Positions 1-64,000 of a DNA stretch of 64,000 nt are shown here, piece after piece. The stretch is taken from positions 1-64,000 of the forward strand of contig JAFXPN010000026.1 in the NCBI GenBank assembly GCA_017527865.1, in the 5' to 3' direction. Position 1 is the first letter of the stretch. The number at the start of each line of letters is the position of its first letter. The stretch comes from Clostridiales bacterium (GTDB lineage Bacteria; Bacillota; Clostridia; Saccharofermentanales; Saccharofermentanaceae). The notes beneath the pieces were generated by a model. The model was not told the origin of the DNA. It did no database searches and saw only the letters and a list, made by a program, of their open reading frames with translations. The position numbers and the translations under genes were made by a program.

Positions 1-2
1 TT

Positions 3-392
3 ATTCCTCTTCTGATAGGAATACTTATATACCTGACTTCCAGAAACCGAACTGTTCTTTACGATATCTTCTGCCGGATCGGCATAAGACTAAACACCGT
101 CGATCAACCTTCATTTTTGAGAAACTACGGATGTGATTTTTGTTGGGCGTATTCGCTTTTCTGGATAACACTCGGATGGGGACTGATATGCAGATGGAAT
201 AACGCCGCGCTTGCAGCCGGTTTGATAACATTTCCGTTTGCTGCTGCCGTAGAGTTTTTACAGATACCTTCATCATTTCCGGGCCACTTTGATCTGTTTG
301 ATATAATCGTGGAATTTTCTGCCATCGGGATATCGGCCCTTATGGCAGTTTGGGCAGAAAAGAAAGGAGCAGTCTATGAAAAATCTCATTAG
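3..392 (+). CDS. VanZ/DUF2809-like small membrane protein, 5'-truncated by the window edge
   Basis: The frame is open from base 3, so the gene starts before the window and only its C-terminal 129 residues are visible; the internal ATG at 117 is probably not the true start. The visible part has about three hydrophobic segments and a C-terminal stretch EFLQ...FDLFDII, which resembles the E-x-x-Q and D-x-x-D signatures of VanZ-like membrane proteins. That assignment is by eye only. The gene overlaps the next one by 17 nt, which suggests co-transcription and translational coupling with the lipoprotein gene. Confidence 0.6.
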   Translation: MPLLIGILIYLTSRNRTVLYDIFCRIGIRLNTVDQPSFLRNYGCDFCWAYSLFWITLGWGLICRWNNAALAAGLITFPFAAAVEFLQIPSSFPGHFDLFDIIVEFSAIGISALMAVWAEKKGAVYEKSH

Positions 393-1311
393 TGTGATCG
401 GAATCTGTCTGATATTAAGTGCTTACGGAATCTCGGCTTCATCAAGCTGTTGTTGTTCAAGTTCAGATTCGTCCGGCCGCGGCGATCGGAGCAGTCAGAG
501 GACGGAAGAAGCGGAAGAAACTGAAGAAGAAACTCCGGACCTTTCCGAAGTCAGATACAACACATATGATCTGTCTTCGATAAGAAATGATATTACGGCA
601 AATTCTCAGAGGGAAGAACAATACATAGATCAAGGCATGATCCTTACTGGAATACTCGAGAGAATATCAAACGACTCAATAAGACTATCCGGTGTCAACG
701 AAGACGAGACTATGCACATCGAAGCATCCACGCAAAACATAAGCCATGATCAGATCGTTGCTCTTAGCATAGGCGATAAGATAAGCATCCGGGGAATATG
801 CACCGCTATATCCGGATATACGATCAATCTTGATGCAAACGAGATAAGTGTTCTTCAATCACACGAAGACATGCTCCGCGATCGTATAGATGATGTACTG
901 GAAAGAGTTGAAGAAACAGAAACCGTAACTATGGAACAGCTGTATCAGGAAGCGCGTGCAAATCCGATGACCTTTGAGAATTATCAGGACAGGTTTATTA
1001 AGATCGAGGGCACGCTCGAACATATCGATTCGGTTTTGGAAATGTTTACCGTTGGCGACGAAGGCGGCAATTGTGATCTCGAATGCGATTTCTTTGACAG
1101 CAGCTTAAACAGTCAACTCACCGAATTTGAGATCGGTCAGCGGATCATCGTCACCGGACAGGTTACATTCATCGTTAACGCGAACAACAATATTGATTCC
1201 GATGATTTTGCGATTCAATTTGTCGAAGGCTTTACCGACGGTCTTTACGGGATCAGCGCTGACGGATTCAACATGTACTTAACCACCTATCAGATAGAAG
1301 CGGCAGAATAA
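376..1311 (+). CDS. secreted or lipid-anchored protein with two OB-fold (tRNA_anti-like) domains
   Basis: A 311-residue protein. The N-terminal 20 residues form a signal peptide followed by SSSCCCSSS, where a cysteine could be lipid-modified although the lipobox is not canonical. A Glu/Thr/Arg-rich linker (about 35-55) follows. Two similar segments (about 75-165 and 195-300) carry the pattern of beta strands typical of tRNA_anti-like OB-fold domains in exported clostridial proteins (GxLExIxxDSIxL; IEGTLEHIDSVLEMFTV). The ligand is unknown. The start is supported by AAAGGAG just upstream. It lies between a VanZ-like gene and a DUF4214 protein, so a cell-envelope role is likely. Confidence 0.65.
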   Translation: MKNLISVIGICLILSAYGISASSSCCCSSSDSSGRGDRSSQRTEEAEETEEETPDLSEVRYNTYDLSSIRNDITANSQREEQYIDQGMILTGILERISNDSIRLSGVNEDETMHIEASTQNISHDQIVALSIGDKISIRGICTAISGYTINLDANEISVLQSHEDMLRDRIDDVLERVEETETVTMEQLYQEARANPMTFENYQDRFIKIEGTLEHIDSVLEMFTVGDEGGNCDLECDFFDSSLNSQLTEFEIGQRIIVTGQVTFIVNANNNIDSDDFAIQFVEGFTDGLYGISADGFNMYLTTYQIEAAE

Positions 1312-1340
1312 CTGAATAATTAAACGAAAGCGAGGTGTTC

Positions 1341-2252
1341 ATGATGTTTTCATTATCAAGATCAAGAATTGTTGCCCGACTTACCGCAATCACAATATTC
1401 ATAGCTGTATTCCTGAATTATACCGGCATTCAGGATGTCCGTGCCGACGGGTTTAATCCCGGAATAGAGACATTTGTAACCAGTCTGTATTCGGATTGTC
1501 TGGGAAGATCACCGGACCCTTCAGGTTTAAACGATTGGTGCACCAAACTTGCCAACGGGACGGTCTCGGGAAAACAATGCGCTTATGGTTTCTTCTTCAG
1601 TTCGGAGTTTCAGACAAAAGCCAATCAGTGGGACGATGACACTTTGATCAATGCATATTACAGAGTGTTCCTGAACAGACCTGCTGATCCCTCGGGAAAA
1701 TCCTATTGGGCAAGCCGGATAGCAAACACCACCAACGACATCAGCATTCTGTTTACGGGATTCGCCGATTCGGCGGAATTTGCAAACAAGTGCGCATCTT
1801 ACGGGATCACGGCAGGAAATCACATAGATGTACCGACTACTGTAAGGAGTACCGGCTCCGAAGCTGCACACTCCACATCTGTCGGAACCGTAAGCTTCGA
1901 CGGGCTTCAGATCACATTCGGCGGGTACTATGAATTCGTCACCCTCCGGAATATGTTCTCCGATCTGGACGGAGCAGATATAATAAGGATCCCCTTCCAC
2001 ATCAAAAACACAGGAAGAGAAAACAATTATCTCAATCCCTTTGCAGTTACGGCTTACGGTCCGTCAGGACGCGAGGTTGACGAGGTAGGCATATACTTTG
2101 ACGGAGACAACCTGTGGGAGTCTGACAGCCTGCGTCCCGGCGCTGAGGATGACAGGGCATTTTATCTGGTCTATGAAGGAAACGGCACGTATTCTATCGA
2201 TCTGGGTTATTGGAGAACCGAAGTGGAAATCTCTTTTAACGTCACAAAATGA
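1341..2252 (+). CDS. secreted DUF4214-domain protein
   Basis: A 303-residue protein. I chose the ATG at 1341 rather than the in-frame GTG at 1335 because AGCGAGG lies at the right distance before it. A signal peptide (to about residue 36, VRADG) precedes a DUF4214 region (about 40-150) with the repeated pattern YxDCLGRxPDPSGLxxW and YxxFLNRPADPSGKxYW. The C-terminal half (about 175-303) is an all-beta domain similar in style to DUF4352. DUF4214 is common in clostridial secreted proteins and its function is not established. A second DUF4214 protein lies at the other end of the window. The 3' end overlaps the convergent kinase gene by 11 nt. Confidence 0.75.
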   Translation: MMFSLSRSRIVARLTAITIFIAVFLNYTGIQDVRADGFNPGIETFVTSLYSDCLGRSPDPSGLNDWCTKLANGTVSGKQCAYGFFFSSEFQTKANQWDDDTLINAYYRVFLNRPADPSGKSYWASRIANTTNDISILFTGFADSAEFANKCASYGITAGNHIDVPTTVRSTGSEAAHSTSVGTVSFDGLQITFGGYYEFVTLRNMFSDLDGADIIRIPFHIKNTGRENNYLNPFAVTAYGPSGREVDEVGIYFDGDNLWESDSLRPGAEDDRAFYLVYEGNGTYSIDLGYWRTEVEISFNVTK

Positions 2253-3273
2253 GATGTCTTTCGACCCCAATGGTCAACATAAGAGTTAAGTACATTAATA
2301 AAAACGCGCCTATGACATACAGGATCCGCACAGGATATCTGATATAGATCCTTTTATCGTTGATGAAAGGAAATGTGTCATATATTCCTGTCCACGAATT
2401 ACACATATCAATGGCGGACAGACAAAAGATCAGATAGAAAACTCTCGTGGTATAGACCTCAATTGCCGGAGCATCGTCAACTTGCATAGTAAGACAGCAA
2501 TACATAAAGAAAAAATAGCCTGCTACCGCGAGCGGTACCTTCCACCATGTCATGGTGCGGAAACCCGGCGGCGGGAACAGGGGTTTGAGATTCGCATTCA
2601 CGGATACCCTGCGAAGGAGCGCATTCTCGAACTGACCTGCATTCTCATAGCGGCCGTCGGGATCAAAACTCATCGCCTTATCTGCGATCTTCTGTATTCT
2701 GGCGTCGGAAGGGAATGCATCCTTGAGCATCCTGCCCACGGCATAAATGTCGGTCCTGACATCAGACTGCATGAATCCGTACTGCTCGGGCGCAGCTCGT
2801 CCTTCGGTACCCAATGCGACCGTGTCTTTGTCTTCTCCCGGCTTATAGACTTTTGCAGCATCATAATCGATGATGACGACTTGGCCCTTATCCCTCACCA
2901 TGATGTTAGACGGTTTGAGGTCCCTGTGTATTATCGGCTTGGGTGCGCTGTGAAGAAACTTAAGGCCCTCAAGAAGATCGATAAAATAAGAAAGCTTATC
3001 GTTCTTAGGCATATCGGGATCATCGATCACGGTATCGAAGGTATTACCCCTGATATATTCCTCGATAACGGTCAGTTTTCCGTCTTCCTGATCTATGAGC
3101 CTTATCACGCGGGGCACATGTCTGTCGCTGTTAGTGCTCAGGAACTCATAGACGGCACGGTCGTAGTGAGTCAGGCTTTTCGAGTAGAAGATATCGCCCG
3201 ACACCTCGTCCATCACAAGGCTTCTCCCGGAGTCGTAATGATATAATTCTCTGTAAGGAAAACCGTCGCTCAT
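2242..3273 (-). CDS. membrane-anchored Ser/Thr protein kinase (Hanks type)
   Basis: A 343-residue protein with a cytoplasmic kinase domain (about 1-215) and three hydrophobic C-terminal helices. Likely ATP-binding Lys32 and Glu43 can be seen, then the catalytic loop HRDLKPSN (116-123). The metal-binding DFG motif is replaced by DYD (136-138), and APEQYG (161-166) is the substrate-binding segment. PknB-family extracellular PASTA repeats are absent, so it differs from the cell-wall sensor kinases. It is divergent from an XRE regulator with only 29 bp between start codons, which suggests a functional pair. No Shine-Dalgarno is visible; a TATAAT box ends 6 nt before the ATG, so the mRNA may be leaderless. 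Confidence 0.85.
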   Translation of the reverse strand: MSDGFPYRELYHYDSGRSLVMDEVSGDIFYSKSLTHYDRAVYEFLSTNSDRHVPRVIRLIDQEDGKLTVIEEYIRGNTFDTVIDDPDMPKNDKLSYFIDLLEGLKFLHSAPKPIIHRDLKPSNIMVRDKGQVVIIDYDAAKVYKPGEDKDTVALGTEGRAAPEQYGFMQSDVRTDIYAVGRMLKDAFPSDARIQKIADKAMSFDPDGRYENAGQFENALLRRVSVNANLKPLFPPPGFRTMTWWKVPLAVAGYFFFMYCCLTMQVDDAPAIEVYTTRVFYLIFCLSAIDMCNSWTGIYDTFPFINDKRIYIRYPVRILYVIGAFLLMYLTLMLTIGVERHLIL

Positions 3274-3279
3274 ATACCT

Positions 3280-3287
3280 ATTATAAT
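3280..3287. promoter_or_regulatory. overlapping divergent -10 boxes of the kinase and XRE genes
   Basis: The palindrome ATTATAAT supplies TATAAT at 3282-3287 on the plus strand (towards the XRE gene) and TATAAT at 3280-3285 on the minus strand (towards the kinase). The kinase ATG follows 6 nt after its -10. Because the two boxes overlap, only one polymerase could occupy the site at a time, so the two genes would be transcribed in competition. No clear -35 was seen for either direction. Confidence 0.5.
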
Positions 3288-3302
3288 CTTTGAAAGGCTT
3301 CT

Positions 3303-3734
3303 ATGAATACCGATAAAACTGATGATCTTATGAACATATTAAACTCCGTGGAAGACAACGCGGAACTTAACGAATATGTCAATGATATAGATGACAGATA
3401 CCCTGCGGGCTTTGCAGATTATATGAAGCAGATCCTTGAGCAAAAAGGGATGTCGGTCGCCGATCTTCAGAAGAAGAGCCGCATAGACCGCACATATATC
3501 TATCAGATCATGGACGGCAGCAAGAACCCCGGACGCGATAAGATAATCGCCATGGCACTCGGCGCACAACTGACGCTTGAAGAATGCCAGAGAGCGCTGA
3601 AGACCGCTTCAGAGGGGATCTTATATGCCAAGAACCGCCGCGACAGCATTCTCATCTACGCAGTAAACAACCGCCTCAGCATAATGGAGACAAACGCGCT
3701 CTTAGAGGAGTATCAGACGCTTCCGCTGCAGTAA
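3303..3734 (+). CDS. XRE-type helix-turn-helix regulator
   Basis: A 143-residue protein. Residues about 35-95 form an XRE/Cro helix-turn-helix: MKQILEQKGMSVADL, then SRIDRTYIYQIMDGSKNPGRDKII. The C-terminal helical part (about 95-143) is not recognised. A weak AAAGG lies before the ATG. It is transcribed away from the membrane Ser/Thr kinase through a shared, overlapping promoter, so it may regulate the kinase gene or be phosphorylated by the kinase; that link is inference from the arrangement. Confidence 0.75.
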   Translation: MNTDKTDDLMNILNSVEDNAELNEYVNDIDDRYPAGFADYMKQILEQKGMSVADLQKKSRIDRTYIYQIMDGSKNPGRDKIIAMALGAQLTLEECQRALKTASEGILYAKNRRDSILIYAVNNRLSIMETNALLEEYQTLPLQ

Positions 3735-3756
3735 CAGCCTCTCGAAAAGCTTATGA

Positions 3757-4476
3757 TCAGCGTCTGCCTCTTCTGCCTCCGCGTAACGCAAGGAGCCTGA
3801 TCAAAGTTACCGCTGATGATGCGAGCGCGACCGCATATGTGTCACCTGCTGAACGGAGGACCTTGTGAGCAAGCGAGAGCTGATCGTCAGACACCCAGCC
3901 TGCCTGCTTCATATCCTTATATGCGCGTGAACTCGCATTGCGTTCGACGGGGAGCATCACCAGGTAGAAAAGGAATGCCACAAAATAGACGACTATGCCG
4001 ATCGTGCTCAATGTCCATCCGAATCCGGTATCACCGTTGCGGTCAAGATATGCCGACAGCACAACACCGATGATAACGAGCCACGGGCCGACTCTCGAAG
4101 AGATCCCCGCAAAGGGAGCTAACAGCTGGCGGAATTCATAGAGCGCCATGTTCTCGTGGTCCTGGACCGCATGTCCGCACTCGTGCGCCGCGATGGCGAT
4201 CGCCGCGATCGTATCCTGTCCGTAAGTTGTATCTGAAAGGTATATCTTTCCCTCCTTGGGAGAGTAGCAGTCTGTCATCTGACCGGGCTTATGCTCGATC
4301 GTTATGCCCATTACGTCGTGTTCCCTGAGCATCTGCTCGACAACCTCATTTGCGGTTATGCCGGAGGCTGCGCGTATCCTGCTTCCCCGGGCAACATTGC
4401 TCTTCAGTCTTGTCTGTACGATCATCGACCAGACGAATACGATTCCTGCCGCAATGATATAAATGAAATAATCCAT
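3757..4476 (-). CDS. YugP-type membrane zinc metallopeptidase
   Basis: A 239-residue protein of the zinc-dependent peptidase family Zn_peptidase_2 (YugP-like), close to the usual length of about 225-235. The sequence shows an N-terminal membrane helix, the zinc-binding HECGH at 98-102, two further membrane segments at about 125-175, and the downstream PVERNAS motif whose Glu probably gives the third zinc ligand. The basic tail ends in GGRRGRR. The physiological substrate of this family is unknown. GGGAG precedes the ATG. The gene converges on the XRE gene. Confidence 0.85.
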   Translation of the reverse strand: MDYFIYIIAAGIVFVWSMIVQTRLKSNVARGSRIRAASGITANEVVEQMLREHDVMGITIEHKPGQMTDCYSPKEGKIYLSDTTYGQDTIAAIAIAAHECGHAVQDHENMALYEFRQLLAPFAGISSRVGPWLVIIGVVLSAYLDRNGDTGFGWTLSTIGIVVYFVAFLFYLVMLPVERNASSRAYKDMKQAGWVSDDQLSLAHKVLRSAGDTYAVALASSAVTLIRLLALRGGRRGRR

Positions 4477-4608
4477 CTTATCGTCTCCCTTTTACTGTTA
4501 TCACTGTGATTTTACCACTATATCAGCGGCAAAACCCTCATTCTTCCCACACTTTTGTTTCACCGGACTGTTACGATTTAAGTATCTTTTATAATGGGAG
4601 GAAAGCAT

Positions 4609-5754
4609 ATGGCAGTAAACCGGTTTGTACTTAACGGAATCTCATATCACGGATACGGTGCGATAAACGAGATCCCCGGGATCGTAAAGTCCAAGGGGCT
4701 TACAAAGGCATTCGTAGCATCAGACCCTGACCTTGTTAAGTTCGGGGTAACGGCCAAGGTAACAGACCTTCTCGAGAAGAACGGCATTGCCTACGAGCTT
4801 TACTCGGACATCAAGCCTAATCCCACGATAGAGAATGTTCAGCACGGCGTTGACGCTTACAATGCTTCAGGCGCCGACTTCATGATCACGATCGGCGGAG
4901 GCTCTTCGATGGATACCGGCAAGGGCATCGGCATCATCGTAAACAACCCCGAGTTCTATGACGTCCGCTCCCTCGAAGGCGTAGCTCCGACAAAGAACCG
5001 CACAGTATTCACGATCGCAGTTCCCACAACAGGAGGAACCGGGGCCGAGTCAACCATCAACTATGTAATCACCGATGTTGAAAAGAAGAGAAAATTCGTC
5101 TGTGTCGACCCTAACGACATCCCCGACATCGCAGTCGTCGATCCCGACATGATGAGTTCAATGCCCAAGGGCTTAACGGCTTCGACAGGTATGGATGCGC
5201 TGACGCATGCGATCGAAGGTTATACAACGGCTGCGGCATGGGAACTGTCCGATGTCCTGGATCTCGAGGCCATCAAGCTGATCGCGAAGTCCCTTCGCAA
5301 GGCAGTGGCAGGCGAACCTGAAGGACGCGAGGGAATGGCTCTTGCTCAGTATGTCACCGCCATGGCTTACTCGAATGTCGGTCTCGGCATCGCTCACTCG
5401 ATGGCCCACACTTTAGGCGCGGTCTACGATACGCCTCACGGTGTCGCCTGCGCGATGATGCTCCCTATAGTCATGGAATTCAATCAGGAGACGACAGGCA
5501 CAAAGTTCAAGGATATAGCCGAGGCATTCGGAGTTGATACAACGGGCATGAGTCCCGAACAGTACCGTCAGGCAGCGATCGATGAAGTTCGTAAGCTGTC
5601 GGTCGATGTCGGCATCCCCACGAAGCTCGAAGCGCTGAAGGAAGAGGACCTTCCGTTCCTTTGCGAATCGGCAGCCGCAGATGCCTGCGCTCCCGGCAAT
5701 CCCCGTCACGCGACGCTCGAAGACTTCGAGGCAATGTTCAGAAAACTTATGTGA
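4609..5754 (+). CDS. iron-containing alcohol dehydrogenase
   Basis: A 381-residue class III (iron-dependent) alcohol dehydrogenase that reduces short aldehydes with NAD(P)H, or the reverse, and fits mixed-acid fermentation. NAD-binding GGGSSMDTGKGIG is at about residue 95. Metal ligands lie in the region GLTASTGMDALTHAIEGY and in GIAHSMAHTLGAVYDTPHG. The start at 4609 is preferred over the in-frame ATG at 4594 because GGGAGG sits 8 nt before it. The substrate (ethanol, butanol or a diol) cannot be decided from sequence. It is monocistronic and ends at a strong bidirectional terminator. Confidence 0.9.
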   Translation: MAVNRFVLNGISYHGYGAINEIPGIVKSKGLTKAFVASDPDLVKFGVTAKVTDLLEKNGIAYELYSDIKPNPTIENVQHGVDAYNASGADFMITIGGGSSMDTGKGIGIIVNNPEFYDVRSLEGVAPTKNRTVFTIAVPTTGGTGAESTINYVITDVEKKRKFVCVDPNDIPDIAVVDPDMMSSMPKGLTASTGMDALTHAIEGYTTAAAWELSDVLDLEAIKLIAKSLRKAVAGEPEGREGMALAQYVTAMAYSNVGLGIAHSMAHTLGAVYDTPHGVACAMMLPIVMEFNQETTGTKFKDIAEAFGVDTTGMSPEQYRQAAIDEVRKLSVDVGIPTKLEALKEEDLPFLCESAAADACAPGNPRHATLEDFEAMFRKLM

Positions 5755-5780
5755 TCTTCATTTTTGATCCTCTTAAACCA

Positions 5781-5810
5781 AGGGGCTGTCTCGGCAATGA
5801 GGCAGCCCCT
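5781..5810. terminator. bidirectional rho-independent terminator
   Basis: The stem AGGGGCTG...CAGCCCCT is extended by a T-G wobble and CTC/GAG around a 6-nt loop. TTTG follows on the plus strand and a short T-containing tract on the minus strand. It lies between the convergent alcohol dehydrogenase and signalling operon. Hairpins of the same GGCTGtC/GgCAGCC type occur at 14401 and 57191. Confidence 0.85.
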
Positions 5811-5844
5811 TTGCTTATTGTATTCGCCTGCCGGTAAGTTCCGA

Positions 5845-8571
5845 TCATTTCTCCATGTACAGCAGGCCGAAAGTGCCGGCGCCGCAGTTAACGGCGATGG
5901 CGGGAGAAGCCTGCTTGAAGTAGATCTCGTCGAAGTCCATGCGCTTCTCGATCTGCTCGCGTATCCAGTCGGTGTCGCGCTTGCCGAGGCCGACATACGT
6001 GACAAACAGTACGCGTTTATCGATCGCAGAAGGTGTAGACAAAGCCGAAGCGATATAGCTCTTCCATGCCTTCTCGCGCGAGCCGAAGTAAGTCATTCCG
6101 ACACCCATCTTACCCTTGCGCAATACAAGAACGGGGCGTCCCATAAGGGATTTCACGACATTTGCCGTACCGGTGCCGACCTGTCCCGCACGCGCGAGGA
6201 AGTCGAGATTATCGACGATAAAGCTCGTGCGGATCTTCTTCTTGACGATCTCAAGCTCCTCTATGATCTTCTCCGGCGGCATGCCGAGTTCAACCATGCG
6301 GGCAGCCTCGAGCGCGAGCAGTCCCTGTCCGCTCGACAGATGCGAAGAATCGATGACAAATACGTTGTCGAATGACCTGGCAGCATCAAGAGCCGGCTTG
6401 TATCCGGAATTTTCTACCAGACTTGAGATAGAGATATGAATGACATTATTGGCATATGACAATTGCTTGGCGAAGAATTCTTCCGCCTCTCTTACGTCAG
6501 GTCCCATAGGCATGACCGCATGGTCGGGGTTCTCCATATACTTAAGAACACCCAGTGTCTCTATCTCCATGCCGTCCTTGAAGATGCCTTCGGCGGTACG
6601 TACTTTATGAGGAAGAATACCGATCTTGTATTTGCGGATAACTTCAGGCGTCAGGTCGGCTACACTCTCTGTTGTGATGACAACACTCTTACGCTTTTTG
6701 CTTCCGTTCATCCATGAGACGGATTCTTCTGCGATCTCGCTTCTCTGTCCCGTGATCTTAACGATCTCCTTGGGAAGGATGCTGTACAATTCATTCTCGA
6801 GTTCTTCGCCGCTTACCGGCTTGCTCAGGTACCCGTCGAAATTCTCCCTTGAATACAATGCCCGGTTCTCTTCATCCGCATTCGCGGTAAGGATGACGAT
6901 GGCAGTCTCGCGGCATCTTCCTCCCGTCTGTTCCTTGATCTTACGGCGGCACTCGATGCCGTCCATCCCGGGCATCAGGTGATCCATGAAGATCGCATCA
7001 TACTTGATATTAAGCGTTCTCCGCAAAGCCTCTGTGCCGCTCGTAACTGTATCGATCCGGACTTTGGTGCTGCGCAGCAGCTTGCTTACGACCATGAGGT
7101 TTGCTTCATTGTCATCGACAACGAGGATCCTCGCTTCAGGCGCTTCGAACCTGGGCGCGTACTTCTTGCGCTTGGCAGCAACGTGGGAATTCTCGAAATC
7201 ATACTGTCCTATGGAACCATCACGCTCAACCCTCTGCGGGATCTCTATGATAAATGTCGATCCCTTCTTATAGACGCTGTTGACCGTGATCTTACCGCCC
7301 ATGAGATCCACAAGCTGCTTTACTATGGACAGACCCAGACCGGTTCCTTCGATATGCTTGTTGACATTCTCATCGACTCTCTTAAATGCCGAGAACAGAT
7401 ACGGAATGTCTTCACTCTTGATGCCGATTCCGGTATCCGAGATCATGTAGATCATGTTGCAGATCTTATCTTCCTTCATCTCGCACTGAACGGAGAACGT
7501 CACCGAACCTTCACTCGTATATTTGATCGCGTTGTTGATAACGTTTATGAGGATCTGTTTGATGCGCACTTCGTCACCGACAAGCTCGGCAGGGATATCA
7601 GGTGATACATCGACATTAAAATCGAGTTTCTTGTCCTTGGCTCTGATCCAGAGCATTCCGACGATATCAGAGAGCATATCGCCCGTGCGGTACGGCTCGA
7701 TCAGGAGCTGCATGCGGCCCGACTGGAACTTGCTCATATCAAGGATATCGTTTATGAGATTAAGAAGCAGCTTGCCTGCCGCCTTGATGTTGACGGCATC
7801 CTCGATGACTTCCTCGCTTTCCGCCTCTCTTAATATCATCTCGTTAAGACCGATGATAGTGTTGATAGGCGTCCTTATCTCATGGCTCATGTTCGAAAAG
7901 AAACTGTTCTGCGCTTTATTCAGCTTCTCGATCTCCTTATGCTGTCTCTCCGCTTTAACAAGCTGGTAGTTCAGCCTGTACCTGGTGTAAGACATGATGA
8001 TGCCCATAAGGACCTGGAACACGGAAAAGATGGTAAAGTTGGCCATCTCATTGGGCTCGATCGCGCCCTTGTTCACCATGATATAAAGGAATGCCATGAC
8101 GACGCAGTTCGATGTCAGGGAAACGGCTACATAAGCTATGGGGTTAAAGTAAACACACAACGGGACAACGAGCGCCACGGTCATGAACAGCGTGGTATCG
8201 ACGGTTCCTCTTGCCATGGAATTAGCGATAACAAGCGATATTACCCATGCATAAAGCGAGATTCCCATGAAGTGATTGATGCCGTATACCGTCTTATACC
8301 TGGTCGCATAATCCTTCATCGCATAATGAACGCCGGCAAACCAGACGATAACCACTATAAGCAGCCAGATATAGCACAGCTGATGATAAAGGACCGTTGT
8401 TCCTCCGAAGTAAGGAGGATATACGAATGTCAGCACGAGGAAGATGACCGCCGTGATAAACGATATGTACATCGTGACGCGTGTAGGACCTACCGACTCA
8501 TAATATGTTGACTTTACTGCCTCAGGATCATTGGAAGACGGCTTTAACAGATATCTGAATATGTCTCTCAT
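5845..8571 (-). CDS. hybrid histidine kinase-receiver fused to a C-terminal DegV domain
   Basis: A 908-residue protein. About six membrane helices (31-200) are followed by a short coiled coil, HisKA with phospho-acceptor His230 in NMSHEIRTP, HATPase (about 330-450, DTGIGI and GTGLGLSIV), and a receiver with phospho-acceptor Asp530 in FMDHLMPGMDG. A complete DegV domain fills about 628-908, beginning KSVVITTESVADL and including HISISSL and RAGQVG. DegV proteins bind fatty acids; FakB is the best-known example and presents fatty acid to the kinase FakA. I infer that the output may depend on, or sense, a lipid ligand. It is the last gene of the operon and starts inside the stop of the upstream kinase gene (ATGA overlap). 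The fusion is in one uninterrupted frame. Confidence 0.9.
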   Translation of the reverse strand: MRDIFRYLLKPSSNDPEAVKSTYYESVGPTRVTMYISFITAVIFLVLTFVYPPYFGGTTVLYHQLCYIWLLIVVIVWFAGVHYAMKDYATRYKTVYGINHFMGISLYAWVISLVIANSMARGTVDTTLFMTVALVVPLCVYFNPIAYVAVSLTSNCVVMAFLYIMVNKGAIEPNEMANFTIFSVFQVLMGIIMSYTRYRLNYQLVKAERQHKEIEKLNKAQNSFFSNMSHEIRTPINTIIGLNEMILREAESEEVIEDAVNIKAAGKLLLNLINDILDMSKFQSGRMQLLIEPYRTGDMLSDIVGMLWIRAKDKKLDFNVDVSPDIPAELVGDEVRIKQILINVINNAIKYTSEGSVTFSVQCEMKEDKICNMIYMISDTGIGIKSEDIPYLFSAFKRVDENVNKHIEGTGLGLSIVKQLVDLMGGKITVNSVYKKGSTFIIEIPQRVERDGSIGQYDFENSHVAAKRKKYAPRFEAPEARILVVDDNEANLMVVSKLLRSTKVRIDTVTSGTEALRRTLNIKYDAIFMDHLMPGMDGIECRRKIKEQTGGRCRETAIVILTANADEENRALYSRENFDGYLSKPVSGEELENELYSILPKEIVKITGQRSEIAEESVSWMNGSKKRKSVVITTESVADLTPEVIRKYKIGILPHKVRTAEGIFKDGMEIETLGVLKYMENPDHAVMPMGPDVREAEEFFAKQLSYANNVIHISISSLVENSGYKPALDAARSFDNVFVIDSSHLSSGQGLLALEAARMVELGMPPEKIIEELEIVKKKIRTSFIVDNLDFLARAGQVGTGTANVVKSLMGRPVLVLRKGKMGVGMTYFGSREKAWKSYIASALSTPSAIDKRVLFVTYVGLGKRDTDWIREQIEKRMDFDEIYFKQASPAIAVNCGAGTFGLLYMEK

Positions 8572-11135
8572 GCCATATCACCTCCTTTTGCAGTATCATC
8601 TTCCGGCTCGAATTCGAGGACCTCATCGTCATCTTCTTTTGCCGGAATATCCATAAAGAGCGCTTTGATCTCACCGCATATCCTGCCGTAATCCATCAGC
8701 GCCTGTTCGTGATTGGCTGTTATGAACTCTTCATCGGTAGCTTTGGCTGCCATCTCGAGAGCCTTGGCTTCCTCAGACAGATCGACCGCGCCGATCATCT
8801 TCGAAGTGCTCTTTAACGCATGTACCAGGATCTCATAATTATGCCAGTCCTTCTTGCCGTAATAAGCTTTCATGGATTCGATCTTCTCTGCAGACTCGGA
8901 TGCGAACTGGATAAGGAGCGATTTGTAGAATTCCTCATCATCCACACAGTACTTAAGTCCTGCGGCAGTATTGATGCCTGCTGCATATAGTTTGTCCATG
9001 GGATCGGTCTCGGGTTCAGCCGTCTTGACCGTGGCCGGCTCCTCTTCATAAGGCGCGTTATCTTCTTCGGCCTCCGCACCGTCATCATAGGAGATCGACT
9101 TCTTGGGCAGAACGGCCTTCAGGACACGCTCCAGCTCCTCAGTCTCCACAGGCTTGCTTACGAATCCGTCGAATCCCTCTGCGAGGAACATCTGCTTGGC
9201 CGAACTCATAGCGTTCGCAGTGAGCGCAACGATCGGGATGGACACATTGAGACCGGATACATCCGTACGTATCCTCTTCATCGCCTCAACACCGTCCATG
9301 CCGCTCATCATGTGATCCATGAAGATGATGTCGAATACCTTCTCGCGGCAGATATCGATCGACTCCTGACCCGAAGTGGCCGTTGTCAATTCCATGCCGT
9401 AACGGGAGAAGATGCTCTTTGCCACTACGAGGTTCATCGACTCATCGTCAACAACAAGCGCGCGCACGCCGTTGCAGCGCATCTTCTTGACATTCGGATC
9501 GCGGTCGCCGACCGACGAATTAAGGACGGAGACTACCGGGAAACAGTAGAAAGGCTTTTCGAGGAGCCTTACGCGCGAATTCTTCGGAAGGACCATGTCA
9601 GAATTCGCGACTACCGAGACGACCATATCGCGGGCCAGCTGTTCGAGCAGTTCGACATTATCGAGATACTCATCCTCTCCGACAAAGACATGTGTCAAAT
9701 GGATGGAATCGCGGAGCAGCTTCAGGTTGCTCGCATTGTTAACACGGTGCATCTGAACGCCGAGTCCTTTGACGATATTGAGCACCATCGAGTTATAGTA
9801 ATCGCGCACAGCCGGATTCTCATATTTCTCAAAGTGAAGGAAGGCTCCGAGACACAGCTTGTCGGGGTTAGCGACAGACATGCACGAGACGGGATCGACA
9901 ACTTTCTGAGGGATGCTGACATGCACCGTCGTTCCGACGTCGGGCTTGCTGTCGATGGTCATGAAACCTCCGAGCAGCGAGACGAACCCCGATACGATCG
10001 CAAGGCCAAGGCCCAATCCGCCGCCCTTCCTTGTGCGCGACGAATCCGCCTGATAAAAACTCTCATAGACTTTCTCGAGTTCGTATTCGGTCATGCCGAT
10101 GCCGGTGTCAGTGACCTCGATACAGAGGTTGACGCCGTACTCATGCTCTTCGGCCAGGATCCTTACATATACACCGCCCTTCTGCGTATATTTAAGGCCG
10201 TTGCTGATCAGCGCCTTAAGGATCTTCTTGAGCTTGCTTACATCCGTATTCATAACCGCCGGTATCGCGGGATCAACATCGATGATGAGCTCGACATCCT
10301 TTGACTTGTACTGCTTAATCTCCGTAACAAGATCATGGAGGACAGACGAGAGCATATAGTCCTCGTTGTTACGGACCGCCTTGTGACGGTCAATCTCGGA
10401 ATAATCAAGGATATCGTTTATCTGTTCGGCCACTCTGCGGCCTGCATTGCGGACAGCTGTCATGTCGCTTTCCACAGCGCGGTTACGGCTCTTCTCTATG
10501 CAGATCGTAGACAGGCCGATGATGGCATTGACGGGAGTCCTTAATTCATGCGATACGTTTGCAAGGAAGTCGTTCAGTTTCTCCGTAGCCTCCTTGAGCT
10601 GGATGACCTCATCCTTGGATCTGTTCAGGACTTCCTGCCACTTGTCTATGATTATCTTGGCAAATCTTCCTATGAAGAAGACCATGATAAAGTGAAGGAT
10701 CGACCGGGAGATGATAAGTGCATCGAAAGGCTCATGCGCGATCACCATGGCGGCGATGGCATAGATCATGGTGCCGTAGAACGTAAACTGGCAAAGAGAG
10801 ATAAGGGCCTTGATGCCCGTCATTGTAAACAGCATTATCAGGGCCGATATGACTACGGCAAGATCGAATGTACTCGTCGGATGAGTCCCGTAGAAGAAGT
10901 ACGTTCCCATCATGAGGATCGCATATATCCAGATCCTTACGCCCGCCGGGGTATCATGCCTTAAGTAAAGGATCCAGCTGATAACCACTCCCGCAACGAC
11001 CAGCAGGAGCATCCATTTCTCCCACCCCATAAGGAACGACTCGATTATGAGCGCTACCGAGAAAAGCGTATAGCTGATAAGAAGAGTAAGGTGTGATGTC
11101 TGAAATAACCCGTTGCTTTCGGTTTCCCTTGTCAT
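8568..11135 (-). CDS. hybrid histidine kinase with receiver and HPt domains
   Basis: An 855-residue protein. Five or six membrane helices (about 15-160) lead to HisKA with His196 in NVSHELRTPVNAIIG, HATPase with DTGIGM and GGGLGLGLAIV, a degenerate receiver-like region (about 415-540), a true receiver with FMDHMMSGMDG, and an HPt domain with His772 in VHALKSTSKMIG. It therefore carries every phosphorelay step except a DNA-binding output, so phosphate could pass by HPt to the receivers of neighbouring proteins. It starts 6 nt after the REC-GGDEF-REC-HD-GYP gene and overlaps the DegV-fused kinase by 4 nt. Confidence 0.9.
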   Translation of the reverse strand: MTRETESNGLFQTSHLTLLISYTLFSVALIIESFLMGWEKWMLLLVVAGVVISWILYLRHDTPAGVRIWIYAILMMGTYFFYGTHPTSTFDLAVVISALIMLFTMTGIKALISLCQFTFYGTMIYAIAAMVIAHEPFDALIISRSILHFIMVFFIGRFAKIIIDKWQEVLNRSKDEVIQLKEATEKLNDFLANVSHELRTPVNAIIGLSTICIEKSRNRAVESDMTAVRNAGRRVAEQINDILDYSEIDRHKAVRNNEDYMLSSVLHDLVTEIKQYKSKDVELIIDVDPAIPAVMNTDVSKLKKILKALISNGLKYTQKGGVYVRILAEEHEYGVNLCIEVTDTGIGMTEYELEKVYESFYQADSSRTRKGGGLGLGLAIVSGFVSLLGGFMTIDSKPDVGTTVHVSIPQKVVDPVSCMSVANPDKLCLGAFLHFEKYENPAVRDYYNSMVLNIVKGLGVQMHRVNNASNLKLLRDSIHLTHVFVGEDEYLDNVELLEQLARDMVVSVVANSDMVLPKNSRVRLLEKPFYCFPVVSVLNSSVGDRDPNVKKMRCNGVRALVVDDESMNLVVAKSIFSRYGMELTTATSGQESIDICREKVFDIIFMDHMMSGMDGVEAMKRIRTDVSGLNVSIPIVALTANAMSSAKQMFLAEGFDGFVSKPVETEELERVLKAVLPKKSISYDDGAEAEEDNAPYEEEPATVKTAEPETDPMDKLYAAGINTAAGLKYCVDDEEFYKSLLIQFASESAEKIESMKAYYGKKDWHNYEILVHALKSTSKMIGAVDLSEEAKALEMAAKATDEEFITANHEQALMDYGRICGEIKALFMDIPAKEDDDEVLEFEPEDDTAKGGDMA

Positions 11136-11141
11136 ACTGTT

Positions 11142-13505
11142 TTAACCCTTCAATCTGTAGTCTTTGTCCTCTTCGATTATCGAGAGCATTATATCCGCTA
11201 TCACAGGATCGAACTGTGTTCCCTTGCCGTTTTGGATCTCGAGCTTTATATTCTCCTGAGGCAGGTGATCACGGTAGCTTCTGTCGGATGACATGGCGTC
11301 ATATGCATCCGCGACTGCGATTATCCGGGCCTCCTCCGGGATCTTATCCCCCTTGAGCCCGTCAGGGTAACCCGTGCCGTCATAACGCTCATGATGGTGC
11401 CTTGCGCCCAGCGCGAACTTCGGGTTGGCCTCTATCTTCTGCAGGATCGACGAGCCCATCTCAGAGTGCTTCTTGATCTGCTCATATTCATCCTCATCAA
11501 GCTCGCCGTTCTTGTTCAGTACATCGATCCTGATCCCTATCTTCCCTACGTCATGCAGGATGCCGATCATGTAGATCTCATCCTGTCTTGCATCCGAGTA
11601 ACCGAGCCTCTTCGCTATCATCTTGGAATACTCCGCCACGCGGCTGCTGTGACCCCTTGTATACAGATCCTTGGTCTCGATGGCTGCCACAAGTGCGCTC
11701 ACGACCTGCAGGAAAAGGTTCTTATTCTCACGCGTCTGCTGTTCAACCTCAAAATACAGCTGCTTCTGGAGCGTTACGAGTTCGATTATGTTGTTCACTC
11801 TGAGCAGGAGCACCTCGGGAACAAAAGGCTTGCGGATATAATCCATCGCACCTAATGTAAGACCTTCTTTCTCGGAACCGTCACTCTCGTCAGCCGTAAG
11901 GAAGATGACAGGTATCTTGGACGCAGCCGTATCGAGCGAATGCAGCTTCTTTATCGCCTCGTAGCCGTCCATGACAGGCATCTTGACATCAAGAAGAATG
12001 AGATCGGGCAGCTGCTCATCCTTTTCGAGCTGCGCGAAAAGTGCTTCTCCCGACTTCAAAGCAGTAACATGTATCCCGTCGGAACTTAATATCCTGCCCG
12101 CAACCTGAAGATTGATGGCATCATCATCAACGATATATACCCTCTTGCTCTTCCCGACCTTGACCTGCTCGGCATTGTTGCCGATAAACTCGGTCTCATA
12201 TGTGATCGCAAGGTTATCGATCCCCTTCTTCTTCCAGGAGCGCATGATGTGAGCGATAACCTTATCGACCGAATCCACCCTTATATCGGTAAGGAATACG
12301 AAGTATTGATTCTTCCTGTTGCGCATGAAGATATCGGACTTGCGCAGCGACTCTCTGATGTGATTGCCGAATTCATCGACGCTCTCGTTATACGCCGGAC
12401 TTATCTGTCCCGACGCAGGCTCGAGAGTGAACAGCACCTTGCATGCGTCGATGCGGTGTCTGATGATGTACCTGATAACGTAACGGTAGACGGGCGAGAA
12501 GGATTCCCTGTCGAGCTGCAGCGCGACATTCTGAATGGATCTCTCGCCGAGGATCTCTGAAAGAGCCTTGATATCCAGAACCTGGACTCCGTCAGTTTCC
12601 TCTTCGACATCGTCGTTGTACAGTTCGTATCCGTGCTTGCCGTTCTTCTTTACGATGTAAAGGGATTTGTCCGCGAGTTTGAGGAGCGAATTATATTCAT
12701 TGCCGTACCTCGGAACAAATATGCCTCCGACGGAAGCGCCGAGCGGGATGCTCATGTCGTCGCCCATGATCTCCTTGGCTTTGCGCACAAGACCGCTATT
12801 GATGTTGGCAGTGATATCCGCGACTCTCTCTTCTGTCGTTACGCCCGAAGCAAAGGCTACGAATTCGTCTCCTCCGATACGTCCGTACTTGCTTCCGGAA
12901 GGAAGAGTATCCCTTATGATATCCGCGAAAGAAACGAGCACCTTATCGCCCGCCTCGTGACCGTAGATGTCATTGACAAGCTTGAAAGAATCAAGGTCGA
13001 TCATCATAAGGCATCCGGTCGTATCCGAGCACATCCTGGACAGCTCCACGCCGGTCGCGGCTTTGTTAAGGAATCCCGTGAGCTTATCGATCGTCGCCTC
13101 ACTCTTAAGGCTCTGCATCTCCTGTGAATTGGACAGTATATTATCAAGCCTTCTGATCAGAACATCGGGATTAAACGGTTTTCTTATAAAGTCCGATACA
13201 CCGACCTCGAAGCCGCGGGTCTCGGTATCGGTATCTTCGTCTGCGGTAAGAAAGATTACGGGCGTCTTCATAAGGCCCTTGGCCTGCTCGAGTTCCCTTA
13301 ACTTAAGCAGCGTCTCGAAGCCGTCCATCTCAGGCATCTTGATATCAAGGAGTACGAGATCCGGCATGCCGTTCGCATCAACATAATCAAGAAGGGATCT
13401 GCCCGATTTAAGGGCAGTGACGCGCATATTGTTCTTACTTAAGATGTGGCCTGCAACCTTTAGATTAGCTGTATCATCATCTACGACTATTATCCACTTC
13501 GCCAT
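11142..13505 (-). CDS. c-di-GMP turnover protein REC-GGDEF-(degenerate GGDEF)-REC-HD-GYP
   Basis: A 787-residue cytoplasmic protein. REC1 has acceptor Asp54. The GGDEF domain keeps the active GGDEF motif at 211-215. A segment at 310-440 looks like a degenerate GGDEF (motif position occupied by RNRKNQYF). REC2 has Asp506. The HD-GYP domain has HD at 651-652 and GYP at 712-714. GGDEF domains make c-di-GMP and HD-GYP domains hydrolyse it, so this protein could do both, with each catalytic unit preceded by its own receiver. The two downstream hybrid kinases are the obvious phosphodonors. No PilZ or DNA-binding output is present, so the effector lies elsewhere. Confidence 0.9.
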   Translation of the reverse strand: MAKWIIVVDDDTANLKVAGHILSKNNMRVTALKSGRSLLDYVDANGMPDLVLLDIKMPEMDGFETLLKLRELEQAKGLMKTPVIFLTADEDTDTETRGFEVGVSDFIRKPFNPDVLIRRLDNILSNSQEMQSLKSEATIDKLTGFLNKAATGVELSRMCSDTTGCLMMIDLDSFKLVNDIYGHEAGDKVLVSFADIIRDTLPSGSKYGRIGGDEFVAFASGVTTEERVADITANINSGLVRKAKEIMGDDMSIPLGASVGGIFVPRYGNEYNSLLKLADKSLYIVKKNGKHGYELYNDDVEEETDGVQVLDIKALSEILGERSIQNVALQLDRESFSPVYRYVIRYIIRHRIDACKVLFTLEPASGQISPAYNESVDEFGNHIRESLRKSDIFMRNRKNQYFVFLTDIRVDSVDKVIAHIMRSWKKKGIDNLAITYETEFIGNNAEQVKVGKSKRVYIVDDDAINLQVAGRILSSDGIHVTALKSGEALFAQLEKDEQLPDLILLDVKMPVMDGYEAIKKLHSLDTAASKIPVIFLTADESDGSEKEGLTLGAMDYIRKPFVPEVLLLRVNNIIELVTLQKQLYFEVEQQTRENKNLFLQVVSALVAAIETKDLYTRGHSSRVAEYSKMIAKRLGYSDARQDEIYMIGILHDVGKIGIRIDVLNKNGELDEDEYEQIKKHSEMGSSILQKIEANPKFALGARHHHERYDGTGYPDGLKGDKIPEEARIIAVADAYDAMSSDRSYRDHLPQENIKLEIQNGKGTQFDPVIADIMLSIIEEDKDYRLKG

Positions 13506-13582
13506 TTATTCATACTCCGGATCATCAGGGTGTTTTTATCGTATCATAAACAGCGGATAATATTAATAGTAAGGGAAGGCTC

Positions 13583-13705
13583 TTACAGCCATAGAAAATA
13601 TGTCAGCGCGGCGGCGGCGATGATGCCTGATGAATTACCCATGCCTGCTGCCTCCCTGTCGATCATGTCTGTGATCATTCTATCAATTATTCCTAACAAA
13701 ATCAT
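13583..13705 (-). CDS. possible 40-residue membrane-active peptide at the head of the signalling operon
   Basis: A short frame of 40 codons starts at ATG 13705, 9 nt after a strong GGGAGGG on the minus strand. The product begins MILLGIIDRMITDMIDREA and ends in a hydrophobic IIAAAALTYFLWL stretch, so it could insert in the membrane. It ends 77 nt before the REC-GGDEF gene, on the same strand. A 14-bp palindrome lies just upstream. I do not recognise a family. Ribosome site and position argue for a real gene; its size leaves room for chance. Confidence 0.45.
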   Translation of the reverse strand: MILLGIIDRMITDMIDREAAGMGNSSGIIAAAALTYFLWL

Positions 13706-13722
13706 CACTTGCCCTCCCGTCT

Positions 13723-13736
13723 GTTGCTTATGCAAC
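13723..13736. promoter_or_regulatory. palindrome GTTGCTTATGCAAC in a divergent promoter region
   Basis: An inverted repeat of 5+5 bp around TTAT (extended to 6+6 with flanking T/A) lies between the small peptide gene (minus) and the zinc-ribbon protein gene (plus). Two close relatives of this sequence occur at 48708 and 52885, also upstream of small peptide genes, so it may be an operator. Confidence 0.4.
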
Positions 13737-13811
13737 ATTTTGCATTCAGATCAACCATTGGTTCACGTCATAAGACTTGAGATACTTTAATTGAAAGTGA
13801 GGGCTGTAAAC

Positions 13812-14363
13812 ATGATCAACACATTTTTCGAACAGACTTTTGAAGAAGAATTCAGCAAGATCCCGGCGGTATTCAGGATCCGCAGAAAGGCAAAGGCCGT
13901 CTTCTGCTGCCTCAGTGTCGTGATGCTTATAGTGAGCATCAGGTTTTTCCAGATGATGATGATCTATAACCTGGCTGATATCTCCGCCGAAAAGAAAGCA
14001 TCGACAATGGGTGTTATCCTGGGATCATGGATCCCGTTCGCCATTACCAACGTGATACTGATCATCCTCGCCGTGTGGTTGATCATCGGAACCGTGTATG
14101 AGCGTAAAGCTTTCAAAAGGGCATCCGATTACGACAGACTTCACAAGGACTGGGAGCGCGATCAGCTCGCCAAGGAGATCAGGGAAGCTAAGAGCGGCAC
14201 AGGCTCCGGCCTGCTTACCAGACGCACAAGAGAGATCCCCGTTGCAGGTCCCGGTTTCTGTCCCAAATGCGGACTGCCGACGGAAACAGGCGAAGACCTT
14301 TGCGAACTTTGCCGTTCAACTGACTTTATCTGTGCCGCGCCGGTCAAAGCATTCTCATGCTGA
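13812..14363 (+). CDS. membrane protein with C-terminal zinc ribbon
   Basis: A 183-residue protein of unknown function. The ATG at 13812 follows GTGAGGG and is preferred over a TTG at 13791. Two membrane helices (about 28-50 and 75-98) are followed by a charged helical linker. A C-terminal zinc ribbon, CPKCGLP...CELC, ends near residue 170, and the tail contains two more cysteines. It resembles the several zinc-ribbon membrane proteins in this window (44320, 54899, 57236). It ends 37 nt before a bidirectional terminator. Confidence 0.6.
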   Translation: MINTFFEQTFEEEFSKIPAVFRIRRKAKAVFCCLSVVMLIVSIRFFQMMMIYNLADISAEKKASTMGVILGSWIPFAITNVILIILAVWLIIGTVYERKAFKRASDYDRLHKDWERDQLAKEIREAKSGTGSGLLTRRTREIPVAGPGFCPKCGLPTETGEDLCELCRSTDFICAAPVKAFSC

Positions 14364-14400
14364 CAGCCTGACACGGCTTCCGGTTAAACAAACAATAATA

Positions 14401-14427
14401 ATGGCTGTCCCATAGCGGGGCAGCCAT
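14401..14427. terminator. bidirectional rho-independent terminator
   Basis: The hairpin ATGGCTGtCCC/GGGgCAGCCAT has a 5-nt loop and is flanked by TTTTAATAAT on the plus side and, read from the minus strand, ATTATTATTG. It separates the convergent zinc-ribbon gene and PGK-TIM gene. Confidence 0.85.
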
Positions 14428-14458
14428 TTTAATAATACTCAGTTGATCGAACCGCTTA

Positions 14459-16408
14459 TCAGCCGGCGTTAACGATAACGGAGAAGTCCTCAGCCTTCAG
14501 AGAAGCGCCGCCGACGAGACCGCCGTTGATGTCCTTCTGAGCGAACAGACCTGCAGCGTTCTTGGCATTGCAGGATCCGCCGTACTGGATCGTCATTGCA
14601 TCTGCAGAAGCCTGATCATAGAGTTCTGCGATAACGCCTCTGATGAATGCGCAAACTTCCTCAGCCTGCTCATCAGTAGCTGTCTTGCCTGTTCCGATAG
14701 CCCAGATCGGCTCATAAGCGATCGTGATCTGGCAGAGCTTGTCTTTAGGGATATCCTTGAATGCGCCGACGATCTGACCCTTGATCCAGTCAAATGTCTC
14801 GCCTGCCTCACGCTGTGCAAGAGACTCGCCGCAGCAGATGATGGGTCTTACGCCATACTTGAGAAGAGCAAGTGCCTTCTTGTTGACTGTCTCGTCTGTC
14901 TCAGCATTGTACTCTCTTCTCTCGGAGTGACCGATGATGCAGTAGTTAACACCCATCTTTGCAAGCCACAAAGGTGAGATCTCGCCTGTGAATGCACCCT
15001 TCTCCTCGAAGTGGCAGTTCTGAGCAGCGATCTTGATGTTGGAATAAGCAGCAGCCTCGACTGCAGCAGCGAGTGCCGTTGCGGGAACGCCGAGTGCAAC
15101 ACGGGACTTGGCATCCTTGATGAGGGGCTTCAGTTCATTGATGAGCTTGACTGCATCAGCAGGAATACCGCAGTTCATCTTCCAGTTGCCTGCTGCAAAG
15201 ATACGGCCGTTCTCCTTGTCGTTAAGGCAGTCGATGCCCGGAAGGACCTTGCCCTCGATGTACTCGAGAGAAGCGCCGCCGCCCGTGGAGATATGTGTAA
15301 CCTTATCAGCGAAGCCGAGCTTCTGGATAGCAGCTGCGGAATCACCGCCGCCGATGATGGAGATAGCATCAGACTCGGCGATAGCCTTTGCAAGAGCCTT
15401 TGTTCCTACTGCGAAGTTATCGAACTCGAATACGCCTGCAGGGCCGTTCCAGATAACTGTCTTAGCTTCCTTGATAGCTGCAGAGAACTTCTCGATAGTC
15501 TTAGGTCCGATGTCGAGACCCTCCCATCCGTCAGGGATCTCCATTGTGGGAACTACCTTGCTGTTGGCGTCGTTGGAGAAGTCATCTGCAATAACAGTAT
15601 CCTCAGGAAGAAGAAGCTTAACGCCCTTCTCCTCTGCCTTAGCCATGAGCTCCTTTGCAAGGTCTACCTTGTCTGCCTCAAAGAGAGAGTTACCGACTAT
15701 TCCGCCCATAGCGCCGATGAATGTATAAGCCATACCGCCGCCGATGATGATCGTGTCAGCCTTGTCGAGAAGGTTTGTTATAACGCCGATCTTGTCGGAA
15801 ACCTTAGCGCCGCCGAGGATCGCAACGAACGGTCTTGCAGGATTGTCAAGAGCGCCGCCGATAACGTCGATCTCCTTCTGGATAAGGTAACCGCACGCGG
15901 AAGGAAGGAAGTTTGCAAGACCTGCTGTCGATGCGTGAGCTCTGTGAGCTGTTCCGAATGCATCGTTTACATAGAGGTCAGCCATGGAAGCGAGCTCAGC
16001 TGCAAACTTGGGATCGTTCTTTGTCTCTTCCTTGTGGAATCTTACGTTCTCGAGCATGAGGATCTCGCCGTCCTTCAATGCAGCAGCCTTAGCCTTTGCA
16101 TCTTCGCCGATAACGTCAGCAGCGAGAGTAACGGGCTTGCCGATAAGCTCTGCAAGTCTTTCTGCAGCGGGCTTCATGGAGAACTTAGCCTCAGGTCCGT
16201 TCTTCGGACGGCCGAGGTGTGATACGAGGATAACCTTCGCGTTGTTATCAACAAGATACTTGATTGTGGGAAGAGCTGCAGTGATACGCTTATCGTCTGT
16301 GATAGCTCCTGTTTCCTTGTCGAGCGGTACGTTGAAGTCAACTCTTACGATGACTCTCTTGCCGCTGACATCCAAATCTTCAACATTCTTCTTAAGATAC
16401 TGTGCCAT
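14459..16408 (-). CDS. pgk-tpiA: bifunctional phosphoglycerate kinase-triosephosphate isomerase fusion
   Basis: A single 649-residue frame. Residues about 1-398 are a complete phosphoglycerate kinase ([19 protein letters not shown]; nucleotide-binding [18 protein letters not shown]). Residues about 404-649 are a complete triosephosphate isomerase (AGNWKMN with the catalytic Lys, IGHSERR with the catalytic His, [14 protein letters not shown] with the catalytic Glu). No start or stop separates them; a short linker [15 protein letters not shown] joins them. A PGK-TIM fusion is known from Thermotoga, where it forms a bifunctional complex. Both active sites look intact, so this gene would supply two glycolytic steps. 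CAGGAG precedes the ATG. Confidence 0.95.
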
Positions 16409-16436
16409 GATGCCACACTCCTGTTATTTATTTTGT

Positions 16437-16470
16437 AGCGTTAAACGCTTCATTACCGCGTAATATTATA
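16437..16470 (-). promoter_or_regulatory. PGK-TIM promoter -10 and leader palindrome
   Basis: On the minus strand, TATAAT at 16465-16470 is a good -10 for the fusion gene. A perfect 6-1-6 palindrome AGCGTTTAACGCT lies at 16437-16449, about 10 nt past the expected transcription start and just before the ribosome site. It could be a roadblock operator or an RNA hairpin. It does not match the CggR or catabolite-response consensus as I know them. Confidence 0.4.
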
Positions 16471-16496
16471 TATGCTTTTAAGCCGATTATAAAGGC

Positions 16497-17321
16497 TTAT
16501 TGTCCCCATTTTTTGCTCCAGAGCGCGATAATCTCCTCATCGTGCTTCTTATTTATAAGGATAAGAGCGATTACGGCTCCCACGCAGGATGCCGCGACCG
16601 TTATCCAGTCTCCGGTGCCAAGACCCGTCATAACACCGCCGCTTTCTGCAAGGTCTCCTCTTAAAAACTCCATAAAGTCAACGCTCGCATGAGCGATCAT
16701 CACCGGCCAGAGGTTTCCTGTACGAAGGAAGACCGCGCAGAATATCATTCCTACACCGATGGCATAGACGGACTGGATCGCGCACGACAACACATCCCCG
16801 CCTGACGTGATGTTAAAGATATGCGTCAGACCGAAGACTATGGACGAGAGCCAGAAAATGAACTTTATGCTCTTGCCGTCCTTAACGCCTCTCATGAAGT
16901 TCGCGACAGCGAGACCTCGGAAAGCCATCTCTTCCCCGAAACCCGGAGCAAGTGCGGCAAGAAGCGAGAGCACGATCTTGCCCGAGAAACCGAACTGCAT
17001 CCAGCTTACGACACTTCCCGCGTAGTGAACAATAAGGAATGGCAGCATCAACAGAAAAGCCATGAAGAACTTGTGTCCGTTAAGTATTCCCTTGTATCCG
17101 TCCCTGTGAAAATAGATCCAAAACGCCACCGCCATAACCAGAGAAGTGGCCGCAGTAACGATGCCTCTTGCAGCGTCTTTGTAATCCGGGGAAATTACAT
17201 ATTTTACAACGCCTCCCGTGATGCCTCCGGCCACAGAGGCCGACATTATCACAGTGAATGCGATCAGGAAATAACTTATGATCTTATGATCAAAAACCGG
17301 ATGTTCTATCTTCGGACTCAT
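16497..17321 (-). CDS. CPBP family intramembrane metalloprotease
   Basis: A 274-residue polytopic membrane protein. The CPBP (Abi/CAAX) signature EEMAFRG lies at about residue 130, followed by GLTHIF and a later HASVDF, which supply the Glu and His residues of the active site. Bacterial relatives act in peptide processing, bacteriocin immunity or are uncharacterised. The start overlaps the stop of the acyltransferase gene by 4 nt (ATGA), so the two are translationally coupled. Confidence 0.85.
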   Translation of the reverse strand: MSPKIEHPVFDHKIISYFLIAFTVIMSASVAGGITGGVVKYVISPDYKDAARGIVTAATSLVMAVAFWIYFHRDGYKGILNGHKFFMAFLLMLPFLIVHYAGSVVSWMQFGFSGKIVLSLLAALAPGFGEEMAFRGLAVANFMRGVKDGKSIKFIFWLSSIVFGLTHIFNITSGGDVLSCAIQSVYAIGVGMIFCAVFLRTGNLWPVMIAHASVDFMEFLRGDLAESGGVMTGLGTGDWITVAASCVGAVIALILINKKHDEEIIALWSKKWGQ

Positions 17322-18637
17322 GCCGGATCACAGTCTCTTTTCTTACCGAGCAGCTCTACCACCTGGTGAACCTTAAACACTTTCTGACCGTCCACATAGA
17401 ATCTGAACAGTTCGCCGTCCTTGCTGTATATCTCGAACGCCTTGCCGTACTTTGCCACAAGGCCTCTCATGGTTGCGATCTCGAACACCTGTCTTATAGG
17501 CTTCGCAACGCCATCGAGCGTGCGGTTCCTGTATTTCTTCATGGGCTTGCCCTTCTTGTACGGGATTCCGTCAGAAGCGTCGCAGTCAGTTCCCTCGTAT
17601 ATGATCTCTGTCGATGTGATAGTAACCTTGCCGTTGCCGGTCTTCGCCCACGTAAGCGGATCGAACATCTTGTGAAGATCCGCATCGAGTTCCATCCGGA
17701 AATCACCGGCGGCAATCTCCTGCTCGACCTTCTCCTTCTCCCAGACGGTCCACTTATGAAGATCATCGAAGCTCTTATCCTCGGCCGAAGCTCCCTCAAG
17801 AAGTCCCGAAGTCAGATATCTGACCTTGTTCCCGCACGATGTGCAGACCACGCAGTCGCTGCTGCTCTTTCCGGCCCACTGAACGGTGAATTCCTTCGCA
17901 CACTTGGGGCAGATGTAGCCGATATTCTCAAGGCCCCGAGCGAGGTTCTTACCCTTGTGAACGGGGTGGAACTTACGGCTGTAATCGTTCTCGTCGTATT
18001 TAATGCCGTCGAGGATAAACTGCTGAATCTCCTCAGCGCTCATCTCCCTGACCTTGGACCCCGGCAGCTTATATGCGAATTCGGATGTGATCTTTCCCTT
18101 GCGCAGAGAGAGACCCTTTCCCCAGCGGGGCATCGTCAGGTACGCGCCGTGAATATGCTGGATATAGATCGCGGCGCCGGCTTTCTTGGCCATCTTCGCG
18201 ACGCCGTCGTCGAAGGTAATGGTAGATCCGTCAACCGAACGCGTAGCCTCCGGGTAGATGAAGAGCACGCCTTTTCGCTTCATGACCTTCATCATGGCCT
18301 TCACCGCGACAGTATCCACGACGAACTGCTTCTTCGGGATCGCGCCGCCCAGGCGGAACCAGTGGCCCCAGGGATTCTTACGGAAAACGAACTCACCGGT
18401 AACGAAATTGCCGGGGCGTCCTCTTGTGAGCTTGCTCGTGACCATCGGATCCAGGTAAGACTGATGGTTCGCTACGACTATGATAGGACCTTCTTCCTTG
18501 AGGTAATCCTGATCGGGCTTGACTTTGATACGCGCGATCAACGCTATGAGCGTAACCAGGATGTTCTCGCCGATCAGGTGATACCACCAGTTGCTCGGGA
18601 CACATCCGATATCGTATTCGTAAGGCTTTTTTGCCAT
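17318..18637 (-). CDS. PlsC-like acyltransferase with zinc-ribbon C-terminal extension
   Basis: A 439-residue protein. The N-terminal 210 residues form a 1-acyl-sn-glycerol-3-phosphate acyltransferase-like domain with the catalytic NHQSYLDP (HX4D) and the later FIYPEATRS (EGTRS-like, with a P-E-A substitution). The remaining 220 residues are unusual for PlsC: a zinc ribbon CPKC...CVVCTSC near 245-270 and a C-terminal domain that I do not recognise. A plain PlsC is about 240 residues. The ATG at 18637 follows GGGGGT. It probably acts in phospholipid synthesis and is coupled to the CPBP protease gene. Confidence 0.8.
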   Translation of the reverse strand: MAKKPYEYDIGCVPSNWWYHLIGENILVTLIALIARIKVKPDQDYLKEEGPIIVVANHQSYLDPMVTSKLTRGRPGNFVTGEFVFRKNPWGHWFRLGGAIPKKQFVVDTVAVKAMMKVMKRKGVLFIYPEATRSVDGSTITFDDGVAKMAKKAGAAIYIQHIHGAYLTMPRWGKGLSLRKGKITSEFAYKLPGSKVREMSAEEIQQFILDGIKYDENDYSRKFHPVHKGKNLARGLENIGYICPKCAKEFTVQWAGKSSSDCVVCTSCGNKVRYLTSGLLEGASAEDKSFDDLHKWTVWEKEKVEQEIAAGDFRMELDADLHKMFDPLTWAKTGNGKVTITSTEIIYEGTDCDASDGIPYKKGKPMKKYRNRTLDGVAKPIRQVFEIATMRGLVAKYGKAFEIYSKDGELFRFYVDGQKVFKVHQVVELLGKKRDCDPA

Positions 18638-18761
18638 CAATGATGACCCCCGTTAACAATAATTTCTCGTTATTATAACAAATCTTTATTTGCAAAATAC
18701 TCTGTTATGCCTGATTATTATAATTGTAAATTTTCAAGTAATTTTAAAAGGAGAGTGCCGT

Positions 18762-18827
18762 ATGTTCGATATTATGTCTGACCCCGTCGGCTCTTTGATT
18801 ACTGAACTTATCAACTGCATCGCCTAG
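18762..18827 (+). CDS. 21-codon upstream frame joined in frame to the ABC ATPase gene by a TAG codon
   Basis: AAAAGGAGAG lies at good distance before the ATG at 18762. The frame encodes 21 residues starting MFDIMSDPVGS and ends in TAG at 18825. The ABC transporter gene begins at the next codon (ATG 18828) in the same frame and has no ribosome site of its own. This is either a leader peptide with stop-start coupling (TAGATG) or the true N-terminus interrupted by an amber codon. A TATAAT box at 18719-18724 could be the promoter. Confidence 0.6.
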   Translation: MFDIMSDPVGSLITELINCIA

Positions 18828-20150
18828 ATGTTCCTTTTCAAAAAATGCGGACTCAAGTGGTGGCAGAGCTTCGTCCCCGTCCTGAACAACTACTATAAGG
18901 GTTTGTGTGCCAACAGGAAGAAGGAAGGTAAGATCATGGCCGTTCTTGAGGCCGTTATGCTGATTCTGGAGATTCCCATTCTGATCGGGCAGATCAACGA
19001 TTCTTTGCCCACACCGGTACTTCTTATCTGCATACTGGTCTTCATTATCTGCTTTATCATGCTTGTCGTTTATGATATCCGCATCAGCATCGCCCTATGC
19101 GAGATCTTCGGCAGGAGCAAGAAGTGGCTGTGGCTGTGGATCCCGTTCGATTCTTTCACCGCAGCCTGGTGGGGTCTGTCGGGCAAATTCGTTCCGAACA
19201 GACTTGCAACCGATAAGGATGAAGAAGCCGAGCTTTCCGGTATCGAAGCTGCAACTGCCGGAGAAGGCCTCACGATCAACATCAACGAGAGAACCGCGAA
19301 GACCGCATTCCAGACCAATGTCCTTCTTAAGGATATCCACATGAATATCCCCAAGGGCCACATGGTCCTCCTGTTAGGCGGTTCCGGCGCAGGCAAGACC
19401 ACATTCCTTAATGCCGTAACAGGCTACGAGAAGGCCGATGCCGTCATCACGTTGAACGGCGTCAACATCTACGAAGAATACGACAGCATTAAGTACCAGT
19501 TGGGCTTCGTTCCGCAGCAGGAACTCATGCGCGGCAACGACACCGTATTGAAGACACTTTCCGACGCGGCTGACATCCGCCTTCCCGCTTCGATGTCGCG
19601 TAGGGAGAAGGACGAGCGCGTAATGGAAGTTCTCGAGACATTCGGACTTGCCATGCTCTCCGGCACCATGGTAGAGAAGCTCTCGGGCGGACAGAAGAAG
19701 CGTCTGTCGATCGCTCTCGAATTCATCTCCGACCCGAACCTGTTCATCCTCGACGAGCCTGACTCCGGTCTCGACGGTGTTGTCGCGAGGGCTCTGTTCG
19801 AGAAGCTCAGATCCATCGCCGACGAGGGAAAGATCGTCATAGTTATCACGCACACCCCGGACAGAGTTATCGACCTTTTCGATGATGTTATCGTGCTTGC
19901 CAAGGACAGCTCACGCACGGGCCGACTTGCTTTCTACGGTCCTGTCGAGTGCGCACGTAAGTATTTCGCCAGAGGCAATATGGAGGCGCTGCTGCGCACC
20001 ATCAACCAGAAGGAAGAGGGCGGCGAGGGCCGTGCCGACGAATTCATAGCGCGCTTCTCACATGTCGTAAGACTCATGGAGGAGGGCAAGAGCTGTGACG
20101 AAGCCGTAACTGAAGTACTGGCTTCCGAGAGGGAGGTGGCTGCATCATGA
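18828..20150 (+). CDS. ABCG-like ABC transporter ATP-binding protein with N-terminal membrane domain
   Basis: A 440-residue protein. The N-terminal 115 residues contain three hydrophobic stretches and GLKWWQSFVPVLNNYYK, like the small DUF5684-type domains found beside signal peptidases and exporters. The ATPase follows: Walker A GGSGAGKTT (about 183-191), Q-loop FVPQQE, signature LSGGQKKRLSIALE, Walker B LFILDEPDSGLD, and a switch His in ITHTPDR. The closest style is the ABCG/ABC-2 exporter class. It overlaps the permease gene by 4 nt. Translation probably depends on the 21-codon frame just upstream. The substrate is unknown. Confidence 0.85.
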   Translation: MFLFKKCGLKWWQSFVPVLNNYYKGLCANRKKEGKIMAVLEAVMLILEIPILIGQINDSLPTPVLLICILVFIICFIMLVVYDIRISIALCEIFGRSKKWLWLWIPFDSFTAAWWGLSGKFVPNRLATDKDEEAELSGIEAATAGEGLTININERTAKTAFQTNVLLKDIHMNIPKGHMVLLLGGSGAGKTTFLNAVTGYEKADAVITLNGVNIYEEYDSIKYQLGFVPQQELMRGNDTVLKTLSDAADIRLPASMSRREKDERVMEVLETFGLAMLSGTMVEKLSGGQKKRLSIALEFISDPNLFILDEPDSGLDGVVARALFEKLRSIADEGKIVIVITHTPDRVIDLFDDVIVLAKDSSRTGRLAFYGPVECARKYFARGNMEALLRTINQKEEGGEGRADEFIARFSHVVRLMEEGKSCDEAVTEVLASEREVAAS

Positions 20151-21193
20151 ACAGAGAGATAAAAGACGTAAAGCATAAGGGACGCATATACCAGACTGGG
20201 ATCTACCTCGGCAAATTCTTTAGAATGTTCGTATTCCAGAGCGACTGGAAGGTAATGCCGATGTCCGCTGTCATCGCAGGTCTCGTCGGACTTGTAATGA
20301 GCAGAACACTCTTCAAGACCATGGAAGGAACTCTCACGGGATCGTTCGCGCTGTCGTGCATCTGCGTGTGGAACGGTTTCTTCAACTCCATCCAGAATGT
20401 CTGCCGTGAGCGAGCGATCGTAAAGCGTGAGCACAGAAGCGGCGTGCACATCAGTTCCTACATCACGGCGCACACGATCTACCAGGCTTTCCTGTGCCTG
20501 CTGCAGACCTTGATCACGATGTTTGTTCTGTCCAAGATGGGTGTCGCTTTCCCTGCGGACAAGGGCGGAATCATTCTTCCCAACTTCTACCTCGATATGG
20601 GCATAACGATCTTCCTGACGACATTCGCTGCCGATATGTTAAGCCTGCTCGTATCGTCCTTCGTTAGAAACACCACGACGGCCATGACGGTCATGCCGTT
20701 CCTTCTGATCTTCCAGCTTGTTTTCTCAGGCGGATTCTTCTCACTTCCCGACAGTGTGCTCGGACTTACGAATCTCACGATCACCAAGTGGAGCCTTACA
20801 GCCACATGCGCACAGGGCCGCTATAACGAGCTTCCCATGACATCACTGTGGGTGAGCCTGAAGAAGATGCGCAATGCGGAAGTCACCGGAGAGCAGATGA
20901 AGGAATTTATAATGACTTCTCCCGACGTAGTCGAGAACCCGGAAGTGGCAGTTGCGATCCTGACCATCCCTGACGATGCGGTCTTCAACCTCGGAGACAT
21001 ACTGCAAGTCATCGAGGCCAACAACGGTGCTTATGTGATCGAGAAGAAGTCAGGCGAGCTCAATTACACAGCAAAATATGCTTCCGATCCCGCGATCGTT
21101 AAGAACAGCTGGAGTATGCTCGGCTTCGAGATACTCGCCTACATCGCCATCGCGACCGGCGCACTCGAGTTCATCGACAAGGACAAACGTTAG
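20147..21193 (+). CDS. ABC-2 type permease
   Basis: A 348-residue membrane protein with about six helices, and a soluble loop at about 225-305 before the last helix. It pairs with the upstream ATPase (ATGA overlap). The sequence pattern, with helices at about 38-55, 62-85, 105-125, 145-170, 175-200 and near the C-terminus, fits ABC-2/ABCG permeases. The transported compound cannot be inferred. Confidence 0.8.
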   Translation: MNREIKDVKHKGRIYQTGIYLGKFFRMFVFQSDWKVMPMSAVIAGLVGLVMSRTLFKTMEGTLTGSFALSCICVWNGFFNSIQNVCRERAIVKREHRSGVHISSYITAHTIYQAFLCLLQTLITMFVLSKMGVAFPADKGGIILPNFYLDMGITIFLTTFAADMLSLLVSSFVRNTTTAMTVMPFLLIFQLVFSGGFFSLPDSVLGLTNLTITKWSLTATCAQGRYNELPMTSLWVSLKKMRNAEVTGEQMKEFIMTSPDVVENPEVAVAILTIPDDAVFNLGDILQVIEANNGAYVIEKKSGELNYTAKYASDPAIVKNSWSMLGFEILAYIAIATGALEFIDKDKR

Positions 21194-21213
21194 AAAAAAG
21201 TAACACTCCTGTT

Positions 21214-21259
21214 AATTGCAAATCACGCGATGATTTTATATTATTACGTGATTGCAATT
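21214..21259 (+). promoter_or_regulatory. promoter framed by inverted repeats upstream of the OFA transporter
   Basis: The arms AATTGCAAATCACG (21214-21227) and CGTGATTGCAATT (21247-21259) are inverted copies with one extra base in the left arm. Between and within them lie a -35-like TTGCAA (21216-21221) and a -10-like TATTAT (21239-21244) at 17-bp spacing. The right arm ends just before the ribosome site. A dimeric repressor binding both arms, or an RNA hairpin near the ribosome site, would control the transporter. Confidence 0.5.
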
Positions 21260-21275
21260 TAAAAGGAGGCTCCTT

Positions 21276-22523
21276 ATGAGCAATAATAAATGGGTTTGCG
21301 CTGCTATTCCCGCTCTTCTTCTGCACTGCAGTATCGGTACCGTTTACTGCTGGGGCACGTTCTCGAAGGAGATAGCTGAATACATCGGCGCAGAAAAAAG
21401 TGCTGTTCAGTGGGCATTCTCGCTCGCTATCTTCTTCCTCGGCATGTCCGCCGCTTTCCTGGGCGACGTAGTCGAGAAGGACATCAAAAAGTCATCGCTC
21501 ATCGCTACGATCTGCTTCACAACAGGTATGGTCGGCACAGGTGCCGCTATCCTTTTGAAGTCGCTCCCCCTTATCTTCCTTTGCTACGGATGCATAATGG
21601 GTATCGGACTGGGAACCGGTTATCTGTCGCCCGTTAAGACACTCATGCTGTGGTTCAAGGACCGCAAGGGTCTCGCTACGGGTCTTGCAGTTGCAGGCTT
21701 CGGTCTTGCAAAGGCCATCGCTACTCCCATAATGCAGTTCTTCCTTAACACATTCGACAACAACCCCGCTTACATGTTCTTCATCATGGGCGGCATCTAC
21801 TGCGTAATGATGTTCATCGGTCACCTGCTCTTAAAGAAGCCTGCCGACTGGGTTGAGGCTCACGAGGAGGGCGGCATCAAGGAGTTCTTCGCTACACTTG
21901 CCAAGAACTTCAAGTTCTCTTTCACCAACAAGACATTCATCGGAATCTGGATCATGTTCTACATCAACATCCACTGCGGTCTCGCGCTCATCTCACAGGA
22001 GAAGGCGATCTTCACGGCAGTCGGACTTACAACAGGCATAGCCGCCACATTAGGTTCCGTAACAGCCATCGCCAACGCGGCCGGCCGTCTGGGCTTCTCC
22101 GCATGGGCCGATACATTCAAGGACAGGAATACGATCTACAAGATCATCTTCATCATGTCCATCGCTCTTACGGGCGCCACGATCCTCACAAACGGCATCG
22201 AGAACAAGATCGTTGTTCTGTGCGTGGCACTTCTGATCGCGGTTAACGCAGGATACGGCGGAGGCTTCTCCAATGTTCCCACTCTTCTTTCCGACCACTT
22301 CGGCATGAAGTCCATCTCCGCAGTTCACGGCATGTGCCTCTCTGCATGGGCTGTCGCAGGTCTTACCGGAAACCAGATGGCAACCGCTATCATCGAGCGC
22401 GTCGGTGACAACGCCACAGGTTATCAGTCAGTTCTCTATGCTACGGGTGCTTTATACGTTGTCGCTCTTATCGTCTGCTTCGTGCTTGTAAAGCCTTCTA
22501 AGAAGGAAAAAGCAGAGGCCTGA
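21276..22523 (+). CDS. OFA-family MFS transporter (oxalate/formate antiporter type)
   Basis: A 415-residue protein with 12 predicted membrane helices. The N-terminus GTVYCWGTFSKEI and the central GLGTGYLSPVKTLMLWFKDRKGLATGLAV are typical of the OFA (oxalate:formate antiporter) branch of the major facilitator superfamily. The ATG at 21276 follows AAAAGGAGG. Members of this branch move small monocarboxylates or dicarboxylates. The nearby pyruvate formate-lyase genes make formate or another fermentation acid a reasonable guess, but not proven. It has its own promoter with inverted repeats and a terminator downstream. Confidence 0.85.
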   Translation: MSNNKWVCAAIPALLLHCSIGTVYCWGTFSKEIAEYIGAEKSAVQWAFSLAIFFLGMSAAFLGDVVEKDIKKSSLIATICFTTGMVGTGAAILLKSLPLIFLCYGCIMGIGLGTGYLSPVKTLMLWFKDRKGLATGLAVAGFGLAKAIATPIMQFFLNTFDNNPAYMFFIMGGIYCVMMFIGHLLLKKPADWVEAHEEGGIKEFFATLAKNFKFSFTNKTFIGIWIMFYINIHCGLALISQEKAIFTAVGLTTGIAATLGSVTAIANAAGRLGFSAWADTFKDRNTIYKIIFIMSIALTGATILTNGIENKIVVLCVALLIAVNAGYGGGFSNVPTLLSDHFGMKSISAVHGMCLSAWAVAGLTGNQMATAIIERVGDNATGYQSVLYATGALYVVALIVCFVLVKPSKKEKAEA

Positions 22524-22594
22524 TAAAGCCATCCCTTAAGCAACATCCACCACGGAGTGCTGCTTAACAAAAACAGTAGAAATACAGATAAGAC

Positions 22595-22625
22595 CCGCCA
22601 TTGTGTAAGAAGCAATGGCGGTTTT
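22595..22625 (+). terminator. rho-independent terminator of the OFA transporter
   Basis: A perfect 9-bp stem CCGCCATTG/CAATGGCGG with a 9-nt loop is followed by TTTTCTTGTG. A second, weaker hairpin (about 22543-22567, arms around TAAGCA/TGCTTA) lies just upstream without a T tract. Confidence 0.85.
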
Positions 22626-22712
22626 CTTGTGTCCTTTTCTGCTCAGTGCGCGGCCGAATGAAATGATCAGAGTTCATTTCAAATGACAACCCGTTATCCG
22701 TATAAGGCTTCC

Positions 22713-23366
22713 TTATCTGATAAACTCCAGCACCTCTTTAAGAGACGGGAAGACCTGATCCGCCAGCGCTCTGATCTCGTCGTCGGGCTGCACCAGATCG
22801 GGCACCATGATCGTATACAGACCGGCAGCCTTCGCGGAGCGCACTCCGTTGAAAGAATCCTCGATGGCGGCCGCATCCGCCGCATCGACACCCAGACGCC
22901 TCAGAGCCTCCAGCCAGATGTCAGGCGCGGGCTTGCTTCTTTCCACCATGTCGCCGCACACGATCTGATCGAAGTATTTCTCCAATCCGGCGCCTACGAT
23001 CTCACGCAGAACGGAAGCAGACGATGTAGAAGACGCGAGCGCCGTCTTGATCCCGTTGTCCTTGAGATAAGCCAAAAGCTCGCGCGTCCCGGGCTTCACC
23101 GCAACCAGGCCCGTATCAAAGAGCTGCTTAAAAAGCGCGCGTTTCTTCTCGTTGAGCTCATCGTAAGGCACATCCGGCCCGTACATCTTCACGAAAAGCT
23201 CGCGCGTGGCAGCCGAGTTGATCCCAAGCGCCTGACGGCAGAATTCTTCGATGTTCTTAAGTCCCGCCTCGGGCGCAACAAGTTTCCAGCACTCGATAAC
23301 GGCTCTCTCGGAGTCGAAGATGACTCCGTCCATATCAAATAAGACCGCTTTAATCTTCGTATCCAT
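22713..23366 (-). CDS. HAD family hydrolase (beta-phosphoglucomutase-like phosphatase)
   Basis: A 217-residue HAD subfamily IA protein. Motif I FDMDGVIFDSE carries the nucleophile Asp and acid/base Asp. Motif II is ASSTSSASV, the motif III lysine is in RSKPAPDIW, and motif IV is AIEDSFNG. Such enzymes remove phosphate from sugar phosphates or isomerise them; the substrate is not readable. It begins 3 nt after the pflA stop, so it is in the same transcript and may have a housekeeping role for phosphorylated metabolites. Confidence 0.85.
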   Translation of the reverse strand: MDTKIKAVLFDMDGVIFDSERAVIECWKLVAPEAGLKNIEEFCRQALGINSAATRELFVKMYGPDVPYDELNEKKRALFKQLFDTGLVAVKPGTRELLAYLKDNGIKTALASSTSSASVLREIVGAGLEKYFDQIVCGDMVERSKPAPDIWLEALRRLGVDAADAAAIEDSFNGVRSAKAAGLYTIMVPDLVQPDDEIRALADQVFPSLKEVLEFIR

Positions 23367-23369
23367 GCC

Positions 23370-24098
23370 TCAGACCGCCCCCAGGATCTTCCTGGCATTG
23401 TCGACCCGTTCAGCCGAAGGAGTCGTGATGCCTTCAAGTTCGTAAGGGATCCCCAGGGTCTTCCACTTATGGACGCCCAGTGTGTGATACGGAAGGACTT
23501 CCACCCTCTCCACTGTCTTCAGTGTCCTGATGAAGTCTGCAAGGCGGACAAGATATTCATCCTTATCATTACGCTCGGGAACCAGCACGTGACGGATCCA
23601 CATCTTTACGCCGAGATCGCTCAGCTCACGGGCCATCGCCAGTATATTATCGTTCGGCTGCTTCGTAAGCTCTTTGTGACCTTCCGGATCGATGTGCTTG
23701 ATATCGAGCATCACAAGATCCGTGACTTTCATAAGATCAAGGAATTTATCATGCCACTCGGGATTTGTGTTATACGGGTTGCCTGATGTATCGAGGCATG
23801 TGTTTATGCCGCGCTCCTTCGCCTTGGTAAACAATTCGAGAAGGAAATCGATCTGCATCAAAGGCTCGCCTCCCGACACGGTGATGCCGCCCTTGTCACC
23901 CCAGTAGGTCTTATACCGGACCGCCTGATCGAGCAGCTCATCTGCGCTCTTAAGCTGTCCGTCAGTCATCTTCCAAGTGTCGGGATTATGGCAGAACTGG
24001 CACCGCATGCCGCACCCTGCGAAAAAGATGATGTACCGTACGCCGGGCCCGTCAGCCGACCCGAAGCTTTCAGTTGAATGAATGTATCCTTGTGACAT
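23370..24098 (-). CDS. pflA: pyruvate formate-lyase activating enzyme
   Basis: A 242-residue radical SAM enzyme that installs the glycyl radical on pyruvate formate-lyase. The [4Fe-4S] motif is CGMRCQFCHNP (CxxxCxxC), followed by SGGEPLMQ and DTSGNPYN. The length is normal for PflA. GAGAGG precedes the ATG. It is separated from pflB by about 5 kb, and the ABC module at 24140-28988 lies between them on the same strand. It could be transcribed from the ABC promoter or from its own. Confidence 0.95.
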   Translation of the reverse strand: MSQGYIHSTESFGSADGPGVRYIIFFAGCGMRCQFCHNPDTWKMTDGQLKSADELLDQAVRYKTYWGDKGGITVSGGEPLMQIDFLLELFTKAKERGINTCLDTSGNPYNTNPEWHDKFLDLMKVTDLVMLDIKHIDPEGHKELTKQPNDNILAMARELSDLGVKMWIRHVLVPERNDKDEYLVRLADFIRTLKTVERVEVLPYHTLGVHKWKTLGIPYELEGITTPSAERVDNARKILGAV

Positions 24099-24139
24099 GA
24101 GTCTACCTCTCGATCAGATGAATATCTTTTAATTATACC

Positions 24140-27100
24140 TTATTCTGCACTGACATCCGTAAGGTTTAAGCGCTTAACCTTACGAAGCGCCCATGCGCTT
24201 ATGACAGCGGTAAAGAATATCGTGAATACCGCCGCGATTCCCCATGACGTGTACTGTATGGAACGGTCGAAATGAAGGATCATGGATTCGAGCAGCCTTA
24301 CGACTTTATACGCAAGCAGTGATCCCAGCCCGAGACCGATGATTATTCCGAGCACCGTGCTCACTATGATCTCGAGCGAGACGTATTTTATCGTCTCCTT
24401 AACAGTAAAGCCGTTTACTCTCAGTATCGTCAGCTCGAGCTTCTTCTGATTGATATACATGTTGACAAGATTAAGAAGGATGAAGTACGCCATCATGGCT
24501 GCCACTATGATGAACAGCAAAGAGATATAATCGAGGACCGAAGCCAGATCCTTTACATGCGCACGGTTCTCGGCAGAGTTGGCTGAACTCATATAGCCCG
24601 GGATCTTCGAGATATCATTTACGAGGTCTTCGGCGCGCTGCTGATCGATATTTACCAGGAATGCGTTATTGACCGCTTCCTCACCGAAAGTCTCGGAATA
24701 CGTGTCCGGCGACATGATGACATACTGACCGATATACTGGTTAAACACACCTGCGACAACGACGTCGTGGGGATCCATCGCAGCATCAAATACAGTGATC
24801 TCATCGCCGCGGTTGATGTGCATCCGTTCGGACAGCATCGTGAACACCCACAGGCCGTCGGAATTATCGGTTATCAGATCACCTGTCTGCACATCCCTTC
24901 TCGTAAGATAAGGCTGCATTTCTTCAAGATCTCCTGCCACCAGTTCGAACGCATTCAGATTACCATTGATCTCATACGTATAGTAATCGTCGTGGACGGT
25001 CATATAGTCCGCGTTGTACTCTTCGATAACTTCCGCGATATCCTGTTCGACGGTATCGGAGATCACGGGATCATACTTGATCTTGAGACCGTATACCTCG
25101 AACGTGTCGTAATGCATTTCGACGGCATTGTTAACACTGAAGTTAAGCGACATGCCCGCGACAAGAAGCGTGCAGCATCCCGCAATGCTCATGATGGTAA
25201 CGATGACTCTTTTCTTGTCGGCAAGCATATTGAGAAGGATCATCCTGCCGTAAAGCGTCCCCTTGCTCCTTCGGGAACGCGCGCTCTTCTTTCTTCTGCT
25301 GCCGGTCAGGCTGTCCTGCATCAGAGTTATCGCAGAAGCCTTGATAAGATGCGTGCATGCGAACCACACCGTAAAGCTCGACAGAACTATCGCGCCTGCC
25401 ACGATAATGCAAGTCAGCGGCGTATTGAAGAAGAAGTGTCCTTTGCCGTAAACGTAATTTCTTCCGTACACATGAAGGAAGATAAACTGGATTATGGTGT
25501 AACCCACAAGGACACCGAGCGCCGCACCGGTTATGGTTCCCGTTACACCGAACATCAGGTACTTTGCAAGGATCTCCCGGTTAAAGAATCCAAACGCCTT
25601 GGTCGCTCCGACGAGACGGCGCTGCTCCTCTATGATCCTGCCCGTAGTCGCATATATAACAAGAGCGCCTACAAGGATGAAAACAAATGCCATCGTCGCA
25701 CCCATATCGGCTACGTTCCTGGCATCGTTGCGTATCTGTATATATCCCGCATTTCCTTCGGCAGTAAGCACTATCCAGTGGCATGCCTTAAGATTTTTTA
25801 TCCGCTCCATCGCTTCTTCAAGCTGACCTTTTCCCTGCAAATACTGTGCTTCACCTTCTTCAAGTTGCGGGCGTACCTGAGCAAGCTCCGCAAGTCCCTC
25901 CTGAAGCTGTATTAAGCCGTCTTCATACCGGGCTTCGCCTTCCTCGAGCTGTTCCCGCCCCTGATTGTATTCCGCCTGTCTCGAGTTATACTCGGCTTCA
26001 CCCGCATTGTATCTTGCAAGGCCTTCCGCATACTGTGCCTCACCGGCCTCATACTGCGCATAAGCATCGTCATATTGCGCCTGGCCCTCGTTAAACTGCT
26101 CCAGCTTCTCATTGTACTGGGCAAGTGCAGCTTCGAACTCGGGAAGCTTCGCGTTATACCGCTCGATGGCATCTATATACATCCAGTGATATGTGTTCCA
26201 GGTTGAGGCAGTATTCGCCAACTCGTTATATCTGGATTCGACCGAGTTATACTCATTTACTATCTCCCTGACTATCGCCTCAAGAACGGTCTCGCCGTCA
26301 ATGATCACCAGTACCTCTCCCTTTATCTCCTCATAAGCGGCACGAAGCTCATCTTCGGGTATTCCTGTCGATGCCAGGACAGCGAAAATATTATCGCTCA
26401 TGGAATCATTCAGATCGATCATTACGCTGTCCGATATCTGCATGCAGGACGCAGAGACTCCGGGGTTATCGACATCAGCAGTGGACGCAGGAATCGCCCA
26501 GCTGATGCTCTCGGCGATATCACGGCCCAGCACATCGGCGATGGATTCATAGATCCGGGTCCTTACCTGCGTCTTCGCGTCCTCGAGCTGCATATATCCG
26601 GATATAAGCTGCTGCCGTCCTGATGCGATCCGTGCTTCGGCATCAGCAATTGCCTGACGCCCTTCTTCGATCTGCGCGCCGTAATAATCGAGCTGCGCCT
26701 GCGCTTCATCGAGCTGTGCTCTTCCTTCGGCAAGCCTTGCGGCAGCTGAATCAAGTTCGGCTCTTAAAGCCTGAAGCTGCGCCCATGCATCGTCGAGCTG
26801 CGCCCTTCCGTCCCGCAGCCGGATCTGTGCCTCCGCTAACTGATCCCATCCTTCATCAAGCTGTGTGCGCGCGTCATTAAGCTGAACCTGCGCATCGGCT
26901 GTCTGGTCGAGTCCGTTTTTATATTCATTCCATCCGTCATCCAGCTGCCTTCGGACACGATCAAGCTCCGCTGAAGAATCATCGATCTGTGCCTGGAACT
27001 CTCCTGTGATCTCATCATATCTTATGGGCGCACGTATATCGGCAAGCTCATCGAGCCGGTTCTTCGTCAGCGTTACACAGTCGATGTATTGTTGGGAGAA

Positions 27101-27763
27101 GATATTATAAGCATCCGCGCCTTCTACTCTGACCGACGCGGTCATAAAGCTGCCGTTCAAAGTCTCCATGTCGAAGACTTCAGGCAGCACTATAACGTAA
27201 CGCGATCCGGGCGTAATATGCGTTCTGCAGGCAAGATCCGGATGCTGAATGATACCGCTTACCGTGAATTCATTTCCAGTAAGATACTGAGGGATTCCCT
27301 GATGCGAATCAATGACCTCGACAGTGTCTCCGACCTGCAGTTCCAGATCCTCGGCCAGGAAATACTCGATAACACATTCACCGGCATTTTCCGGCATATG
27401 TCCTTCCACGATAACAGGCGTATTTATGCGCTCATTCAGCGATACGACCATAACATCCGATGACGTTTCCTTCCCGATGATCTTGCCGGGAGTCCTGTAT
27501 CCGGGTTCAACATCGAGCACGCCTTCCGTATTTCTTATAGCCTCCAGGTCGTCCCCGGTGAGCATATAAGTGGATGTTATCTCGATATCCCTGAAAGCGG
27601 TCTGCCTGAAGAATTCATTTCCGTTTCCTTCAAAAGCGGTGGAGGCATAGTGGATCCCGAGATAAGTCAGGATCGCAAGACCTGAGATGACAACAACAGA
27701 CAGATATGAGACTATCTGCTTCTTTATGTTGCGTACAGCATCTTTTGCCTGGGTCTTCTTCAT
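24140..27763 (-). CDS. large FtsX-like (MacB-type) permease with two extracytoplasmic coiled-coil arms
   Basis: A 1207-residue protein. An N-terminal membrane helix (about 17-38) precedes a MacB-like periplasmic core (to about 250). Two long Ala/Gln/Leu/Glu-rich coiled-coil segments follow (about 255-400 and 535-660), built of short repeats such as AQLDEGWDQL and AQYEAGEAQY. The FtsX permease core follows (helices from about 685-800), a second MacB-like core (about 850-1060), and three C-terminal helices. Proteins of this form are mechanotransmission ABC components or exporters acting at the cell wall. Its ATPase partner is the adjacent gene, which is interrupted by a stop codon. The two genes are 4 nt apart. 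Confidence 0.85.
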   Translation of the reverse strand: MKKTQAKDAVRNIKKQIVSYLSVVVISGLAILTYLGIHYASTAFEGNGNEFFRQTAFRDIEITSTYMLTGDDLEAIRNTEGVLDVEPGYRTPGKIIGKETSSDVMVVSLNERINTPVIVEGHMPENAGECVIEYFLAEDLELQVGDTVEVIDSHQGIPQYLTGNEFTVSGIIQHPDLACRTHITPGSRYVIVLPEVFDMETLNGSFMTASVRVEGADAYNIFSQQYIDCVTLTKNRLDELADIRAPIRYDEITGEFQAQIDDSSAELDRVRRQLDDGWNEYKNGLDQTADAQVQLNDARTQLDEGWDQLAEAQIRLRDGRAQLDDAWAQLQALRAELDSAAARLAEGRAQLDEAQAQLDYYGAQIEEGRQAIADAEARIASGRQQLISGYMQLEDAKTQVRTRIYESIADVLGRDIAESISWAIPASTADVDNPGVSASCMQISDSVMIDLNDSMSDNIFAVLASTGIPEDELRAAYEEIKGEVLVIIDGETVLEAIVREIVNEYNSVESRYNELANTASTWNTYHWMYIDAIERYNAKLPEFEAALAQYNEKLEQFNEGQAQYDDAYAQYEAGEAQYAEGLARYNAGEAEYNSRQAEYNQGREQLEEGEARYEDGLIQLQEGLAELAQVRPQLEEGEAQYLQGKGQLEEAMERIKNLKACHWIVLTAEGNAGYIQIRNDARNVADMGATMAFVFILVGALVIYATTGRIIEEQRRLVGATKAFGFFNREILAKYLMFGVTGTITGAALGVLVGYTIIQFIFLHVYGRNYVYGKGHFFFNTPLTCIIVAGAIVLSSFTVWFACTHLIKASAITLMQDSLTGSRRKKSARSRRSKGTLYGRMILLNMLADKKRVIVTIMSIAGCCTLLVAGMSLNFSVNNAVEMHYDTFEVYGLKIKYDPVISDTVEQDIAEVIEEYNADYMTVHDDYYTYEINGNLNAFELVAGDLEEMQPYLTRRDVQTGDLITDNSDGLWVFTMLSERMHINRGDEITVFDAAMDPHDVVVAGVFNQYIGQYVIMSPDTYSETFGEEAVNNAFLVNIDQQRAEDLVNDISKIPGYMSSANSAENRAHVKDLASVLDYISLLFIIVAAMMAYFILLNLVNMYINQKKLELTILRVNGFTVKETIKYVSLEIIVSTVLGIIIGLGLGSLLAYKVVRLLESMILHFDRSIQYTSWGIAAVFTIFFTAVISAWALRKVKRLNLTDVSAE

Positions 27764-27767
27764 CGCC

Positions 27768-28988
27768 TTACCAGACTAACTCCGTCGCATGGAGAGGATT
27801 AAGATTTCTCTTAATGCTTCCTATCTTGCCGTTGCGAAGCTTTACTATACGGTCTGCCATCTTGGCTATCTCCGCATTGTGGGTGACCATCATAACGGTT
27901 GTGCCCTTGGTCTTTATGATGTCCTCAATGACCTGAAGGACCTCAATGCTCGTCGCATAATCAAGCGCCGCGGTAGGCTCATCGGCAAGGATGAGGCTGG
28001 GTCTTTTAACGATCGCTCTCGCGATCGATACTCTCTGCTGCTGACCGCCCGACAATTGACTCGGATAGTAATCTGCACGGTCGGTAAGACGGACCTTCGC
28101 GACCGCCTCCTCCGGCGTCATCGGATCATCTACAAGCTCGGATATTAATAATACGTTCTCTAGCACCGTAAGGTTAGGCATGAGGTTGTACTGCTGGAAG
28201 ATGAATCCGACATACTCTCTTCAGAACAAAGTGAGATCCATGTCGGTAGGGTGAGAAAAATCCTTTCCTTCTATCAGCAGCGTTCCGCCGGTCAGCGAAT
28301 CCATTCCGCCGATTATATTCATCATGGTAGACTTGCCGCAGCCGGACTCACCGAGTACAACGACGAATTCATTCTTATATATATCGAGATTTATGCCATT
28401 GAGCACGGGATTGACCGTATCACCGGTGTTATACTGCTTCGTAACATTACGAAGCGAGATAAGCACCTCTTTCTGATCATCAAGCTCAACAAAGAAATCC
28501 CTTTCAGCGATGGTCATGGCCGCCAGAGCCGCCATATGTTTGCACAGCTCAAGCTCATCTTCACTGTACAGTCTGCCGTCCTTCTTATTGACTACGATCC
28601 AACAGCCGATAACCGTATCTACGTTAAGAAGAGGAACACATATCACAGTCTTTGTAATAAGACCCGTATCGTCAAAGACAGTACCGTCGAACCTCGTATC
28701 CGTCGCGGTATCCGCCACCATGACGGCTTCACCGGTCTTTGTGACAAGGCCTTCGACACCCATTCCGTTCTCGACGACTATGTTGGATATATCTGCAGGA
28801 CCGATATGAAATACCGGAGTGAGTCTGTCCGTCTTCTTATCAAGAAGCCAGATAGCCCCCGCCTCGCTGTCGAGCTCTTCGATGATCGTCTCCAGGCTGC
28901 CCGCGAGTGCATCGTCAAGAGTTTCCGCATACAGAAGCTGGTTCATTATGCGCCAGGTAGCCTTCGTATATTTATTCTTTTCAACCAT
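27768..28988 (-). pseudogene. GAF-ABC ATPase fusion (LolD/MacB type) interrupted by an in-frame TGA
   Basis: The frame is continuous from 28988 to 27768 except for TGA at 28221-28223 (codon 256). Before it are a GAF domain (about 20-165) and the start of an ABC ATPase, with Walker A GESGCGKSTMMNI. After it are the Q-loop IFQQYN, signature LSGGQQQRVSIARA, Walker B LILADEPTAALD and the switch His in VTHNAE. Relatives have an Arg-rich stretch at the stop (F-R-R-x-x-G-F-x-F-Q), and CGA to TGA is one transition, so a nonsense mutation or base-call error fits best. Read-through is an alternative, since TGA is used as a normal stop elsewhere in the window. An ATPase with an N-terminal GAF domain is itself unusual. 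Confidence 0.8.
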
Positions 28989-29049
28989 AAGTCATAAGCC
29001 TTTCGCTTTATCTCCTTATTATAAACCGTAGTATCAGCGCATAGAAACA

Positions 29050-29071
29050 GGGCGCCTCCTGCGAGACGCCC
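29050..29071 (-). terminator. rho-independent terminator of pflB
   Basis: On the minus strand the stem GGGCGTCTC/GAGGCGCCC (with one G-U pair) has a 4-nt loop and is followed by TGTTTCTAT. It sits between pflB and the GAF-ABC gene and separates their transcripts. Confidence 0.7.
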
Positions 29072-29130
29072 CGGTTCTTAAGTCTTATCTTATCAGATCA
29101 GGATCCGTGTCAGGTCCTTGCGTCTTAAGA

Positions 29131-31395
29131 TCACAGCCTGTCGTGGCAAGTTCTGGAGATAACGTCGTCCTGCTGTTCCTTTGTAAGGTCGATGAACTTA
29201 ACTGCATATCCGGATACGCGGATCGTGAAGTTAGCGTACTCTTCCTTCTCGGGATGAGCCTGAGCGTCGAGGAGCTTCTTAACACCGAAGACGTTAACGT
29301 TCAGGTGATGCGCGCCCTGTGCGAAGTAACCGTCCATTACGGAAACGAGGTTGTTCTTCTGATCTGCCTCTGTATTGCCGAGAGCCGCAGGGTTGATGGT
29401 CTGGGTATTGGAGATACCGTCGAGGGACCAGTGATAAGGGATCTTGGCAACGGAGTTCAGGGAAGCTACGAGACCGTTCTTCTCTGCGCCGTAAGCCGGG
29501 TTTGCTCCGGGTGACAGAGGCTCGCCTGCCTTACGTCCGTCAGGCAATGTACCTGTCTTCTTTCCGTAAACGACATTGGAGGTGATCGTAAGGATAGAAG
29601 TTGTAGGCTCTGCGTTCCTGTATGTGTGGTGCTTTCTTACCTTTGTCATGTAGGTCTTGAGCAGCCAGATGCCGATCTCGTCAGCGCGGTCGTCATCGTT
29701 TCCGTATCTCGGGAAGTCACCCTCGATCTCGAAGTCTGTAGCAATACCGGCTTCGTTCCTGATAGCCTTGACCTTCGCATACTTGATAGCGGAAAGCGAA
29801 TCGATTACGTGTGAGAAGCCTGCGATACCGGTAGCGAATGTTCTTCTTACGTTGGTATCGATGAGAGCGAGCTCAGCAGCCTCATAGTAATACTTATCGT
29901 GCATGTAGTGGATGAGGTTCAGGGAGTTGACATAGATATCAACGAGCCAGTCGAGCATGAGATCGAACTTGGCGATGACCTCATCATAGTCAAGGTACTC
30001 GGATGTGATAGGAGCATAAGCAGGTCCGACCTGGACTCTCTTAGGATCTGTCTCGAGCTCATCCTTACCGCCGTTGATAGCATAGAGCAGGCACTTTGCA
30101 AGGTTTGCACGTGCGCCGAAGAACTGCATCTCCTTACCTGTCTGTGTAGCGGATACGCAGCAGCAGATGGAGTAGTCATCACTCCAGATGGGTCTCATGA
30201 CATCATCATTCTCGTACTGTACGGAAGATGTTGTGATGGAGATGTGAGCTGCATACTGTCTGAATGTCTCAGGCAGTCTCTTGGAATAGAGGACTGTAAG
30301 GTTCGGCTCGGGTGAAGGACCCATGTTCTCCAGTGTGTGGAGGAATCTGAAGTCGTTCTTTGTAACCAGTGAACGTCCGTCGTTTCCGAGACCTGCAACT
30401 TCGAGTGTAGCCCAGACCGGGTCACCGGAGAACAGCTCGTTGTATGACTGGATACGTGCGAACTTGACCATACGGAACTTCATAACGAGATGGTCGATAA
30501 GCTCCTGAGCCTCTTCCTCTGTAAGGATGCCCTTCTTAAGGTCACGGCTGATGTAGATATCAAGGAATGTGGAGATACGTCCGACTGACATAGCAGCGCC
30601 GTTCTGTGTCTTGATAGCTGCGAGATAACCGAAGTACAGCCACTGTACAGCTTCTCTTGCGTCCTTGGCGGGCTGGGAGATGTCGAAGCCGTAGATCTTA
30701 GCCATTTCCTTCATCTGTGTAAGGGCCTTGATCTGCTTAGCGATCTCTTCTCTCTGACGGATAACATCGTCAAGCATGTTGCCGTCGCCGCAGTTAAGAA
30801 GATCGTTCTTCTTGGAATTGATGATGAAGTCGATACCGTAGAGAGCAACTCTTCTGTAGTCGCCTACGATCCTTCCTCTGCCGTATGTATCAGGAAGACC
30901 GGTGAGAATGTGGGAATGACGTGCAGCCTTGATCTCAGGTGTGTATACCGAGAAGACCGCATCGGAGTGTGTTGTGTGATATTCGGTAAAGATCTTGTGA
31001 AGCTCAGCCGAGGGCTCATAGCCGTACATCTGGCATGACTGCTCAGCCATCTTGATGCCGCCGTAGGGCATGAACGCTCTCTTCAAAGGCTTGTCTGTCT
31101 GAAGACCGACAACCTTCTCAAGATCCTTCATGGACTCGTCGATGTAACCGGGACCGTATGAAAGGATATCGGATACAACCTCGGTCTCCATATCAAGGAC
31201 GCCGCCCTTAGCTCTCTCCTGCTTCTGCAATTCCTGGAGCTTGCCCCAAAGCTTGTTTGTAGCTTCGGTAGGTCCCGCAAGGAATGACTCGTCGCCGTCA
31301 TAGGGCTCGTAGTTATTCTGGATGAAATCTCTTACATTGATCTCATCCTTCCACAATCTTCCGGAAAAACCTTCCCACTGCTCATAATTTTTCAT
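29131..31395 (-). CDS. pflB: pyruvate formate-lyase (formate C-acetyltransferase)
   Basis: A 754-residue enzyme that converts pyruvate and CoA to acetyl-CoA and formate. The catalytic cysteine pair lies in [19 protein letters not shown] at about residue 410. The glycyl-radical site is RVSGYA at about 730. The length matches the usual 740-760. The leader is about 50 nt from the predicted transcription start, with AAAGGAAA as ribosome site. The promoter carries a Fur/PerR-like palindrome. Its activase is encoded 5 kb downstream on the same strand. Confidence 0.97.
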
Positions 31396-31449
31396 GGTCT
31401 TTATTTCCTTTCTGATTAATACTAAGACTTTGTTTTTTTCGGTACTGCT

Positions 31450-31478
31450 AATATAGCAAAATGAAAATCATTTTACAA
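31450..31478 (-). promoter_or_regulatory. pflB promoter with a Fur-like palindrome in the spacer
   Basis: On the minus strand, TTGTAA (31473-31478) and TATATT (31450-31455) are 17 bp apart. Between them lies the perfect inverted repeat AAAATGA-aaa-TCATTTT (31458-31474). It matches the Fur-box core AATGATAATCATT at most positions. It does not match the Rex or FNR consensus. Confidence 0.6.
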
Positions 31479-31596
31479 CCCTAATTTATAATCATTCTAA
31501 AAAATGTCACTAAAAATTCACGCTTTTTGACACAGGAAAGGCGGCGGTCGGAAAAGGTTAATTTTTCTTTTCGAAAAGGAAACGCTTCGGGCGGCG

Positions 31597-33885
31597 TCAG
31601 CCTTCGGGTACGGGCTGCTCGGGCTCGGGTGTGGGCTCTACGTGAATGGGGCAGAGAGCATCCGCGTGTGGCGCAAGGTAAGAATTGACGACGAACAGAT
31701 CCGTGCGCGTCGTACCTGCCGCGCGGCACATGTCGGTGGGATAATAGCCGGAATCACACACTTCCATCTCGACAACGGTATCGGGACGGGTGAAGCTTCT
31801 GCCGGGCAGATTCTGATGGATCCTGCTCATGACGTAATACCAGATGCGGTTCGCGTTGGGCTTGTCGATATTGGGGATCAGAGTCTGTCTCAAACGGTTG
31901 TCGTAACCGTACCAGACTGCTCCGCAATAGTAAGGGGTATACCCGCAGAACCACTTGTCGAGGTTGGCGTCGGTAGTACCCGTCTTGCCAGCGGTCGCGA
32001 TATATTCACCGTCAAAATTGGTTATCACCGAGACGGTTCCCGTCGCAGTACCGTTGGTTATGACGTCCTCGAGGATATCGCTCATGATGTAAGCGGTCTC
32101 CGTCGAATAAACGCGGTGCTTCTCGGGGCTTGCCGTAAGGACCACGGTATCGTTGCTGTCCAGCACCTGCGTATATGCATAGGGTTCCGTATAGGTTCCT
32201 CCCGAAGCAAGGGTATTGAAGGCTCCGCACATCTGAAGCGGCGTGATGCCCGTGGTAAAAGAACCGATAGCCTGTGCGGGATAAGACCCCTCGGCTGTCA
32301 TGTCGATGCCCTCCTGCATGAGGAACCAGAGAGCCGTGTCGCCTCCGACGTCATACCAGACCTTGAGCGCGATCGTATTCTTCGACAGCGCGACTGCCCT
32401 TCTTATGGTGAGCGGGCCCGCATATGAACGGTCGGCATTAAGCGGCCATACGGCGTTCGGATTGTTGGGATCCAGGTGACACTCTTCATCGACATAGATA
32501 GTGGCAGGCGTGATGATGCCGAGCTCCAGCGCCGGGGCGTAATCTATTATCGGTTTAATGGAAGAACCGGTCGACCTGTACGCCTGTGTCGCGCGGTTAA
32601 GACCCATGTTTACGGTCTTCCTTCCGTAACCGCCCTGAAGGCCCGCGATAGCTCCCGTCTCGACATTGATGACCGCCATTCCGGCCTGCGGCTTCTCCGG
32701 GTAATCGACCAGAAGCGTGGGATCCTGCTGGAACAGTTCCCTCGTCGAGAAAGCTTCATCGAGGACGGCCTGGACCTCGGGTTCGAGAGTCGTATATATC
32801 TGATATCCTCTGTTATATACAATGGTAGTTGCAAGGTCGACGGAGATATCGCGCGTCTCGGCTATGTCAGCGATGACCTCCGATATGGCATACTCGGCAA
32901 AATAAGAATTGATCTCGTTCGCGGAAGTTGTCTCGGCAGACCTGAACAACAGCTCTGTATTAAGGGCATTCTGATACTCTTCATCGGTTATATAGCCCAG
33001 CTCGTGCATCTTGGACAGCACGATGCGCTGGCGTCTTAAGGCATTTCTTCTTCCCGATTCACGAAGCGGGTTGTAGTAAGAGGGGCTCTTGGGAAGACCT
33101 GCAAGGAAAGCGCATTCCGCAAGGTTCAGTTCGGATGCGTTCTTGCCGAAGTAGTTCTGGGCGGCAGACTGCACGCCGACATAGTTGTTCCCCATCGGCG
33201 CAAGGTTAAGATAAAGCTCCATGATCTCATCCTTGCTCAGCTGCTGTTCGAGGTTCATCGCCGCGAACCACTCCTGGATCTTACGGGAAGTGGAATGCTG
33301 GTCGTTGCCCGAGATCAGCTTTACGGTCTGCTGGGTGATAGTCGAGCCTCCGTGTGTCGCGGAACCGCCGTTTGCAAGAGCCGACAGCACCGCGCTTCCG
33401 ATCCTCTTCAGGTCGATGCCCGAATGCTCGTAGAATCTCTCGTCCTCGATGCTTATTACCGCTTCCTCAAGATAAGTATTCCTGACTTCGCTTATGGGAA
33501 TATAGATGCGGTCGACGTTCTCGTTGCCCGTCAGCCTTGCGATCTCGTTGCCTTCACTGTCATAGACAAATGATGTCTGGACCTCATCCGTACGGGTAAT
33601 GTCGGCAATCGAGAGAGGCTTGGTCATGGACACATAGCCCAGGAGCATGCCGGCGCCGAATCCTCCGAAGGCGAATCCGATGCACAAACAGGCGACCAGC
33701 ACTATCTTAAAGACAGCGGAAAGGAACGTCATGATCTCGTGTTTAAAACTTCTGTTAAACCCCGAGACCGTGGGCTTGCCTTTAAGGATGCGGCGAAGCT
33801 CATCTGCGAGCGCGGAATTCTCGGGCGCTACGGGCTGACTGTTCCTGACGTTCCCGTTTCTGACGCTTCCTGTATCCCTGCTCAT
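31597..33885 (-). CDS. class A penicillin-binding protein (PBP1a)
   Basis: A 762-residue bifunctional peptidoglycan glycosyltransferase/transpeptidase. I chose the ATG at 33885 because AAGGAAGGACC lies before it; an in-frame ATG at 33933 has no ribosome site. A cytoplasmic N-terminus and one membrane helix (about 55-80) are followed by the glycosyltransferase domain (EDERFYEHSGID; HGGSTITQQTVK) and the transpeptidase domain with S-x-x-K in STGSSIKP, SKN, and KTGTT. The C-terminal Pro/Glu tail is short. It acts in cell-wall synthesis on the outer face of the membrane. Confidence 0.95.
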   Translation of the reverse strand: MSRDTGSVRNGNVRNSQPVAPENSALADELRRILKGKPTVSGFNRSFKHEIMTFLSAVFKIVLVACLCIGFAFGGFGAGMLLGYVSMTKPLSIADITRTDEVQTSFVYDSEGNEIARLTGNENVDRIYIPISEVRNTYLEEAVISIEDERFYEHSGIDLKRIGSAVLSALANGGSATHGGSTITQQTVKLISGNDQHSTSRKIQEWFAAMNLEQQLSKDEIMELYLNLAPMGNNYVGVQSAAQNYFGKNASELNLAECAFLAGLPKSPSYYNPLRESGRRNALRRQRIVLSKMHELGYITDEEYQNALNTELLFRSAETTSANEINSYFAEYAISEVIADIAETRDISVDLATTIVYNRGYQIYTTLEPEVQAVLDEAFSTRELFQQDPTLLVDYPEKPQAGMAVINVETGAIAGLQGGYGRKTVNMGLNRATQAYRSTGSSIKPIIDYAPALELGIITPATIYVDEECHLDPNNPNAVWPLNADRSYAGPLTIRRAVALSKNTIALKVWYDVGGDTALWFLMQEGIDMTAEGSYPAQAIGSFTTGITPLQMCGAFNTLASGGTYTEPYAYTQVLDSNDTVVLTASPEKHRVYSTETAYIMSDILEDVITNGTATGTVSVITNFDGEYIATAGKTGTTDANLDKWFCGYTPYYCGAVWYGYDNRLRQTLIPNIDKPNANRIWYYVMSRIHQNLPGRSFTRPDTVVEMEVCDSGYYPTDMCRAAGTTRTDLFVVNSYLAPHADALCPIHVEPTPEPEQPVPEG

Positions 33886-33968
33886 TGGTCCTTCCTTTCC
33901 GTTATTATTCTGATCATCGTTATATTTTACCATAAATACAATTTTGCTTAATTTGTTTCGCCCGGCCG

Positions 33969-33977
33969 TGTTACAAT
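33969..33977 (+). promoter_or_regulatory. extended -10 promoter placing transcription start at the rlmD-like ATG
   Basis: TGTTACAAT (TGn plus -10 TACAAT) ends 6 nt before the ATG at 33984, and no Shine-Dalgarno lies between. Transcription would start at or next to the A of the start codon. Confidence 0.5.
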
Positions 33978-33983
33978 TGCGTC

Positions 33984-35378
33984 ATGACTTTAAACGGCAA
34001 CACATCCGGGAACGTCCCGGAATCTAAAGAAACGGTAACGATCACAGGTCTCGGCAACGAAGGTCAGGGAGTGGGTCAGCTTTCTTCAGGAAAGAAAGTC
34101 TTCGTTCCCGCCGTACTGCCCGGGGAAGTGTGCGAAGTGGCGGTAACTACGGAGAACTCACGCTATGCCGAGGGAACCTGCATAAATCTTCTTACGCCTT
34201 CCCCCGCAAGGATATTAAGCTACGGCAATTTCGTTCCGGGCGCCGATATTGCCCATATGTCCTATGAATATGCCCTGGAATACAAAGAGGATAAAGTCCT
34301 GGGCTGCCTGCTTCATATCGGAAAACTCCCCGAGGAGACCGTATATTCCGCGATGAAGCCCATCATCCCGTGCGAAGATCCCTTAAACTACCGCAACCAC
34401 ATGCAGTACAGGCTGGTCGCGGGCCGGCTGTGTCTTATCAACAATATCACCATGATGGCCGAAGTTCCCGGAAATTCCATATTGGAGTATCAGGTATTCT
34501 CTGCTCTAAGAGACTGTCTCGAGAAAGTGTTCGCGAATGCGCCGACCAATCTTTTCGAAGAGGTGGTGATGAGAGGGTCGCTCAGGACACGCGAAGTGCT
34601 CGTGGGATTTGTGTCAGGAAACACGGACGCGCACGAAGTCATCATCGGCAACGTGCAAAAGTACGTATCCTCCACATCCCTGATACATGAGCTCGAGGAA
34701 GCATGCAGAACTGAAGGCTTCAGGCTCGCGGGCGTCACGCTCCGCATAAGCGCTACTGCTGCCGACAAGAGGACAAGAGGCGGAACGCGGATGCTGCTCT
34801 CGGGAAACGACTACTACGAAGAGATACTGCTCGGTCACAAGTTCAGGGTGCATATGGGTTCGTTCTTCCAGGTCAATATCCCGCAGGCGGAAGTTCTCTA
34901 CAAATGCGCATCCGAGTTTACCCGTGATGCGGCTTCCCTGCTGGATCTTTACTGCGGGGCAGGAACCATAGGACTGTCGGTCCTCTCCCCCGGGCAGAAG
35001 CTCACCGGCCTCGACACTGTCGCCGACGCCATCCGCGGAGCCAAAGAGAACGCTCAGCTGAATGGCGTCCCCAACGCTTCATTTATTCTGAAGCCCGCCG
35101 AGGACATAGATTTCACATCGGTCTCGGCTTCGATGCCCTCCCCCCTCACCGTTATCGTCGATCCTCCTCGTAAAGGGCTCGCCGATGCGCTGATCCGCAA
35201 ACTGCTCTCATTCCGTCCCGGGAAGATCTGCTATATATCGTGCGACCCGGCAACCCTTGCGCGCGATATTTCACAGCTGGCAGGCTCCGGCTCTTACGCG
35301 CTCACTTCCGTCCAGCCCGTGGATATGTTCCCGTGGACGCACCATATCGAAGTCGTCGCGCATTTGACCGCAGTCTAG
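33984..35378 (+). CDS. 23S rRNA uridine C5-methyltransferase (RlmD/TrmA family) lacking the Fe-S cysteines
   Basis: A 464-residue SAM-dependent RNA m5U methyltransferase. The N-terminal TRAM domain (about 15-75) is followed by the SPOUT-free Rossmann domain with DLYCGAGTIGLSVL (SAM binding), VDPPRKGL, and the catalytic Cys in ISCDPATLARD. In relatives a C-x(5)-C-x-x-C stretch before HLSYE ligates a [4Fe-4S] cluster. Here that segment reads YGNFVPGADIAHMSYE (about residues 80-95) with no cysteine. Some family members lack the cluster, so activity may be retained. No ribosome site is visible and the mRNA may be leaderless. Confidence 0.85.
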   Translation: MTLNGNTSGNVPESKETVTITGLGNEGQGVGQLSSGKKVFVPAVLPGEVCEVAVTTENSRYAEGTCINLLTPSPARILSYGNFVPGADIAHMSYEYALEYKEDKVLGCLLHIGKLPEETVYSAMKPIIPCEDPLNYRNHMQYRLVAGRLCLINNITMMAEVPGNSILEYQVFSALRDCLEKVFANAPTNLFEEVVMRGSLRTREVLVGFVSGNTDAHEVIIGNVQKYVSSTSLIHELEEACRTEGFRLAGVTLRISATAADKRTRGGTRMLLSGNDYYEEILLGHKFRVHMGSFFQVNIPQAEVLYKCASEFTRDAASLLDLYCGAGTIGLSVLSPGQKLTGLDTVADAIRGAKENAQLNGVPNASFILKPAEDIDFTSVSASMPSPLTVIVDPPRKGLADALIRKLLSFRPGKICYISCDPATLARDISQLAGSGSYALTSVQPVDMFPWTHHIEVVAHLTAV

Positions 35379-35481
35379 ACACACCCGCTTTTAAGTATGA
35401 TTATCAGGCGCCGCATTCACTTTCGGGCGGCTATGGTTTAGAATACTCCTTATCCAATTAAATAATTACACGGGGGTTCAC

Positions 35482-37317
35482 ATGAGCAGAATGGAATTCA
35501 ACTCACCCGACAGAGCGACCAAGGTACTTGACGGTCTTTACAAAGACATGGAAAGAAGGATCAACAGTTCTCTTTACGGTCTTTGTCCCGTCGAGATGAG
35601 CAAGGCTTTCCTTCAGATGTGCCACGCGCAGTCGTGCGGCAAATGCTCGCCCTGCCGCATAGGCCTGGGTCAGCTGGCAAATCTGATGGATGATGTATTA
35701 AACGGCAGTACAGACGAGAGCATCCTCGATGTTCTTGATGAAACGGCACAGACGATAATCGAGACGGCTGACTGCGCCATCGGATACGAGGCTGCCGAGA
35801 TCGCCAGAAAGAGTCTTACCGGATTCCGTGACGATTATCTTTCACACATCAGAACGGGCAAGTGCTCCTTCACATACGGACAGCCTGTTCCCTGCGTAAC
35901 CACCTGCCCTGCTCATGTCGACATCCCGGGATATGTGGCTCTCGTAAGAGAAGAGCGTTATGCGGATGCGATCCGCCTTATCCGCAAGGACAATCCGTTC
36001 CCTACAACGTGCGGTTATATCTGCGAGCATCCCTGCGAACAGAAGTGCAGAAGAAACATCCTCGATGATGCCATCAACATCAGAGGCATCAAGAAAATGG
36101 CGGCAGAACTCGCGGGTGAAGTTCCCGCTCCTGCCTGCGGACCTTCCACGGGCAAGAAGATCGCCATCGTCGGCGGCGGCCCCGGCGGTCTTTCCGCAGC
36201 ATACTTCCTTCAGCTCATGGGACATCAGACAACTGTCTATGAGATGCACGACAAGTTAGGCGGAATGCTCCGTTACGGAATCCCCAACTACAGGCTTCCC
36301 AAGGATAAGCTCGACAACGACATCAAGGTCATCCTCGACACGGGAGTGGAAGTCAAATACAACGTCAAGGTCGGAAGAGACGTCGACGTGAAGTCATTAA
36401 GAGATGAATATGATGCAGTGCTCGTAACGATCGGCGCATCAACAGATAAGAAGCTCGGCATCGAGGGGGAGGACGCCAAGGGCGTGATCTCCGCCGTTGA
36501 ATTCCTGGAAGCATCAGGCTGCGGCGGCGGGCAGTCTCTTGAAGGCAAGAAGGTCTGCGTCATCGGCGGCGGCAACGTATCCATGGATGCGGTTAGGACT
36601 GCCGTCCGTAAGGGAGCCAGCGATGTAGCCATCGTCTACAGAAGAAGGATCGCGGACATGACGGCCCTGAGGGAAGAGATCGATTCCGCTGCCGAAGAAG
36701 GCATCGAGATGATGACTCTTAAGGCGCCTTCCGCCATCATCAAGAACGAAGACGGAACCGTTAAGGGCCTCAAGGTAATCCCCCAGATGATCAGCGAGAT
36801 CAGGAACGGCAGAGCAAGCGTAAAGCCTTCCGGTGAAGAGGAGTACGTCATCCCCTGCGACATGATCATCGTAGCCATCGGCCAGGACATCGAGACTGAA
36901 GCTTTCGTCGAGAACGGCATCCCCGTAACCAAGTGGAATACCATCAACACCAAGCCCTCGGGCGACTTCGACGATATCCCCGGAGTATTCTCCGGCGGCG
37001 ACTGCGCTTCAGGTCCCGCCACCGTCATCAAGGCGATCGACGCGGGCAAGGTCCTCGCGCATAACGTGGATCAGTATCTCGGATTCAACCACAAGATCAC
37101 ATGTGACGTGGAAGTACCCGCAGCTGAGATCTCCGACAGAGTTCCCTGCGGAAGGGTAAACCTCACGTTAAGACCTTCTTTCGAGCGTAAAGCCGACTTC
37201 GAAGGCGTAGAGAATTCAATGACGCATGATGAGTGCATACAGGAAGCAAGCAGATGCTTAAGGTGCGATCACTGCGGCTACGGCAAATTCAAGGGAGGCA
37301 GAGTAAAGGAATGGTAA
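35482..37317 (+). CDS. hydrogenase-associated NuoF-tail/GltD-like FAD and Fe-S oxidoreductase
   Basis: A 611-residue electron-transfer protein. The N-terminal region (about 40-115) resembles the C-terminal Fe-S domain of NuoF (CGKCSPCRIG). The next domain (about 130-200) is the Fe-S domain of glutamate synthase small subunit (CVTTCPAH, CGYICEHPCEQKC). Residues 215-560 form the GltD-type FAD/NAD(P)H oxidoreductase (GGGPGGLSAAYFL, GGGNVSMDAVRTA, GGDCASGPATV). The C-terminus adds CLRCDHCG. It replaces the HydB/HydC subunits of bifurcating hydrogenases and likely passes NAD(P)H electrons to the adjacent [FeFe] hydrogenase. It overlaps the hydrogenase gene by 7 nt. Confidence 0.85.
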   Translation: MSRMEFNSPDRATKVLDGLYKDMERRINSSLYGLCPVEMSKAFLQMCHAQSCGKCSPCRIGLGQLANLMDDVLNGSTDESILDVLDETAQTIIETADCAIGYEAAEIARKSLTGFRDDYLSHIRTGKCSFTYGQPVPCVTTCPAHVDIPGYVALVREERYADAIRLIRKDNPFPTTCGYICEHPCEQKCRRNILDDAINIRGIKKMAAELAGEVPAPACGPSTGKKIAIVGGGPGGLSAAYFLQLMGHQTTVYEMHDKLGGMLRYGIPNYRLPKDKLDNDIKVILDTGVEVKYNVKVGRDVDVKSLRDEYDAVLVTIGASTDKKLGIEGEDAKGVISAVEFLEASGCGGGQSLEGKKVCVIGGGNVSMDAVRTAVRKGASDVAIVYRRRIADMTALREEIDSAAEEGIEMMTLKAPSAIIKNEDGTVKGLKVIPQMISEIRNGRASVKPSGEEEYVIPCDMIIVAIGQDIETEAFVENGIPVTKWNTINTKPSGDFDDIPGVFSGGDCASGPATVIKAIDAGKVLAHNVDQYLGFNHKITCDVEVPAAEISDRVPCGRVNLTLRPSFERKADFEGVENSMTHDECIQEASRCLRCDHCGYGKFKGGRVKEW

Positions 37318-39041
37318 GTTTAAAGATAGACAACAAGGATCTGACAGTAGAAGCAGGCACCACCATCATGGAGGCTGCCGCCGCGCTCGGCATAGACATA
37401 CCTAAGCTCTGTTTCCTTAAGGACGTCAACGAGATTGGCGCATGCCGAATCTGCGTAGTGGAAGTCGAGGGCAAGGATAAGCTCGTTACATCATGCAATA
37501 CGGCGGTCGAAGAAGGCATGGTCGTCTTCACCAACTCCGCCAAGGTCAGACACCACAGACGCACACTGATCAAGCTCATCCTCTCCCAGCATAACGGCGA
37601 CTGCTCTTCATGTTCACGCAACCAGAACTGCTCGCTGCAGACGATCGCCAGGGAGCTCAACGTACACACCAACCCCTACCGCAAGGAACTCGCGGACAAA
37701 ACCTGGAACAAGAACTATCCTCTCATAAGAGACAACTCCAAGTGCATCTCGTGCATGCGCTGCATAAGCTTCTGTGAAAAAGTCCAGAAGATGAATGTCT
37801 GGGAGCTTACGGGCACCGGCGCACAATCGATCGTTGCCGTCAGCGGAAACCGTGACATTACGGCTGCAAACTGCGCTCTGTGCGGACAGTGCGTAACACA
37901 CTGCCCTGTCGGCGCACTCTCCGAGAGAGATGACACGGAGAAGGTCTGGAAGGCGATCGAGAATGAGAAGAAGGTAACCGTTGTCCAGGTCGCTCCCGCT
38001 GTCCGAACAGCCTGGGCAGAGAGCCTCGGTCTTGACGAAGAGCATGCAACCATGGGCCACATGGCAGATGCTCTCAAGAGGGTCGGCTTCGATTATGTGT
38101 TCGATACGACATTCTCGGCTGACCTGACGATAATGGAAGAAGGAACCGAGTTCGTTAAGCGCTTCTCTGAGGGAGACACCAAGGATCTTCCGATGTTCAC
38201 TTCATGCTGCCCCGGCTGGCTTAGAATGATCAAGGCAAAGTATCCTCAGATGCTCGACCGTCTTTCCACTGCCAAGTCCCCCCAGCAGATGTTCGGCGCG
38301 GTCATGAAGTCCTATTTCGCGCAGAAGATCGGCGTGGATCCCAATGACATGGTTGTTGTCTCCGTAATGCCCTGCGTCGCCAAGAAAGACGAGTGTACGA
38401 TGGAACTGTTCTACGAAGAGTACGCGGGCCACGATGTCGACATCGTTCTGACTACAAGAGAGATGGACCGCATGATCGTTACTGCAGGCATAGACGTGAA
38501 TACTCTCGCGAAGATCGAGTGCGATGATCCCATGAAGGAGATCACCGGCGCGGGCGTTATCTTCGGCGCATCCGGAGGCGTTATGGAGGCGGCTTTAAGA
38601 AGCGCCCACTTCCTGATCACCGGCAGCAACCCCGATCCCGATACCTTCAAGGATGTAAGAAGTACGCGAGAGGTCGAAGGCTACAAGGAAGCCGAATATC
38701 ACATCGGCGACATCACGGTCAAAGCAGCCGTCGTAAACGGTCTCGGAAATGCCGAGGCGCTTATAGAGAAGCTTCTCGCGCATGAAGTGCATTATGATTT
38801 TGTTGAAGTAATGGCATGTCCCGGCGGATGCGTCGGAGGAGGCGGACAGCCCATACACGACGGTCAGGAATGCGCGACAAAAAGAGGAGCAAAGCTCTAC
38901 GATCTCGACCGCAGCGAGAAGTACAGATTCTCACACGAGAACCCGTCCGTTCAGAAGGCTTACGAGGAGTTCTACGAGGCGCCCAATTCACATAAGGCGC
39001 ACATGCTGCTCCATACGGTACACAGACCCGATAAGTTCTGA
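37311..39041 (+). CDS. hydA: [FeFe] hydrogenase catalytic subunit
   Basis: A 576-residue hydrogenase that forms or uptakes H2. The ATG at 37311, inside the end of the upstream gene, matches the usual N-terminus (MVSLKIDNKDLTVEAG). Domains in order: plant-type [2Fe-2S], His-Cys [4Fe-4S] (HNGDCSSCSRNQNC), two [4Fe-4S] (CISCMRCISFC; CALCGQCVTHCP), and the H-cluster domain with TSCCPGW (about 297), MPCVAKKDE (about 353) and EVMACPGGC (about 499). All H-cluster ligands are present. Association with a GltD-like partner is the pattern reported for group A2 [FeFe] hydrogenases. The HydEFG maturases are not in this window. Confidence 0.95.
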   Translation: MVSLKIDNKDLTVEAGTTIMEAAAALGIDIPKLCFLKDVNEIGACRICVVEVEGKDKLVTSCNTAVEEGMVVFTNSAKVRHHRRTLIKLILSQHNGDCSSCSRNQNCSLQTIARELNVHTNPYRKELADKTWNKNYPLIRDNSKCISCMRCISFCEKVQKMNVWELTGTGAQSIVAVSGNRDITAANCALCGQCVTHCPVGALSERDDTEKVWKAIENEKKVTVVQVAPAVRTAWAESLGLDEEHATMGHMADALKRVGFDYVFDTTFSADLTIMEEGTEFVKRFSEGDTKDLPMFTSCCPGWLRMIKAKYPQMLDRLSTAKSPQQMFGAVMKSYFAQKIGVDPNDMVVVSVMPCVAKKDECTMELFYEEYAGHDVDIVLTTREMDRMIVTAGIDVNTLAKIECDDPMKEITGAGVIFGASGGVMEAALRSAHFLITGSNPDPDTFKDVRSTREVEGYKEAEYHIGDITVKAAVVNGLGNAEALIEKLLAHEVHYDFVEVMACPGGCVGGGGQPIHDGQECATKRGAKLYDLDRSEKYRFSHENPSVQKAYEEFYEAPNSHKAHMLLHTVHRPDKF

Positions 39042-39064
39042 CAGATCAGGCAACAAAGACATCG

Positions 39065-39093
39065 AACCCGCGGGAATGACCCGCGGGTTTTTG
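39065..39093 (+). terminator. rho-independent terminator of the hydrogenase operon
   Basis: A perfect 10-bp stem AACCCGCGGG/CCCGCGGGTT with a 5-nt loop is followed by TTTGTTTT. Confidence 0.95.
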
Positions 39094-39164
39094 TTTTCCC
39101 GTTTTGCACTCCGGAGGTCCGCAAGCTATACACACTCTGATAACAGATACGGGAGGGACAGATC

Positions 39165-42023
39165 GTGAGATATTACAAGTTAACATTAAGAACAGACAAG
39201 GAGCAGATAGAGAAGAATTCCAGGATAGACTTAAGGGATTATTCCTACAACAACCCCATCAATTCCTTGAACAGTTACATGTACAATAACTTAAACTGCG
39301 GATTGAGCTTCTTTATCTATAAGGAGGAGAACAACTCTTCCCTTCTTGCGGCTTTCTCCTACGACAACCGACATATGAGCTTCAAAGAAGCTTACGGCGG
39401 TATCACGGGATCATTAAAACAGACATTCGGCATAAACAAGATAAGCAAAAGCCCGGAAGAGATCACCATGACGGATTTCCAGAACCTTCTCCTTGAAGCG
39501 AAAAGGCGAGAGTTCGCGGATCATTTCTATTCAAGGATCATCGATACAGCCGATCTTTGCATGTTCGATTACCGTTATAATTACGATGCCCATCTTCCCT
39601 TTGAGCTTGAGGAGAAAGTCATCCCGGTTCAAAGAATAGAACCTCTTTATGCTTACGATGAAGGCTTTATAAAGGAACTCTCCAACATCGAAGATCACGA
39701 TGCTAAGTTAAATGCCCGGACAGACATCATAAACCCCGTTCACTATGTAATCTCCGGAAGGAGCATCGGGGCAGCCGCCGATATGGCCGGGATCCTCGCT
39801 CAGAGGCTATATGATGCCGGACGCATAAAGAGCAGGCGTCTCGGGATAATCTCCGATATCGCTCCCTGCATATTCAAGTCATCAGAACACACCATCGAGA
39901 ACCTTATAGAGAATTACTACGGCGGGATCATCATGATGGATCTTACAGGGAGCTTCGGCAATGAGTCTTCCGAATATGATACTGCGAGCAGATATATCCT
40001 AACCCTTCTTAAGAAATACCGCGACCAGTGCCTGTTCATATTCACATACAATGTCGATGACCCGGGCTTCTCATACACTGTGCTCCCCGGTCTCAAAGAC
40101 TGTGTGATACCCGTAATGTTAAGAGAAGGTTCCTGCAGCCGGGACAGCGCCGTAAGATACATGACCCAAAGGATCATCGACTTGGGATATCCGGAATTCA
40201 AGGATCAGGCTGAAGAATTTCTCGGGACTGTGCCCGGAGACGAATTAATGATGACAGACCTTCTGGAAGCCGCCGGAAGGTTCCCCGCCTGGTGTCTTAG
40301 CCGTAATGTATATACCGGCTATGACCTTATGCCCGGCGACGGATTTATGCTGGACAGAAACACCTCAGGCAAAGATGCCTATGACGGGCTTAAGAGCATG
40401 ATCGGGCTCGATATAGTCAAGAAGAAGATCGACGGCATCATCGCCACGGACCTCCTGGAGAAACAGAGAAGAAAGATCCGCGGCGCAGGTTACCGGAGCG
40501 CTTCCATGCACATGATCTTCGAAGGCAACCCCGGCAGCGCCAAGACCACCGTTGCAAGACTGTTTGCGGGCATCGCCAAAGACAGGGGCATCATTAAGAG
40601 CGGAGCCTTCGCGGAATACGGCGGATCAGACCTCACGGGACTTAGTTCCGACATCAATATAAAGAATGCCTTCGCGTCCGCGAGAGGCGGTGTCCTCTTT
40701 ATCGACGAGGCATATGACATCGCAGGCGACCATGCCATAACCGAACTCATCAGACAGATGGAGAACAACAGGGATGATGTCATCGTGATCCTTGCAGGAT
40801 ACAAGGACAGAATGGATGACTTTATGGAACGCAACGAGGGCCTTAAGAGCAGGATCCCTTATGTCGTGGATTTCCCGGACTACGATGCCGATGAACTCAC
40901 GGATATCTTCAGGTACATGACAGACAAAGAGGGATTCACCGTGACGGAGGGCGCCGTCAGGACTGCTCACTTCATATTCGAGAGAATGTCGAAGATAACC
41001 AACTTCGGCAACGGAAGATATGTGCGTAATCTTGTCGATAATGCCATAAGCAATCAGTCTCTTAGATTAAGCCGGGAACATGACGATGTTGACTGTGTCC
41101 CGAAGGAGGATCTCTTCGCTCTGACAGAAGAAGATATCACCGAGCCTGAGACCGACCTTAAGGAAACAAGGGCTGCAGGCGATGCCCGCCGGGAACTGGA
41201 TGAGATGACCGGTCTTGACGGAGCCAAGGAGATCATCAACAAGATCATAAACCACCACAAGCTGAACAAAGCGCTGGCCTCCCGCGGCATCCCGGTCCGG
41301 AACGCTTCCATGCACATGGCATTCACGGGCAACCCCGGGACGGCAAAGACCACCGTGGCCAGGCTTTTCGCGCAGATAATGAAGGATGAGGGCCTTCTTT
41401 CCACGGGGACCTTCATCGAAGCCGGAAGATCCGACCTTATCGCGGGATTTGTCGGCCAGACCGCGCTCAAGGTAAAGGCCAGATTCCAAGAAGCGCAGGG
41501 CGGTGTCCTCTTTATCGACGAAGCGTATTCCCTGATCGACGACAGGGACAACAGCTTCGGGGACGAGGCCATCAATACCATCGTTCAGGAGATGGAGAAC
41601 CACAGAGACAACGTGGTTGTTATCTTCGCAGGCTACCCGGAACCCATGAAAGATCTTCTCGATAAGAACCCCGGCATGAGATCGAGGATCGCATTCAACG
41701 TACATTTCGAGGACTATTCAGTAGATGAGCTCATCGACATAGCGAGGCTCATGGCAAAGCGCGAGTCCATGTCCATAACGGAAGAAGCGCTCTGCAGGAT
41801 AAGAGAGATCGTCACAGAAGCCCGCAAGGAAGAAGGCTACGGCAACGGCAGATTCATAAGAAGTCTTCTTGAGGAGGCGCGCATGAACCTTGCGTGCAGG
41901 ATCTCATACGACGATCCTGACACAAGCACCGATGTCTTCACTACAATAGAAGCCTGCGATATTCCGGACCGGAAGAGCGATGCCGGTAAGAATAAACGGC
42001 GTATAGGATTCGAAGCCGCGTGA
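39165..42023 (+). CDS. large AAA+ protein with two CbbX/SpoVK-like ATPase modules
   Basis: A 952-residue protein starting at GTG 39165 after GGGAGGG. Residues about 1-400 have no clear motif but include a segment (200-370) that may be a degenerate nucleotide-binding fold. Two complete CbxX/CfqX-type AAA+ modules follow: Walker A GNPGSAKTTVAR (about 452) and GNPGTAKTTVAR (about 722), each with Walker B GGVLFIDEAY and a downstream NGRYVRN or NGRFIRS sensor-type segment. Related proteins include CbbX, the sporulation protein SpoVK and the ESX component EccA; two-module forms occur in Gram-positive bacteria. The client protein is unknown. It converges on hpt with 8 nt between. Confidence 0.8.
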   Translation: MRYYKLTLRTDKEQIEKNSRIDLRDYSYNNPINSLNSYMYNNLNCGLSFFIYKEENNSSLLAAFSYDNRHMSFKEAYGGITGSLKQTFGINKISKSPEEITMTDFQNLLLEAKRREFADHFYSRIIDTADLCMFDYRYNYDAHLPFELEEKVIPVQRIEPLYAYDEGFIKELSNIEDHDAKLNARTDIINPVHYVISGRSIGAAADMAGILAQRLYDAGRIKSRRLGIISDIAPCIFKSSEHTIENLIENYYGGIIMMDLTGSFGNESSEYDTASRYILTLLKKYRDQCLFIFTYNVDDPGFSYTVLPGLKDCVIPVMLREGSCSRDSAVRYMTQRIIDLGYPEFKDQAEEFLGTVPGDELMMTDLLEAAGRFPAWCLSRNVYTGYDLMPGDGFMLDRNTSGKDAYDGLKSMIGLDIVKKKIDGIIATDLLEKQRRKIRGAGYRSASMHMIFEGNPGSAKTTVARLFAGIAKDRGIIKSGAFAEYGGSDLTGLSSDINIKNAFASARGGVLFIDEAYDIAGDHAITELIRQMENNRDDVIVILAGYKDRMDDFMERNEGLKSRIPYVVDFPDYDADELTDIFRYMTDKEGFTVTEGAVRTAHFIFERMSKITNFGNGRYVRNLVDNAISNQSLRLSREHDDVDCVPKEDLFALTEEDITEPETDLKETRAAGDARRELDEMTGLDGAKEIINKIINHHKLNKALASRGIPVRNASMHMAFTGNPGTAKTTVARLFAQIMKDEGLLSTGTFIEAGRSDLIAGFVGQTALKVKARFQEAQGGVLFIDEAYSLIDDRDNSFGDEAINTIVQEMENHRDNVVVIFAGYPEPMKDLLDKNPGMRSRIAFNVHFEDYSVDELIDIARLMAKRESMSITEEALCRIREIVTEARKEEGYGNGRFIRSLLEEARMNLACRISYDDPDTSTDVFTTIEACDIPDRKSDAGKNKRRIGFEAA

Positions 42024-42031
42024 GGAGCGGA

Positions 42032-42577
42032 TCAGCTCTTCTTCTCAAGCTGCGCGATAAAGGGAAGATTGCGTCCGACCTCATTCGAATCGAGGCCGTA
42101 GCCCAGGAGCCATGAATCCGAGATCTCGAAGCCGTAGTATTTGACCGGGATCGTCATGAGCAGACGGTCGGGGTTCAGAAGCATAGTCGCTATCTCTATG
42201 TCCGCCGGGCACTTCGCCTCAAGATTCTGGATCAGGTATGCCGTGGTAAGGCCCGTCCTTATTACATCTTCGACAACGAGCACATGTTTGCCCGATATAT
42301 CGATGTCTATGTCCTTCGTAATCTTAACGACACCTGTCCTGGACGTGGTATCCGGGATATTGCCGAAGCCTATCATGTCTATCTTTATGGGCAGATCGAT
42401 CGCGCGCGTCAGATCGGAGAAAAAATACACGGACCCCTTAATGACGCCGATGACTATAAGTTCCTTGCCCTTGTAATCGGCGGTGATCCGCGCGCCGAGC
42501 TCCTTCACCCTGGCTGCGATCACCTCTTCGTCATAGACCTTCTTCGTGATATCGACAGTTCCGTCAAGAACCTTCAT
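42032..42577 (-). CDS. hpt: hypoxanthine phosphoribosyltransferase-like protein with altered PRPP loop
   Basis: A 181-residue purine salvage enzyme by overall sequence: GVIKGSVYFFSDL, VLVVEDVIRTGLT and YGFEISDSWLLGYGLDSNEVGRNLP. The PRPP-binding motif of the family is E-D-h-h-D-T-G-x-T, in which the Asp before TG is the proposed general base. Here it is Arg (VEDVIRTGLT), encoded clearly by AGG. The neighbouring Glu-Asp pair is intact. The protein may have a changed activity or substrate. It starts 1 nt after the stop of the cytidylate-kinase fusion gene, so it is in that operon. Confidence 0.8.
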   Translation of the reverse strand: MKVLDGTVDITKKVYDEEVIAARVKELGARITADYKGKELIVIGVIKGSVYFFSDLTRAIDLPIKIDMIGFGNIPDTTSRTGVVKITKDIDIDISGKHVLVVEDVIRTGLTTAYLIQNLEAKCPADIEIATMLLNPDRLLMTIPVKYYGFEISDSWLLGYGLDSNEVGRNLPFIAQLEKKS

Positions 42578-42578
42578 C

Positions 42579-43508
42579 TCATCCTCCGAACTGCTTCAGA
42601 CGCTCGATAAGCTCCTGGAAGTCTTTCTTATAAACTATGCGCACATTGGTTCCGGGATAGAGCTCCATCACCATCCTGGCCTTCTTATTCTTCTTCGTCA
42701 CATACTTCTGGTCCATCGTCGTGAGCTCAAGATAGAGGTTGAACTTGGGAAGATAGAAATCGGGCGAGAACGCCATCTTGATATTGCCCTCGGCATCCCA
42801 TTCGATCGGGAACGTCTTGGGCTCGTACATCCATTCGATCCCGTACATGTCGAGGATCTTCGCGAATTCCTCCTCGGTCTCGTTCTTGAATACGGGCGTG
42901 ACCGTCTGATGGTCTATGGATTCGTCGCTTCTGGTCTGCGACGTGATCTTCAGCCGTTCGTTCTTCTTCTCAAGCAGCGCAAGAACTGCAGCAGCGCACT
43001 CCTCCACCGAGATGTCGTCCGTATTTAAAGTAAGATCGTACAGCTCGGGCGACGCGAGATCCTGCTCGAAAAGAATGCTCACGAACCTCTTATGCTTCCT
43101 GTCCCCCACCATTATGGTAGACTCGGCTTCTTCCTCCGAGATGTTATATCTTCTGGCGATGCGCTTCCTGCGGGTATCCAGGCTCGCGAGCACGCGGATA
43201 TTGACCGTATCCTCCCTGTCCTCGAGCATGGCGCATCCTCCGAGACCCAGTACTATGAGTTTTCCGGACGAATCCGCTTCCTTAATGATCTTCTCCGTGA
43301 GCAGATCTTTATAAGTCACGCCGGGCCTTCCGGGGACTTCGGTCAGGAAGAACCTTGCGCTGTCCGACAGTTTCTCCGATTCTCCGCCGAAGAAGTGCTC
43401 CATCGCATATGCCCTGGAGATGATATCGCATGAAAGCTTGCCTGCCAGATACTGTGCAAGTTCATCTCCTAAGCTTCCGTTTTGTCTTGAGATAGTGATT
43501 ATCGCCAT
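42579..43508 (-). CDS. cytidylate kinase-like domain fused to a nuclease-like C-terminal domain
   Basis: A 309-residue protein. Residues 1-200 match the cytidylate kinase-like family Cmk2 (ISRQNGSLGDELAQYLAGKL as P-loop region; VLASLDTRRKRIARRYNIS). Residues about 210-309 look like a small PD-(D/E)XK-type endonuclease fold: EEEFAKILDMYGIEW, SPDFYLPKFNLYLEL, then a Lys-rich stretch and VRIVYKKDF. The usual catalytic E-x-K is LELT, so activity is doubtful. Fusion of a nucleotide kinase and a nuclease-like module beside an Hpt variant hints at a nucleotide-linked role. No ribosome site; an extended -10 lies 6 nt before the ATG, 16 nt after lgt. Confidence 0.75.
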   Translation of the reverse strand: MAIITISRQNGSLGDELAQYLAGKLSCDIISRAYAMEHFFGGESEKLSDSARFFLTEVPGRPGVTYKDLLTEKIIKEADSSGKLIVLGLGGCAMLEDREDTVNIRVLASLDTRRKRIARRYNISEEEAESTIMVGDRKHKRFVSILFEQDLASPELYDLTLNTDDISVEECAAAVLALLEKKNERLKITSQTRSDESIDHQTVTPVFKNETEEEFAKILDMYGIEWMYEPKTFPIEWDAEGNIKMAFSPDFYLPKFNLYLELTTMDQKYVTKKNKKARMVMELYPGTNVRIVYKKDFQELIERLKQFGG

Positions 43509-43514
43509 GAACTG

Positions 43515-43523
43515 ATTATATCA
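43515..43523 (-). promoter_or_regulatory. extended -10 promoter of the kinase-nuclease fusion gene
   Basis: On the minus strand TGATATAAT (consensus extended -10) ends exactly 6 nt before the ATG at 43508, in the 16-nt gap after the lgt stop codon. There is no Shine-Dalgarno, so the transcript made from it would be leaderless. Confidence 0.6.
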
Positions 43524-43524
43524 T

Positions 43525-44313
43525 TTAAGAGACGGTATTCTCTGCTTTTCGACGGGCGTTCAGCACTTCTTTTACGGATACAAATACTATAAGGAACAGA
43601 CTGATCCACTGTGATGTCGAGAACGGGCCCAGCGAGCCTCGTATGGAATCCGCGCGCCAGAATTCGAGTATGAACCTGAACACGGCATAGAGCAGGCAGT
43701 AAAGGTTAAGAAGATGCGGTCTTATGCCTTCGGACTTTGCGCTCAGGATGACGAGAACGATAACGAGGATAAAGTCGAATGCCGCCTCATAGAGCTGAAC
43801 CGGAACAAGCGGGATCCCTCCGGGAACGATCCCGCCTTCGGGATAAACGACATGGATCGGGGAAGACGTCTCGGCGCCGTAGCAACAGCCGGTAAGAAAA
43901 CATCCTATGCGTCCGAATCCCGCCATAATCGCGATCCCCGGGACCAGAGCGGGATAATACTCACGTATGTCGCACTTAAGATAACGCGCAGTAAGGAACG
44001 CGCCTGCTATGGCACCGAACAGTCCTCCATAGAAAACGAGTCCGCCCTGTATATGCATGGTCAGCGCCGGGATCAGACCGAGAGCACTGATATCCGCGAT
44101 TATCTGCTTTGCCGTAACGATCACATAGAGCACTTTGGCGCCGACTCCGCAGCTTAAGAACCCGAAAGTATAAATGTAAGCTGCGTTCTCCGCGTCAAGC
44201 TTATACCGTCTTGCGCAGAAAAAGACAAAAAGCAGGCCGCAGATCAAACCTGCGGCCGCCATTAGTCCATATACGGGTATCGTTCTGCCAAAAATCTCAA
44301 CAGAAGGATGCAT
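43525..44313 (-). CDS. lgt: prolipoprotein diacylglyceryl transferase
   Basis: A 262-residue polytopic membrane enzyme that attaches diacylglycerol to the lipobox cysteine of prolipoproteins. Family hallmarks are the N-terminal VEIFGRTIPVYGLM, the central GRIGCFLTGCCYG (Lgt signature) and FRFILEFWRAD near the C-terminus. About seven membrane helices are visible. It starts 6 nt after the stop of the zinc-ribbon gene, so both probably share a transcript. Confidence 0.95.
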   Translation of the reverse strand: MHPSVEIFGRTIPVYGLMAAAGLICGLLFVFFCARRYKLDAENAAYIYTFGFLSCGVGAKVLYVIVTAKQIIADISALGLIPALTMHIQGGLVFYGGLFGAIAGAFLTARYLKCDIREYYPALVPGIAIMAGFGRIGCFLTGCCYGAETSSPIHVVYPEGGIVPGGIPLVPVQLYEAAFDFILVIVLVILSAKSEGIRPHLLNLYCLLYAVFRFILEFWRADSIRGSLGPFSTSQWISLFLIVFVSVKEVLNARRKAENTVS

Positions 44314-44319
44314 CAGTTA

Positions 44320-45147
44320 TTAATAGCATCCGTATCCGCAGGCGATGCATGCGATGCAGCTGACAGTACCGATAACAGAAAGGACGATAGAGATCAAAGA
44401 GATAACAAATCCCGCTGTTCTCATTCCGCCTGTAAATCCCTTGCCCTTCGATACTATCGAGAGGATGAGACCGGCGACGGCAAGACCGATGCCGAGACCG
44501 GGAACCCAAAGCAATATGATGCCTGCGATAGCAAGGATAAGACCGACGAGCGCCTGTGTGTATCCTGCGGGCTTGGGCTCTGCAGAAGAAGCGGAGGATC
44601 CGCCGGAATAGCTGTTCTGCTTCTCGGGATGCATGGGAGCGGGTACAAAGTTATCGGGATCAGAGTAATCGGGCTGGGGCGCCGCAGATGAGTAAGAACC
44701 TGCGGAAGCGGGCTCAACGGGAGCAGAATGATCAGGCTCTGCAGGAACAAAGTTATCAGGATCCACGGGAGCCGGATTGATCTCTTCTTCAGATACGAGC
44801 GGAGCGATGGGCTCTGTGATCTGATCTACCGGTGTGGTGTCATAAGCAGGCTCCGAAGGAACCGATATCGTCTCAGCCGCTGCTTCAGCTGCCTCTGCTG
44901 CTGCAGGTGCTGCTTCTGCCGCTTCGGCTGCAACCGCTGCCGCTGCTGCCACGGGAGCTTCTGCTGCAGCCTCAACTGCTTCTACTGCAGGAGCTGCCTC
45001 AGCGGCTGCTTCTTCAACCTTATTCTCAACTGCTTCGACAGCCTCAGCGGCTGCCTGGGCAACCGGCGCGGCAGCTCCGCAGCCTACACAAAACTTGCCG
45101 TCATTCTCCTGTCCGCAAGCGGGACAGATCCACTTATTCTCAGCCAT
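44320..45147 (-). CDS. zinc-ribbon, Ala/Glu-rich membrane protein
   Basis: A 275-residue protein. The ATG at 45147 follows GGAGG and gives a standard start MAENKWICPACGQ. The N-terminal zinc ribbon is CPAC...CVGC (8-24). A long Ala/Glu/Val-rich low-complexity region (25-110) and a Pro/Asp/Ser linker follow. The C-terminus has a DUF4190-like pair of membrane helices (about 205-275) and ends in a cysteine-rich CIACIACGYGCY. The function is unknown. The Ala-rich region explains the dense repetitive DNA at 44880-45060. Confidence 0.7.
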   Translation of the reverse strand: MAENKWICPACGQENDGKFCVGCGAAAPVAQAAAEAVEAVENKVEEAAAEAAPAVEAVEAAAEAPVAAAAAVAAEAAEAAPAAAEAAEAAAETISVPSEPAYDTTPVDQITEPIAPLVSEEEINPAPVDPDNFVPAEPDHSAPVEPASAGSYSSAAPQPDYSDPDNFVPAPMHPEKQNSYSGGSSASSAEPKPAGYTQALVGLILAIAGIILLWVPGLGIGLAVAGLILSIVSKGKGFTGGMRTAGFVISLISIVLSVIGTVSCIACIACGYGCY

Positions 45148-45261
45148 TATTAATACCTCCGAGTATTTATCTGCTTGGTCTTTCAAACCGTTTATTATTT
45201 TATTTTTAATAACCGCATATGTCAATTATTCTTGAACCGCGAATGACAGTCTGGCATCGGC

Positions 45262-45385
45262 AATTCTCCACTCACCTTTAAATTACAGGCAAATTTAAGA
45301 CGGAGTGGAGAATTCCCTGCTTTTCAAGCGCATAATTCTCCATAGATCATTTAAAAACGCCAAAATTTATGATCTGATGGAGAAT
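45262..45385. repeat. two adjacent long inverted repeats with shared ATTCTCCA arms
   Basis: This lies in the 338-nt stretch between the zinc-ribbon gene and tRNA-Thr, which holds no credible gene. The first hairpin has perfect 12-bp arms AATTCTCCACTC (45262-45273) and GAGTGGAGAATT (45303-45314). The second has 16-bp arms with one bulge, beginning ATTCTCCAT (45335-45350) and ending ATGGAGAAT (45369-45385). The arm ends are the same sequence in both. They may be a repeat element, an attachment site or a structured RNA. Confidence 0.7.
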
Positions 45386-45444
45386 CCTGCAAGACTTGGC
45401 TCTGACGTCGGCCAACTGTGGAAGTTACTATTCCAATCCAGCGC

Positions 45445-45473
45445 TTGACATTTAACAATCCATCTCATATAAT
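45445..45473 (+). promoter_or_regulatory. consensus sigma-70 promoter of tRNA-Thr
   Basis: TTGACA (45445-45450) and TATAAT (45468-45473) are both perfect and 17 bp apart. Transcription would start about 6 nt before the tRNA. Confidence 0.9.
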
Positions 45474-45485
45474 TCCTTCGCGTGT

Positions 45486-45561
45486 GCCGCCTTAGCTCAG
45501 TTGGTAGAGCAGCTGATTTGTAATCAGCAGGTCGTGGGTTCGAGTCCCACAAGCGGCTCCA
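45486..45561 (+). tRNA. tRNA-Thr (anticodon TGT)
   Basis: A 76-nt cloverleaf ending in encoded CCA. The anticodon stem GCTGA/TCAGC holds loop TTTGTAA, and the T arm is GTGGG-TTCGAGT-CCCAC. The acceptor stem GCCGCCT/AAGCGGC has a C-A mismatch at its sixth pair, which is unusual for tRNA-Thr. Confidence 0.95.
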
Positions 45562-45567
45562 AGAATA

Positions 45568-45598
45568 AAGCCCCGTGGTTATTGAATCACGGGGCTTT
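45568..45598 (+). terminator. rho-independent terminator of tRNA-Thr
   Basis: The stem AAAGCCCCGTG/CACGGGGCTTT with a 10-nt loop is followed by T residues. Confidence 0.95.
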
Positions 45599-45839
45599 TG
45601 CTATCCGATCATTCTTTGAAGAGAAAAGCACACGCCTGTCATTTGCCTAACAAAAGCCTACGTCTTTTCACGGATGCCTTCCTCCATGGACAAAAAGTGG
45701 TTATGTAATTACGTTACCGGCCCAAAAAATGTCCATAGACGGCTTCCTTGCAACGGAGCTTGATGATTTAATATCTGGAGACGCCCCCTCTGTAAATTGA
45801 ATGATACAATTAGAACATAATCTTTAGGAGGTTTCATTT

Positions 45840-46013
45840 ATGGATATCGATCTTAATAAGGCAAAAGATGTTGCACAGGATGCTTTGGAAAAGGTGACTA
45901 AGGATGCAACTGCCAAGAAGACTGCTGACGATGCTATCAACGCCGTCGAGAAGAAAGTCGGCATCGACCTTCCTGACGTAGATACGATCAACAAGGCATT
46001 AGGAAACACGTAA
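45840..46013 (+). CDS. 57-residue charged helical protein
   Basis: A short gene with TAGGAGG ideally placed before ATG 45840. The product is rich in Ala, Lys and Asp (VAQDALEKVTKDATAKKT) with no membrane segment and appears to be one or two amphipathic helices. No family is recognised. The ribosome site and codon use support a real gene. It stands alone between the tRNA-Thr terminator and a membrane protein gene. The 240 nt before it hold no other gene that I can support. Confidence 0.65.
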   Translation: MDIDLNKAKDVAQDALEKVTKDATAKKTADDAINAVEKKVGIDLPDVDTINKALGNT

Positions 46014-46056
46014 TTCAGGTCTTCTTTCACTTTTCTGCCACAGGATTGCCGAAAAA

Positions 46057-46089
46057 TTAGTTTGATTATCAAACTAAATATTCTATTAT
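46057..46089 (+). promoter_or_regulatory. FabT/MarR-like operator and promoter of the 46139 gene
   Basis: A perfect 9-3-9 palindrome TTAGTTTGA-tta-TCAAACTAA lies at 46057-46077. It closely resembles the TTTGATTATCAAA operator of the fatty-acid regulator FabT (MarR family). A -35-like TTGATT sits inside it (46062-46067), and TATTAT at 46084-46089 is 16 bp further on, so a bound repressor would block the -35. Confidence 0.55.
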
Positions 46090-46138
46090 GTGCTTAGAGG
46101 ACACAGATAAACGCATTTAAGGCTGAGAGGTGACTGTT

Positions 46139-46792
46139 ATGTGGAAGAAGACATCTGTTCATATCTTATACGGGATCAAGATAATAGCTTTATGGTGCCT
46201 GATCGCCAATCTGACCATCTTCGGATTTAATCTGGTCCGGGAATTCAAGGCAAATGTAACGGTAGAGGATGCCGTTCTTACGGCAGAGTACGTCGACTAT
46301 TATCCCGGCGAAAGGGCGGCCTTCGATGCTGATATGGGCGGCAGATCAGTCGAGCTGCTCACGCCTCCGGACAAGCAGGTCGGTGATACAGTCCAGGTAA
46401 TACTCAGAGACGGAAGTGTCTTTAAGACCGTTTGGACTGATGATGATTACAGGTACACTACGGTACCCGGCAGAATTGGCATCGCGCTCGGGCAGAGCTG
46501 GGTGGAAGCGATCTTCGCGGAAACTATAGTATTCATCCTTCTGACGCTGGTGCTCATAAAGCAGGGGAGGCAGATCAGAAACACGTATCCTGTTCTCACA
46601 TGCGTGACACATATACTCGGAGCAGTTGCCGCTGTTGCGACACTTTCCTTCTGGATGATAGGTGTCGACAACAACACATGGGCCGGCTTCGGTCAGATGA
46701 TTATGGCGTTCTGCTCATTCATCGCCTATGCGGCAGTCATGTTCATCGTATGGCTTATCAGGACAATCTGTAAGAATAAGGGAACAACCTAA
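46139..46792 (+). CDS. polytopic membrane protein of unknown function
   Basis: A 217-residue protein. The ATG at 46139 follows GAGAGG and is preferred over a GTG at 46130. It has one N-terminal helix (about 10-32), an extracytoplasmic segment of about 90 residues with SH3-like beta pattern (YYPGERAAFDADMGG, VGDTVQVILRDGS), then three C-terminal helices (about 125-145, 160-180, 190-212). No family is recognised. The FabT-like operator in its promoter suggests a link to membrane or fatty-acid state. Confidence 0.65.
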   Translation: MWKKTSVHILYGIKIIALWCLIANLTIFGFNLVREFKANVTVEDAVLTAEYVDYYPGERAAFDADMGGRSVELLTPPDKQVGDTVQVILRDGSVFKTVWTDDDYRYTTVPGRIGIALGQSWVEAIFAETIVFILLTLVLIKQGRQIRNTYPVLTCVTHILGAVAAVATLSFWMIGVDNNTWAGFGQMIMAFCSFIAYAAVMFIVWLIRTICKNKGTT

Positions 46793-46858
46793 TCCGGTTC
46801 TTCCTGTTATAACAAGAATCTCTTTCATTCCTGCAGCTGCTGGCGGACTTTGTTGGTA

Positions 46859-47320
46859 CTACCTCTTATCCCGCGTCAGGACCATGCATTCCGTTGAATC
46901 CGTAAATCCCAGACTCTCGTACAGCGGTCTTCCCAATTCGGTTGCATCGAGGCTGATCTCCGTGGCGCCTGCTTTCCAGGATTCATCTATAAGCAGCTCA
47001 ACCATCCTGCGCGCTATCCCCCGACGGCGGTATTCACTCCTCGTATAGACATTCATGAGGTGCGCCCTCTTCCCCGTGGGGTGTCCAAATGTCGGCATTA
47101 TCCGGATAAAGCTCATCGATGCGCAGCCGACGGCCTCGTCTCCATCCGTGGCGAGAACAGTCAAATGATCCCCGTTCAGGAAGTAATCGCGGCTCTCGTT
47201 TATTATCTGATCAGTAAATACATAGTCTTCCGGCAGACCGTTCACGACCTTGAGCATCTCAAGGCGGCTGCTCATCAAAGCTTCAATATCGTCTTTGGTA
47301 GCAATCCTTATATCGATCAT
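46859..47320 (-). CDS. GNAT family N-acetyltransferase
   Basis: A 153-residue GNAT protein. The acetyl-CoA binding motif A reads NVYTRSEYRRRGIARRMVELL, with the R-x-x-G-I-A loop, and motif B contains LYESLGF near the C-terminus. The substrate is unknown. No ribosome site is visible; an extended -10 (TGGTAACAT) ends 6 nt before the ATG, so the mRNA may be leaderless. Confidence 0.85.
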   Translation of the reverse strand: MIDIRIATKDDIEALMSSRLEMLKVVNGLPEDYVFTDQIINESRDYFLNGDHLTVLATDGDEAVGCASMSFIRIMPTFGHPTGKRAHLMNVYTRSEYRRRGIARRMVELLIDESWKAGATEISLDATELGRPLYESLGFTDSTECMVLTRDKR

Positions 47321-47326
47321 TTAACA

Positions 47327-47335
47327 ATGTTACCA
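47327..47335 (-). promoter_or_regulatory. extended -10 promoter of the GNAT gene
   Basis: On the minus strand TGGTAACAT ends exactly 6 nt before the GNAT start codon, the same geometry as at 43515, 33969 and 58226. Confidence 0.4.
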
Positions 47336-47394
47336 CGCATGCGAGCTCTCGAAAAGGATGATAACAGGATGATAATTTATACATCAGATCTGCG

Positions 47395-47475
47395 TTAGGC
47401 ATTACCGGGCTCATTACCAGGTGCATTATCGGCCAAGGCTTCAAATAAAGCTTTCACGCGTTTAACAATATCCAT
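47395..47475 (-). CDS. possible 26-residue peptide
   Basis: A 26-codon frame (MDIVKRVKALFEALADN, then a Pro/Gly/Asn-rich tail) with a very strong GGAGGTGAG 4 nt before the ATG. A 6-bp hairpin TCCTGC/GCAGGA (47485-47500) covers part of the ribosome site and may restrain translation. The N-terminal half would be an amphipathic helix. It lies just after the terminator repeat of the VapBC cassette. No family is recognised. Confidence 0.45.
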   Translation of the reverse strand: MDIVKRVKALFEALADNAPGNEPGNA

Positions 47476-47534
47476 ACTCTCACCTCCTGCAAGAGCAGGA
47501 TAAACAACGCGATGAACCAAAAAGAGTACATCTG

Positions 47535-47564
47535 CAACATAAAAGACCGGCAAGGCCGGCCTTC
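47535..47564 (-). repeat. 30-bp direct repeat, copy 1, forming a terminator
   Basis: Identical to 48319-48348. On the minus strand it folds as AGGCCGGC-ctt-GCCGGTCT followed by TTTTATG, a rho-independent terminator for the VapBC genes. The two copies bracket the toxin-antitoxin cassette exactly. Confidence 0.85.
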
Positions 47565-47603
47565 ACAGGGCTCTTCGGAAGCTTAGGAAATCCGGGGATA
47601 TGA

Positions 47604-48005
47604 TCAGCGCATCCAATCGACTACCTTAAGTCCGTCTACTCTCTGGAATTCTCTCGTGTTATTCGTCACCAGCACACAACCTCGCGAAAGAGCATGTGCC
47701 GCGATCAGCATATCAAAAGGTCCGATGGGCTCTCCTTTACTCTCGAGATCTGCTCTGATCTTTCCATAATCGTTGGCGGCATTCACATCAAAATCAAGAA
47801 TCTCGAAGTTCGCAAGCATAAGTGCTAAAGCGAATCTGTTCCGTTCGACTTCTTTGCTTTTCTCTACCCCATGAACCAGTTCTGCATATGTAAGAGAAGA
47901 TATGCATACATCAGACGGATCCATATCACTCAGCCTCTTAAGAAGCTTGTCTGATCTCTTCCTAATGCAGTTTATGAGGACATTGGTATCCAACATATAC
48001 CTCAT
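47604..48005 (-). CDS. vapC: VapC-like PIN-domain toxin
   Basis: A 133-residue PIN-domain RNase. The start MRYMLDTNVLI gives the first catalytic Asp. Glu lies in YAELVHG, and further acidic residues in PFDMLIAAHAL and VTNNTREFQRV. The ATG at 48005 overlaps the vapB stop by 4 nt. VapC toxins cleave RNA (often tRNA or rRNA) and are held inactive by VapB. The target is not predictable here. Confidence 0.9.
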   Translation of the reverse strand: MRYMLDTNVLINCIRKRSDKLLKRLSDMDPSDVCISSLTYAELVHGVEKSKEVERNRFALALMLANFEILDFDVNAANDYGKIRADLESKGEPIGPFDMLIAAHALSRGCVLVTNNTREFQRVDGLKVVDWMR

Positions 48006-48232
48006 AAGGATTCTCGCTCCTGAGAACCCTGATCGGCTCTCCCGTCCTTCATATAATCTTCGGAGAACATGTCGATAGCAGCCATAAAGGTCTTCCACTT
48101 CTCGTCCTTCGGAATCAACATAACAATATCTCCAATCTTATTAACCATAACTTCTTCCGTACAGAATCTACACTCTTTGGGTAAACGAACCGCCTGACTT
48201 CTGCCGTTCTCAAAGATCTTGGCTGTCATCAT
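48002..48232 (-). CDS. vapB: VapB-like antitoxin (AbrB/SpoVT type)
   Basis: A 76-residue protein. The start is one of two adjacent ATGs (48232 or 48229) after GGTGAGG. The N-terminal MTAKIFENGRSQAVRLPKE is the AbrB-like swapped-hairpin DNA-binding domain of VapB/MazE-type antitoxins. The C-terminus would wrap the toxin. It overlaps vapC by ATGA and probably represses its own promoter. Confidence 0.9.
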   Translation of the reverse strand: MMTAKIFENGRSQAVRLPKECRFCTEEVMVNKIGDIVMLIPKDEKWKTFMAAIDMFSEDYMKDGRADQGSQERESL

Positions 48233-48318
48233 TGCCCTCACCTGCCTTTCACCAATAGTATATATCGCGATATATATCAGTTCAAGATAGCAGGATATAG
48301 TTATCGATATATTGTCAA

Positions 48319-48348
48319 CAACATAAAAGACCGGCAAGGCCGGCCTTC
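48319..48348 (-). repeat. 30-bp direct repeat, copy 2, forming a terminator
   Basis: The same 30 bp as 47535-47564. Here the hairpin serves as terminator of the double-glycine peptide gene, whose stop codon is 28 nt upstream on the minus strand. Confidence 0.85.
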
Positions 48349-48376
48349 GTTGTATCTGGAGAGTAATTTGGGCAAA

Positions 48377-48619
48377 TTACTGAAGTGCATTAGGGTCAAT
48401 GAACGGATTGCCACCGAAGCCGTTACCGACATATCCGCCCGGCTTATCATCAGGAAATCCCAGATTCTGTCCCTGCTCGGTTTGCATGAATTCCTCAAGC
48501 TTTTTCTTGAGCTCCGCCATCTGTTCTTCCGGTGTCATGTTATTGGGATCCAAACCGGAATCACCACCTGAAACTTTCTCAAGCTGATTATTATCTATCT
48601 CATAATTATTGTTCTTCAT
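48377..48619 (-). CDS. small peptide with double-glycine (bacteriocin-type) leader
   Basis: An 80-residue product. The ATG at 48619 follows GAGAAGGAA; the in-frame ATG at 48637 overlaps that ribosome site. The leader MKNNNYEIDNNQLEKVSGG is a textbook double-glycine leader of class II bacteriocins and RiPP-like precursors, cut after GG by a peptidase-containing ABC exporter. The 61-residue core starts with DSGLDPNNM, is acidic, lacks cysteine, and has a Gly/Asn/Pro-rich end (GGYVGNGFGGNPF). No processing exporter or modification enzyme is nearby. It has a terminator directly downstream. Confidence 0.7.
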   Translation of the reverse strand: MKNNNYEIDNNQLEKVSGGDSGLDPNNMTPEEQMAELKKKLEEFMQTEQGQNLGFPDDKPGGYVGNGFGGNPFIDPNALQ

Positions 48620-48707
48620 TGTTATTTCCTTCTCCAATGGTTTGTATCAACAAGCTCATTTAACCATCTGCGAGAAGGAGAACCAATGATTGATATTCAT
48701 CCCTTTT

Positions 48708-48721
48708 GTCGCTTAACCGAC
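48708..48721. promoter_or_regulatory. palindrome-like GTCGCTTAACCGAC upstream of a double-glycine peptide gene
   Basis: Lies 89 nt upstream of the peptide start at 48619, in the intergenic region shared with the divergent 48821 gene. It matches the motif GTYGCTTAnSCRAC also seen at 13723 and 52885. Confidence 0.35.
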
Positions 48722-48820
48722 AGACTCATGCACCAGTGTTGATTAACCCGGATTTATTAATACTACATGAACCAATAATCGCCCATCCCTCCCCCTACAA
48801 TAACATCGGGAGGATATATC

Positions 48821-49189
48821 ATGTCCAAGGTCAAAACCTACTTCGACAGCAACAAGGAAAAGGCCCGTCACCGTAGCCGGATCGACGAGACCCGCCGCAC
48901 CAAGGCCAACCGCATCAGGAAATGCAATAATGACACGTACAGTTGGTTAAGGGGCGGATATTACCATGAGACCGAGAGAACTGTTTACATTGTCAGAAAT
49001 AATGAGCGGATCATTAAAACTGTTCCTGTATCTATACTTAGGAAAGGACTTCCGAGAAGAGCCAAGTACTTCAAGACACAGGCAAAGCGAAGATTTAGAA
49101 GAAACGGGAAAAACATAGACGAAGAATCATACATCTTAAGAGGCAACAAATACCGAAAAGACTATGAAATCCCCTGGCAGGTCTGGTAG
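48821..49189 (+). CDS. small basic protein of unknown function
   Basis: A 122-residue protein with TCGGGAGG before the ATG. It is strongly basic (about 30 Arg+Lys), with N-terminal KEKARHRSRIDETRRTKANRIRK. The second part has a beta-like pattern. It could bind nucleic acid, but no domain is recognised. It lies in the accessory region next to orphan genes. Confidence 0.6.
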   Translation: MSKVKTYFDSNKEKARHRSRIDETRRTKANRIRKCNNDTYSWLRGGYYHETERTVYIVRNNERIIKTVPVSILRKGLPRRAKYFKTQAKRRFRRNGKNIDEESYILRGNKYRKDYEIPWQVW

Positions 49190-49226
49190 ACATAATCATT
49201 TATAAAAACTGAGCTCTTTCCGTCTC

Positions 49227-49673
49227 TTATAATAAATACATAATTGCTTCTATTATTGTTTTAGTGTTTCTTACAATACCCGACTCAAAATCAATGCACA
49301 CGTTAATAGTCTTATGATCAACAGTGCGGGTACCGCCTCTAGATACCATAAGTATTCCGTTTTCGAGATCTTTGCAGATAAGCGTGATTATTCGAACTGT
49401 TTCCGGATACGGATTCTCCCCATCTTTGCAGTATGTCTCATTTGAAAGGCAGATTGTAAACTTAGGGCAGTAATCCTCATCAGGTATGTTCTCGCCTTCT
49501 GTATCATATTCAGACATATCCGGATCATATAGCTCATCGTCCGGGTCAAGATGATCAATACCGGCATTTCTAATCCAAGCTGAATCGTAAACATTCAATG
49601 CCTGAATTACTCCGGCATTAATCAAATGATCATACAAATCTCTGCGGCCGCTTCTGGTATTGTTATCCGGCAT
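49227..49673 (-). CDS. acidic protein of unknown function
   Basis: A 148-residue protein with GGAGG before the ATG. It is acidic, especially at about 40-65 (DPDDELYDPDMSEYDTEG). No membrane segment or known motif. It follows a second acidic unknown protein on the same strand (49719), with 45 nt between. Such small acidic pairs are often immunity proteins or antitoxins, but nothing here proves that. Confidence 0.55.
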   Translation of the reverse strand: MPDNNTRSGRRDLYDHLINAGVIQALNVYDSAWIRNAGIDHLDPDDELYDPDMSEYDTEGENIPDEDYCPKFTICLSNETYCKDGENPYPETVRIITLICKDLENGILMVSRGGTRTVDHKTINVCIDFESGIVRNTKTIIEAIMYLL

Positions 49674-49718
49674 ATGAGATTTCCTCCGTCAAAGTCGCAA
49701 TCACTTACTTTTAATCTG

Positions 49719-50246
49719 TTACTCCATATCACCATCAATTTGCTCTACAGAAGTAAACCCCTGGTTTTCCGTACCTTGCACCTCGTAATAGCATTCTCTG
49801 GAAGCGTCATAGAAAGCAAATATGACTTCACCTTCGTTTCCCAATATGACTCCGCATAAAGCAATTTCACACAAAAGCTCATCGAAAAATGCATACGTAG
49901 TAGCATATAAAGAGGGAACCTGCGGGCCGCAAACCCTGCTGCCATCCCGATATTCGGTAACATAATCTTCGTAGTTCTCTCCACTGCTCTCAATATCATC
50001 TATCAGCTTTAGCTTCAACTGATGATAAGCCTTCATGAACCACAATTCCCTGCGGGCATAAATTCTTTCAAACAGTTCAACGGAACAATCATAACTGTCG
50101 GGATCATCTTCATCGGGAGTAAACGTAGTAGGTACTTCCGAATAACCAAATCCGCGCCATTCTATATCTGAAGAATAACAATCGTGCTTTTCATCAAAAC
50201 AGGAATAATTCAAAGTTACACCGCAACTAAGCTTATACTCTTTCAT
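49719..50246 (-). CDS. acidic protein of unknown function
   Basis: A 175-residue protein with AAAGGAGA before the ATG. It is acidic and rich in aromatic residues and cysteine (LSCGVTLNYSCFDEKHDCYSSD). No known domain. Probably co-transcribed with the 49227 gene. Confidence 0.55.
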   Translation of the reverse strand: MKEYKLSCGVTLNYSCFDEKHDCYSSDIEWRGFGYSEVPTTFTPDEDDPDSYDCSVELFERIYARRELWFMKAYHQLKLKLIDDIESSGENYEDYVTEYRDGSRVCGPQVPSLYATTYAFFDELLCEIALCGVILGNEGEVIFAFYDASRECYYEVQGTENQGFTSVEQIDGDME

Positions 50247-50338
50247 ATCAATGTCTCCTTTATCTTCTGTTTTTGTTCGAAAATCTTACCGCCATTAATC
50301 TATCACCCGGTATGGGACATTTATCGTACATTACATCT

Positions 50339-50869
50339 TTATAAATCCAAATACCGATTCGACACTTCTTTCACTAACCACACACCATTAACAGACTGGT
50401 AGAACTTAATGCCGTCCCTATACATCTCACCGCTCTTCACGACGAAAATAACAGGCTTCCCGTGACGCTGTCCGACACGCCGTGCAGTATCAGCATCCGG
50501 GGAAAGGTGCACATAAAGACGCGACTTCGGTATAAGTCCTTGTGCTTCGATAGACGCAACATACTTCTCCCCTGTACCGTGATACAGAAACTCCGGCGGT
50601 TCTTTCTCTTCAAGCTCCACATCAACAGGGATCGAATGCCCCTGATTGGCTCTGATGAGAGTATGATCCTCATTAAACGAATACCGCTGTTTCTCATCCT
50701 CAGCAACGATCTGCTCTAAAATAGCCCTATCGATCGGCCTGGTCTTTGATATACCGGCAATCAACTCATCGACATCCGCCCATCCGTACTCATCAAGAGT
50801 AATCCCGATAGTCTCGGGCTTATGACGAAGGATGAGCGAAATGAATTTGCTGGTGTCTTTGAGGTTCAT
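50339..50869 (-). CDS. kptA: RNA 2'-phosphotransferase (KptA/Tpt1 family)
   Basis: A 176-residue protein with all family marks: SKFISLILRHKPETIGITLDEYGWADVDEL, RYSFNEDHTLIRANQGHSI, LYHGTGEKY, and YVHLSPD...RVGQRHGKPVI. The Arg-His-Arg-Arg active-site residues of Tpt1 can be recognised in LRHKP, RANQGHS and the later Arg. In eukaryotes the enzyme removes a splice-junction 2'-phosphate with NAD+ as acceptor. Bacterial copies have no known splicing role; NAD+-dependent RNA end capping or phosphate removal has been reported for some. Confidence 0.95.
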   Translation of the reverse strand: MNLKDTSKFISLILRHKPETIGITLDEYGWADVDELIAGISKTRPIDRAILEQIVAEDEKQRYSFNEDHTLIRANQGHSIPVDVELEEKEPPEFLYHGTGEKYVASIEAQGLIPKSRLYVHLSPDADTARRVGQRHGKPVIFVVKSGEMYRDGIKFYQSVNGVWLVKEVSNRYLDL

Positions 50870-50936
50870 TTATCTCTTTTTGTGTTTAACACGGTAACTA
50901 TAATCTTCCTGTCTCGTACGGAACGTTTCGGTTGCA

Positions 50937-51572
50937 CTAGAATTTATAGTTAAGGTTAAAGTAGAATAAGAATAATTCCACTTGTTCAGCTGAAACACCC
51001 AAGTCTCTTGCTAGTTCATCCGCAAATACAATATATCGATAATAATGCTCGTTATTCTGTCTCCATTCTTGTATGTCGTTTAATGCAAGTTCGCTAAATT
51101 GTTTTTTGTTTAGTGAATTTACAATTTTCATATCGAATATTTGGCATTTATTTGAATCGACTGATACTTTAAAAAAATACAAGAACTTGGTCCATGTTGA
51201 AACACCTAATCCACCAATCTTTCCAAGTTCTTTAAACAATTCGTTTGCCTTAGTTCTCCCGAAATTCTTTCCAGCAGCTGCTGAAAGTAATCCAACTAAA
51301 TCATCAATACTAGTAAGAACACTCTGAATATTACTGCCACGGCCGCCCGAAGGATAACCCCACATCAGTATCATAACTATCTTCTTCTTTATATCTTTCT
51401 CAGAAAAAATATCCGCTCTTGATATTTCCACCTCTTCATTACTTCCAAATATAACTTCTTTAATCTTAACGTCATAATTAAACCGATCCCATACAGCCTT
51501 TTTAATAATTGAGGACTGACATTCTGCTGGAATCAGTTTGATTAAATCGCTATAATCACTTATAGATTTCAT
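50937..51572 (-). CDS. OGG-fold (HhH-GPD-like) protein, AT-rich
   Basis: A 211-residue protein. The ATG at 51572 follows GGAGG by 8 nt. The central LGKIGGLGVSTWTKFLYFF looks like the helix-hairpin-helix of HhH-GPD DNA glycosylases, with a Lys in TWTK and an Asp downstream in QIFDMKIV, as in 8-oxoguanine DNA glycosylase (OGG)-like proteins. Standalone OGG-fold proteins occur in defence islands. The gene is clearly richer in A+T than the core genes, suggesting transfer. It probably forms a unit with the upstream 51671 gene (98 nt apart). Confidence 0.5.
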   Translation of the reverse strand: MKSISDYSDLIKLIPAECQSSIIKKAVWDRFNYDVKIKEVIFGSNEEVEISRADIFSEKDIKKKIVMILMWGYPSGGRGSNIQSVLTSIDDLVGLLSAAAGKNFGRTKANELFKELGKIGGLGVSTWTKFLYFFKVSVDSNKCQIFDMKIVNSLNKKQFSELALNDIQEWRQNNEHYYRYIVFADELARDLGVSAEQVELFLFYFNLNYKF

Positions 51573-51670
51573 ACTAACAACCTCCATATTTCATTGGATA
51601 TTTACTGTTCAACAAAGTTATTTCATACATATTAACCGCAGCATTACTGTTCCGCGTAGTCAAAGAACCA

Positions 51671-52393
51671 TTACGCACTATAATCACCATCCGTTAACCA
51701 CTTATAAGCGGCTTCATACTCCATTGGTTTTCCTTCGGAATCGACAAACGGCACACTCTCTTTTATCATCAATAAATACAATCGAATTGTACCCAATCCA
51801 CTTGTTTTTGTGTATTCATTCACAAGATTTTTATACAAGTCCTCAGCCCCTTCACGTAAAGTAATACCTTTTTCCTTGATATACTTTAAGAATGAGTCTA
51901 TATCCTGTTGGGTATACTTTCTTCCTGCCTGATCCAAAAAACTCTTTTCTCTTTTAGTGATTATGCATATTTTTGAATTTGAAAAGAGCAACTCTATTCT
52001 ATCTTTGATTCTATTATCCATGTTATCTTTGTGCCAATCGTCACTCACAAGGATATCGTTCAATTGGCGTCGAATATACGAATTGGGGGTTAGGTGCTCC
52101 CCATGAAGGACCCTTTTCAGATCTTCATTACTATCCCCAACTTCTTTGAGTTGCTCGTAAGCATCTTTACTTAGAATAATGTTCTTGTAGTACTCATTTC
52201 TAAACGCTTTAACGTATCTTTGCTGAAAGAGATTAATGTTCTTATCATTTACCCGATATATTAATGAATAATTATCAATCGCCGCATTAATCGTATAACT
52301 GTAACCCACATCTAACATATCGCCGTTACAATTGCCCATCGTTGTTACAAAAAGATACATCAAATCCTTTACCCAATCTTGCTGACTTCTCAT
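51671..52393 (-). CDS. AT-rich orphan protein next to the OGG-like gene
   Basis: A 240-residue soluble protein. The ATG at 52393 follows GGAGAAA; an in-frame ATG at 52426 has no ribosome site. The sequence is mainly helical, charged, and has a segment RIELLFSNSKICIITKREKSFLDQAGRKY. No domain is recognised. Shared strand and A+T content tie it to the OGG-like gene. A two-gene defence or DNA-repair unit is a guess from this context. Confidence 0.55.
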   Translation of the reverse strand: MRSQQDWVKDLMYLFVTTMGNCNGDMLDVGYSYTINAAIDNYSLIYRVNDKNINLFQQRYVKAFRNEYYKNIILSKDAYEQLKEVGDSNEDLKRVLHGEHLTPNSYIRRQLNDILVSDDWHKDNMDNRIKDRIELLFSNSKICIITKREKSFLDQAGRKYTQQDIDSFLKYIKEKGITLREGAEDLYKNLVNEYTKTSGLGTIRLYLLMIKESVPFVDSEGKPMEYEAAYKWLTDGDYSA

Positions 52394-52601
52394 AATTGTT
52401 TCTCCATCCGTAACGTACTCAATCACATAATACTTAGCCTTAATGCGACTTTCAGATTACTCGCCATTCTATGGTTTCTGTTAGTATTCTACCCATCCCT
52501 CTTGACCAACTATTTACACATTCATAAACATTCATTAAACACATCGTCACTACATCTGAGCCATAATATAAAGGTAGTATTCTCATCATCCGGAGGTCCC
52601 T

Positions 52602-52910
52602 ATGGTCCATCTATCAAAGTCAAAGTACACAGGTTTATGGCAGTGCGCGAAGATGGCTTGGTTAAGGCAGTACAAGCCTGAGGAAGCCGTCATTGATGAG
52701 TCGGTACTTTCGCGCATGAAGGACGGCAGGAAGGTCGGCAAACTTGCAAGGGGACTGTTTGGAGATCATGTTGACGTTACTGCCTATAACGGCGAGCGGC
52801 TTGACCTTTCCAAGATGATCGCGAACACCGCAGCAGAGATATCTGCTTTTCGCATACCGATTTTCCACACTCTCCCCCACACCTGTTGCTTAAGCGACAC
52901 TCCCGGGTGA
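52602..52910 (+). pseudogene. truncated DUF2779-type protein (5' remnant)
   Basis: The frame keeps a good ribosome site (CGGAGG) and the typical N-terminus of DUF2779 proteins (LSKSKYTGLWQCAKMAWLRQYKPEE, then GRKVGKLARGLFG). Homology appears to stop at about residue 85, followed by an unrelated 17-residue tail and a stop. Full members are several hundred residues and carry a PD-(D/E)XK nuclease-like region. This copy is therefore a remnant, cut where the peptide gene region begins. Confidence 0.65.
52885..52898. promoter_or_regulatory. palindrome GTTGCTTAAGCGAC upstream of a double-glycine peptide gene
   Basis: A 14-bp near-perfect palindrome (one G-T-type mismatch) 98 nt upstream of the peptide start at 52997. 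Related copies lie at 48708 and 13723. Confidence 0.4.
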
Positions 52911-52996
52911 CATTACTGATTGGTTTCGGTCTTTTCGGATGTCAGAATAGTTCCGGTTGAGACAAACTTAAACTGTTCATACAGGAGAAAAGAACA

Positions 52997-53176
52997 ATGA
53001 AAGAGACTAAGAAACTTAACAATGAAGAGATGGAAAAGGTTACAGGCGGAGAGGCCTCCGATTACATCGAGGATTATATTCTCTCATCAAAGTGTGATGA
53101 ACTCGCCGAGCTTGAGGCTCAGGGCCTTATAGATTCGTATGCTTTGCAGGCCGCATCTGCGGAGCCGAAGCGATAG
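52997..53176 (+). CDS. small peptide with double-glycine leader
   Basis: A 59-residue product with AGGAGA before the ATG. The leader MKETKKLNNEEMEKVTGG is a bacteriocin-type double-glycine leader. The predicted 41-residue core (EASDYIEDYILSSKCDELAEL...) is acidic and has a single cysteine. It is followed by a terminator. No exporter or modification enzyme lies nearby, so if processed it must use a machine encoded elsewhere. It resembles the 48619 peptide in leader but not in core. Confidence 0.7.
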   Translation: MKETKKLNNEEMEKVTGGEASDYIEDYILSSKCDELAELEAQGLIDSYALQAASAEPKR

Positions 53177-53220
53177 CTGATCTCTCCACTCGGAGTGATC
53201 TTATCTGAACTGATTACAAG

Positions 53221-53246
53221 GCGGATGCGGTGAGCATCCGCTTTTT
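53221..53246 (+). terminator. rho-independent terminator of the double-glycine peptide gene
   Basis: The stem GCGGATGC/GCATCCGC with a 5-nt loop is followed by TTTTTGC. Confidence 0.95.
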
Positions 53247-53283
53247 GCTTGCACTTAACACGGGCATAATGTACAACTGATAC

Positions 53284-54225
53284 ATGAATATCTATTTCGC
53301 GCCGCTTGAGGGCATTACAGGGTATATATTCCGCCAAGTCTATGACGGGATCTACGGGAATATAGACAAGTACTTCGCGCCGTTTATCTCGCCTTCGGAG
53401 AATTGTCCGCTGACGCCTCGCGAGCGTAAAGACGTCGCCCCGGAGAACAACAAAGGTATAAACCTCGTCCCACAGATCCTGACGCGCAGGTCGGACTGCT
53501 TCATCGAGGCGGCCAAAGAGCTTCACTCGATGGGGTATAAGGAGATAAACCTTAATCTCGGCTGTCCTTCCGGAACCGTCTGCGCCAAGGGCAAAGGGGC
53601 GGGATTCCTGCCCGATACGGACGAGCTTCGTAAGTTTCTTGATGGCATTTATTTTTACGGCGCCTCCGAGGGACTAAAGATATCGATCAAGACCCGCCTG
53701 GGCTACTATAATCCTGACGAGTTCTATGATCTGGTGGACATCTTTAACAGGTTCCCCGTGAGTGAGCTGATCGTGCACCCCAGGATAAGATCGGACTTTT
53801 ACAAGGGCGAACCCCGCAAGGAATACTTTGCATACGCGCTGGAACATTCAAAAAATCCGCTCGTGTACAACGGAAACATATTCACCTCCGCGGACTATGA
53901 AGGGTTGAAAGAGCAATTGAACTGCGGCCTTGATCCCGTGATGATCGGAAGGGGCCTGATCGCAGATCCGTCTCTTGCGGACAAGCTCAAGGGGGGCACG
54001 AAGGAGACCGACTTCGCTAAGATGAGAAGATTCCACGATGCCCTCTATCACGAATATCAGAAGATCATGGCGCCCGATATCAACGTCCTTCACAAGATGA
54101 GGGAGTTGTGGACTTATTGGCAGAAGCTCCTCGAAGGCAGGGAGCGCGATATAAAGAAGCTGCTGAAAGCAAAAAAATACGCCGAGTACGAGGATATCGC
54201 ATACCGAATCCTGCCCCCGGCGTAA
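53284..54225 (+). CDS. dus: tRNA-dihydrouridine synthase
   Basis: A 313-residue FMN-dependent enzyme that reduces uridine in tRNA. The N-terminal YFAPLEGITG, the catalytic Cys in NLNLGCPSGTV, the substrate-binding SIKTRLGY and LIVHPRIRSD, and the FMN-binding NGNIFT and MIGRGLIADP are all present. There is no ribosome site before the ATG. A -10-like TACAAC ends 6 nt upstream, so it is a weaker candidate for leaderless translation. Confidence 0.92.
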   Translation: MNIYFAPLEGITGYIFRQVYDGIYGNIDKYFAPFISPSENCPLTPRERKDVAPENNKGINLVPQILTRRSDCFIEAAKELHSMGYKEINLNLGCPSGTVCAKGKGAGFLPDTDELRKFLDGIYFYGASEGLKISIKTRLGYYNPDEFYDLVDIFNRFPVSELIVHPRIRSDFYKGEPRKEYFAYALEHSKNPLVYNGNIFTSADYEGLKEQLNCGLDPVMIGRGLIADPSLADKLKGGTKETDFAKMRRFHDALYHEYQKIMAPDINVLHKMRELWTYWQKLLEGRERDIKKLLKAKKYAEYEDIAYRILPPA

Positions 54226-54240
54226 CAATGAAGAGATCTT

Positions 54241-54822
54241 TTACTTGGTCTTCGAGATAAACTTCTCCGTGTTGGAGTCGAGCTCTGAGAGCATCTTTAC
54301 GATGAAGTCCTTGGACTCCGCATAACCGCCTTTTACCCACAGCGAGATGATGGCGACGCAGCCTCTGGAGCGGTAATTCGTCTGATATCTCAGCGTGATG
54401 TCCTTTACGGATGTGTCTTTCTTCTCGGCCTCATACGCCCTGAAGGAGCCCTCGAGACATCTGTTGAACCTGTCGCGCAGCTTGTTCGTGCTGTTGGGGC
54501 TGAATATCATCCTGAAGACGGGACGGTTCTCGTCGATATAATCGATCAGGTGTGTGAAGTACTGATCGGAAGGAAGGTCCTCGAGCTGAAGGACCAGCAT
54601 GCCCAGATCCACCATGATCTCCTGCTCCGTCTTATCGTAGAGGTCGTATACGTCGAGGTAATGCTTATAGAAGGTGCCGCGGTTGATATCGGCGATCTCC
54701 GTGATCTCCTTAACGGTAACCTTGTGCAGCTCTTTCTCGGCAAGCAGGTCTGCCAGCGCATTGACGACGGCCTTGCGGGTCTTCGCGGTTCTTCTGTCGT
54801 AAGTATTGCCGTTCTCGCTCAT
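54241..54822 (-). CDS. TetR/AcrR family transcriptional regulator
   Basis: A 193-residue regulator. The N-terminal helix-turn-helix spans about 12-58 (TRKAVVNALADLLAEKELHKVTVKEI, then ADINRGTFYKHYLDVYDLY). The C-terminal ligand domain is all-helical. AAAGGA precedes the ATG. It does not stand clearly beside a target operon; the Dus gene is convergent and a membrane protein gene lies upstream. Confidence 0.9.
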   Translation of the reverse strand: MSENGNTYDRRTAKTRKAVVNALADLLAEKELHKVTVKEITEIADINRGTFYKHYLDVYDLYDKTEQEIMVDLGMLVLQLEDLPSDQYFTHLIDYIDENRPVFRMIFSPNSTNKLRDRFNRCLEGSFRAYEAEKKDTSVKDITLRYQTNYRSRGCVAIISLWVKGGYAESKDFIVKMLSELDSNTEKFISKTK

Positions 54823-54898
54823 GGTAAAGATTCCTTTATTAAATAAGATGTTTCTTGTTTAACACTAATCGGGTGTTTTTGCAATCTGGATCGGATGA

Positions 54899-56146
54899 TT
54901 ATCCGGGTCTCACTAATATGACGACCCAGTCGTCGTTGATGAGTTCGTACGGATGTCCGCAGTGAGGGCACTTCTCTTCGTGCATGGCATCGAAGGTCGC
55001 GCCGCAGGTGCTGCAGTTGACCGCGTGAACGGAGAAGCCCAAGTCCTCGGCCCGGTTAAGACGCCTTATCAGTTCCATGTTGAAACTGCGCTGGTACTTC
55101 TTGATCTTGCCGTCGATGCAGACTTCGCAGAACACGTAGTTGATCAGCCTCACATGAAGGACATCGCCTACGACCGTTGAACCTAAGTACTTAAATCCGC
55201 CCCTGTATTCGACGTCGATGACGTCGTCCAGGAACCCGAGCTGATCCTGTCCCTTATAGATGGACAGGTCACTCCGGTTGTCGGAATATATGATCGACTT
55301 CAGAAGGTCCTGGATCTTGCCTTCGAAATACTCATATGAGAAGTCGTTGAAATACCGCGCCATGTCGGTCTCGAATCTCTTCTTCGTAAGGCGGGCAGCC
55401 TGGATGTCCGAAGTGTCGGCGGCCTGGGCGAACATCCTGGAGAAAGCGGTTATGCCGAGGATCAGTGAGAATCCCAGATAAAGGAAGATCGTGCCGAGCC
55501 AGCCCGTGATAAGACCTGCGATGATGCCGAAGAATATGCCGGCTCCCAGCGATCCTTCAGCGAGCCAGTTATAAAGGAAGACGCCGATCGCGACGATCAC
55601 CGCGAGGATGACGCCGAGCTTGACGACGTCCTTGAGACTTCTCTCCGTCTTGCTTCTGTCGATGAACTTCGGAAGTGTATAGAAGCTCGTGACACAGGGG
55701 AAGAACTTGAAGGTCTTAAATCTGGTGCCGCACATCGGGCAGCCGTTGATGAAGCTTTTCGAGCCGGCAGAGTGTCCGCAGTTGGGGCAACTTATGGTCT
55801 CTTCCTGATAGCCGGGCTTATGGAGGACGTTGCAGTAGAGCGTCTCGGTGTCCTTGTCGGAACGCGCGAGGAAAGTGCCGTCCTTGTAGTACTCAGTCTC
55901 GTAGTTGCATTCCTTGAATGTCATGTCGAGAACATAAGGCGGCTTCTCCTTATGAAGGACCTTGTTGATGTCGTCCTCTATCCTCTCGATCTTCTTAACG
56001 GCCGTAATGCCTTTGTCGTCGAGTCTTTTGCGGTGGCACTCGAGATAGTAGGCGAAGTCGTTCGATGCATACTGAGGCACCGGACCGCCTGCATAAAAGT
56101 CCTTATACTGCTCGAAAAATTCGTCTCTGATCTGCGCTGAATCCAT
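54899..56146 (-). CDS. membrane protein with zinc ribbons and a Tim44-like domain
   Basis: A 415-residue protein. A first zinc ribbon (CPNCGHSAG...CPMCGTRF, about 118-143) precedes two membrane helices (about 170-235). Residues about 248-345 (RFETDMARYFNDFSYEYFEGKIQDLLKSII...) fit the Tim44-like domain, and a second zinc ribbon (CSTCGATF...CPHCGHPYE) lies near 380-400. Bacterial Tim44-like proteins are membrane-associated and poorly understood. It is divergent from the SPFH protein gene (80 bp apart), which suggests joint work at the membrane. Confidence 0.7.
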   Translation of the reverse strand: MDSAQIRDEFFEQYKDFYAGGPVPQYASNDFAYYLECHRKRLDDKGITAVKKIERIEDDINKVLHKEKPPYVLDMTFKECNYETEYYKDGTFLARSDKDTETLYCNVLHKPGYQEETISCPNCGHSAGSKSFINGCPMCGTRFKTFKFFPCVTSFYTLPKFIDRSKTERSLKDVVKLGVILAVIVAIGVFLYNWLAEGSLGAGIFFGIIAGLITGWLGTIFLYLGFSLILGITAFSRMFAQAADTSDIQAARLTKKRFETDMARYFNDFSYEYFEGKIQDLLKSIIYSDNRSDLSIYKGQDQLGFLDDVIDVEYRGGFKYLGSTVVGDVLHVRLINYVFCEVCIDGKIKKYQRSFNMELIRRLNRAEDLGFSVHAVNCSTCGATFDAMHEEKCPHCGHPYELINDDWVVILVRPG

Positions 56147-56226
56147 TTTTAACTTTTCTTATACCTTATCCTGTCAGATTTATATATAATTCATTTCAAT
56201 AATAATCATAAGTGGAGGATAAGTAA

Positions 56227-57156
56227 ATGAAGAACAAGATTACGGCAAGACTGATCGTAACGGGACTCATCGTTATCGCAGCCCTGTTGTTGATCGCAGA
56301 TTCTATTAAGATCGTGCCTACGGGCTACACCGGCGTGCGCGTGAGATTAGGCCAGGTGGCGCAGGAGAACATCTCTTCCGGCATCACGATGAAGATCCCG
56401 TTCATCGATACGGTGAGACTTGTCAACAACAAGCAGCAGGATGTTACGATCGAAGGCCAGATCTGGAGTGAGACGAGCGAGCGTACCGCCCTGTACTACG
56501 AGGGCATCAACATCACTTACAGGATCAATTCGGGCAGATCGGCATGGCTGGTCGCGAATGTGAATGATTATGAGCATACGCTCCTTACGAGCAGCTTCGT
56601 ATCATCTTCGGTGAAGACGGCATCCAAGCAGTTCTCGGCGATCGATGCGACGAACAGAGGCATCATCGAGCCCGCGATCGCGCAGGCTCTCCAGGCTTCA
56701 GTCGATGAGAAGTACGGCGAGGATACGATCACCATCATCAAGGTCGTCGTAAACAATGCCGACTACGAGGATTCCTATAATCAGGTCATCGCTGAGCAGC
56801 AGGCCGCGCAGATCCGCTATCAGACACAGCAGATCGAGAACCAGAGATCCATCGAGCAGGCAGAGGCTCAGGCAACGGTAACAAGGACATCAGCGCAGGC
56901 TCAGGCGGACGCTCTCCTGATCGCAGCCGAGGCTGAGGCCGAAGCGAACTCCATCAGGGAAGAGTCGCTGACGCCCAACATCATCCGTTACGAGACCATC
57001 ACCAGATGGGACGGCAGGCTGCCTATGATACAGTCAGGCGAAGACGGCGGGATCATCCCGATGATCGACATGAGCAGTGTGATGGATGAAGCGGCATCCG
57101 CACCGGTGACTGCGCCGGCAGCTGCGGCAACGGCTGATACCGCTGAAGAAGGTTAA
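56227..57156 (+). CDS. SPFH/prohibitin-family membrane protein
   Basis: A 309-residue protein with GTGGAGG before the ATG. An N-terminal membrane helix (8-28) is followed by the SPFH/Band 7 domain (IKIVPTGYTGVRVRLGQV..., about 30-200), a Gln/Glu/Ala-rich helical segment (about 185-240) that promotes oligomers, and an Ala/Thr/Pro-rich tail. Prohibitin-like proteins form large membrane assemblies and modulate membrane proteases. The nearby PrsW and Tim44-like genes fit a membrane quality-control cluster. Confidence 0.9.
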   Translation: MKNKITARLIVTGLIVIAALLLIADSIKIVPTGYTGVRVRLGQVAQENISSGITMKIPFIDTVRLVNNKQQDVTIEGQIWSETSERTALYYEGINITYRINSGRSAWLVANVNDYEHTLLTSSFVSSSVKTASKQFSAIDATNRGIIEPAIAQALQASVDEKYGEDTITIIKVVVNNADYEDSYNQVIAEQQAAQIRYQTQQIENQRSIEQAEAQATVTRTSAQAQADALLIAAEAEAEANSIREESLTPNIIRYETITRWDGRLPMIQSGEDGGIIPMIDMSSVMDEAASAPVTAPAAAATADTAEEG

Positions 57157-57190
57157 GGATTAAAGGATTAAGGAATAAAGGGATAAAAAC

Positions 57191-57223
57191 AAGGGCTGTC
57201 CTCTTCATAGCGGGGCAGCCCTT
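57191..57223. terminator. bidirectional rho-independent terminator
   Basis: The stem AAGGGCTGtCC/GGgCAGCCCTT is followed on the minus strand by TTGTTTTTATCC, a strong T tract ending the PrsW gene. The plus side (CTTTATTG) is weaker and would end the SPFH gene. Confidence 0.85.
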
Positions 57224-57235
57224 TATTGATGCCTC

Positions 57236-58150
57236 TTATTGCTTCGGCGTGCCGCAGTTGCCGCAGAAGTTGTAGGCGCACAAGGTGCCGCACTTCGGAC
57301 AGTGCCACGTCGTGTTCACCATCGGACGCGGCTTGCCGCATTCAGAACAGAAGTTGAAATAATTGACCTTGCCGCAGGCGCATGTCCAGTTGCCGGCGAC
57401 TTGGGGTCTGTAGACGGTCTGCGCGTTGTCCGGCAATGTCACGATCAGGAAGTCGTTCTTTGATGCTTTGATGACGCATATGAATGCGAAGACGAGCAGT
57501 ACGATGACAAAGATGAACCAGATAATGATGGCAATTCCGGCGCCGAAGTCCGACCCGGATGCCTCACCTGCGAATACGACCGCGTCAAAGAATCCGTGGA
57601 GCGCGATGGGGATTATAATGGCAAGTGCCTTGTACTTTGTGCAGTCGCTCTTCCTGCCCGTAAGCGAAGCGAACTTTGCCTTGCTGTAGAAATAACCCAT
57701 GAATACCGCGAATGCCGCATGTCCCGGGACCGAAGTGAGCATGCGGATCACGGCGGTTCCGATGCCGTTCATGAATACGTAGCCGACGTTCTCGAGACAG
57801 GCGAATCCGAGCGAGACGAAGACCGCATATACGATCGCATCGTAGCTGTAATTGAAATTCTTATTCTTCCAGGTCATTAGACGGAGGATCGCATATTTGC
57901 CCAACTCCTCGGCGGGACCCACGACGATCATCGCAAGGAGGATCGCTTTAAGGATTGGGGTATACGGCAGAATGAGATTCAGGATCGCCTCGCCTATCAC
58001 TTCCGCGATGATGGCTGTTATTATCGTTCCCATGCCCGCGAAGAACAATCCGATAAGAAGACCTATGGGTTCCTTCTCGTTCTTATCCTTAACGTAGATG
58101 AATATCAGAAGAGCGACGACGGGGATAAGCGCCAGTATGGTAAGTAGCAT
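57236..58150 (-). CDS. PrsW family intramembrane metalloprotease with C-terminal zinc ribbons
   Basis: A 304-residue polytopic protein. The PrsW signature GPAEELGKYAILR (Glu-Glu) at about residue 79 is followed by the conserved loops PGHAAFAVFMGY and ALHGFFDAVVF that supply His ligands. The last 60 residues add cysteine pairs (CACGKVNYFNFCSECGK, then CPKCGTLCAYNFCGNCG), not part of standard PrsW. PrsW in Bacillus makes a first cut in the anti-sigma factor RsiW; no RsiW-like gene is seen here. GGAGACT precedes the ATG. Confidence 0.9.
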   Translation of the reverse strand: MLLTILALIPVVALLIFIYVKDKNEKEPIGLLIGLFFAGMGTIITAIIAEVIGEAILNLILPYTPILKAILLAMIVVGPAEELGKYAILRLMTWKNKNFNYSYDAIVYAVFVSLGFACLENVGYVFMNGIGTAVIRMLTSVPGHAAFAVFMGYFYSKAKFASLTGRKSDCTKYKALAIIIPIALHGFFDAVVFAGEASGSDFGAGIAIIIWFIFVIVLLVFAFICVIKASKNDFLIVTLPDNAQTVYRPQVAGNWTCACGKVNYFNFCSECGKPRPMVNTTWHCPKCGTLCAYNFCGNCGTPKQ

Positions 58151-58225
58151 ATGAGTCTCCTTAATGAATCGTAAAGCGGATTTTATTAATTATATTTTAT
58201 TGTTACCGTGATTTGAATAGCTCGA

Positions 58226-58234
58226 TGATATAAT
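58226..58234 (+). promoter_or_regulatory. extended -10 promoter of the histidine phosphatase gene
   Basis: TGATATAAT ends 6 nt before ATG 58241, without a Shine-Dalgarno. This is the same 9-bp sequence and spacing as at 43515 (minus strand). Confidence 0.6.
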
Positions 58235-58240
58235 CAAAAC

Positions 58241-58789
58241 ATGCTTTACATAATGAGACACGGACTTACCGACTGGAATGTCGCACACAGGCTTCAGGGA
58301 CAGACCGAGACCGATCTTAACGAAGCGGGGCTCAGGATGGCGCATGAAGCCGCAGTTGAATATAAAGACGTACATTTTGACGTCTGCTACTGTTCCCCGT
58401 TGAAGCGCGCCCGCATGACCGCAGAGATCCTGCTCGAGGGCCGTGACGTCCCGATCATAACCGATGACAGGCTCAAGGAGATGGCGTTCGGCATCTACGA
58501 GGGGTTCGCGAACACATATTCATTCCCCGACTGTCCGATGTACGCTTTCTTCAAACGCCCCGAAGCTTATAAGCCGCCGCTGGGAGCGGAGAGCATGGAT
58601 GAGCTTTTCGAGAGGACGGGTGAGTTCCTGCGGGAAGTCGCGGAGCCTCAAGTCGCAGAGGGCAAAGACGTGCTGATCGTCGGGCACGGCGCGATGAATT
58701 CGAGCATCGTGTGTCAGATCAAGAAACGTGACCTCTCCGAATTCTGGGCGGACCCTATCCCCAACTGCCGCCTGCAGCGCCTGCGCTGA
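58241..58789 (+). CDS. histidine phosphatase family protein (phosphoglycerate mutase-like)
   Basis: A 182-residue protein. The catalytic MRHGLTDWN (R-H-G) is at the N-terminus, with the second Arg in SPLKRARMTAEI, the Glu in LKEMAFGIYEG, and the second catalytic His in IVGHGAMNSS. The substrate could be a sugar phosphate, nucleotide or phosphoprotein. It appears leaderless: the -10 box is 6 nt from the ATG. Confidence 0.9.
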   Translation: MLYIMRHGLTDWNVAHRLQGQTETDLNEAGLRMAHEAAVEYKDVHFDVCYCSPLKRARMTAEILLEGRDVPIITDDRLKEMAFGIYEGFANTYSFPDCPMYAFFKRPEAYKPPLGAESMDELFERTGEFLREVAEPQVAEGKDVLIVGHGAMNSSIVCQIKKRDLSEFWADPIPNCRLQRLR

Positions 58790-58813
58790 ACCAGTTTCCA
58801 CATGAGCCGCACG

Positions 58814-58921
58814 CCTTAAGGCAGAAAAACGCCTATAATGCCGCTTTTTTTCGAAAAATAGGCGCGCGGAAAGGCGACCGAAGCCCCTTAAGCATAAAAA
58901 CGCCTATAATGCCGTCTTTTT
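58814..58921. repeat. pair of about 37-nt direct repeats between convergent genes
   Basis: Two copies (58814-58850 and 58886-58921) share CCTTAAG, AAAAACGCCTATAATGCCG and a T tract, separated by a 35-nt G/C-rich spacer. The first copy starts inside the palindrome GCCTTAAGGC. Each copy ends in five or six T residues but I see no strong stem, so a terminator role is uncertain. Confidence 0.65.
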
Positions 58922-58951
58922 CCTGTTGTTGCTGTACATTGGCCGGCCGCT

Positions 58952-59674
58952 TCAGCAAAGATTGGTGACCTTGCCGACCGACACGTAATTCCTTACGACC
59001 GCATCGAGGTCGGTTCCGGGGGTACCCTTCCATTTTCTTCCGAAGGCCACTTTAAAGGTACGTGTGCCGTCTTCCGCGACACCTGCTTCGACATATTTGT
59101 CATCGTAAAAATTCTCCTGGGACACGACGCGGTCATAGAGGATGCCCCCGCACTCCTCCGCTTTGCACGAGGGAAAATTCACGTTCCACACCTGATTCTT
59201 CCCCACAGGCTCCGCGATAAGCTTTCCGAGTATCTGATCAAGATAAAGGTCGGTTACCTCGCTCTTGCCCGCCTCCCCCTGCGAAAAGGCTATGCACGGG
59301 ACCCCCCAGATGATCGACTCAAAGGCCGCTCCGATGGTCCCCGAATACTGAATGTCCATGCCGATGTTGTAACCTGCGTTGATGCCTGATAACGATAAGT
59401 CCGGAATGCGCGGAAGCACCGCGTGTATACCGAGATTCATGCAGTTGGCGGGTGTGCCGTCACACGAGAACGCCCTAACCCCTTCGATCCCGTAATCCAC
59501 TTCCTTTACGTTCATGGGATTGGGAAACTTGATGCTGTGGCTCATTCCGCTCTGCTGGCGGTCGGGCGCCACCACCCACACATCACCGTATCTGACCGCG
59601 GCTTTTGCAAGCTTAATGAGTCCTTCGGACTCGATCCCGTCGTCATTAGTGATCAGTATAAGTTTCTTTTCCAT
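58952..59674 (-). CDS. surE: 5'/3'-nucleotidase SurE
   Basis: A 240-residue nucleotidase that removes phosphate from nucleoside monophosphates and short polyphosphate. Metal-binding ITNDDGIESEGL at the N-terminus, APDRQQSGMSHSI, and LSGINAGYNIG are diagnostic. Length is normal. AGAGG precedes the ATG. It is divergent from the YitT gene. Confidence 0.95.
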   Translation of the reverse strand: MEKKLILITNDDGIESEGLIKLAKAAVRYGDVWVVAPDRQQSGMSHSIKFPNPMNVKEVDYGIEGVRAFSCDGTPANCMNLGIHAVLPRIPDLSLSGINAGYNIGMDIQYSGTIGAAFESIIWGVPCIAFSQGEAGKSEVTDLYLDQILGKLIAEPVGKNQVWNVNFPSCKAEECGGILYDRVVSQENFYDDKYVEAGVAEDGTRTFKVAFGRKWKGTPGTDLDAVVRNYVSVGKVTNLC

Positions 59675-59766
59675 GAGCGCCTCTTCTGTGTCTTATCTAC
59701 CGCAAAGTATATCACAGCCGTGTGTCTTACTGTATTGTCTTACTGTACGGTGAAGGCGCCGGGGTG

Positions 59767-59772
59767 TAAAAT
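59767..59772 (+). promoter_or_regulatory. candidate -10 box of the YitT gene
   Basis: TAAAAT ends 6 nt before ATG 59779 and is preceded by TG. No ribosome site is visible. A TATAAT at 59772-59777 also overlaps but is too close to the ATG to be the -10 of this start. Confidence 0.3.
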
Positions 59773-59778
59773 ATAATT

Positions 59779-60639
59779 ATGAAATTCGACTGGCGGAAAG
59801 ACCTCAAGACCATCATCTCCATCGCATTCGCTGCGGTGCTCATGGCTTTGAACATAAAGTCTTTCGTCCGCGCGGGCGACCTTTTCCCCGGCGGCGCTAA
59901 CGGCCTGACGCTCCTTATCCAGCGCATAATCTTAATGTTCACGGGATACGAACCGCCGTTCTCGATCATCAACTTTGCACTGAACGCCGTGCCCGTCTAT
60001 ATAGGCTTCCGGTACATCGGAAAGAAGTTCACGGTATACTCGATCTTCATGATCCTTCTGGCGAGCACGCTCACCGATATACTCCCCGGATTCGACATAA
60101 CACAGGATACCCTGCTGATAAGTATTTTCGGAGGGATAATAAACGGAGTCGCGATAAGCATCTGCCTGCTGTCGGGAGCGACGTCGGGCGGAACCGACTT
60201 CATTAGCATCTACCTGTCAGAGAAGAAGAACTTCGATGCCTTTAACATCATCCTCGCCTTCAATGCGCTGATCCTGATCGCCGCGGGCGCGCTGTTCGGC
60301 TGGGACAAAGCCCTGTACTCGATAATCTTCCAGTATGCGTCGACCATCGTGATCCGCACGCTGTATCTCAAGTTCCAGCAGTCCACCTTGTTCATCGTTA
60401 CGACGAAGCCCACGGAAGTTTGCGGGATCATCTACGATCTCTGCCGTCACGGCGCGACCGTAATGGACGGTGAAGGATCCTTCGAACACAGTCAGAAAAA
60501 AGTGGTCTATTCGGTCATCGCAAGGTCCGATTCCCGCAAGGTGATCAAGGGGATCAAGGAAGCCGACCCCGGTGCCTTTATCAACGTGATGAGGACCGAG
60601 AAGCTGTCCGGCTACTTCTACGTCCATAAAGAAGAATGA
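59779..60639 (+). CDS. YitT family membrane protein (DUF161 plus DUF2179)
   Basis: A 286-residue protein with about six membrane helices in the N-terminal 190 residues (ALNIKSFVRAGDLFPGGANGLTLL; LSGATSGGTDFISIYLSEKK) and a soluble C-terminal DUF2179 domain (GATVMDGEGSF..VVYSVIARSDSRKVIKGI). The cellular role of the family is unsettled. It overlaps the next gene by 4 nt. Confidence 0.9.
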   Translation: MKFDWRKDLKTIISIAFAAVLMALNIKSFVRAGDLFPGGANGLTLLIQRIILMFTGYEPPFSIINFALNAVPVYIGFRYIGKKFTVYSIFMILLASTLTDILPGFDITQDTLLISIFGGIINGVAISICLLSGATSGGTDFISIYLSEKKNFDAFNIILAFNALILIAAGALFGWDKALYSIIFQYASTIVIRTLYLKFQQSTLFIVTTKPTEVCGIIYDLCRHGATVMDGEGSFEHSQKKVVYSVIARSDSRKVIKGIKEADPGAFINVMRTEKLSGYFYVHKEE

Positions 60640-60947
60640 GAGTCAGGGCCGAGACAAGGGACACTGAGAAGCTCCATAAGGTTATTAACCGGGTGGTTAT
60701 CATTTTCGCGGTGTATCTGGCGGTGCTCATCGCAGTCTTTGCCTGCGCGGGGATCATCGGGGCCGGCGGAAACCCTTCCAAGGCCGGCATATATCTGACG
60801 GTAGAAGGGGACGACAAGGCAGCGCTTCTTGATTATATGGATGAGTGCGGTGTCGCGGTCGACCCTGAGCCGGTCATCAAAGGAAGAGGGAAATTTTCCG
60901 CCGTGACTGCCGCAGCGAACGGACTGTCCCGGTACAGACGGAAATAA
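60636..60947 (+). CDS. small single-pass membrane protein of unknown function
   Basis: A 103-residue protein translated from an ATGA overlap with the YitT gene. One membrane helix (about 20-42, VIIFAVYLAVLIAVFACAGIIG) is followed by a soluble domain. No family is recognised. Coupling to YitT suggests a related role. Confidence 0.7.
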   Translation: MRVRAETRDTEKLHKVINRVVIIFAVYLAVLIAVFACAGIIGAGGNPSKAGIYLTVEGDDKAALLDYMDECGVAVDPEPVIKGRGKFSAVTAAANGLSRYRRK

Positions 60948-60981
60948 CGGGAACAACGGAATTAACAGGAGGAACAACGTT

Positions 60982-62001
60982 ATGGATTTCAGTTCAGTCA
61001 CCGACCTGATCGACGGCATGAAAGAGTATTACGATTCGCACAATATCCGCAAGTCGGACATCTTCATGTATGAAGAATTGAAAGAGGGGCGCAATACTGA
61101 TCCGCGCCTCAGGGAACTGATCGACCGGGACCGATACGGCGAATACATCGGACGATGCGCAAGATCGTGGATAGATTCGGATAAGAGCGGACCGAAGGTC
61201 AGCGACCTCACCTTCTATCTGCGGCCCGACGGGCGCGTCGCCGGAGTGTGGAACAGCATTAACGGGATGTTCGATGCTTACGAGGTTTTCGATTACCATG
61301 ACGGGTATTACACCGGCGCCATGTACAACATCGTAGGGCGGATGGAACAGCACATGAACTTCACGTACTATATCGTAAACGGCGACGGCAGGGTCACGGA
61401 GATGCTGAACATCAGCGGCGGAATGGTCGCTCTGAAAGGCGAGTATGTCCTGGTCAGACGGACCGTCGTGGACTGCGAAGGTGATGAGACCGTCCTCGTA
61501 AGCTCGACCGATCTGAGATACAAGAAGACCGGCGGAGGTTATAAGCTTATAGACGAGAGTGACAACATGGCCGAGAGTGAGCCTGAGGACAGGGTCATCG
61601 ACGATCAGAAGGAACTATGCAAACAGCTTAAGAAGGCTGTAAAGACCTGCGGCACTTTGGAAGAGATCGTTAATACATTCTTCGACGTCATAAAGAACGC
61701 GCGGGAGAATCCCGAGGAAGACATAACCTATACCGCAGGGTCTTCCCCGTATGAAGCGTTCGGCCTTCCTTCCGAATGCCTGTTCACGCTCATGCGCTGG
61801 ACCCCTGCGGAAGATGACGAATTCTATCAGCTTGAGCTCAATGTCACTTTTGAACTTAATAGTGAGAAGATCCCTTACGACAATAAATACAATGTCGAAG
61901 GCCCCGCTGCATTAAGAGAATCGGTCCTGTCTTCGGAGTCTTTCAATGCGCTGAAGGATAAGCCGATCAGGAAGATCAGCGTGAAAGTGAACGAGACTTA
62001 A
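60982..62001 (+). CDS. cytoplasmic protein of unknown function
   Basis: A 339-residue protein with AACAGGAGG before the ATG, 34 nt after the small membrane gene. It is acidic and soluble, without signal peptide or membrane helix. Recognisable only are a Tyr/Gly-rich beta region (about 70-180) and a helical region (about 200-250). I cannot assign a family. Confidence 0.65.
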   Translation: MDFSSVTDLIDGMKEYYDSHNIRKSDIFMYEELKEGRNTDPRLRELIDRDRYGEYIGRCARSWIDSDKSGPKVSDLTFYLRPDGRVAGVWNSINGMFDAYEVFDYHDGYYTGAMYNIVGRMEQHMNFTYYIVNGDGRVTEMLNISGGMVALKGEYVLVRRTVVDCEGDETVLVSSTDLRYKKTGGGYKLIDESDNMAESEPEDRVIDDQKELCKQLKKAVKTCGTLEEIVNTFFDVIKNARENPEEDITYTAGSSPYEAFGLPSECLFTLMRWTPAEDDEFYQLELNVTFELNSEKIPYDNKYNVEGPAALRESVLSSESFNALKDKPIRKISVKVNET

Positions 62002-62130
62002 GCGTCCGCTTCGCTTCGGGACGCCTCGGCACGCTTCGCTTCGGCACGTCTCCGCTCGAAAGTTAATGTTTCCGTTAATTTTTTGCAAAAAAACTAACGC
62101 TTACCTTAACTTTTACGTTGCCACTTCAAA

Positions 62131-62318
62131 ATAGCCCCGTATTTCCTTACAATGTTCCAACTTTTACCGATTATCAGGAACTCCATCAGGGAATAGCACC
62201 GTATTTCCTTACAATGTTCCAACTTTTACCGATTATCAGGAACTCCATCAGGAAATTGAACTGTTATTCCTGATACTGTTCTATGTTTTTCAGATAACTA
62301 GGAACACTATCAGGAACT
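62131..62318. repeat. 62-bp tandem repeat, two near-identical copies and one degenerate copy
   Basis: This stretch (62002-62392) has no credible gene. Copies at 62131-62192 and 62193-62254 are nearly identical (atag-c/a-ccGTATTTCCTTACAATGTTCC at the start; TTATCAGGAACTCCATCAGG at the end). A third diverged copy runs to about 62318. Before it, 62005-62060 contains short GCTTCGCTTCGG-like repeats. Confidence 0.8.
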
Positions 62319-62328
62319 GACCTGCTGA

Positions 62329-62356
62329 AAAACCCCGGTTTTTACGCCGGGGTTTC
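62329..62356. terminator. bidirectional rho-independent terminator
   Basis: The stem AAACCCCGG/CCGGGGTTT with an 8-nt T-rich loop is flanked by A residues upstream, so on the minus strand it is followed by TTTTTC. It ends the DUF4214 gene. Confidence 0.9.
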
Positions 62357-62392
62357 AAATAGTTTATTGTTGAGGTGTATTGTTATTTAAGT

Positions 62393-63685
62393 TCAGAATT
62401 CTTCGTTAACTGTCTCGCACTCAGAGCTGTCAAGGAAAGCCGTTACGACTGCACTTCTTGATGTGCCGTTCTTAAGAGCTGCTGTCCAGTTTGCGATCTC
62501 GGAATCGGAAGCGGTTCTGTTGAACAATACCTTGTAAAGCATAGCTACGAACTCGTCATCGCTGATGTTGCGGTCTGCGAATTCTGCACAGTTCATGAAG
62601 CCGTTGATAGTCTTATCAAAACCGTCCTCGTCGTTAAGAAGGATGTTTACCCATTCTGCCTTACCTTCAGCGTCAGAAGCTCTGTCAAGAACCGTGATGT
62701 AGAGCTGCTCAACGAACAGATCAGCTGCAGCTTCCTTGCTGAGAACGATCACAACGGGAGCGCTGGAAGCGGAAGAAGATGATGTTGTTGCTGCAGGTGC
62801 GGATTCTGTTGCAGCGGGTGCCGTAGCAGCAGGTGCAACGGGTGCAGGTGCGGGAGTTGTATCGTCATCAGAGATAATGTCTTCAACACGGGTAGTATCT
62901 TCAGCGATCGTATCCTCAATGCGTGTTGTATCGTCTGCGGGCTCAACGGGCTCTATAGAAGGTGTTGTATCAGTATCGTCGATATCGTCGATGATGTCGT
63001 CTTCCATACCGAAGTCGGGAGCGACAGGCTCATCGTCTTCGTCATCTAAGACCATACCGTAGTCAGGTGCAACGGGCTCGTCGTCTTCGTCATCTATAAC
63101 CATACCGAAGTCAGGTGCGACAGGCTCATCATCCTCGTCGGACTGACCATCGATCGTAAAAGAATCAGGGTGATCGATTACAAACTCGTCGTCATCATCC
63201 TCGTCGTCTTCCATACCGAAGTCGGGTGCTACAGGCTCGTCCTCTTCGTCATCTATAACCATGCCATAATCAGGTGCAACGGGCTCTTCATTATTAGCAC
63301 GAATATGATCGATTGCTTCGAAATATATAGTGATCAACATATTATATTCCTCTGTATAATGTCTGGATGTGGCACGCCTGTTATCCAGGGTGTTGCAGGA
63401 AGATTCGATCGAGAACTCGATCAGCATTCCATCCAATGCCGGAAGCTGGTCTCCGTATGTATTGTAGAATTCATCTACCTCATAGATAAGATCGGCGAGT
63501 TCACCTGCCGTAACATTACTTGTCATGTAGACGTTCGGATTCTGAGCAAATATGCCGGTTGATTCGTTTCCGTAGCGGTCGTTCTCACATGCCAGCGTTG
63601 CTGCTGCAGGTACCGCAGTCATCAGCATTGTTGCTGAAAGTGCTGCTCCGATGATCTTGCTTCCTACTTTGCCTTTGAGATTCAT
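62393..63685 (-). CDS. secreted DUF4214 protein with acidic PVAPD repeats
   Basis: A 430-residue protein. A signal peptide (to about residue 32) precedes a helical N-terminal domain (40-130). Residues 133-232 hold five repeats of EPVAPD(Y/F)GM plus an Asp/Glu run, encoded by DNA with a period near 48 bp. An Asp/Thr-rich and then Ala/Pro/Ser-rich linker (233-318) leads to a C-terminal DUF4214 domain (about 320-425, YITVLDRASDAEGKAEW; YKVLFNRTASDSEIANW). The Asp-rich repeats could bind calcium or span the cell wall. GGAGG precedes the ATG. TTGACA at 63729-63734 may be its -35. Confidence 0.8.
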   Translation of the reverse strand: MNLKGKVGSKIIGAALSATMLMTAVPAAATLACENDRYGNESTGIFAQNPNVYMTSNVTAGELADLIYEVDEFYNTYGDQLPALDGMLIEFSIESSCNTLDNRRATSRHYTEEYNMLITIYFEAIDHIRANNEEPVAPDYGMVIDDEEDEPVAPDFGMEDDEDDDDEFVIDHPDSFTIDGQSDEDDEPVAPDFGMVIDDEDDEPVAPDYGMVLDDEDDEPVAPDFGMEDDIIDDIDDTDTTPSIEPVEPADDTTRIEDTIAEDTTRVEDIISDDDTTPAPAPVAPAATAPAATESAPAATTSSSSASSAPVVIVLSKEAAADLFVEQLYITVLDRASDAEGKAEWVNILLNDEDGFDKTINGFMNCAEFADRNISDDEFVAMLYKVLFNRTASDSEIANWTAALKNGTSRSAVVTAFLDSSECETVNEEF

Positions 63686-63881
63686 TTTTGGTTACCTCCA
63701 AATGTTTGTTTAAAGTTTGTTCATATTTTGTCAACACGCATATCTAACCACTCGGAAAACCTGAATCCAATAAACAATGACACTTGGAAATATCGCTTAA
63801 TCAACGGTTTCCGTCGGCCGTGTTGCTTAATGAACTTAACGACCGCAGATTGATGACAAATGAGGCTGTCTCATAACACAA

Positions 63882-63909
63882 AAGCGGACACCCTTATGAG
63901 TGTCCGCTT
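63882..63909 (-). terminator. rho-independent terminator of tRNA-Ser
   Basis: The perfect 10-bp stem AAGCGGACAC/GTGTCCGCTT has an 8-nt loop and is followed by TTTGTG on the minus strand. Confidence 0.9.
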
Positions 63910-63917
63910 CCGTGTCT

Positions 63918-64000
63918 TGGCGGAGAAGGAGGGATTCGAACCCTCGCGCCAGTTGCCCAGCCTAAAGCTTTAGCAAAGCCTCCCCTTCGGCCTCTTGGGT
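63918..64000 (-). tRNA. tRNA-Ser (anticodon GCT), 5' end beyond the window
   Basis: The minus strand shows the last 83 nt of a class II tRNA: T arm GAGGG-TTCGAAT-CCCTC, a long variable arm, anticodon loop with GCT, and encoded CCA. About 8 nt of the 5' acceptor strand lie outside the window. Confidence 0.9.

Follow-up and report, generated by a model that had tools for sequence, protein, structure and literature searches.

A DegV gene beside a two-component system is known from Bacillus subtilis, where the order is degS-degU-degV. In RcsC-RcsD, two membrane kinase-like proteins are encoded together and have one Hpt between them, which feeds a response regulator. In S. aureus FakB1, the carboxylate is surrounded by a network of Thr62, Ser95, Ser171 and His270. 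The kinase reaction needs Arg173, FakA binding depends above all on Arg205, which is also first to touch the membrane, and Trp180 is a membrane-inserting residue (PMC8892158). The window analyzed here, the whole stretch of 64,000 nucleotides, holds a gene in which a hybrid kinase and a DegV domain are joined in a single protein.

This gene (gene C, 5845 to 8571, minus strand), from a rumen bacterium, encodes a 908-aa membrane hybrid histidine kinase with the layout HK-REC-DegV, as revealed by Pfam, NCBIfam and the translation. The translation gives one unbroken frame from 8571 to 5845, as the earlier note had claimed; its coordinates also stand, while the strand, which it did not give, is minus, and coding on the plus strand was rejected because that reading contains several in-frame stops. 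On the minus strand, the N-terminal membrane part (residues 1 to 205; 7957 to 8571) shows about six membrane helices by inspection of its hydrophobic stretches. It is followed by HisKA (residues 221 to 285; 7717 to 7911; 2.3e-15) with the phospho-acceptor His230, HATPase_c (residues 332 to 446; 7234 to 7578; 2.3e-26), the receiver (Response_reg, residues 482 to 594; 6790 to 7128; 8.3e-22) with the phospho-acceptor Asp530, a linker (residues 595 to 628; 6688 to 6789) and the DegV domain (5848 to 6687). The DegV match (PF02645, residues 630 to 907, 1e-40) spans model positions 2 to 279 of 280 and scores 140 bits against a cut-off of 27, and TIGR00762 (DegV, NCBIfam) scores 147 against 99.7; all four Pfam domains exceed their curated cut-offs. 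Pfam and alignment thus bear out the order proposed earlier, from the membrane helices through His230 and Asp530 to a complete DegV domain. The protein carries the phospho-accepting His, the ATP-binding boxes and the receiver Asp/Thr/Lys of a hybrid histidine kinase, and His230, the N-box Asn, the G1-box Asp379, Asp530, Thr562 and Lys584 are identical in 21 of 21 aligned sequences.

The HK-REC-DegV fusion is present in 39 of the 59 genomes of the window genus, mostly as frames of about 900 to 918 aa, a few of them cut by contig ends. A contig scan turned up 48 loci that contain a DegV relative; where these are complete, nearly all are HK-REC-DegV frames, and among them two isolates, AB4001 and NC2004 (loci L040 and L070), show the same domain order and a frame about as long as gene C. 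The fusion occurs in two of the five genera of the window family. When a class-wide sample was searched, matches in frames longer than 700 aa appeared only in this family and in one other (f28), which we call Lachnospiraceae-type because loci named by their submitters as Lachnospiraceae group among its rows of the tree. In that second family, 65 of 348 sampled genomes gave a match at E <= 1e-55, with about 70 matching frames of 724 to 1166 aa, and a phylum-wide sample contributed nothing but stand-alone DegVs. The search for the same domain order that the earlier note had suggested therefore found it in the genus and in many genomes of the second family, isolates included.

The earlier note had named an assembly join, or a lack of relatives, as what would speak against the fusion, and a decaying gene might look similar. 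A few decayed or split copies do exist. In L161 (5100 to 7900), which belongs to the fused clade, the HK-REC (631 aa) and DegV (285 aa) frames overlap by 74 bases, as a split gene or a frameshift, and G040 (C3:126770-127171) retains a DegV remnant with an internal stop, about 67% identical to the window domain, as a decayed gene copy. However, independent assemblies and isolates share the domain order in dozens of full-length frames, and a pairwise dN/dS of about 0.02 to 0.07 shows strong purifying selection on the DegV part, so that a join or a decaying frame has next to no probability for gene C. Compared with the Lachnospiraceae relatives, the DegV part retains 55 to 58% identity against 8 to 25% for the membrane part, and this much better conservation of DegV than of the membrane sensor supports a signaling role in a relay.

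Gene C is the last gene of a minus-strand run A, B, C, whose other two members the earlier note had missed. Gene A (11142 to 13505) encodes a REC-GGDEF-REC-HD-GYP protein and gene B (8568 to 11135) the partner hybrid kinase HK-REC-Hpt, both assigned by Pfam and by the loci of relatives. A gap of 6 bases separates A from B, B overlaps C by 4 bases, and a ribosome-binding-site-like AAGGAGG (8581 to 8587, minus strand) lies nine bases ahead of the start of C, while a terminator-like hairpin (5780 to 5811, plus strand) stands between gene C and a convergent iron-containing alcohol dehydrogenase gene. Judging from the spacing, the three genes probably form one co-transcribed operon. Most Saccharofermentans-like loci long enough to reveal it retain the A-B-C order, and the Lachnospiraceae loci the B-C order; both families conserve the kinase pair, its genes closely spaced or overlapping. 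Elsewhere in the window, one 649-aa frame (14459 to 16408, minus strand) reads by inspection of its translation as phosphoglycerate kinase followed by triosephosphate isomerase, a fusion known from Thermotoga, and a serine/threonine-kinase-like protein with C-terminal hydrophobic stretches (2242 to 3273, minus strand) adjoins a helix-turn-helix protein (3303 to 3734, plus strand).

Among pairs with both genes intact, all 35 examined contain exactly one Hpt; none has zero or two. In 27 pairs the Hpt belongs to the partner, so that HK-REC-Hpt is followed by HK-REC-DegV, and in the other 8 (type 2) HK-REC is followed by HK-REC-DegV-Hpt, with the Hpt behind DegV. A Pfam check of one type 2 pair found the Hpt in the DegV kinase and none in its 686-aa partner kinase even at E <= 1. 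One Hpt per pair is the pattern one expects if both kinases share a single relay, and the rule makes the two-kinase wiring directly testable.

The DegV domains of these proteins also stand apart in a tree of 98 DegV domains, which was a quick search with SH-aLRT supports and without bootstraps. A single branch (SH-aLRT 99) parts all 62 signaling-linked rows from FakB and the other free DegVs; 56 rows form the fused subclade (SH-aLRT 96), including L161 with its split gene, and six unfused signaling DegVs make their own group beside it (SH-aLRT 93). These six stand-alone DegVs are encoded in loci with HK-REC-Hpt kinases. In L127, L176, L177 and L179 the unfused DegV gene directly follows the HK-REC-Hpt kinase gene, while in L126 it has a REC-GGDEF gene on one side and a REC-HD-GYP gene on the other, with a dCache hybrid kinase one gene away, and L128 is arranged identically. 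The simplest reading is that adjacency came first and fusion later, with the direction tentative, which would make this a case where gene adjacency preceded gene fusion.

Gene pairing, the unfused versions and conservation link the DegV of gene C to a phosphorelay, which it would tune in our leading idea. We give about even odds (roughly 0.5) to the reading that it is a dedicated regulatory module derived from DegV, probably ligand sensing, in a two-kinase phosphorelay whose probable target is a c-di-GMP regulator. B and C would then be the two halves of one relay, and the single Hpt would hand phosphate on to an output protein with a receiver, which here is probably protein A. Tethered behind the receiver, DegV could shift the kinase/phosphatase balance or the phosphotransfer to the Hpt of B; an action on phosphotransfer is suggested by where DegV stands, after the receiver and, in type 2, ahead of the Hpt. 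It counts against this relay that a c-di-GMP enzyme gene does not always precede the pair: in the Lachnospiraceae-type family, the gene in that place encodes REC-HD-GYP, REC-GGDEF-REC-HD-GYP, REC-GGDEF-REC, a lone receiver or another, unrelated protein.

The DegV domain passes the DegV cut-offs of both Pfam and NCBIfam and shares the FakB fold, as would an ordinary FakB supplying FakA with fatty acids. However, no match to Dak2/FakA was found in the window genome (G000, 94.5% complete), which holds no DegV gene besides gene C, and FakA was likewise not found in 12 other fused genomes of the genus, with genomes 97 to 99% complete among them. Of the 31 genus genomes that have a free DegV, 30 also carry FakA; none of the remaining 28 does. 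Since the domain has also lost Arg173 and Arg205 and its clade is separate from the FakA-linked DegVs, we rejected it as a FakB, a role that we regard as very improbable. In about half of the genus, a FakA gene lies beside one or two free DegV genes (e.g., G052 C21:7416-10845); this cluster of FakA and free DegV is wholly missing from the window genome and many relatives.

The residue changes were followed in 93 signaling and 44 free DegVs (FakB1 numbering). Position 205 is basic (R/K) in 40 of 44 free DegVs, whereas Arg occurs there in 1 of 93 signaling DegVs, which mostly have Phe, Ile or Met; the window protein has Gly in one alignment and Phe in later ones, neither of them basic. Arg173 is found in 44 of 44 free against 17 of 93 signaling DegVs, with Gln in the window protein, and at position 180, hydrophobic in 43 of 44 free DegVs, 77 of the 93 signaling ones have a polar residue (N, K, D, R or T). 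At position 270, Asn is present in 89 of 93 signaling DegVs (96%, against 5% of the free) and His in 32 of 44 free DegVs. This change is not diagnostic by itself, because the FakA-linked DegVs of the window genus also vary there, some of them lacking His270. Ser at position 264 is clade specific (97% of signaling against 2% of free DegVs). At position 62, T or S occurs in 57 of 93 signaling DegVs and Pro in the window clade, where the alignment at position 95 is ambiguous owing to a nearby insertion; Ser95 is probably kept in many other members. A loss of all FakB pocket residues, drawn from close relatives alone, was therefore rejected, and we restrict the claim of loss to Arg205, Arg173, the hydrophobic position 180 and the His-to-Asn change at 270. 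With residues of the carboxylate network altered in the subfamily, fatty-acid binding by the gene C DegV cannot be assumed from the family name, and the automatic label "DegV, fatty-acid binding" does not transfer to signaling DegVs. For the idea in the earlier note that a lipid ligand of DegV may tune the phosphorelay, the link to the relay stands, through gene pairing, unfused operon versions and conservation, and a fatty acid as the ligand can no longer be taken for granted.

At the former carboxylate site, the signaling DegVs carry a new and nearly fixed pair of pocket residues, Ser889 and Asn895 in gene C. A DegV that no longer binds a ligand might instead be there for docking or scaffolding, keeping C attached to B, or the receiver of C to the Hpt of B. 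The partial loss of FakB ligand residues, with Pro for Thr62 in the window clade, would suit such a role, as would the constant co-occurrence of B and C, and the unfused DegVs could dock in trans. However, a dead pocket would not need Ser889 and Asn895; because the two are fixed anew at the carboxylate end, a ligand of changed chemistry is favored over a dead pocket, and we consider pure scaffolding unlikely. The sensing module that we prefer would be derived from the DegV/FakB fold, would no longer be a substrate carrier for FakA and would most likely bind a small, perhaps lipid-like, ligand at the reshaped carboxylate end of its pocket. The other pocket residues vary across the signaling clade, and one ligand common to the whole clade is therefore doubtful.

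An AlphaFold2 model of the REC-DegV part (444 aa, 44 sequences) reached a mean pLDDT of 84 and a pTM of 0.63, with low confidence in linker residues 610 to 627. Its DegV part matches FakB/DegV crystal structures with Z of 27 to 32 and rmsd of 2.3 to 3.1 over 252 to 280 residues; many of those structures hold bound lipid, and likeness of fold by itself does not show lipid binding here. Rigid coupling of REC and DegV was rejected in view of the low-confidence linker and the pTM, and a linker as flexible as the model predicts would give no rigid path for allostery, which counts against the relay reading.

The C-terminal place behind the receiver is the effector-domain position of response regulators. 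DegV could accordingly be the output, with phosphorylation of the receiver opening or closing it so that lipid is taken up or released without FakA, and the match to lipid-bound FakBs would fit. However, type 2 proteins have an Hpt after DegV, position 180 is polar in most members instead of hydrophobic as in free DegVs or membrane inserting as in FakB1, and neither FakA nor a known lipid receiver was found in the window genome; this direction of control seems quite improbable. The suggestion in the earlier note that the receiver may gate lipid delivery found no support: the window genome has no detected FakA and no other DegV, and the domain lacks Arg205, Arg173 and the hydrophobic membrane-insertion position.

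A bolder scenario, to which we give somewhat less than even odds, is that a Firmicutes lineage turned a fatty-acid carrier fold into a sensor of lipid state, first separate near an HK-REC-Hpt kinase and later fused into the partner kinase; the status of free or membrane lipids would then set c-di-GMP by way of the two kinases in rumen and gut bacteria. Were the ligand a lipid, fatty-acid status would be linked to c-di-GMP control in organisms with almost no known signals. A carrier fold that lost its metabolic partner seems to have gained a place in a phosphorelay, in a widespread and apparently undescribed signaling class of rumen and gut bacteria.

The earlier note knew of no described system of this form, and our literature search, with subscription papers beyond its reach, likewise found no description of the HK-REC-DegV fusion, the one-Hpt rule or the separate DegV clade. 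Both components are of known kinds; their combination, the rule and the clade are apparently undescribed. The whole DegV domain of gene C has the fold of the FakB/DegV proteins (S. aureus FakB1, B. subtilis DegV). In contrast to FakB, it lacks Arg205, Arg173 and the hydrophobic insertion position, has Asn for His270 and is encoded in a genome without detected FakA, and the signaling DegVs form a separate clade, fused to or near hybrid kinases. The DegV of B. subtilis (3fys) keeps the FakB residues, is a separate protein and falls outside the signaling clade. Like hybrid kinases of the BarA/TorS/ArcB type, gene C has a HisKA-HATPase-REC core with all tested catalytic residues, but DegV takes the place that Hpt has in kinases of that type, and Hpt lies on the partner kinase or, in type 2, behind DegV. 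Unlike RcsC-RcsD, B and C both keep HisKA and HATPase, a DegV domain is present, and their output is likely a c-di-GMP enzyme.

Follow-up and report, generated by a model that had tools for sequence, protein, structure and literature searches.

A vapBC toxin-antitoxin pair bracketed by an exact 30-bp terminator-like repeat: probable insertion with target duplication behind a small peptide gene

In a 64,000-nucleotide stretch of a Clostridiales bacterium contig (the window) a vapBC operon lies between two exact copies of a 30-bp direct repeat, and we consider it likely that the operon was inserted as a segment of about 754 bp 3' of a small peptide gene, duplicating a 30-bp target that corresponds to the predicted terminator of that gene. 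The repeat is unique to this site, only vapB and vapC lie between its copies, as the initial annotation had already reported, no transposase gene is present between them and no terminal inverted repeats were found at the cassette ends, save a palindrome within the repeat itself. Related vapBC loci show an excess of brackets of this kind with differing repeats, and for one of them an empty site is found among relatives. From this pattern we infer a common mode of origin for the window locus and its bracketed relatives.

As the predicted products fall into the VapC PIN family and the VapB family and the two genes form an overlapping operon, the locus can be assigned to the type II VapBC toxin-antitoxin systems (Table 1). 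The antitoxin gene comes first and the overlap is formed by ATGA; in sequence, gene order and overlap the pair is like VapBC of the tRNA(fMet)-endonuclease type and nothing notable sets it apart. The palindrome ATATATCGCGATATAT and the promoter-like site that it overlaps recur at further members of this vapBC family, and the palindrome is a putative operator of vapBC. The upstream peptide gene has no Pfam or NCBIfam match. Downstream of repeat copy 1 a short frame (47395-47472) with a strong ribosome-binding site could encode a 26-residue peptide, for which no relatives were found.

Table 1. Predicted features at the vapBC locus of the window
Feature	Position	Strand	Remarks
Repeat copy 1	47535..47564	-	terminator-like hairpin, 3' of vapC
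Putatively inserted cassette between the repeats	47565..48318	-	754 bp
vapC, PIN-domain toxin, tRNA(fMet)-endonuclease type	47604..48005	-	Pfam PF01850 5.5e-25; NCBIfam NF047863 171.7 bits (cut-off 140); PDB relatives 3tnd, 6ifc and others
vapB antitoxin	48002..48232	-	NCBIfam NF047862 118.5 bits (cut-off 100); PDB 3zvk_E 2.3e-13
Promoter-like site of vapBC	48257..48285	-	overlaps palindrome ATATATCGCGATATAT (48260-48275)
Repeat copy 2	48319..48348	-	terminator-like hairpin, 3' of the GG-leader peptide gene
Small peptide gene, upstream	48377..48619	-	double-glycine-type leader (QLEKVSGG); owner of repeat copy 2

The identity of the 30 bp at 47535 and 48319, noted in the initial annotation, proved exact, with the copies 784 bp apart from start to start. 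In 20 order-1 Markov simulations of the window the longest exact repeat measured 14-17 bp, against the 30 bp observed. Allowing up to three mismatches, a 24-bp core of the repeat occurs at two places in the 2,151,500-base (2.15-Mb) genome to which the window belongs, and these are the two copies; across 98 relatives it has a single match with three mismatches, and the exact core is absent from both genome_contigs and viral_contigs. A terminator common throughout the genome, which the initial annotation had named as the finding that would speak against insertion, is thereby ruled out, and other cassettes at the same repeat, which it had suggested looking for, were not found.

On the minus strand both copies form a 10-bp stem with a three-base loop and fold better than their dinucleotide shuffles (z = -2.5 and -3.8), while the fold of the plus strand is unremarkable (z about -1). 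A terminator pattern scan accepted the copy at 48319 and missed the copy at 47535 for want of one T following the stem, which makes for a weak U-tract. The earlier description of each copy as a minus-strand terminator thus stands as far as folding is concerned, and for its function a terminator with a short and weak U-tract is a good guess. The hairpin also contains a perfect 12-bp palindrome, AAGGCCGGCCTT.

We looked at related vapBC loci using as measure the longest exact direct repeat between the two flanks of each. The set comprised 80 named VapC relatives, the best out of at least 561 related stretches, together with 9 loci from the genus and the window. L025 and L063 represent a single locus and entered the count once, and L023/L084 and L028/L097, whose contigs agree in length, were merged as same-contig pairs after the count, giving 84 distinct loci. 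L031 was left out of the flank-repeat comparison, L020-L022, L024, L026 and L027 were not entered as they repeat the window or listed loci, and L077, with a 138-bp repeat at a contig end that includes vapC sequence, was set aside.

Exact direct-repeat brackets of at least 16 bp were found at 7 of the 84 distinct vapBC loci, compared with 3 of 612 among the other gene units of those loci. With 300-bp flanks, and before merging to 84, this gene-unit control gave 7/86 for vapBC against 3/612 (one-sided Fisher test, 3e-5), L075 and L117 having been dropped (vapC less than 230 bp from the locus start), which took the vapBC count from 9/88 to 7/86. At the same threshold a control using shifted pseudo-cassettes gave 8/87 for vapBC and 6/766 for pseudo-cassettes in the same loci (11/771 less 5 matches in N-runs), and when flanks of mismatched loci were paired 3 of 7656 pairs reached at least 17 bp, all three of them homologous. 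The other 77 of the 84 loci carry no such bracket, therefore most insertions left none or lost it.

Two of the three matches in the gene-unit control are themselves small gene units that adjoin vapBC and are bracketed by a duplicated terminator (L052) or a duplicated gene end (L083). At L052 (3180-3232 and 4515-4568) the duplicated terminator has about 40 identical bp and encloses two small genes immediately upstream of vapBC, which is the arrangement of the window with another cassette. At L083 (3114-3166 and 4639-4691) 53 bp from the 3' end of a GNAT gene are duplicated around a serine-hydrolase gene. A terminator-like 45-bp repeat at L091 (1975-2019 and 4077-4121) surrounds a sigma-factor-like gene pair together with a relBE-like pair, adjacent to vapBC.

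The repeat is a different one at each bracketed vapBC locus, from 16 to about 170 bp in length, and most of the repeats are gene ends. The longest, at L063/L025 (64 bp exact, about 170 bp at 93%), takes in the 3' end of a MazF-like gene, so named from its reading frame, and the end of vapC; inclusion of the end of vapC, seen also at L077, is what a tandem duplication would give. At L080 (45 bp exact, 58 bp when mismatches are allowed) a convergent LysR-type gene has its 3' end duplicated, and an extra copy of the repeat is fused to the end of an SGNH-hydrolase-like gene; LysR was assigned by NCBIfam search and the neighbour names at this locus come in part from reading the sequence. The window follows with its 30 bp exact and then L121, with 25 bp exact that form the first 25 nt of a glycosyltransferase gene, including the ATGA where the preceding gene ends. 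L054 has a repeat of 20 bp exact, L122 one of 18 bp exact (70 bp at 81%) from the 3' end of a XerC/XerD-like recombinase gene (NCBIfam search) and L062 one of 16 bp exact (39 bp at 79%) from the 3' end of a convergent lipoprotein-like gene. The inserted stretch measures 719-930 bp across the seven bracketed loci, its distance to vapB and vapC varies, and no shared motif was found at the insert ends among the seven.

The repeat is thus target DNA and not module DNA, being the predicted terminator of the upstream gene in the window and parts of neighbour genes in the relatives. The initial annotation had proposed that the cassette was inserted at a terminator and duplicated it. Insertion with duplication agrees with the recurrent vapBC brackets and with the empty site found for L121, but no empty site was found for the window and the terminator does not appear to be a special site, because other vapBC loci carry different duplicated sequences, mostly gene ends. 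On these comparisons the terminator would be the target by its position and not a recognised site.

The empty site of L121 is seen in two relatives (G147 and G157, loci L139 and L140), which keep both flanking glycosyltransferase genes without vapBC and in which the two genes overlap by 11 nt. Their flanking genes share 57-59% and 52% identity with those of L121, and the second flanking gene has other surroundings in five other relatives. An overlapping gene pair takes an insert without loss only if the target is partly duplicated, and L121 shows such a duplication; vapBC therefore appears to have entered the gene overlap, with the duplication saving both genes.

For L122 an empty relative is also available (G206, L177), with the recombinase gene and its terminator without vapBC. 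The downstream copy of L122 is identical to L177 over about 80 bp, and the upstream copy, terminator included, has about 75% similarity to L177 and 81% to the downstream copy of its own locus. At L122, compared with L177, the 3' end of the recombinase gene and the terminator are present in a diverged second copy that adjoins vapBC. Because the upstream copy is diverged and the downstream copy matches the empty locus perfectly, L122 seems better explained by recombination with a diverged copy than by a new duplication of the target, which counts against a single mechanism. No orthologue for an empty site was found for L080 or L062 in 8 and 5 other genus genomes respectively.

Strains with one repeat copy and no vapBC, which the initial annotation had proposed as a check, were not found among the 85 genus genomes. 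The flank at 47320-47610 has no useful match in the 84 other genus genomes (one 39-bp match, in G020), the peptide gene is present in 3 of 99 genomes including its own, and the adjoining GNAT gene is present in many genomes but has other surroundings in all 24 of the relatives read; by flanks, peptide gene and GNAT gene no relative is syntenic with the window locus. As no empty site was found, the insertion reading for the window rests on the exact and unique repeat and on the pattern within the family.

How such an insertion may have come about can be outlined as follows. An incoming vapBC segment would have been built into a break or a stalled fork behind the peptide gene, through illegitimate insertion at a staggered break where fill-in from both sides copied the 30 bp. 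The peptide gene would retain its terminator and vapBC would acquire one, so that neither transcription unit runs on, and with nothing broken the insertion would survive. Selection may retain only those insertions that spare the flanking genes, and addiction to the toxin, which makes loss of vapBC costly, would help its retention.

The same exact bracket would be produced if circular or linear DNA with vapBC beside a copy of the same terminator, for example that of a sister strain, had entered the resident terminator by a single crossover. The diverged copies at L122 (81%) and L063/L025 (93%) suit a related but different donor, and donors with such a neighbourhood exist, given that in G030 a related peptide gene (52% identity) has vapB immediately after its terminator. 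The G030 terminator is, however, a different sequence with another junction and no synteny with the window beyond it, and the 98 relatives, genome_contigs and viral_contigs contain no donor with the same 30 bp. At L121 the donor would have had to carry the initial 25 nt of the same glycosyltransferase gene, and a crossover shifts the origin of the bracket elsewhere. We therefore regard it as unlikely.

We find it more improbable still that vapBC was already in place when the terminator was copied by gene conversion or template switching at the palindromic hairpin, in which case the repeat would be uninformative on insertion. Palindromes such as AAGGCCGGCCTT, held perfectly in the hairpin, are the kind of sequence that stalls replication. 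Against later copying, the genome has just two copies and both sit exactly at the ends of one operon, and most other brackets in the vapBC family do not form hairpins. A toxin-antitoxin pair enclosed by short exact direct repeats that hold a hairpin also resembles the modules of a site-specific recombinase (integron attC, Xer/pdif module or similar), but with no third copy in the genome, a differing repeat at each related locus and no site common to different loci, the idea that the 30 bp is an attachment site and vapBC its cassette hardly holds, and attC and dif cassettes were rejected.

The closest relatives of the window VapB (96-97%) are found in three genomes, G012, G039 and G030, the last with one cut by a contig end. 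Homology of the window vapBC DNA to the G012 and G039 loci, the nearest at 87%, covers 47612-48292, and these loci have flanks unlike those of the window and are without the 30-bp repeat. Since the homology reaches neither repeat copy and both relatives lack the 30 bp, the repeat did not travel with vapBC from G012 or G039. Within the genus VapC is patchy (14 of 85 genomes). Known phages and plasmids were rejected as carriers of vapBC, with no phage match, one weak vapC match among plasmids (Cereibacter) and one VapC of 47% identity in viral_contigs.

The G030 fragment (G030:C37:1-457, L039), in which vapB directly follows the peptide-gene terminator, is 99.3% identical in vapB over 141 bp to G012 and G039. 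Two of the three peptide loci known in 99 genomes adjoin vapBC, and for those of G030 and the window this may reflect either repeated insertion or joint transfer. Upstream of the window peptide gene a 52-bp stretch (48671-48722) matches at 81% the DNA that precedes the peptide gene in G030, and in G039 a GG-leader peptide gene is preceded by a similar stretch; it is possibly a regulatory element shared by these GG-leader peptides.

On insertion some restriction-modification (RM) systems leave duplications of the target that are long, variable and of about 100 bp in order of size, which a review of RM and toxin-antitoxin systems credits to Nobusato et al. 2000 and Furuta et al. 2010 (PMC3874152). 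There too an addiction-type module is inserted into the chromosome with a long, variable and direct target duplication and without a transposase, whereas here the module is a type II toxin-antitoxin pair, the duplications are mostly 20-60 bp and the duplicated piece in the window is a terminator. In Microcystis aeruginosa PCC 7806 a ParE/ParD-like module downstream of MaOC1 lies between two identical 152-bp direct repeats, the first of which includes an inverted repeat and begins 14 bp past the stop codon of the preceding gene (PMC7935541). This is likewise a toxin-antitoxin pair enclosed by identical direct repeats, with the first one just past the end of an upstream gene, and it differs from the window in repeat length, toxin family and its cyanobacterial host. 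Target duplication is not proposed for the module in the accessible text of that paper, from which 'horizontal' and 'transpos' are absent. Beyond these two papers the arrangement was not found in the openly licensed literature, nor was a count of brackets over the vapBC family combined with an empty site.

The window locus also resembles a phage moron, a unit that brings its own promoter and terminator and lies between two genes which are adjacent in relatives; the window locus differs in being chromosomal and in having a visible target duplication. The term moron is used in PMC3918226.

We regard the window locus as a further member of the known kind of insertion with long target duplication, and its value as that of an ordinary kind which yields useful systematic evidence. 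The movement of chromosomal toxin-antitoxin pairs without a mobile element of their own is poorly understood, and the brackets suggest that selfish gene pairs may enter chromosomes with no need of a transposase, a short piece of the target being copied in the process. About one in twelve loci of the vapBC family holds a datable scar in which the target is still readable, making insertion countable, comparable with empty sites and testable in the laboratory, and the window adds a case in which the duplicated target can be a terminator that insulates both units at once. More tentatively, and with less confidence than we place in the insertion at the window itself, gut and rumen Clostridia might acquire vapBC and other units of one to four genes by a general transposase-free route, consisting of insertion at gene boundaries with target duplication of 20-60 bp, where the duplication restores gene ends, starts or terminators and makes such insertions nearly cost-free; its addictiveness would make vapBC the most frequent passenger. 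Elsewhere in the window (62137-62252) an exact 54-bp repeat occurs with a spacing of 62 bp.
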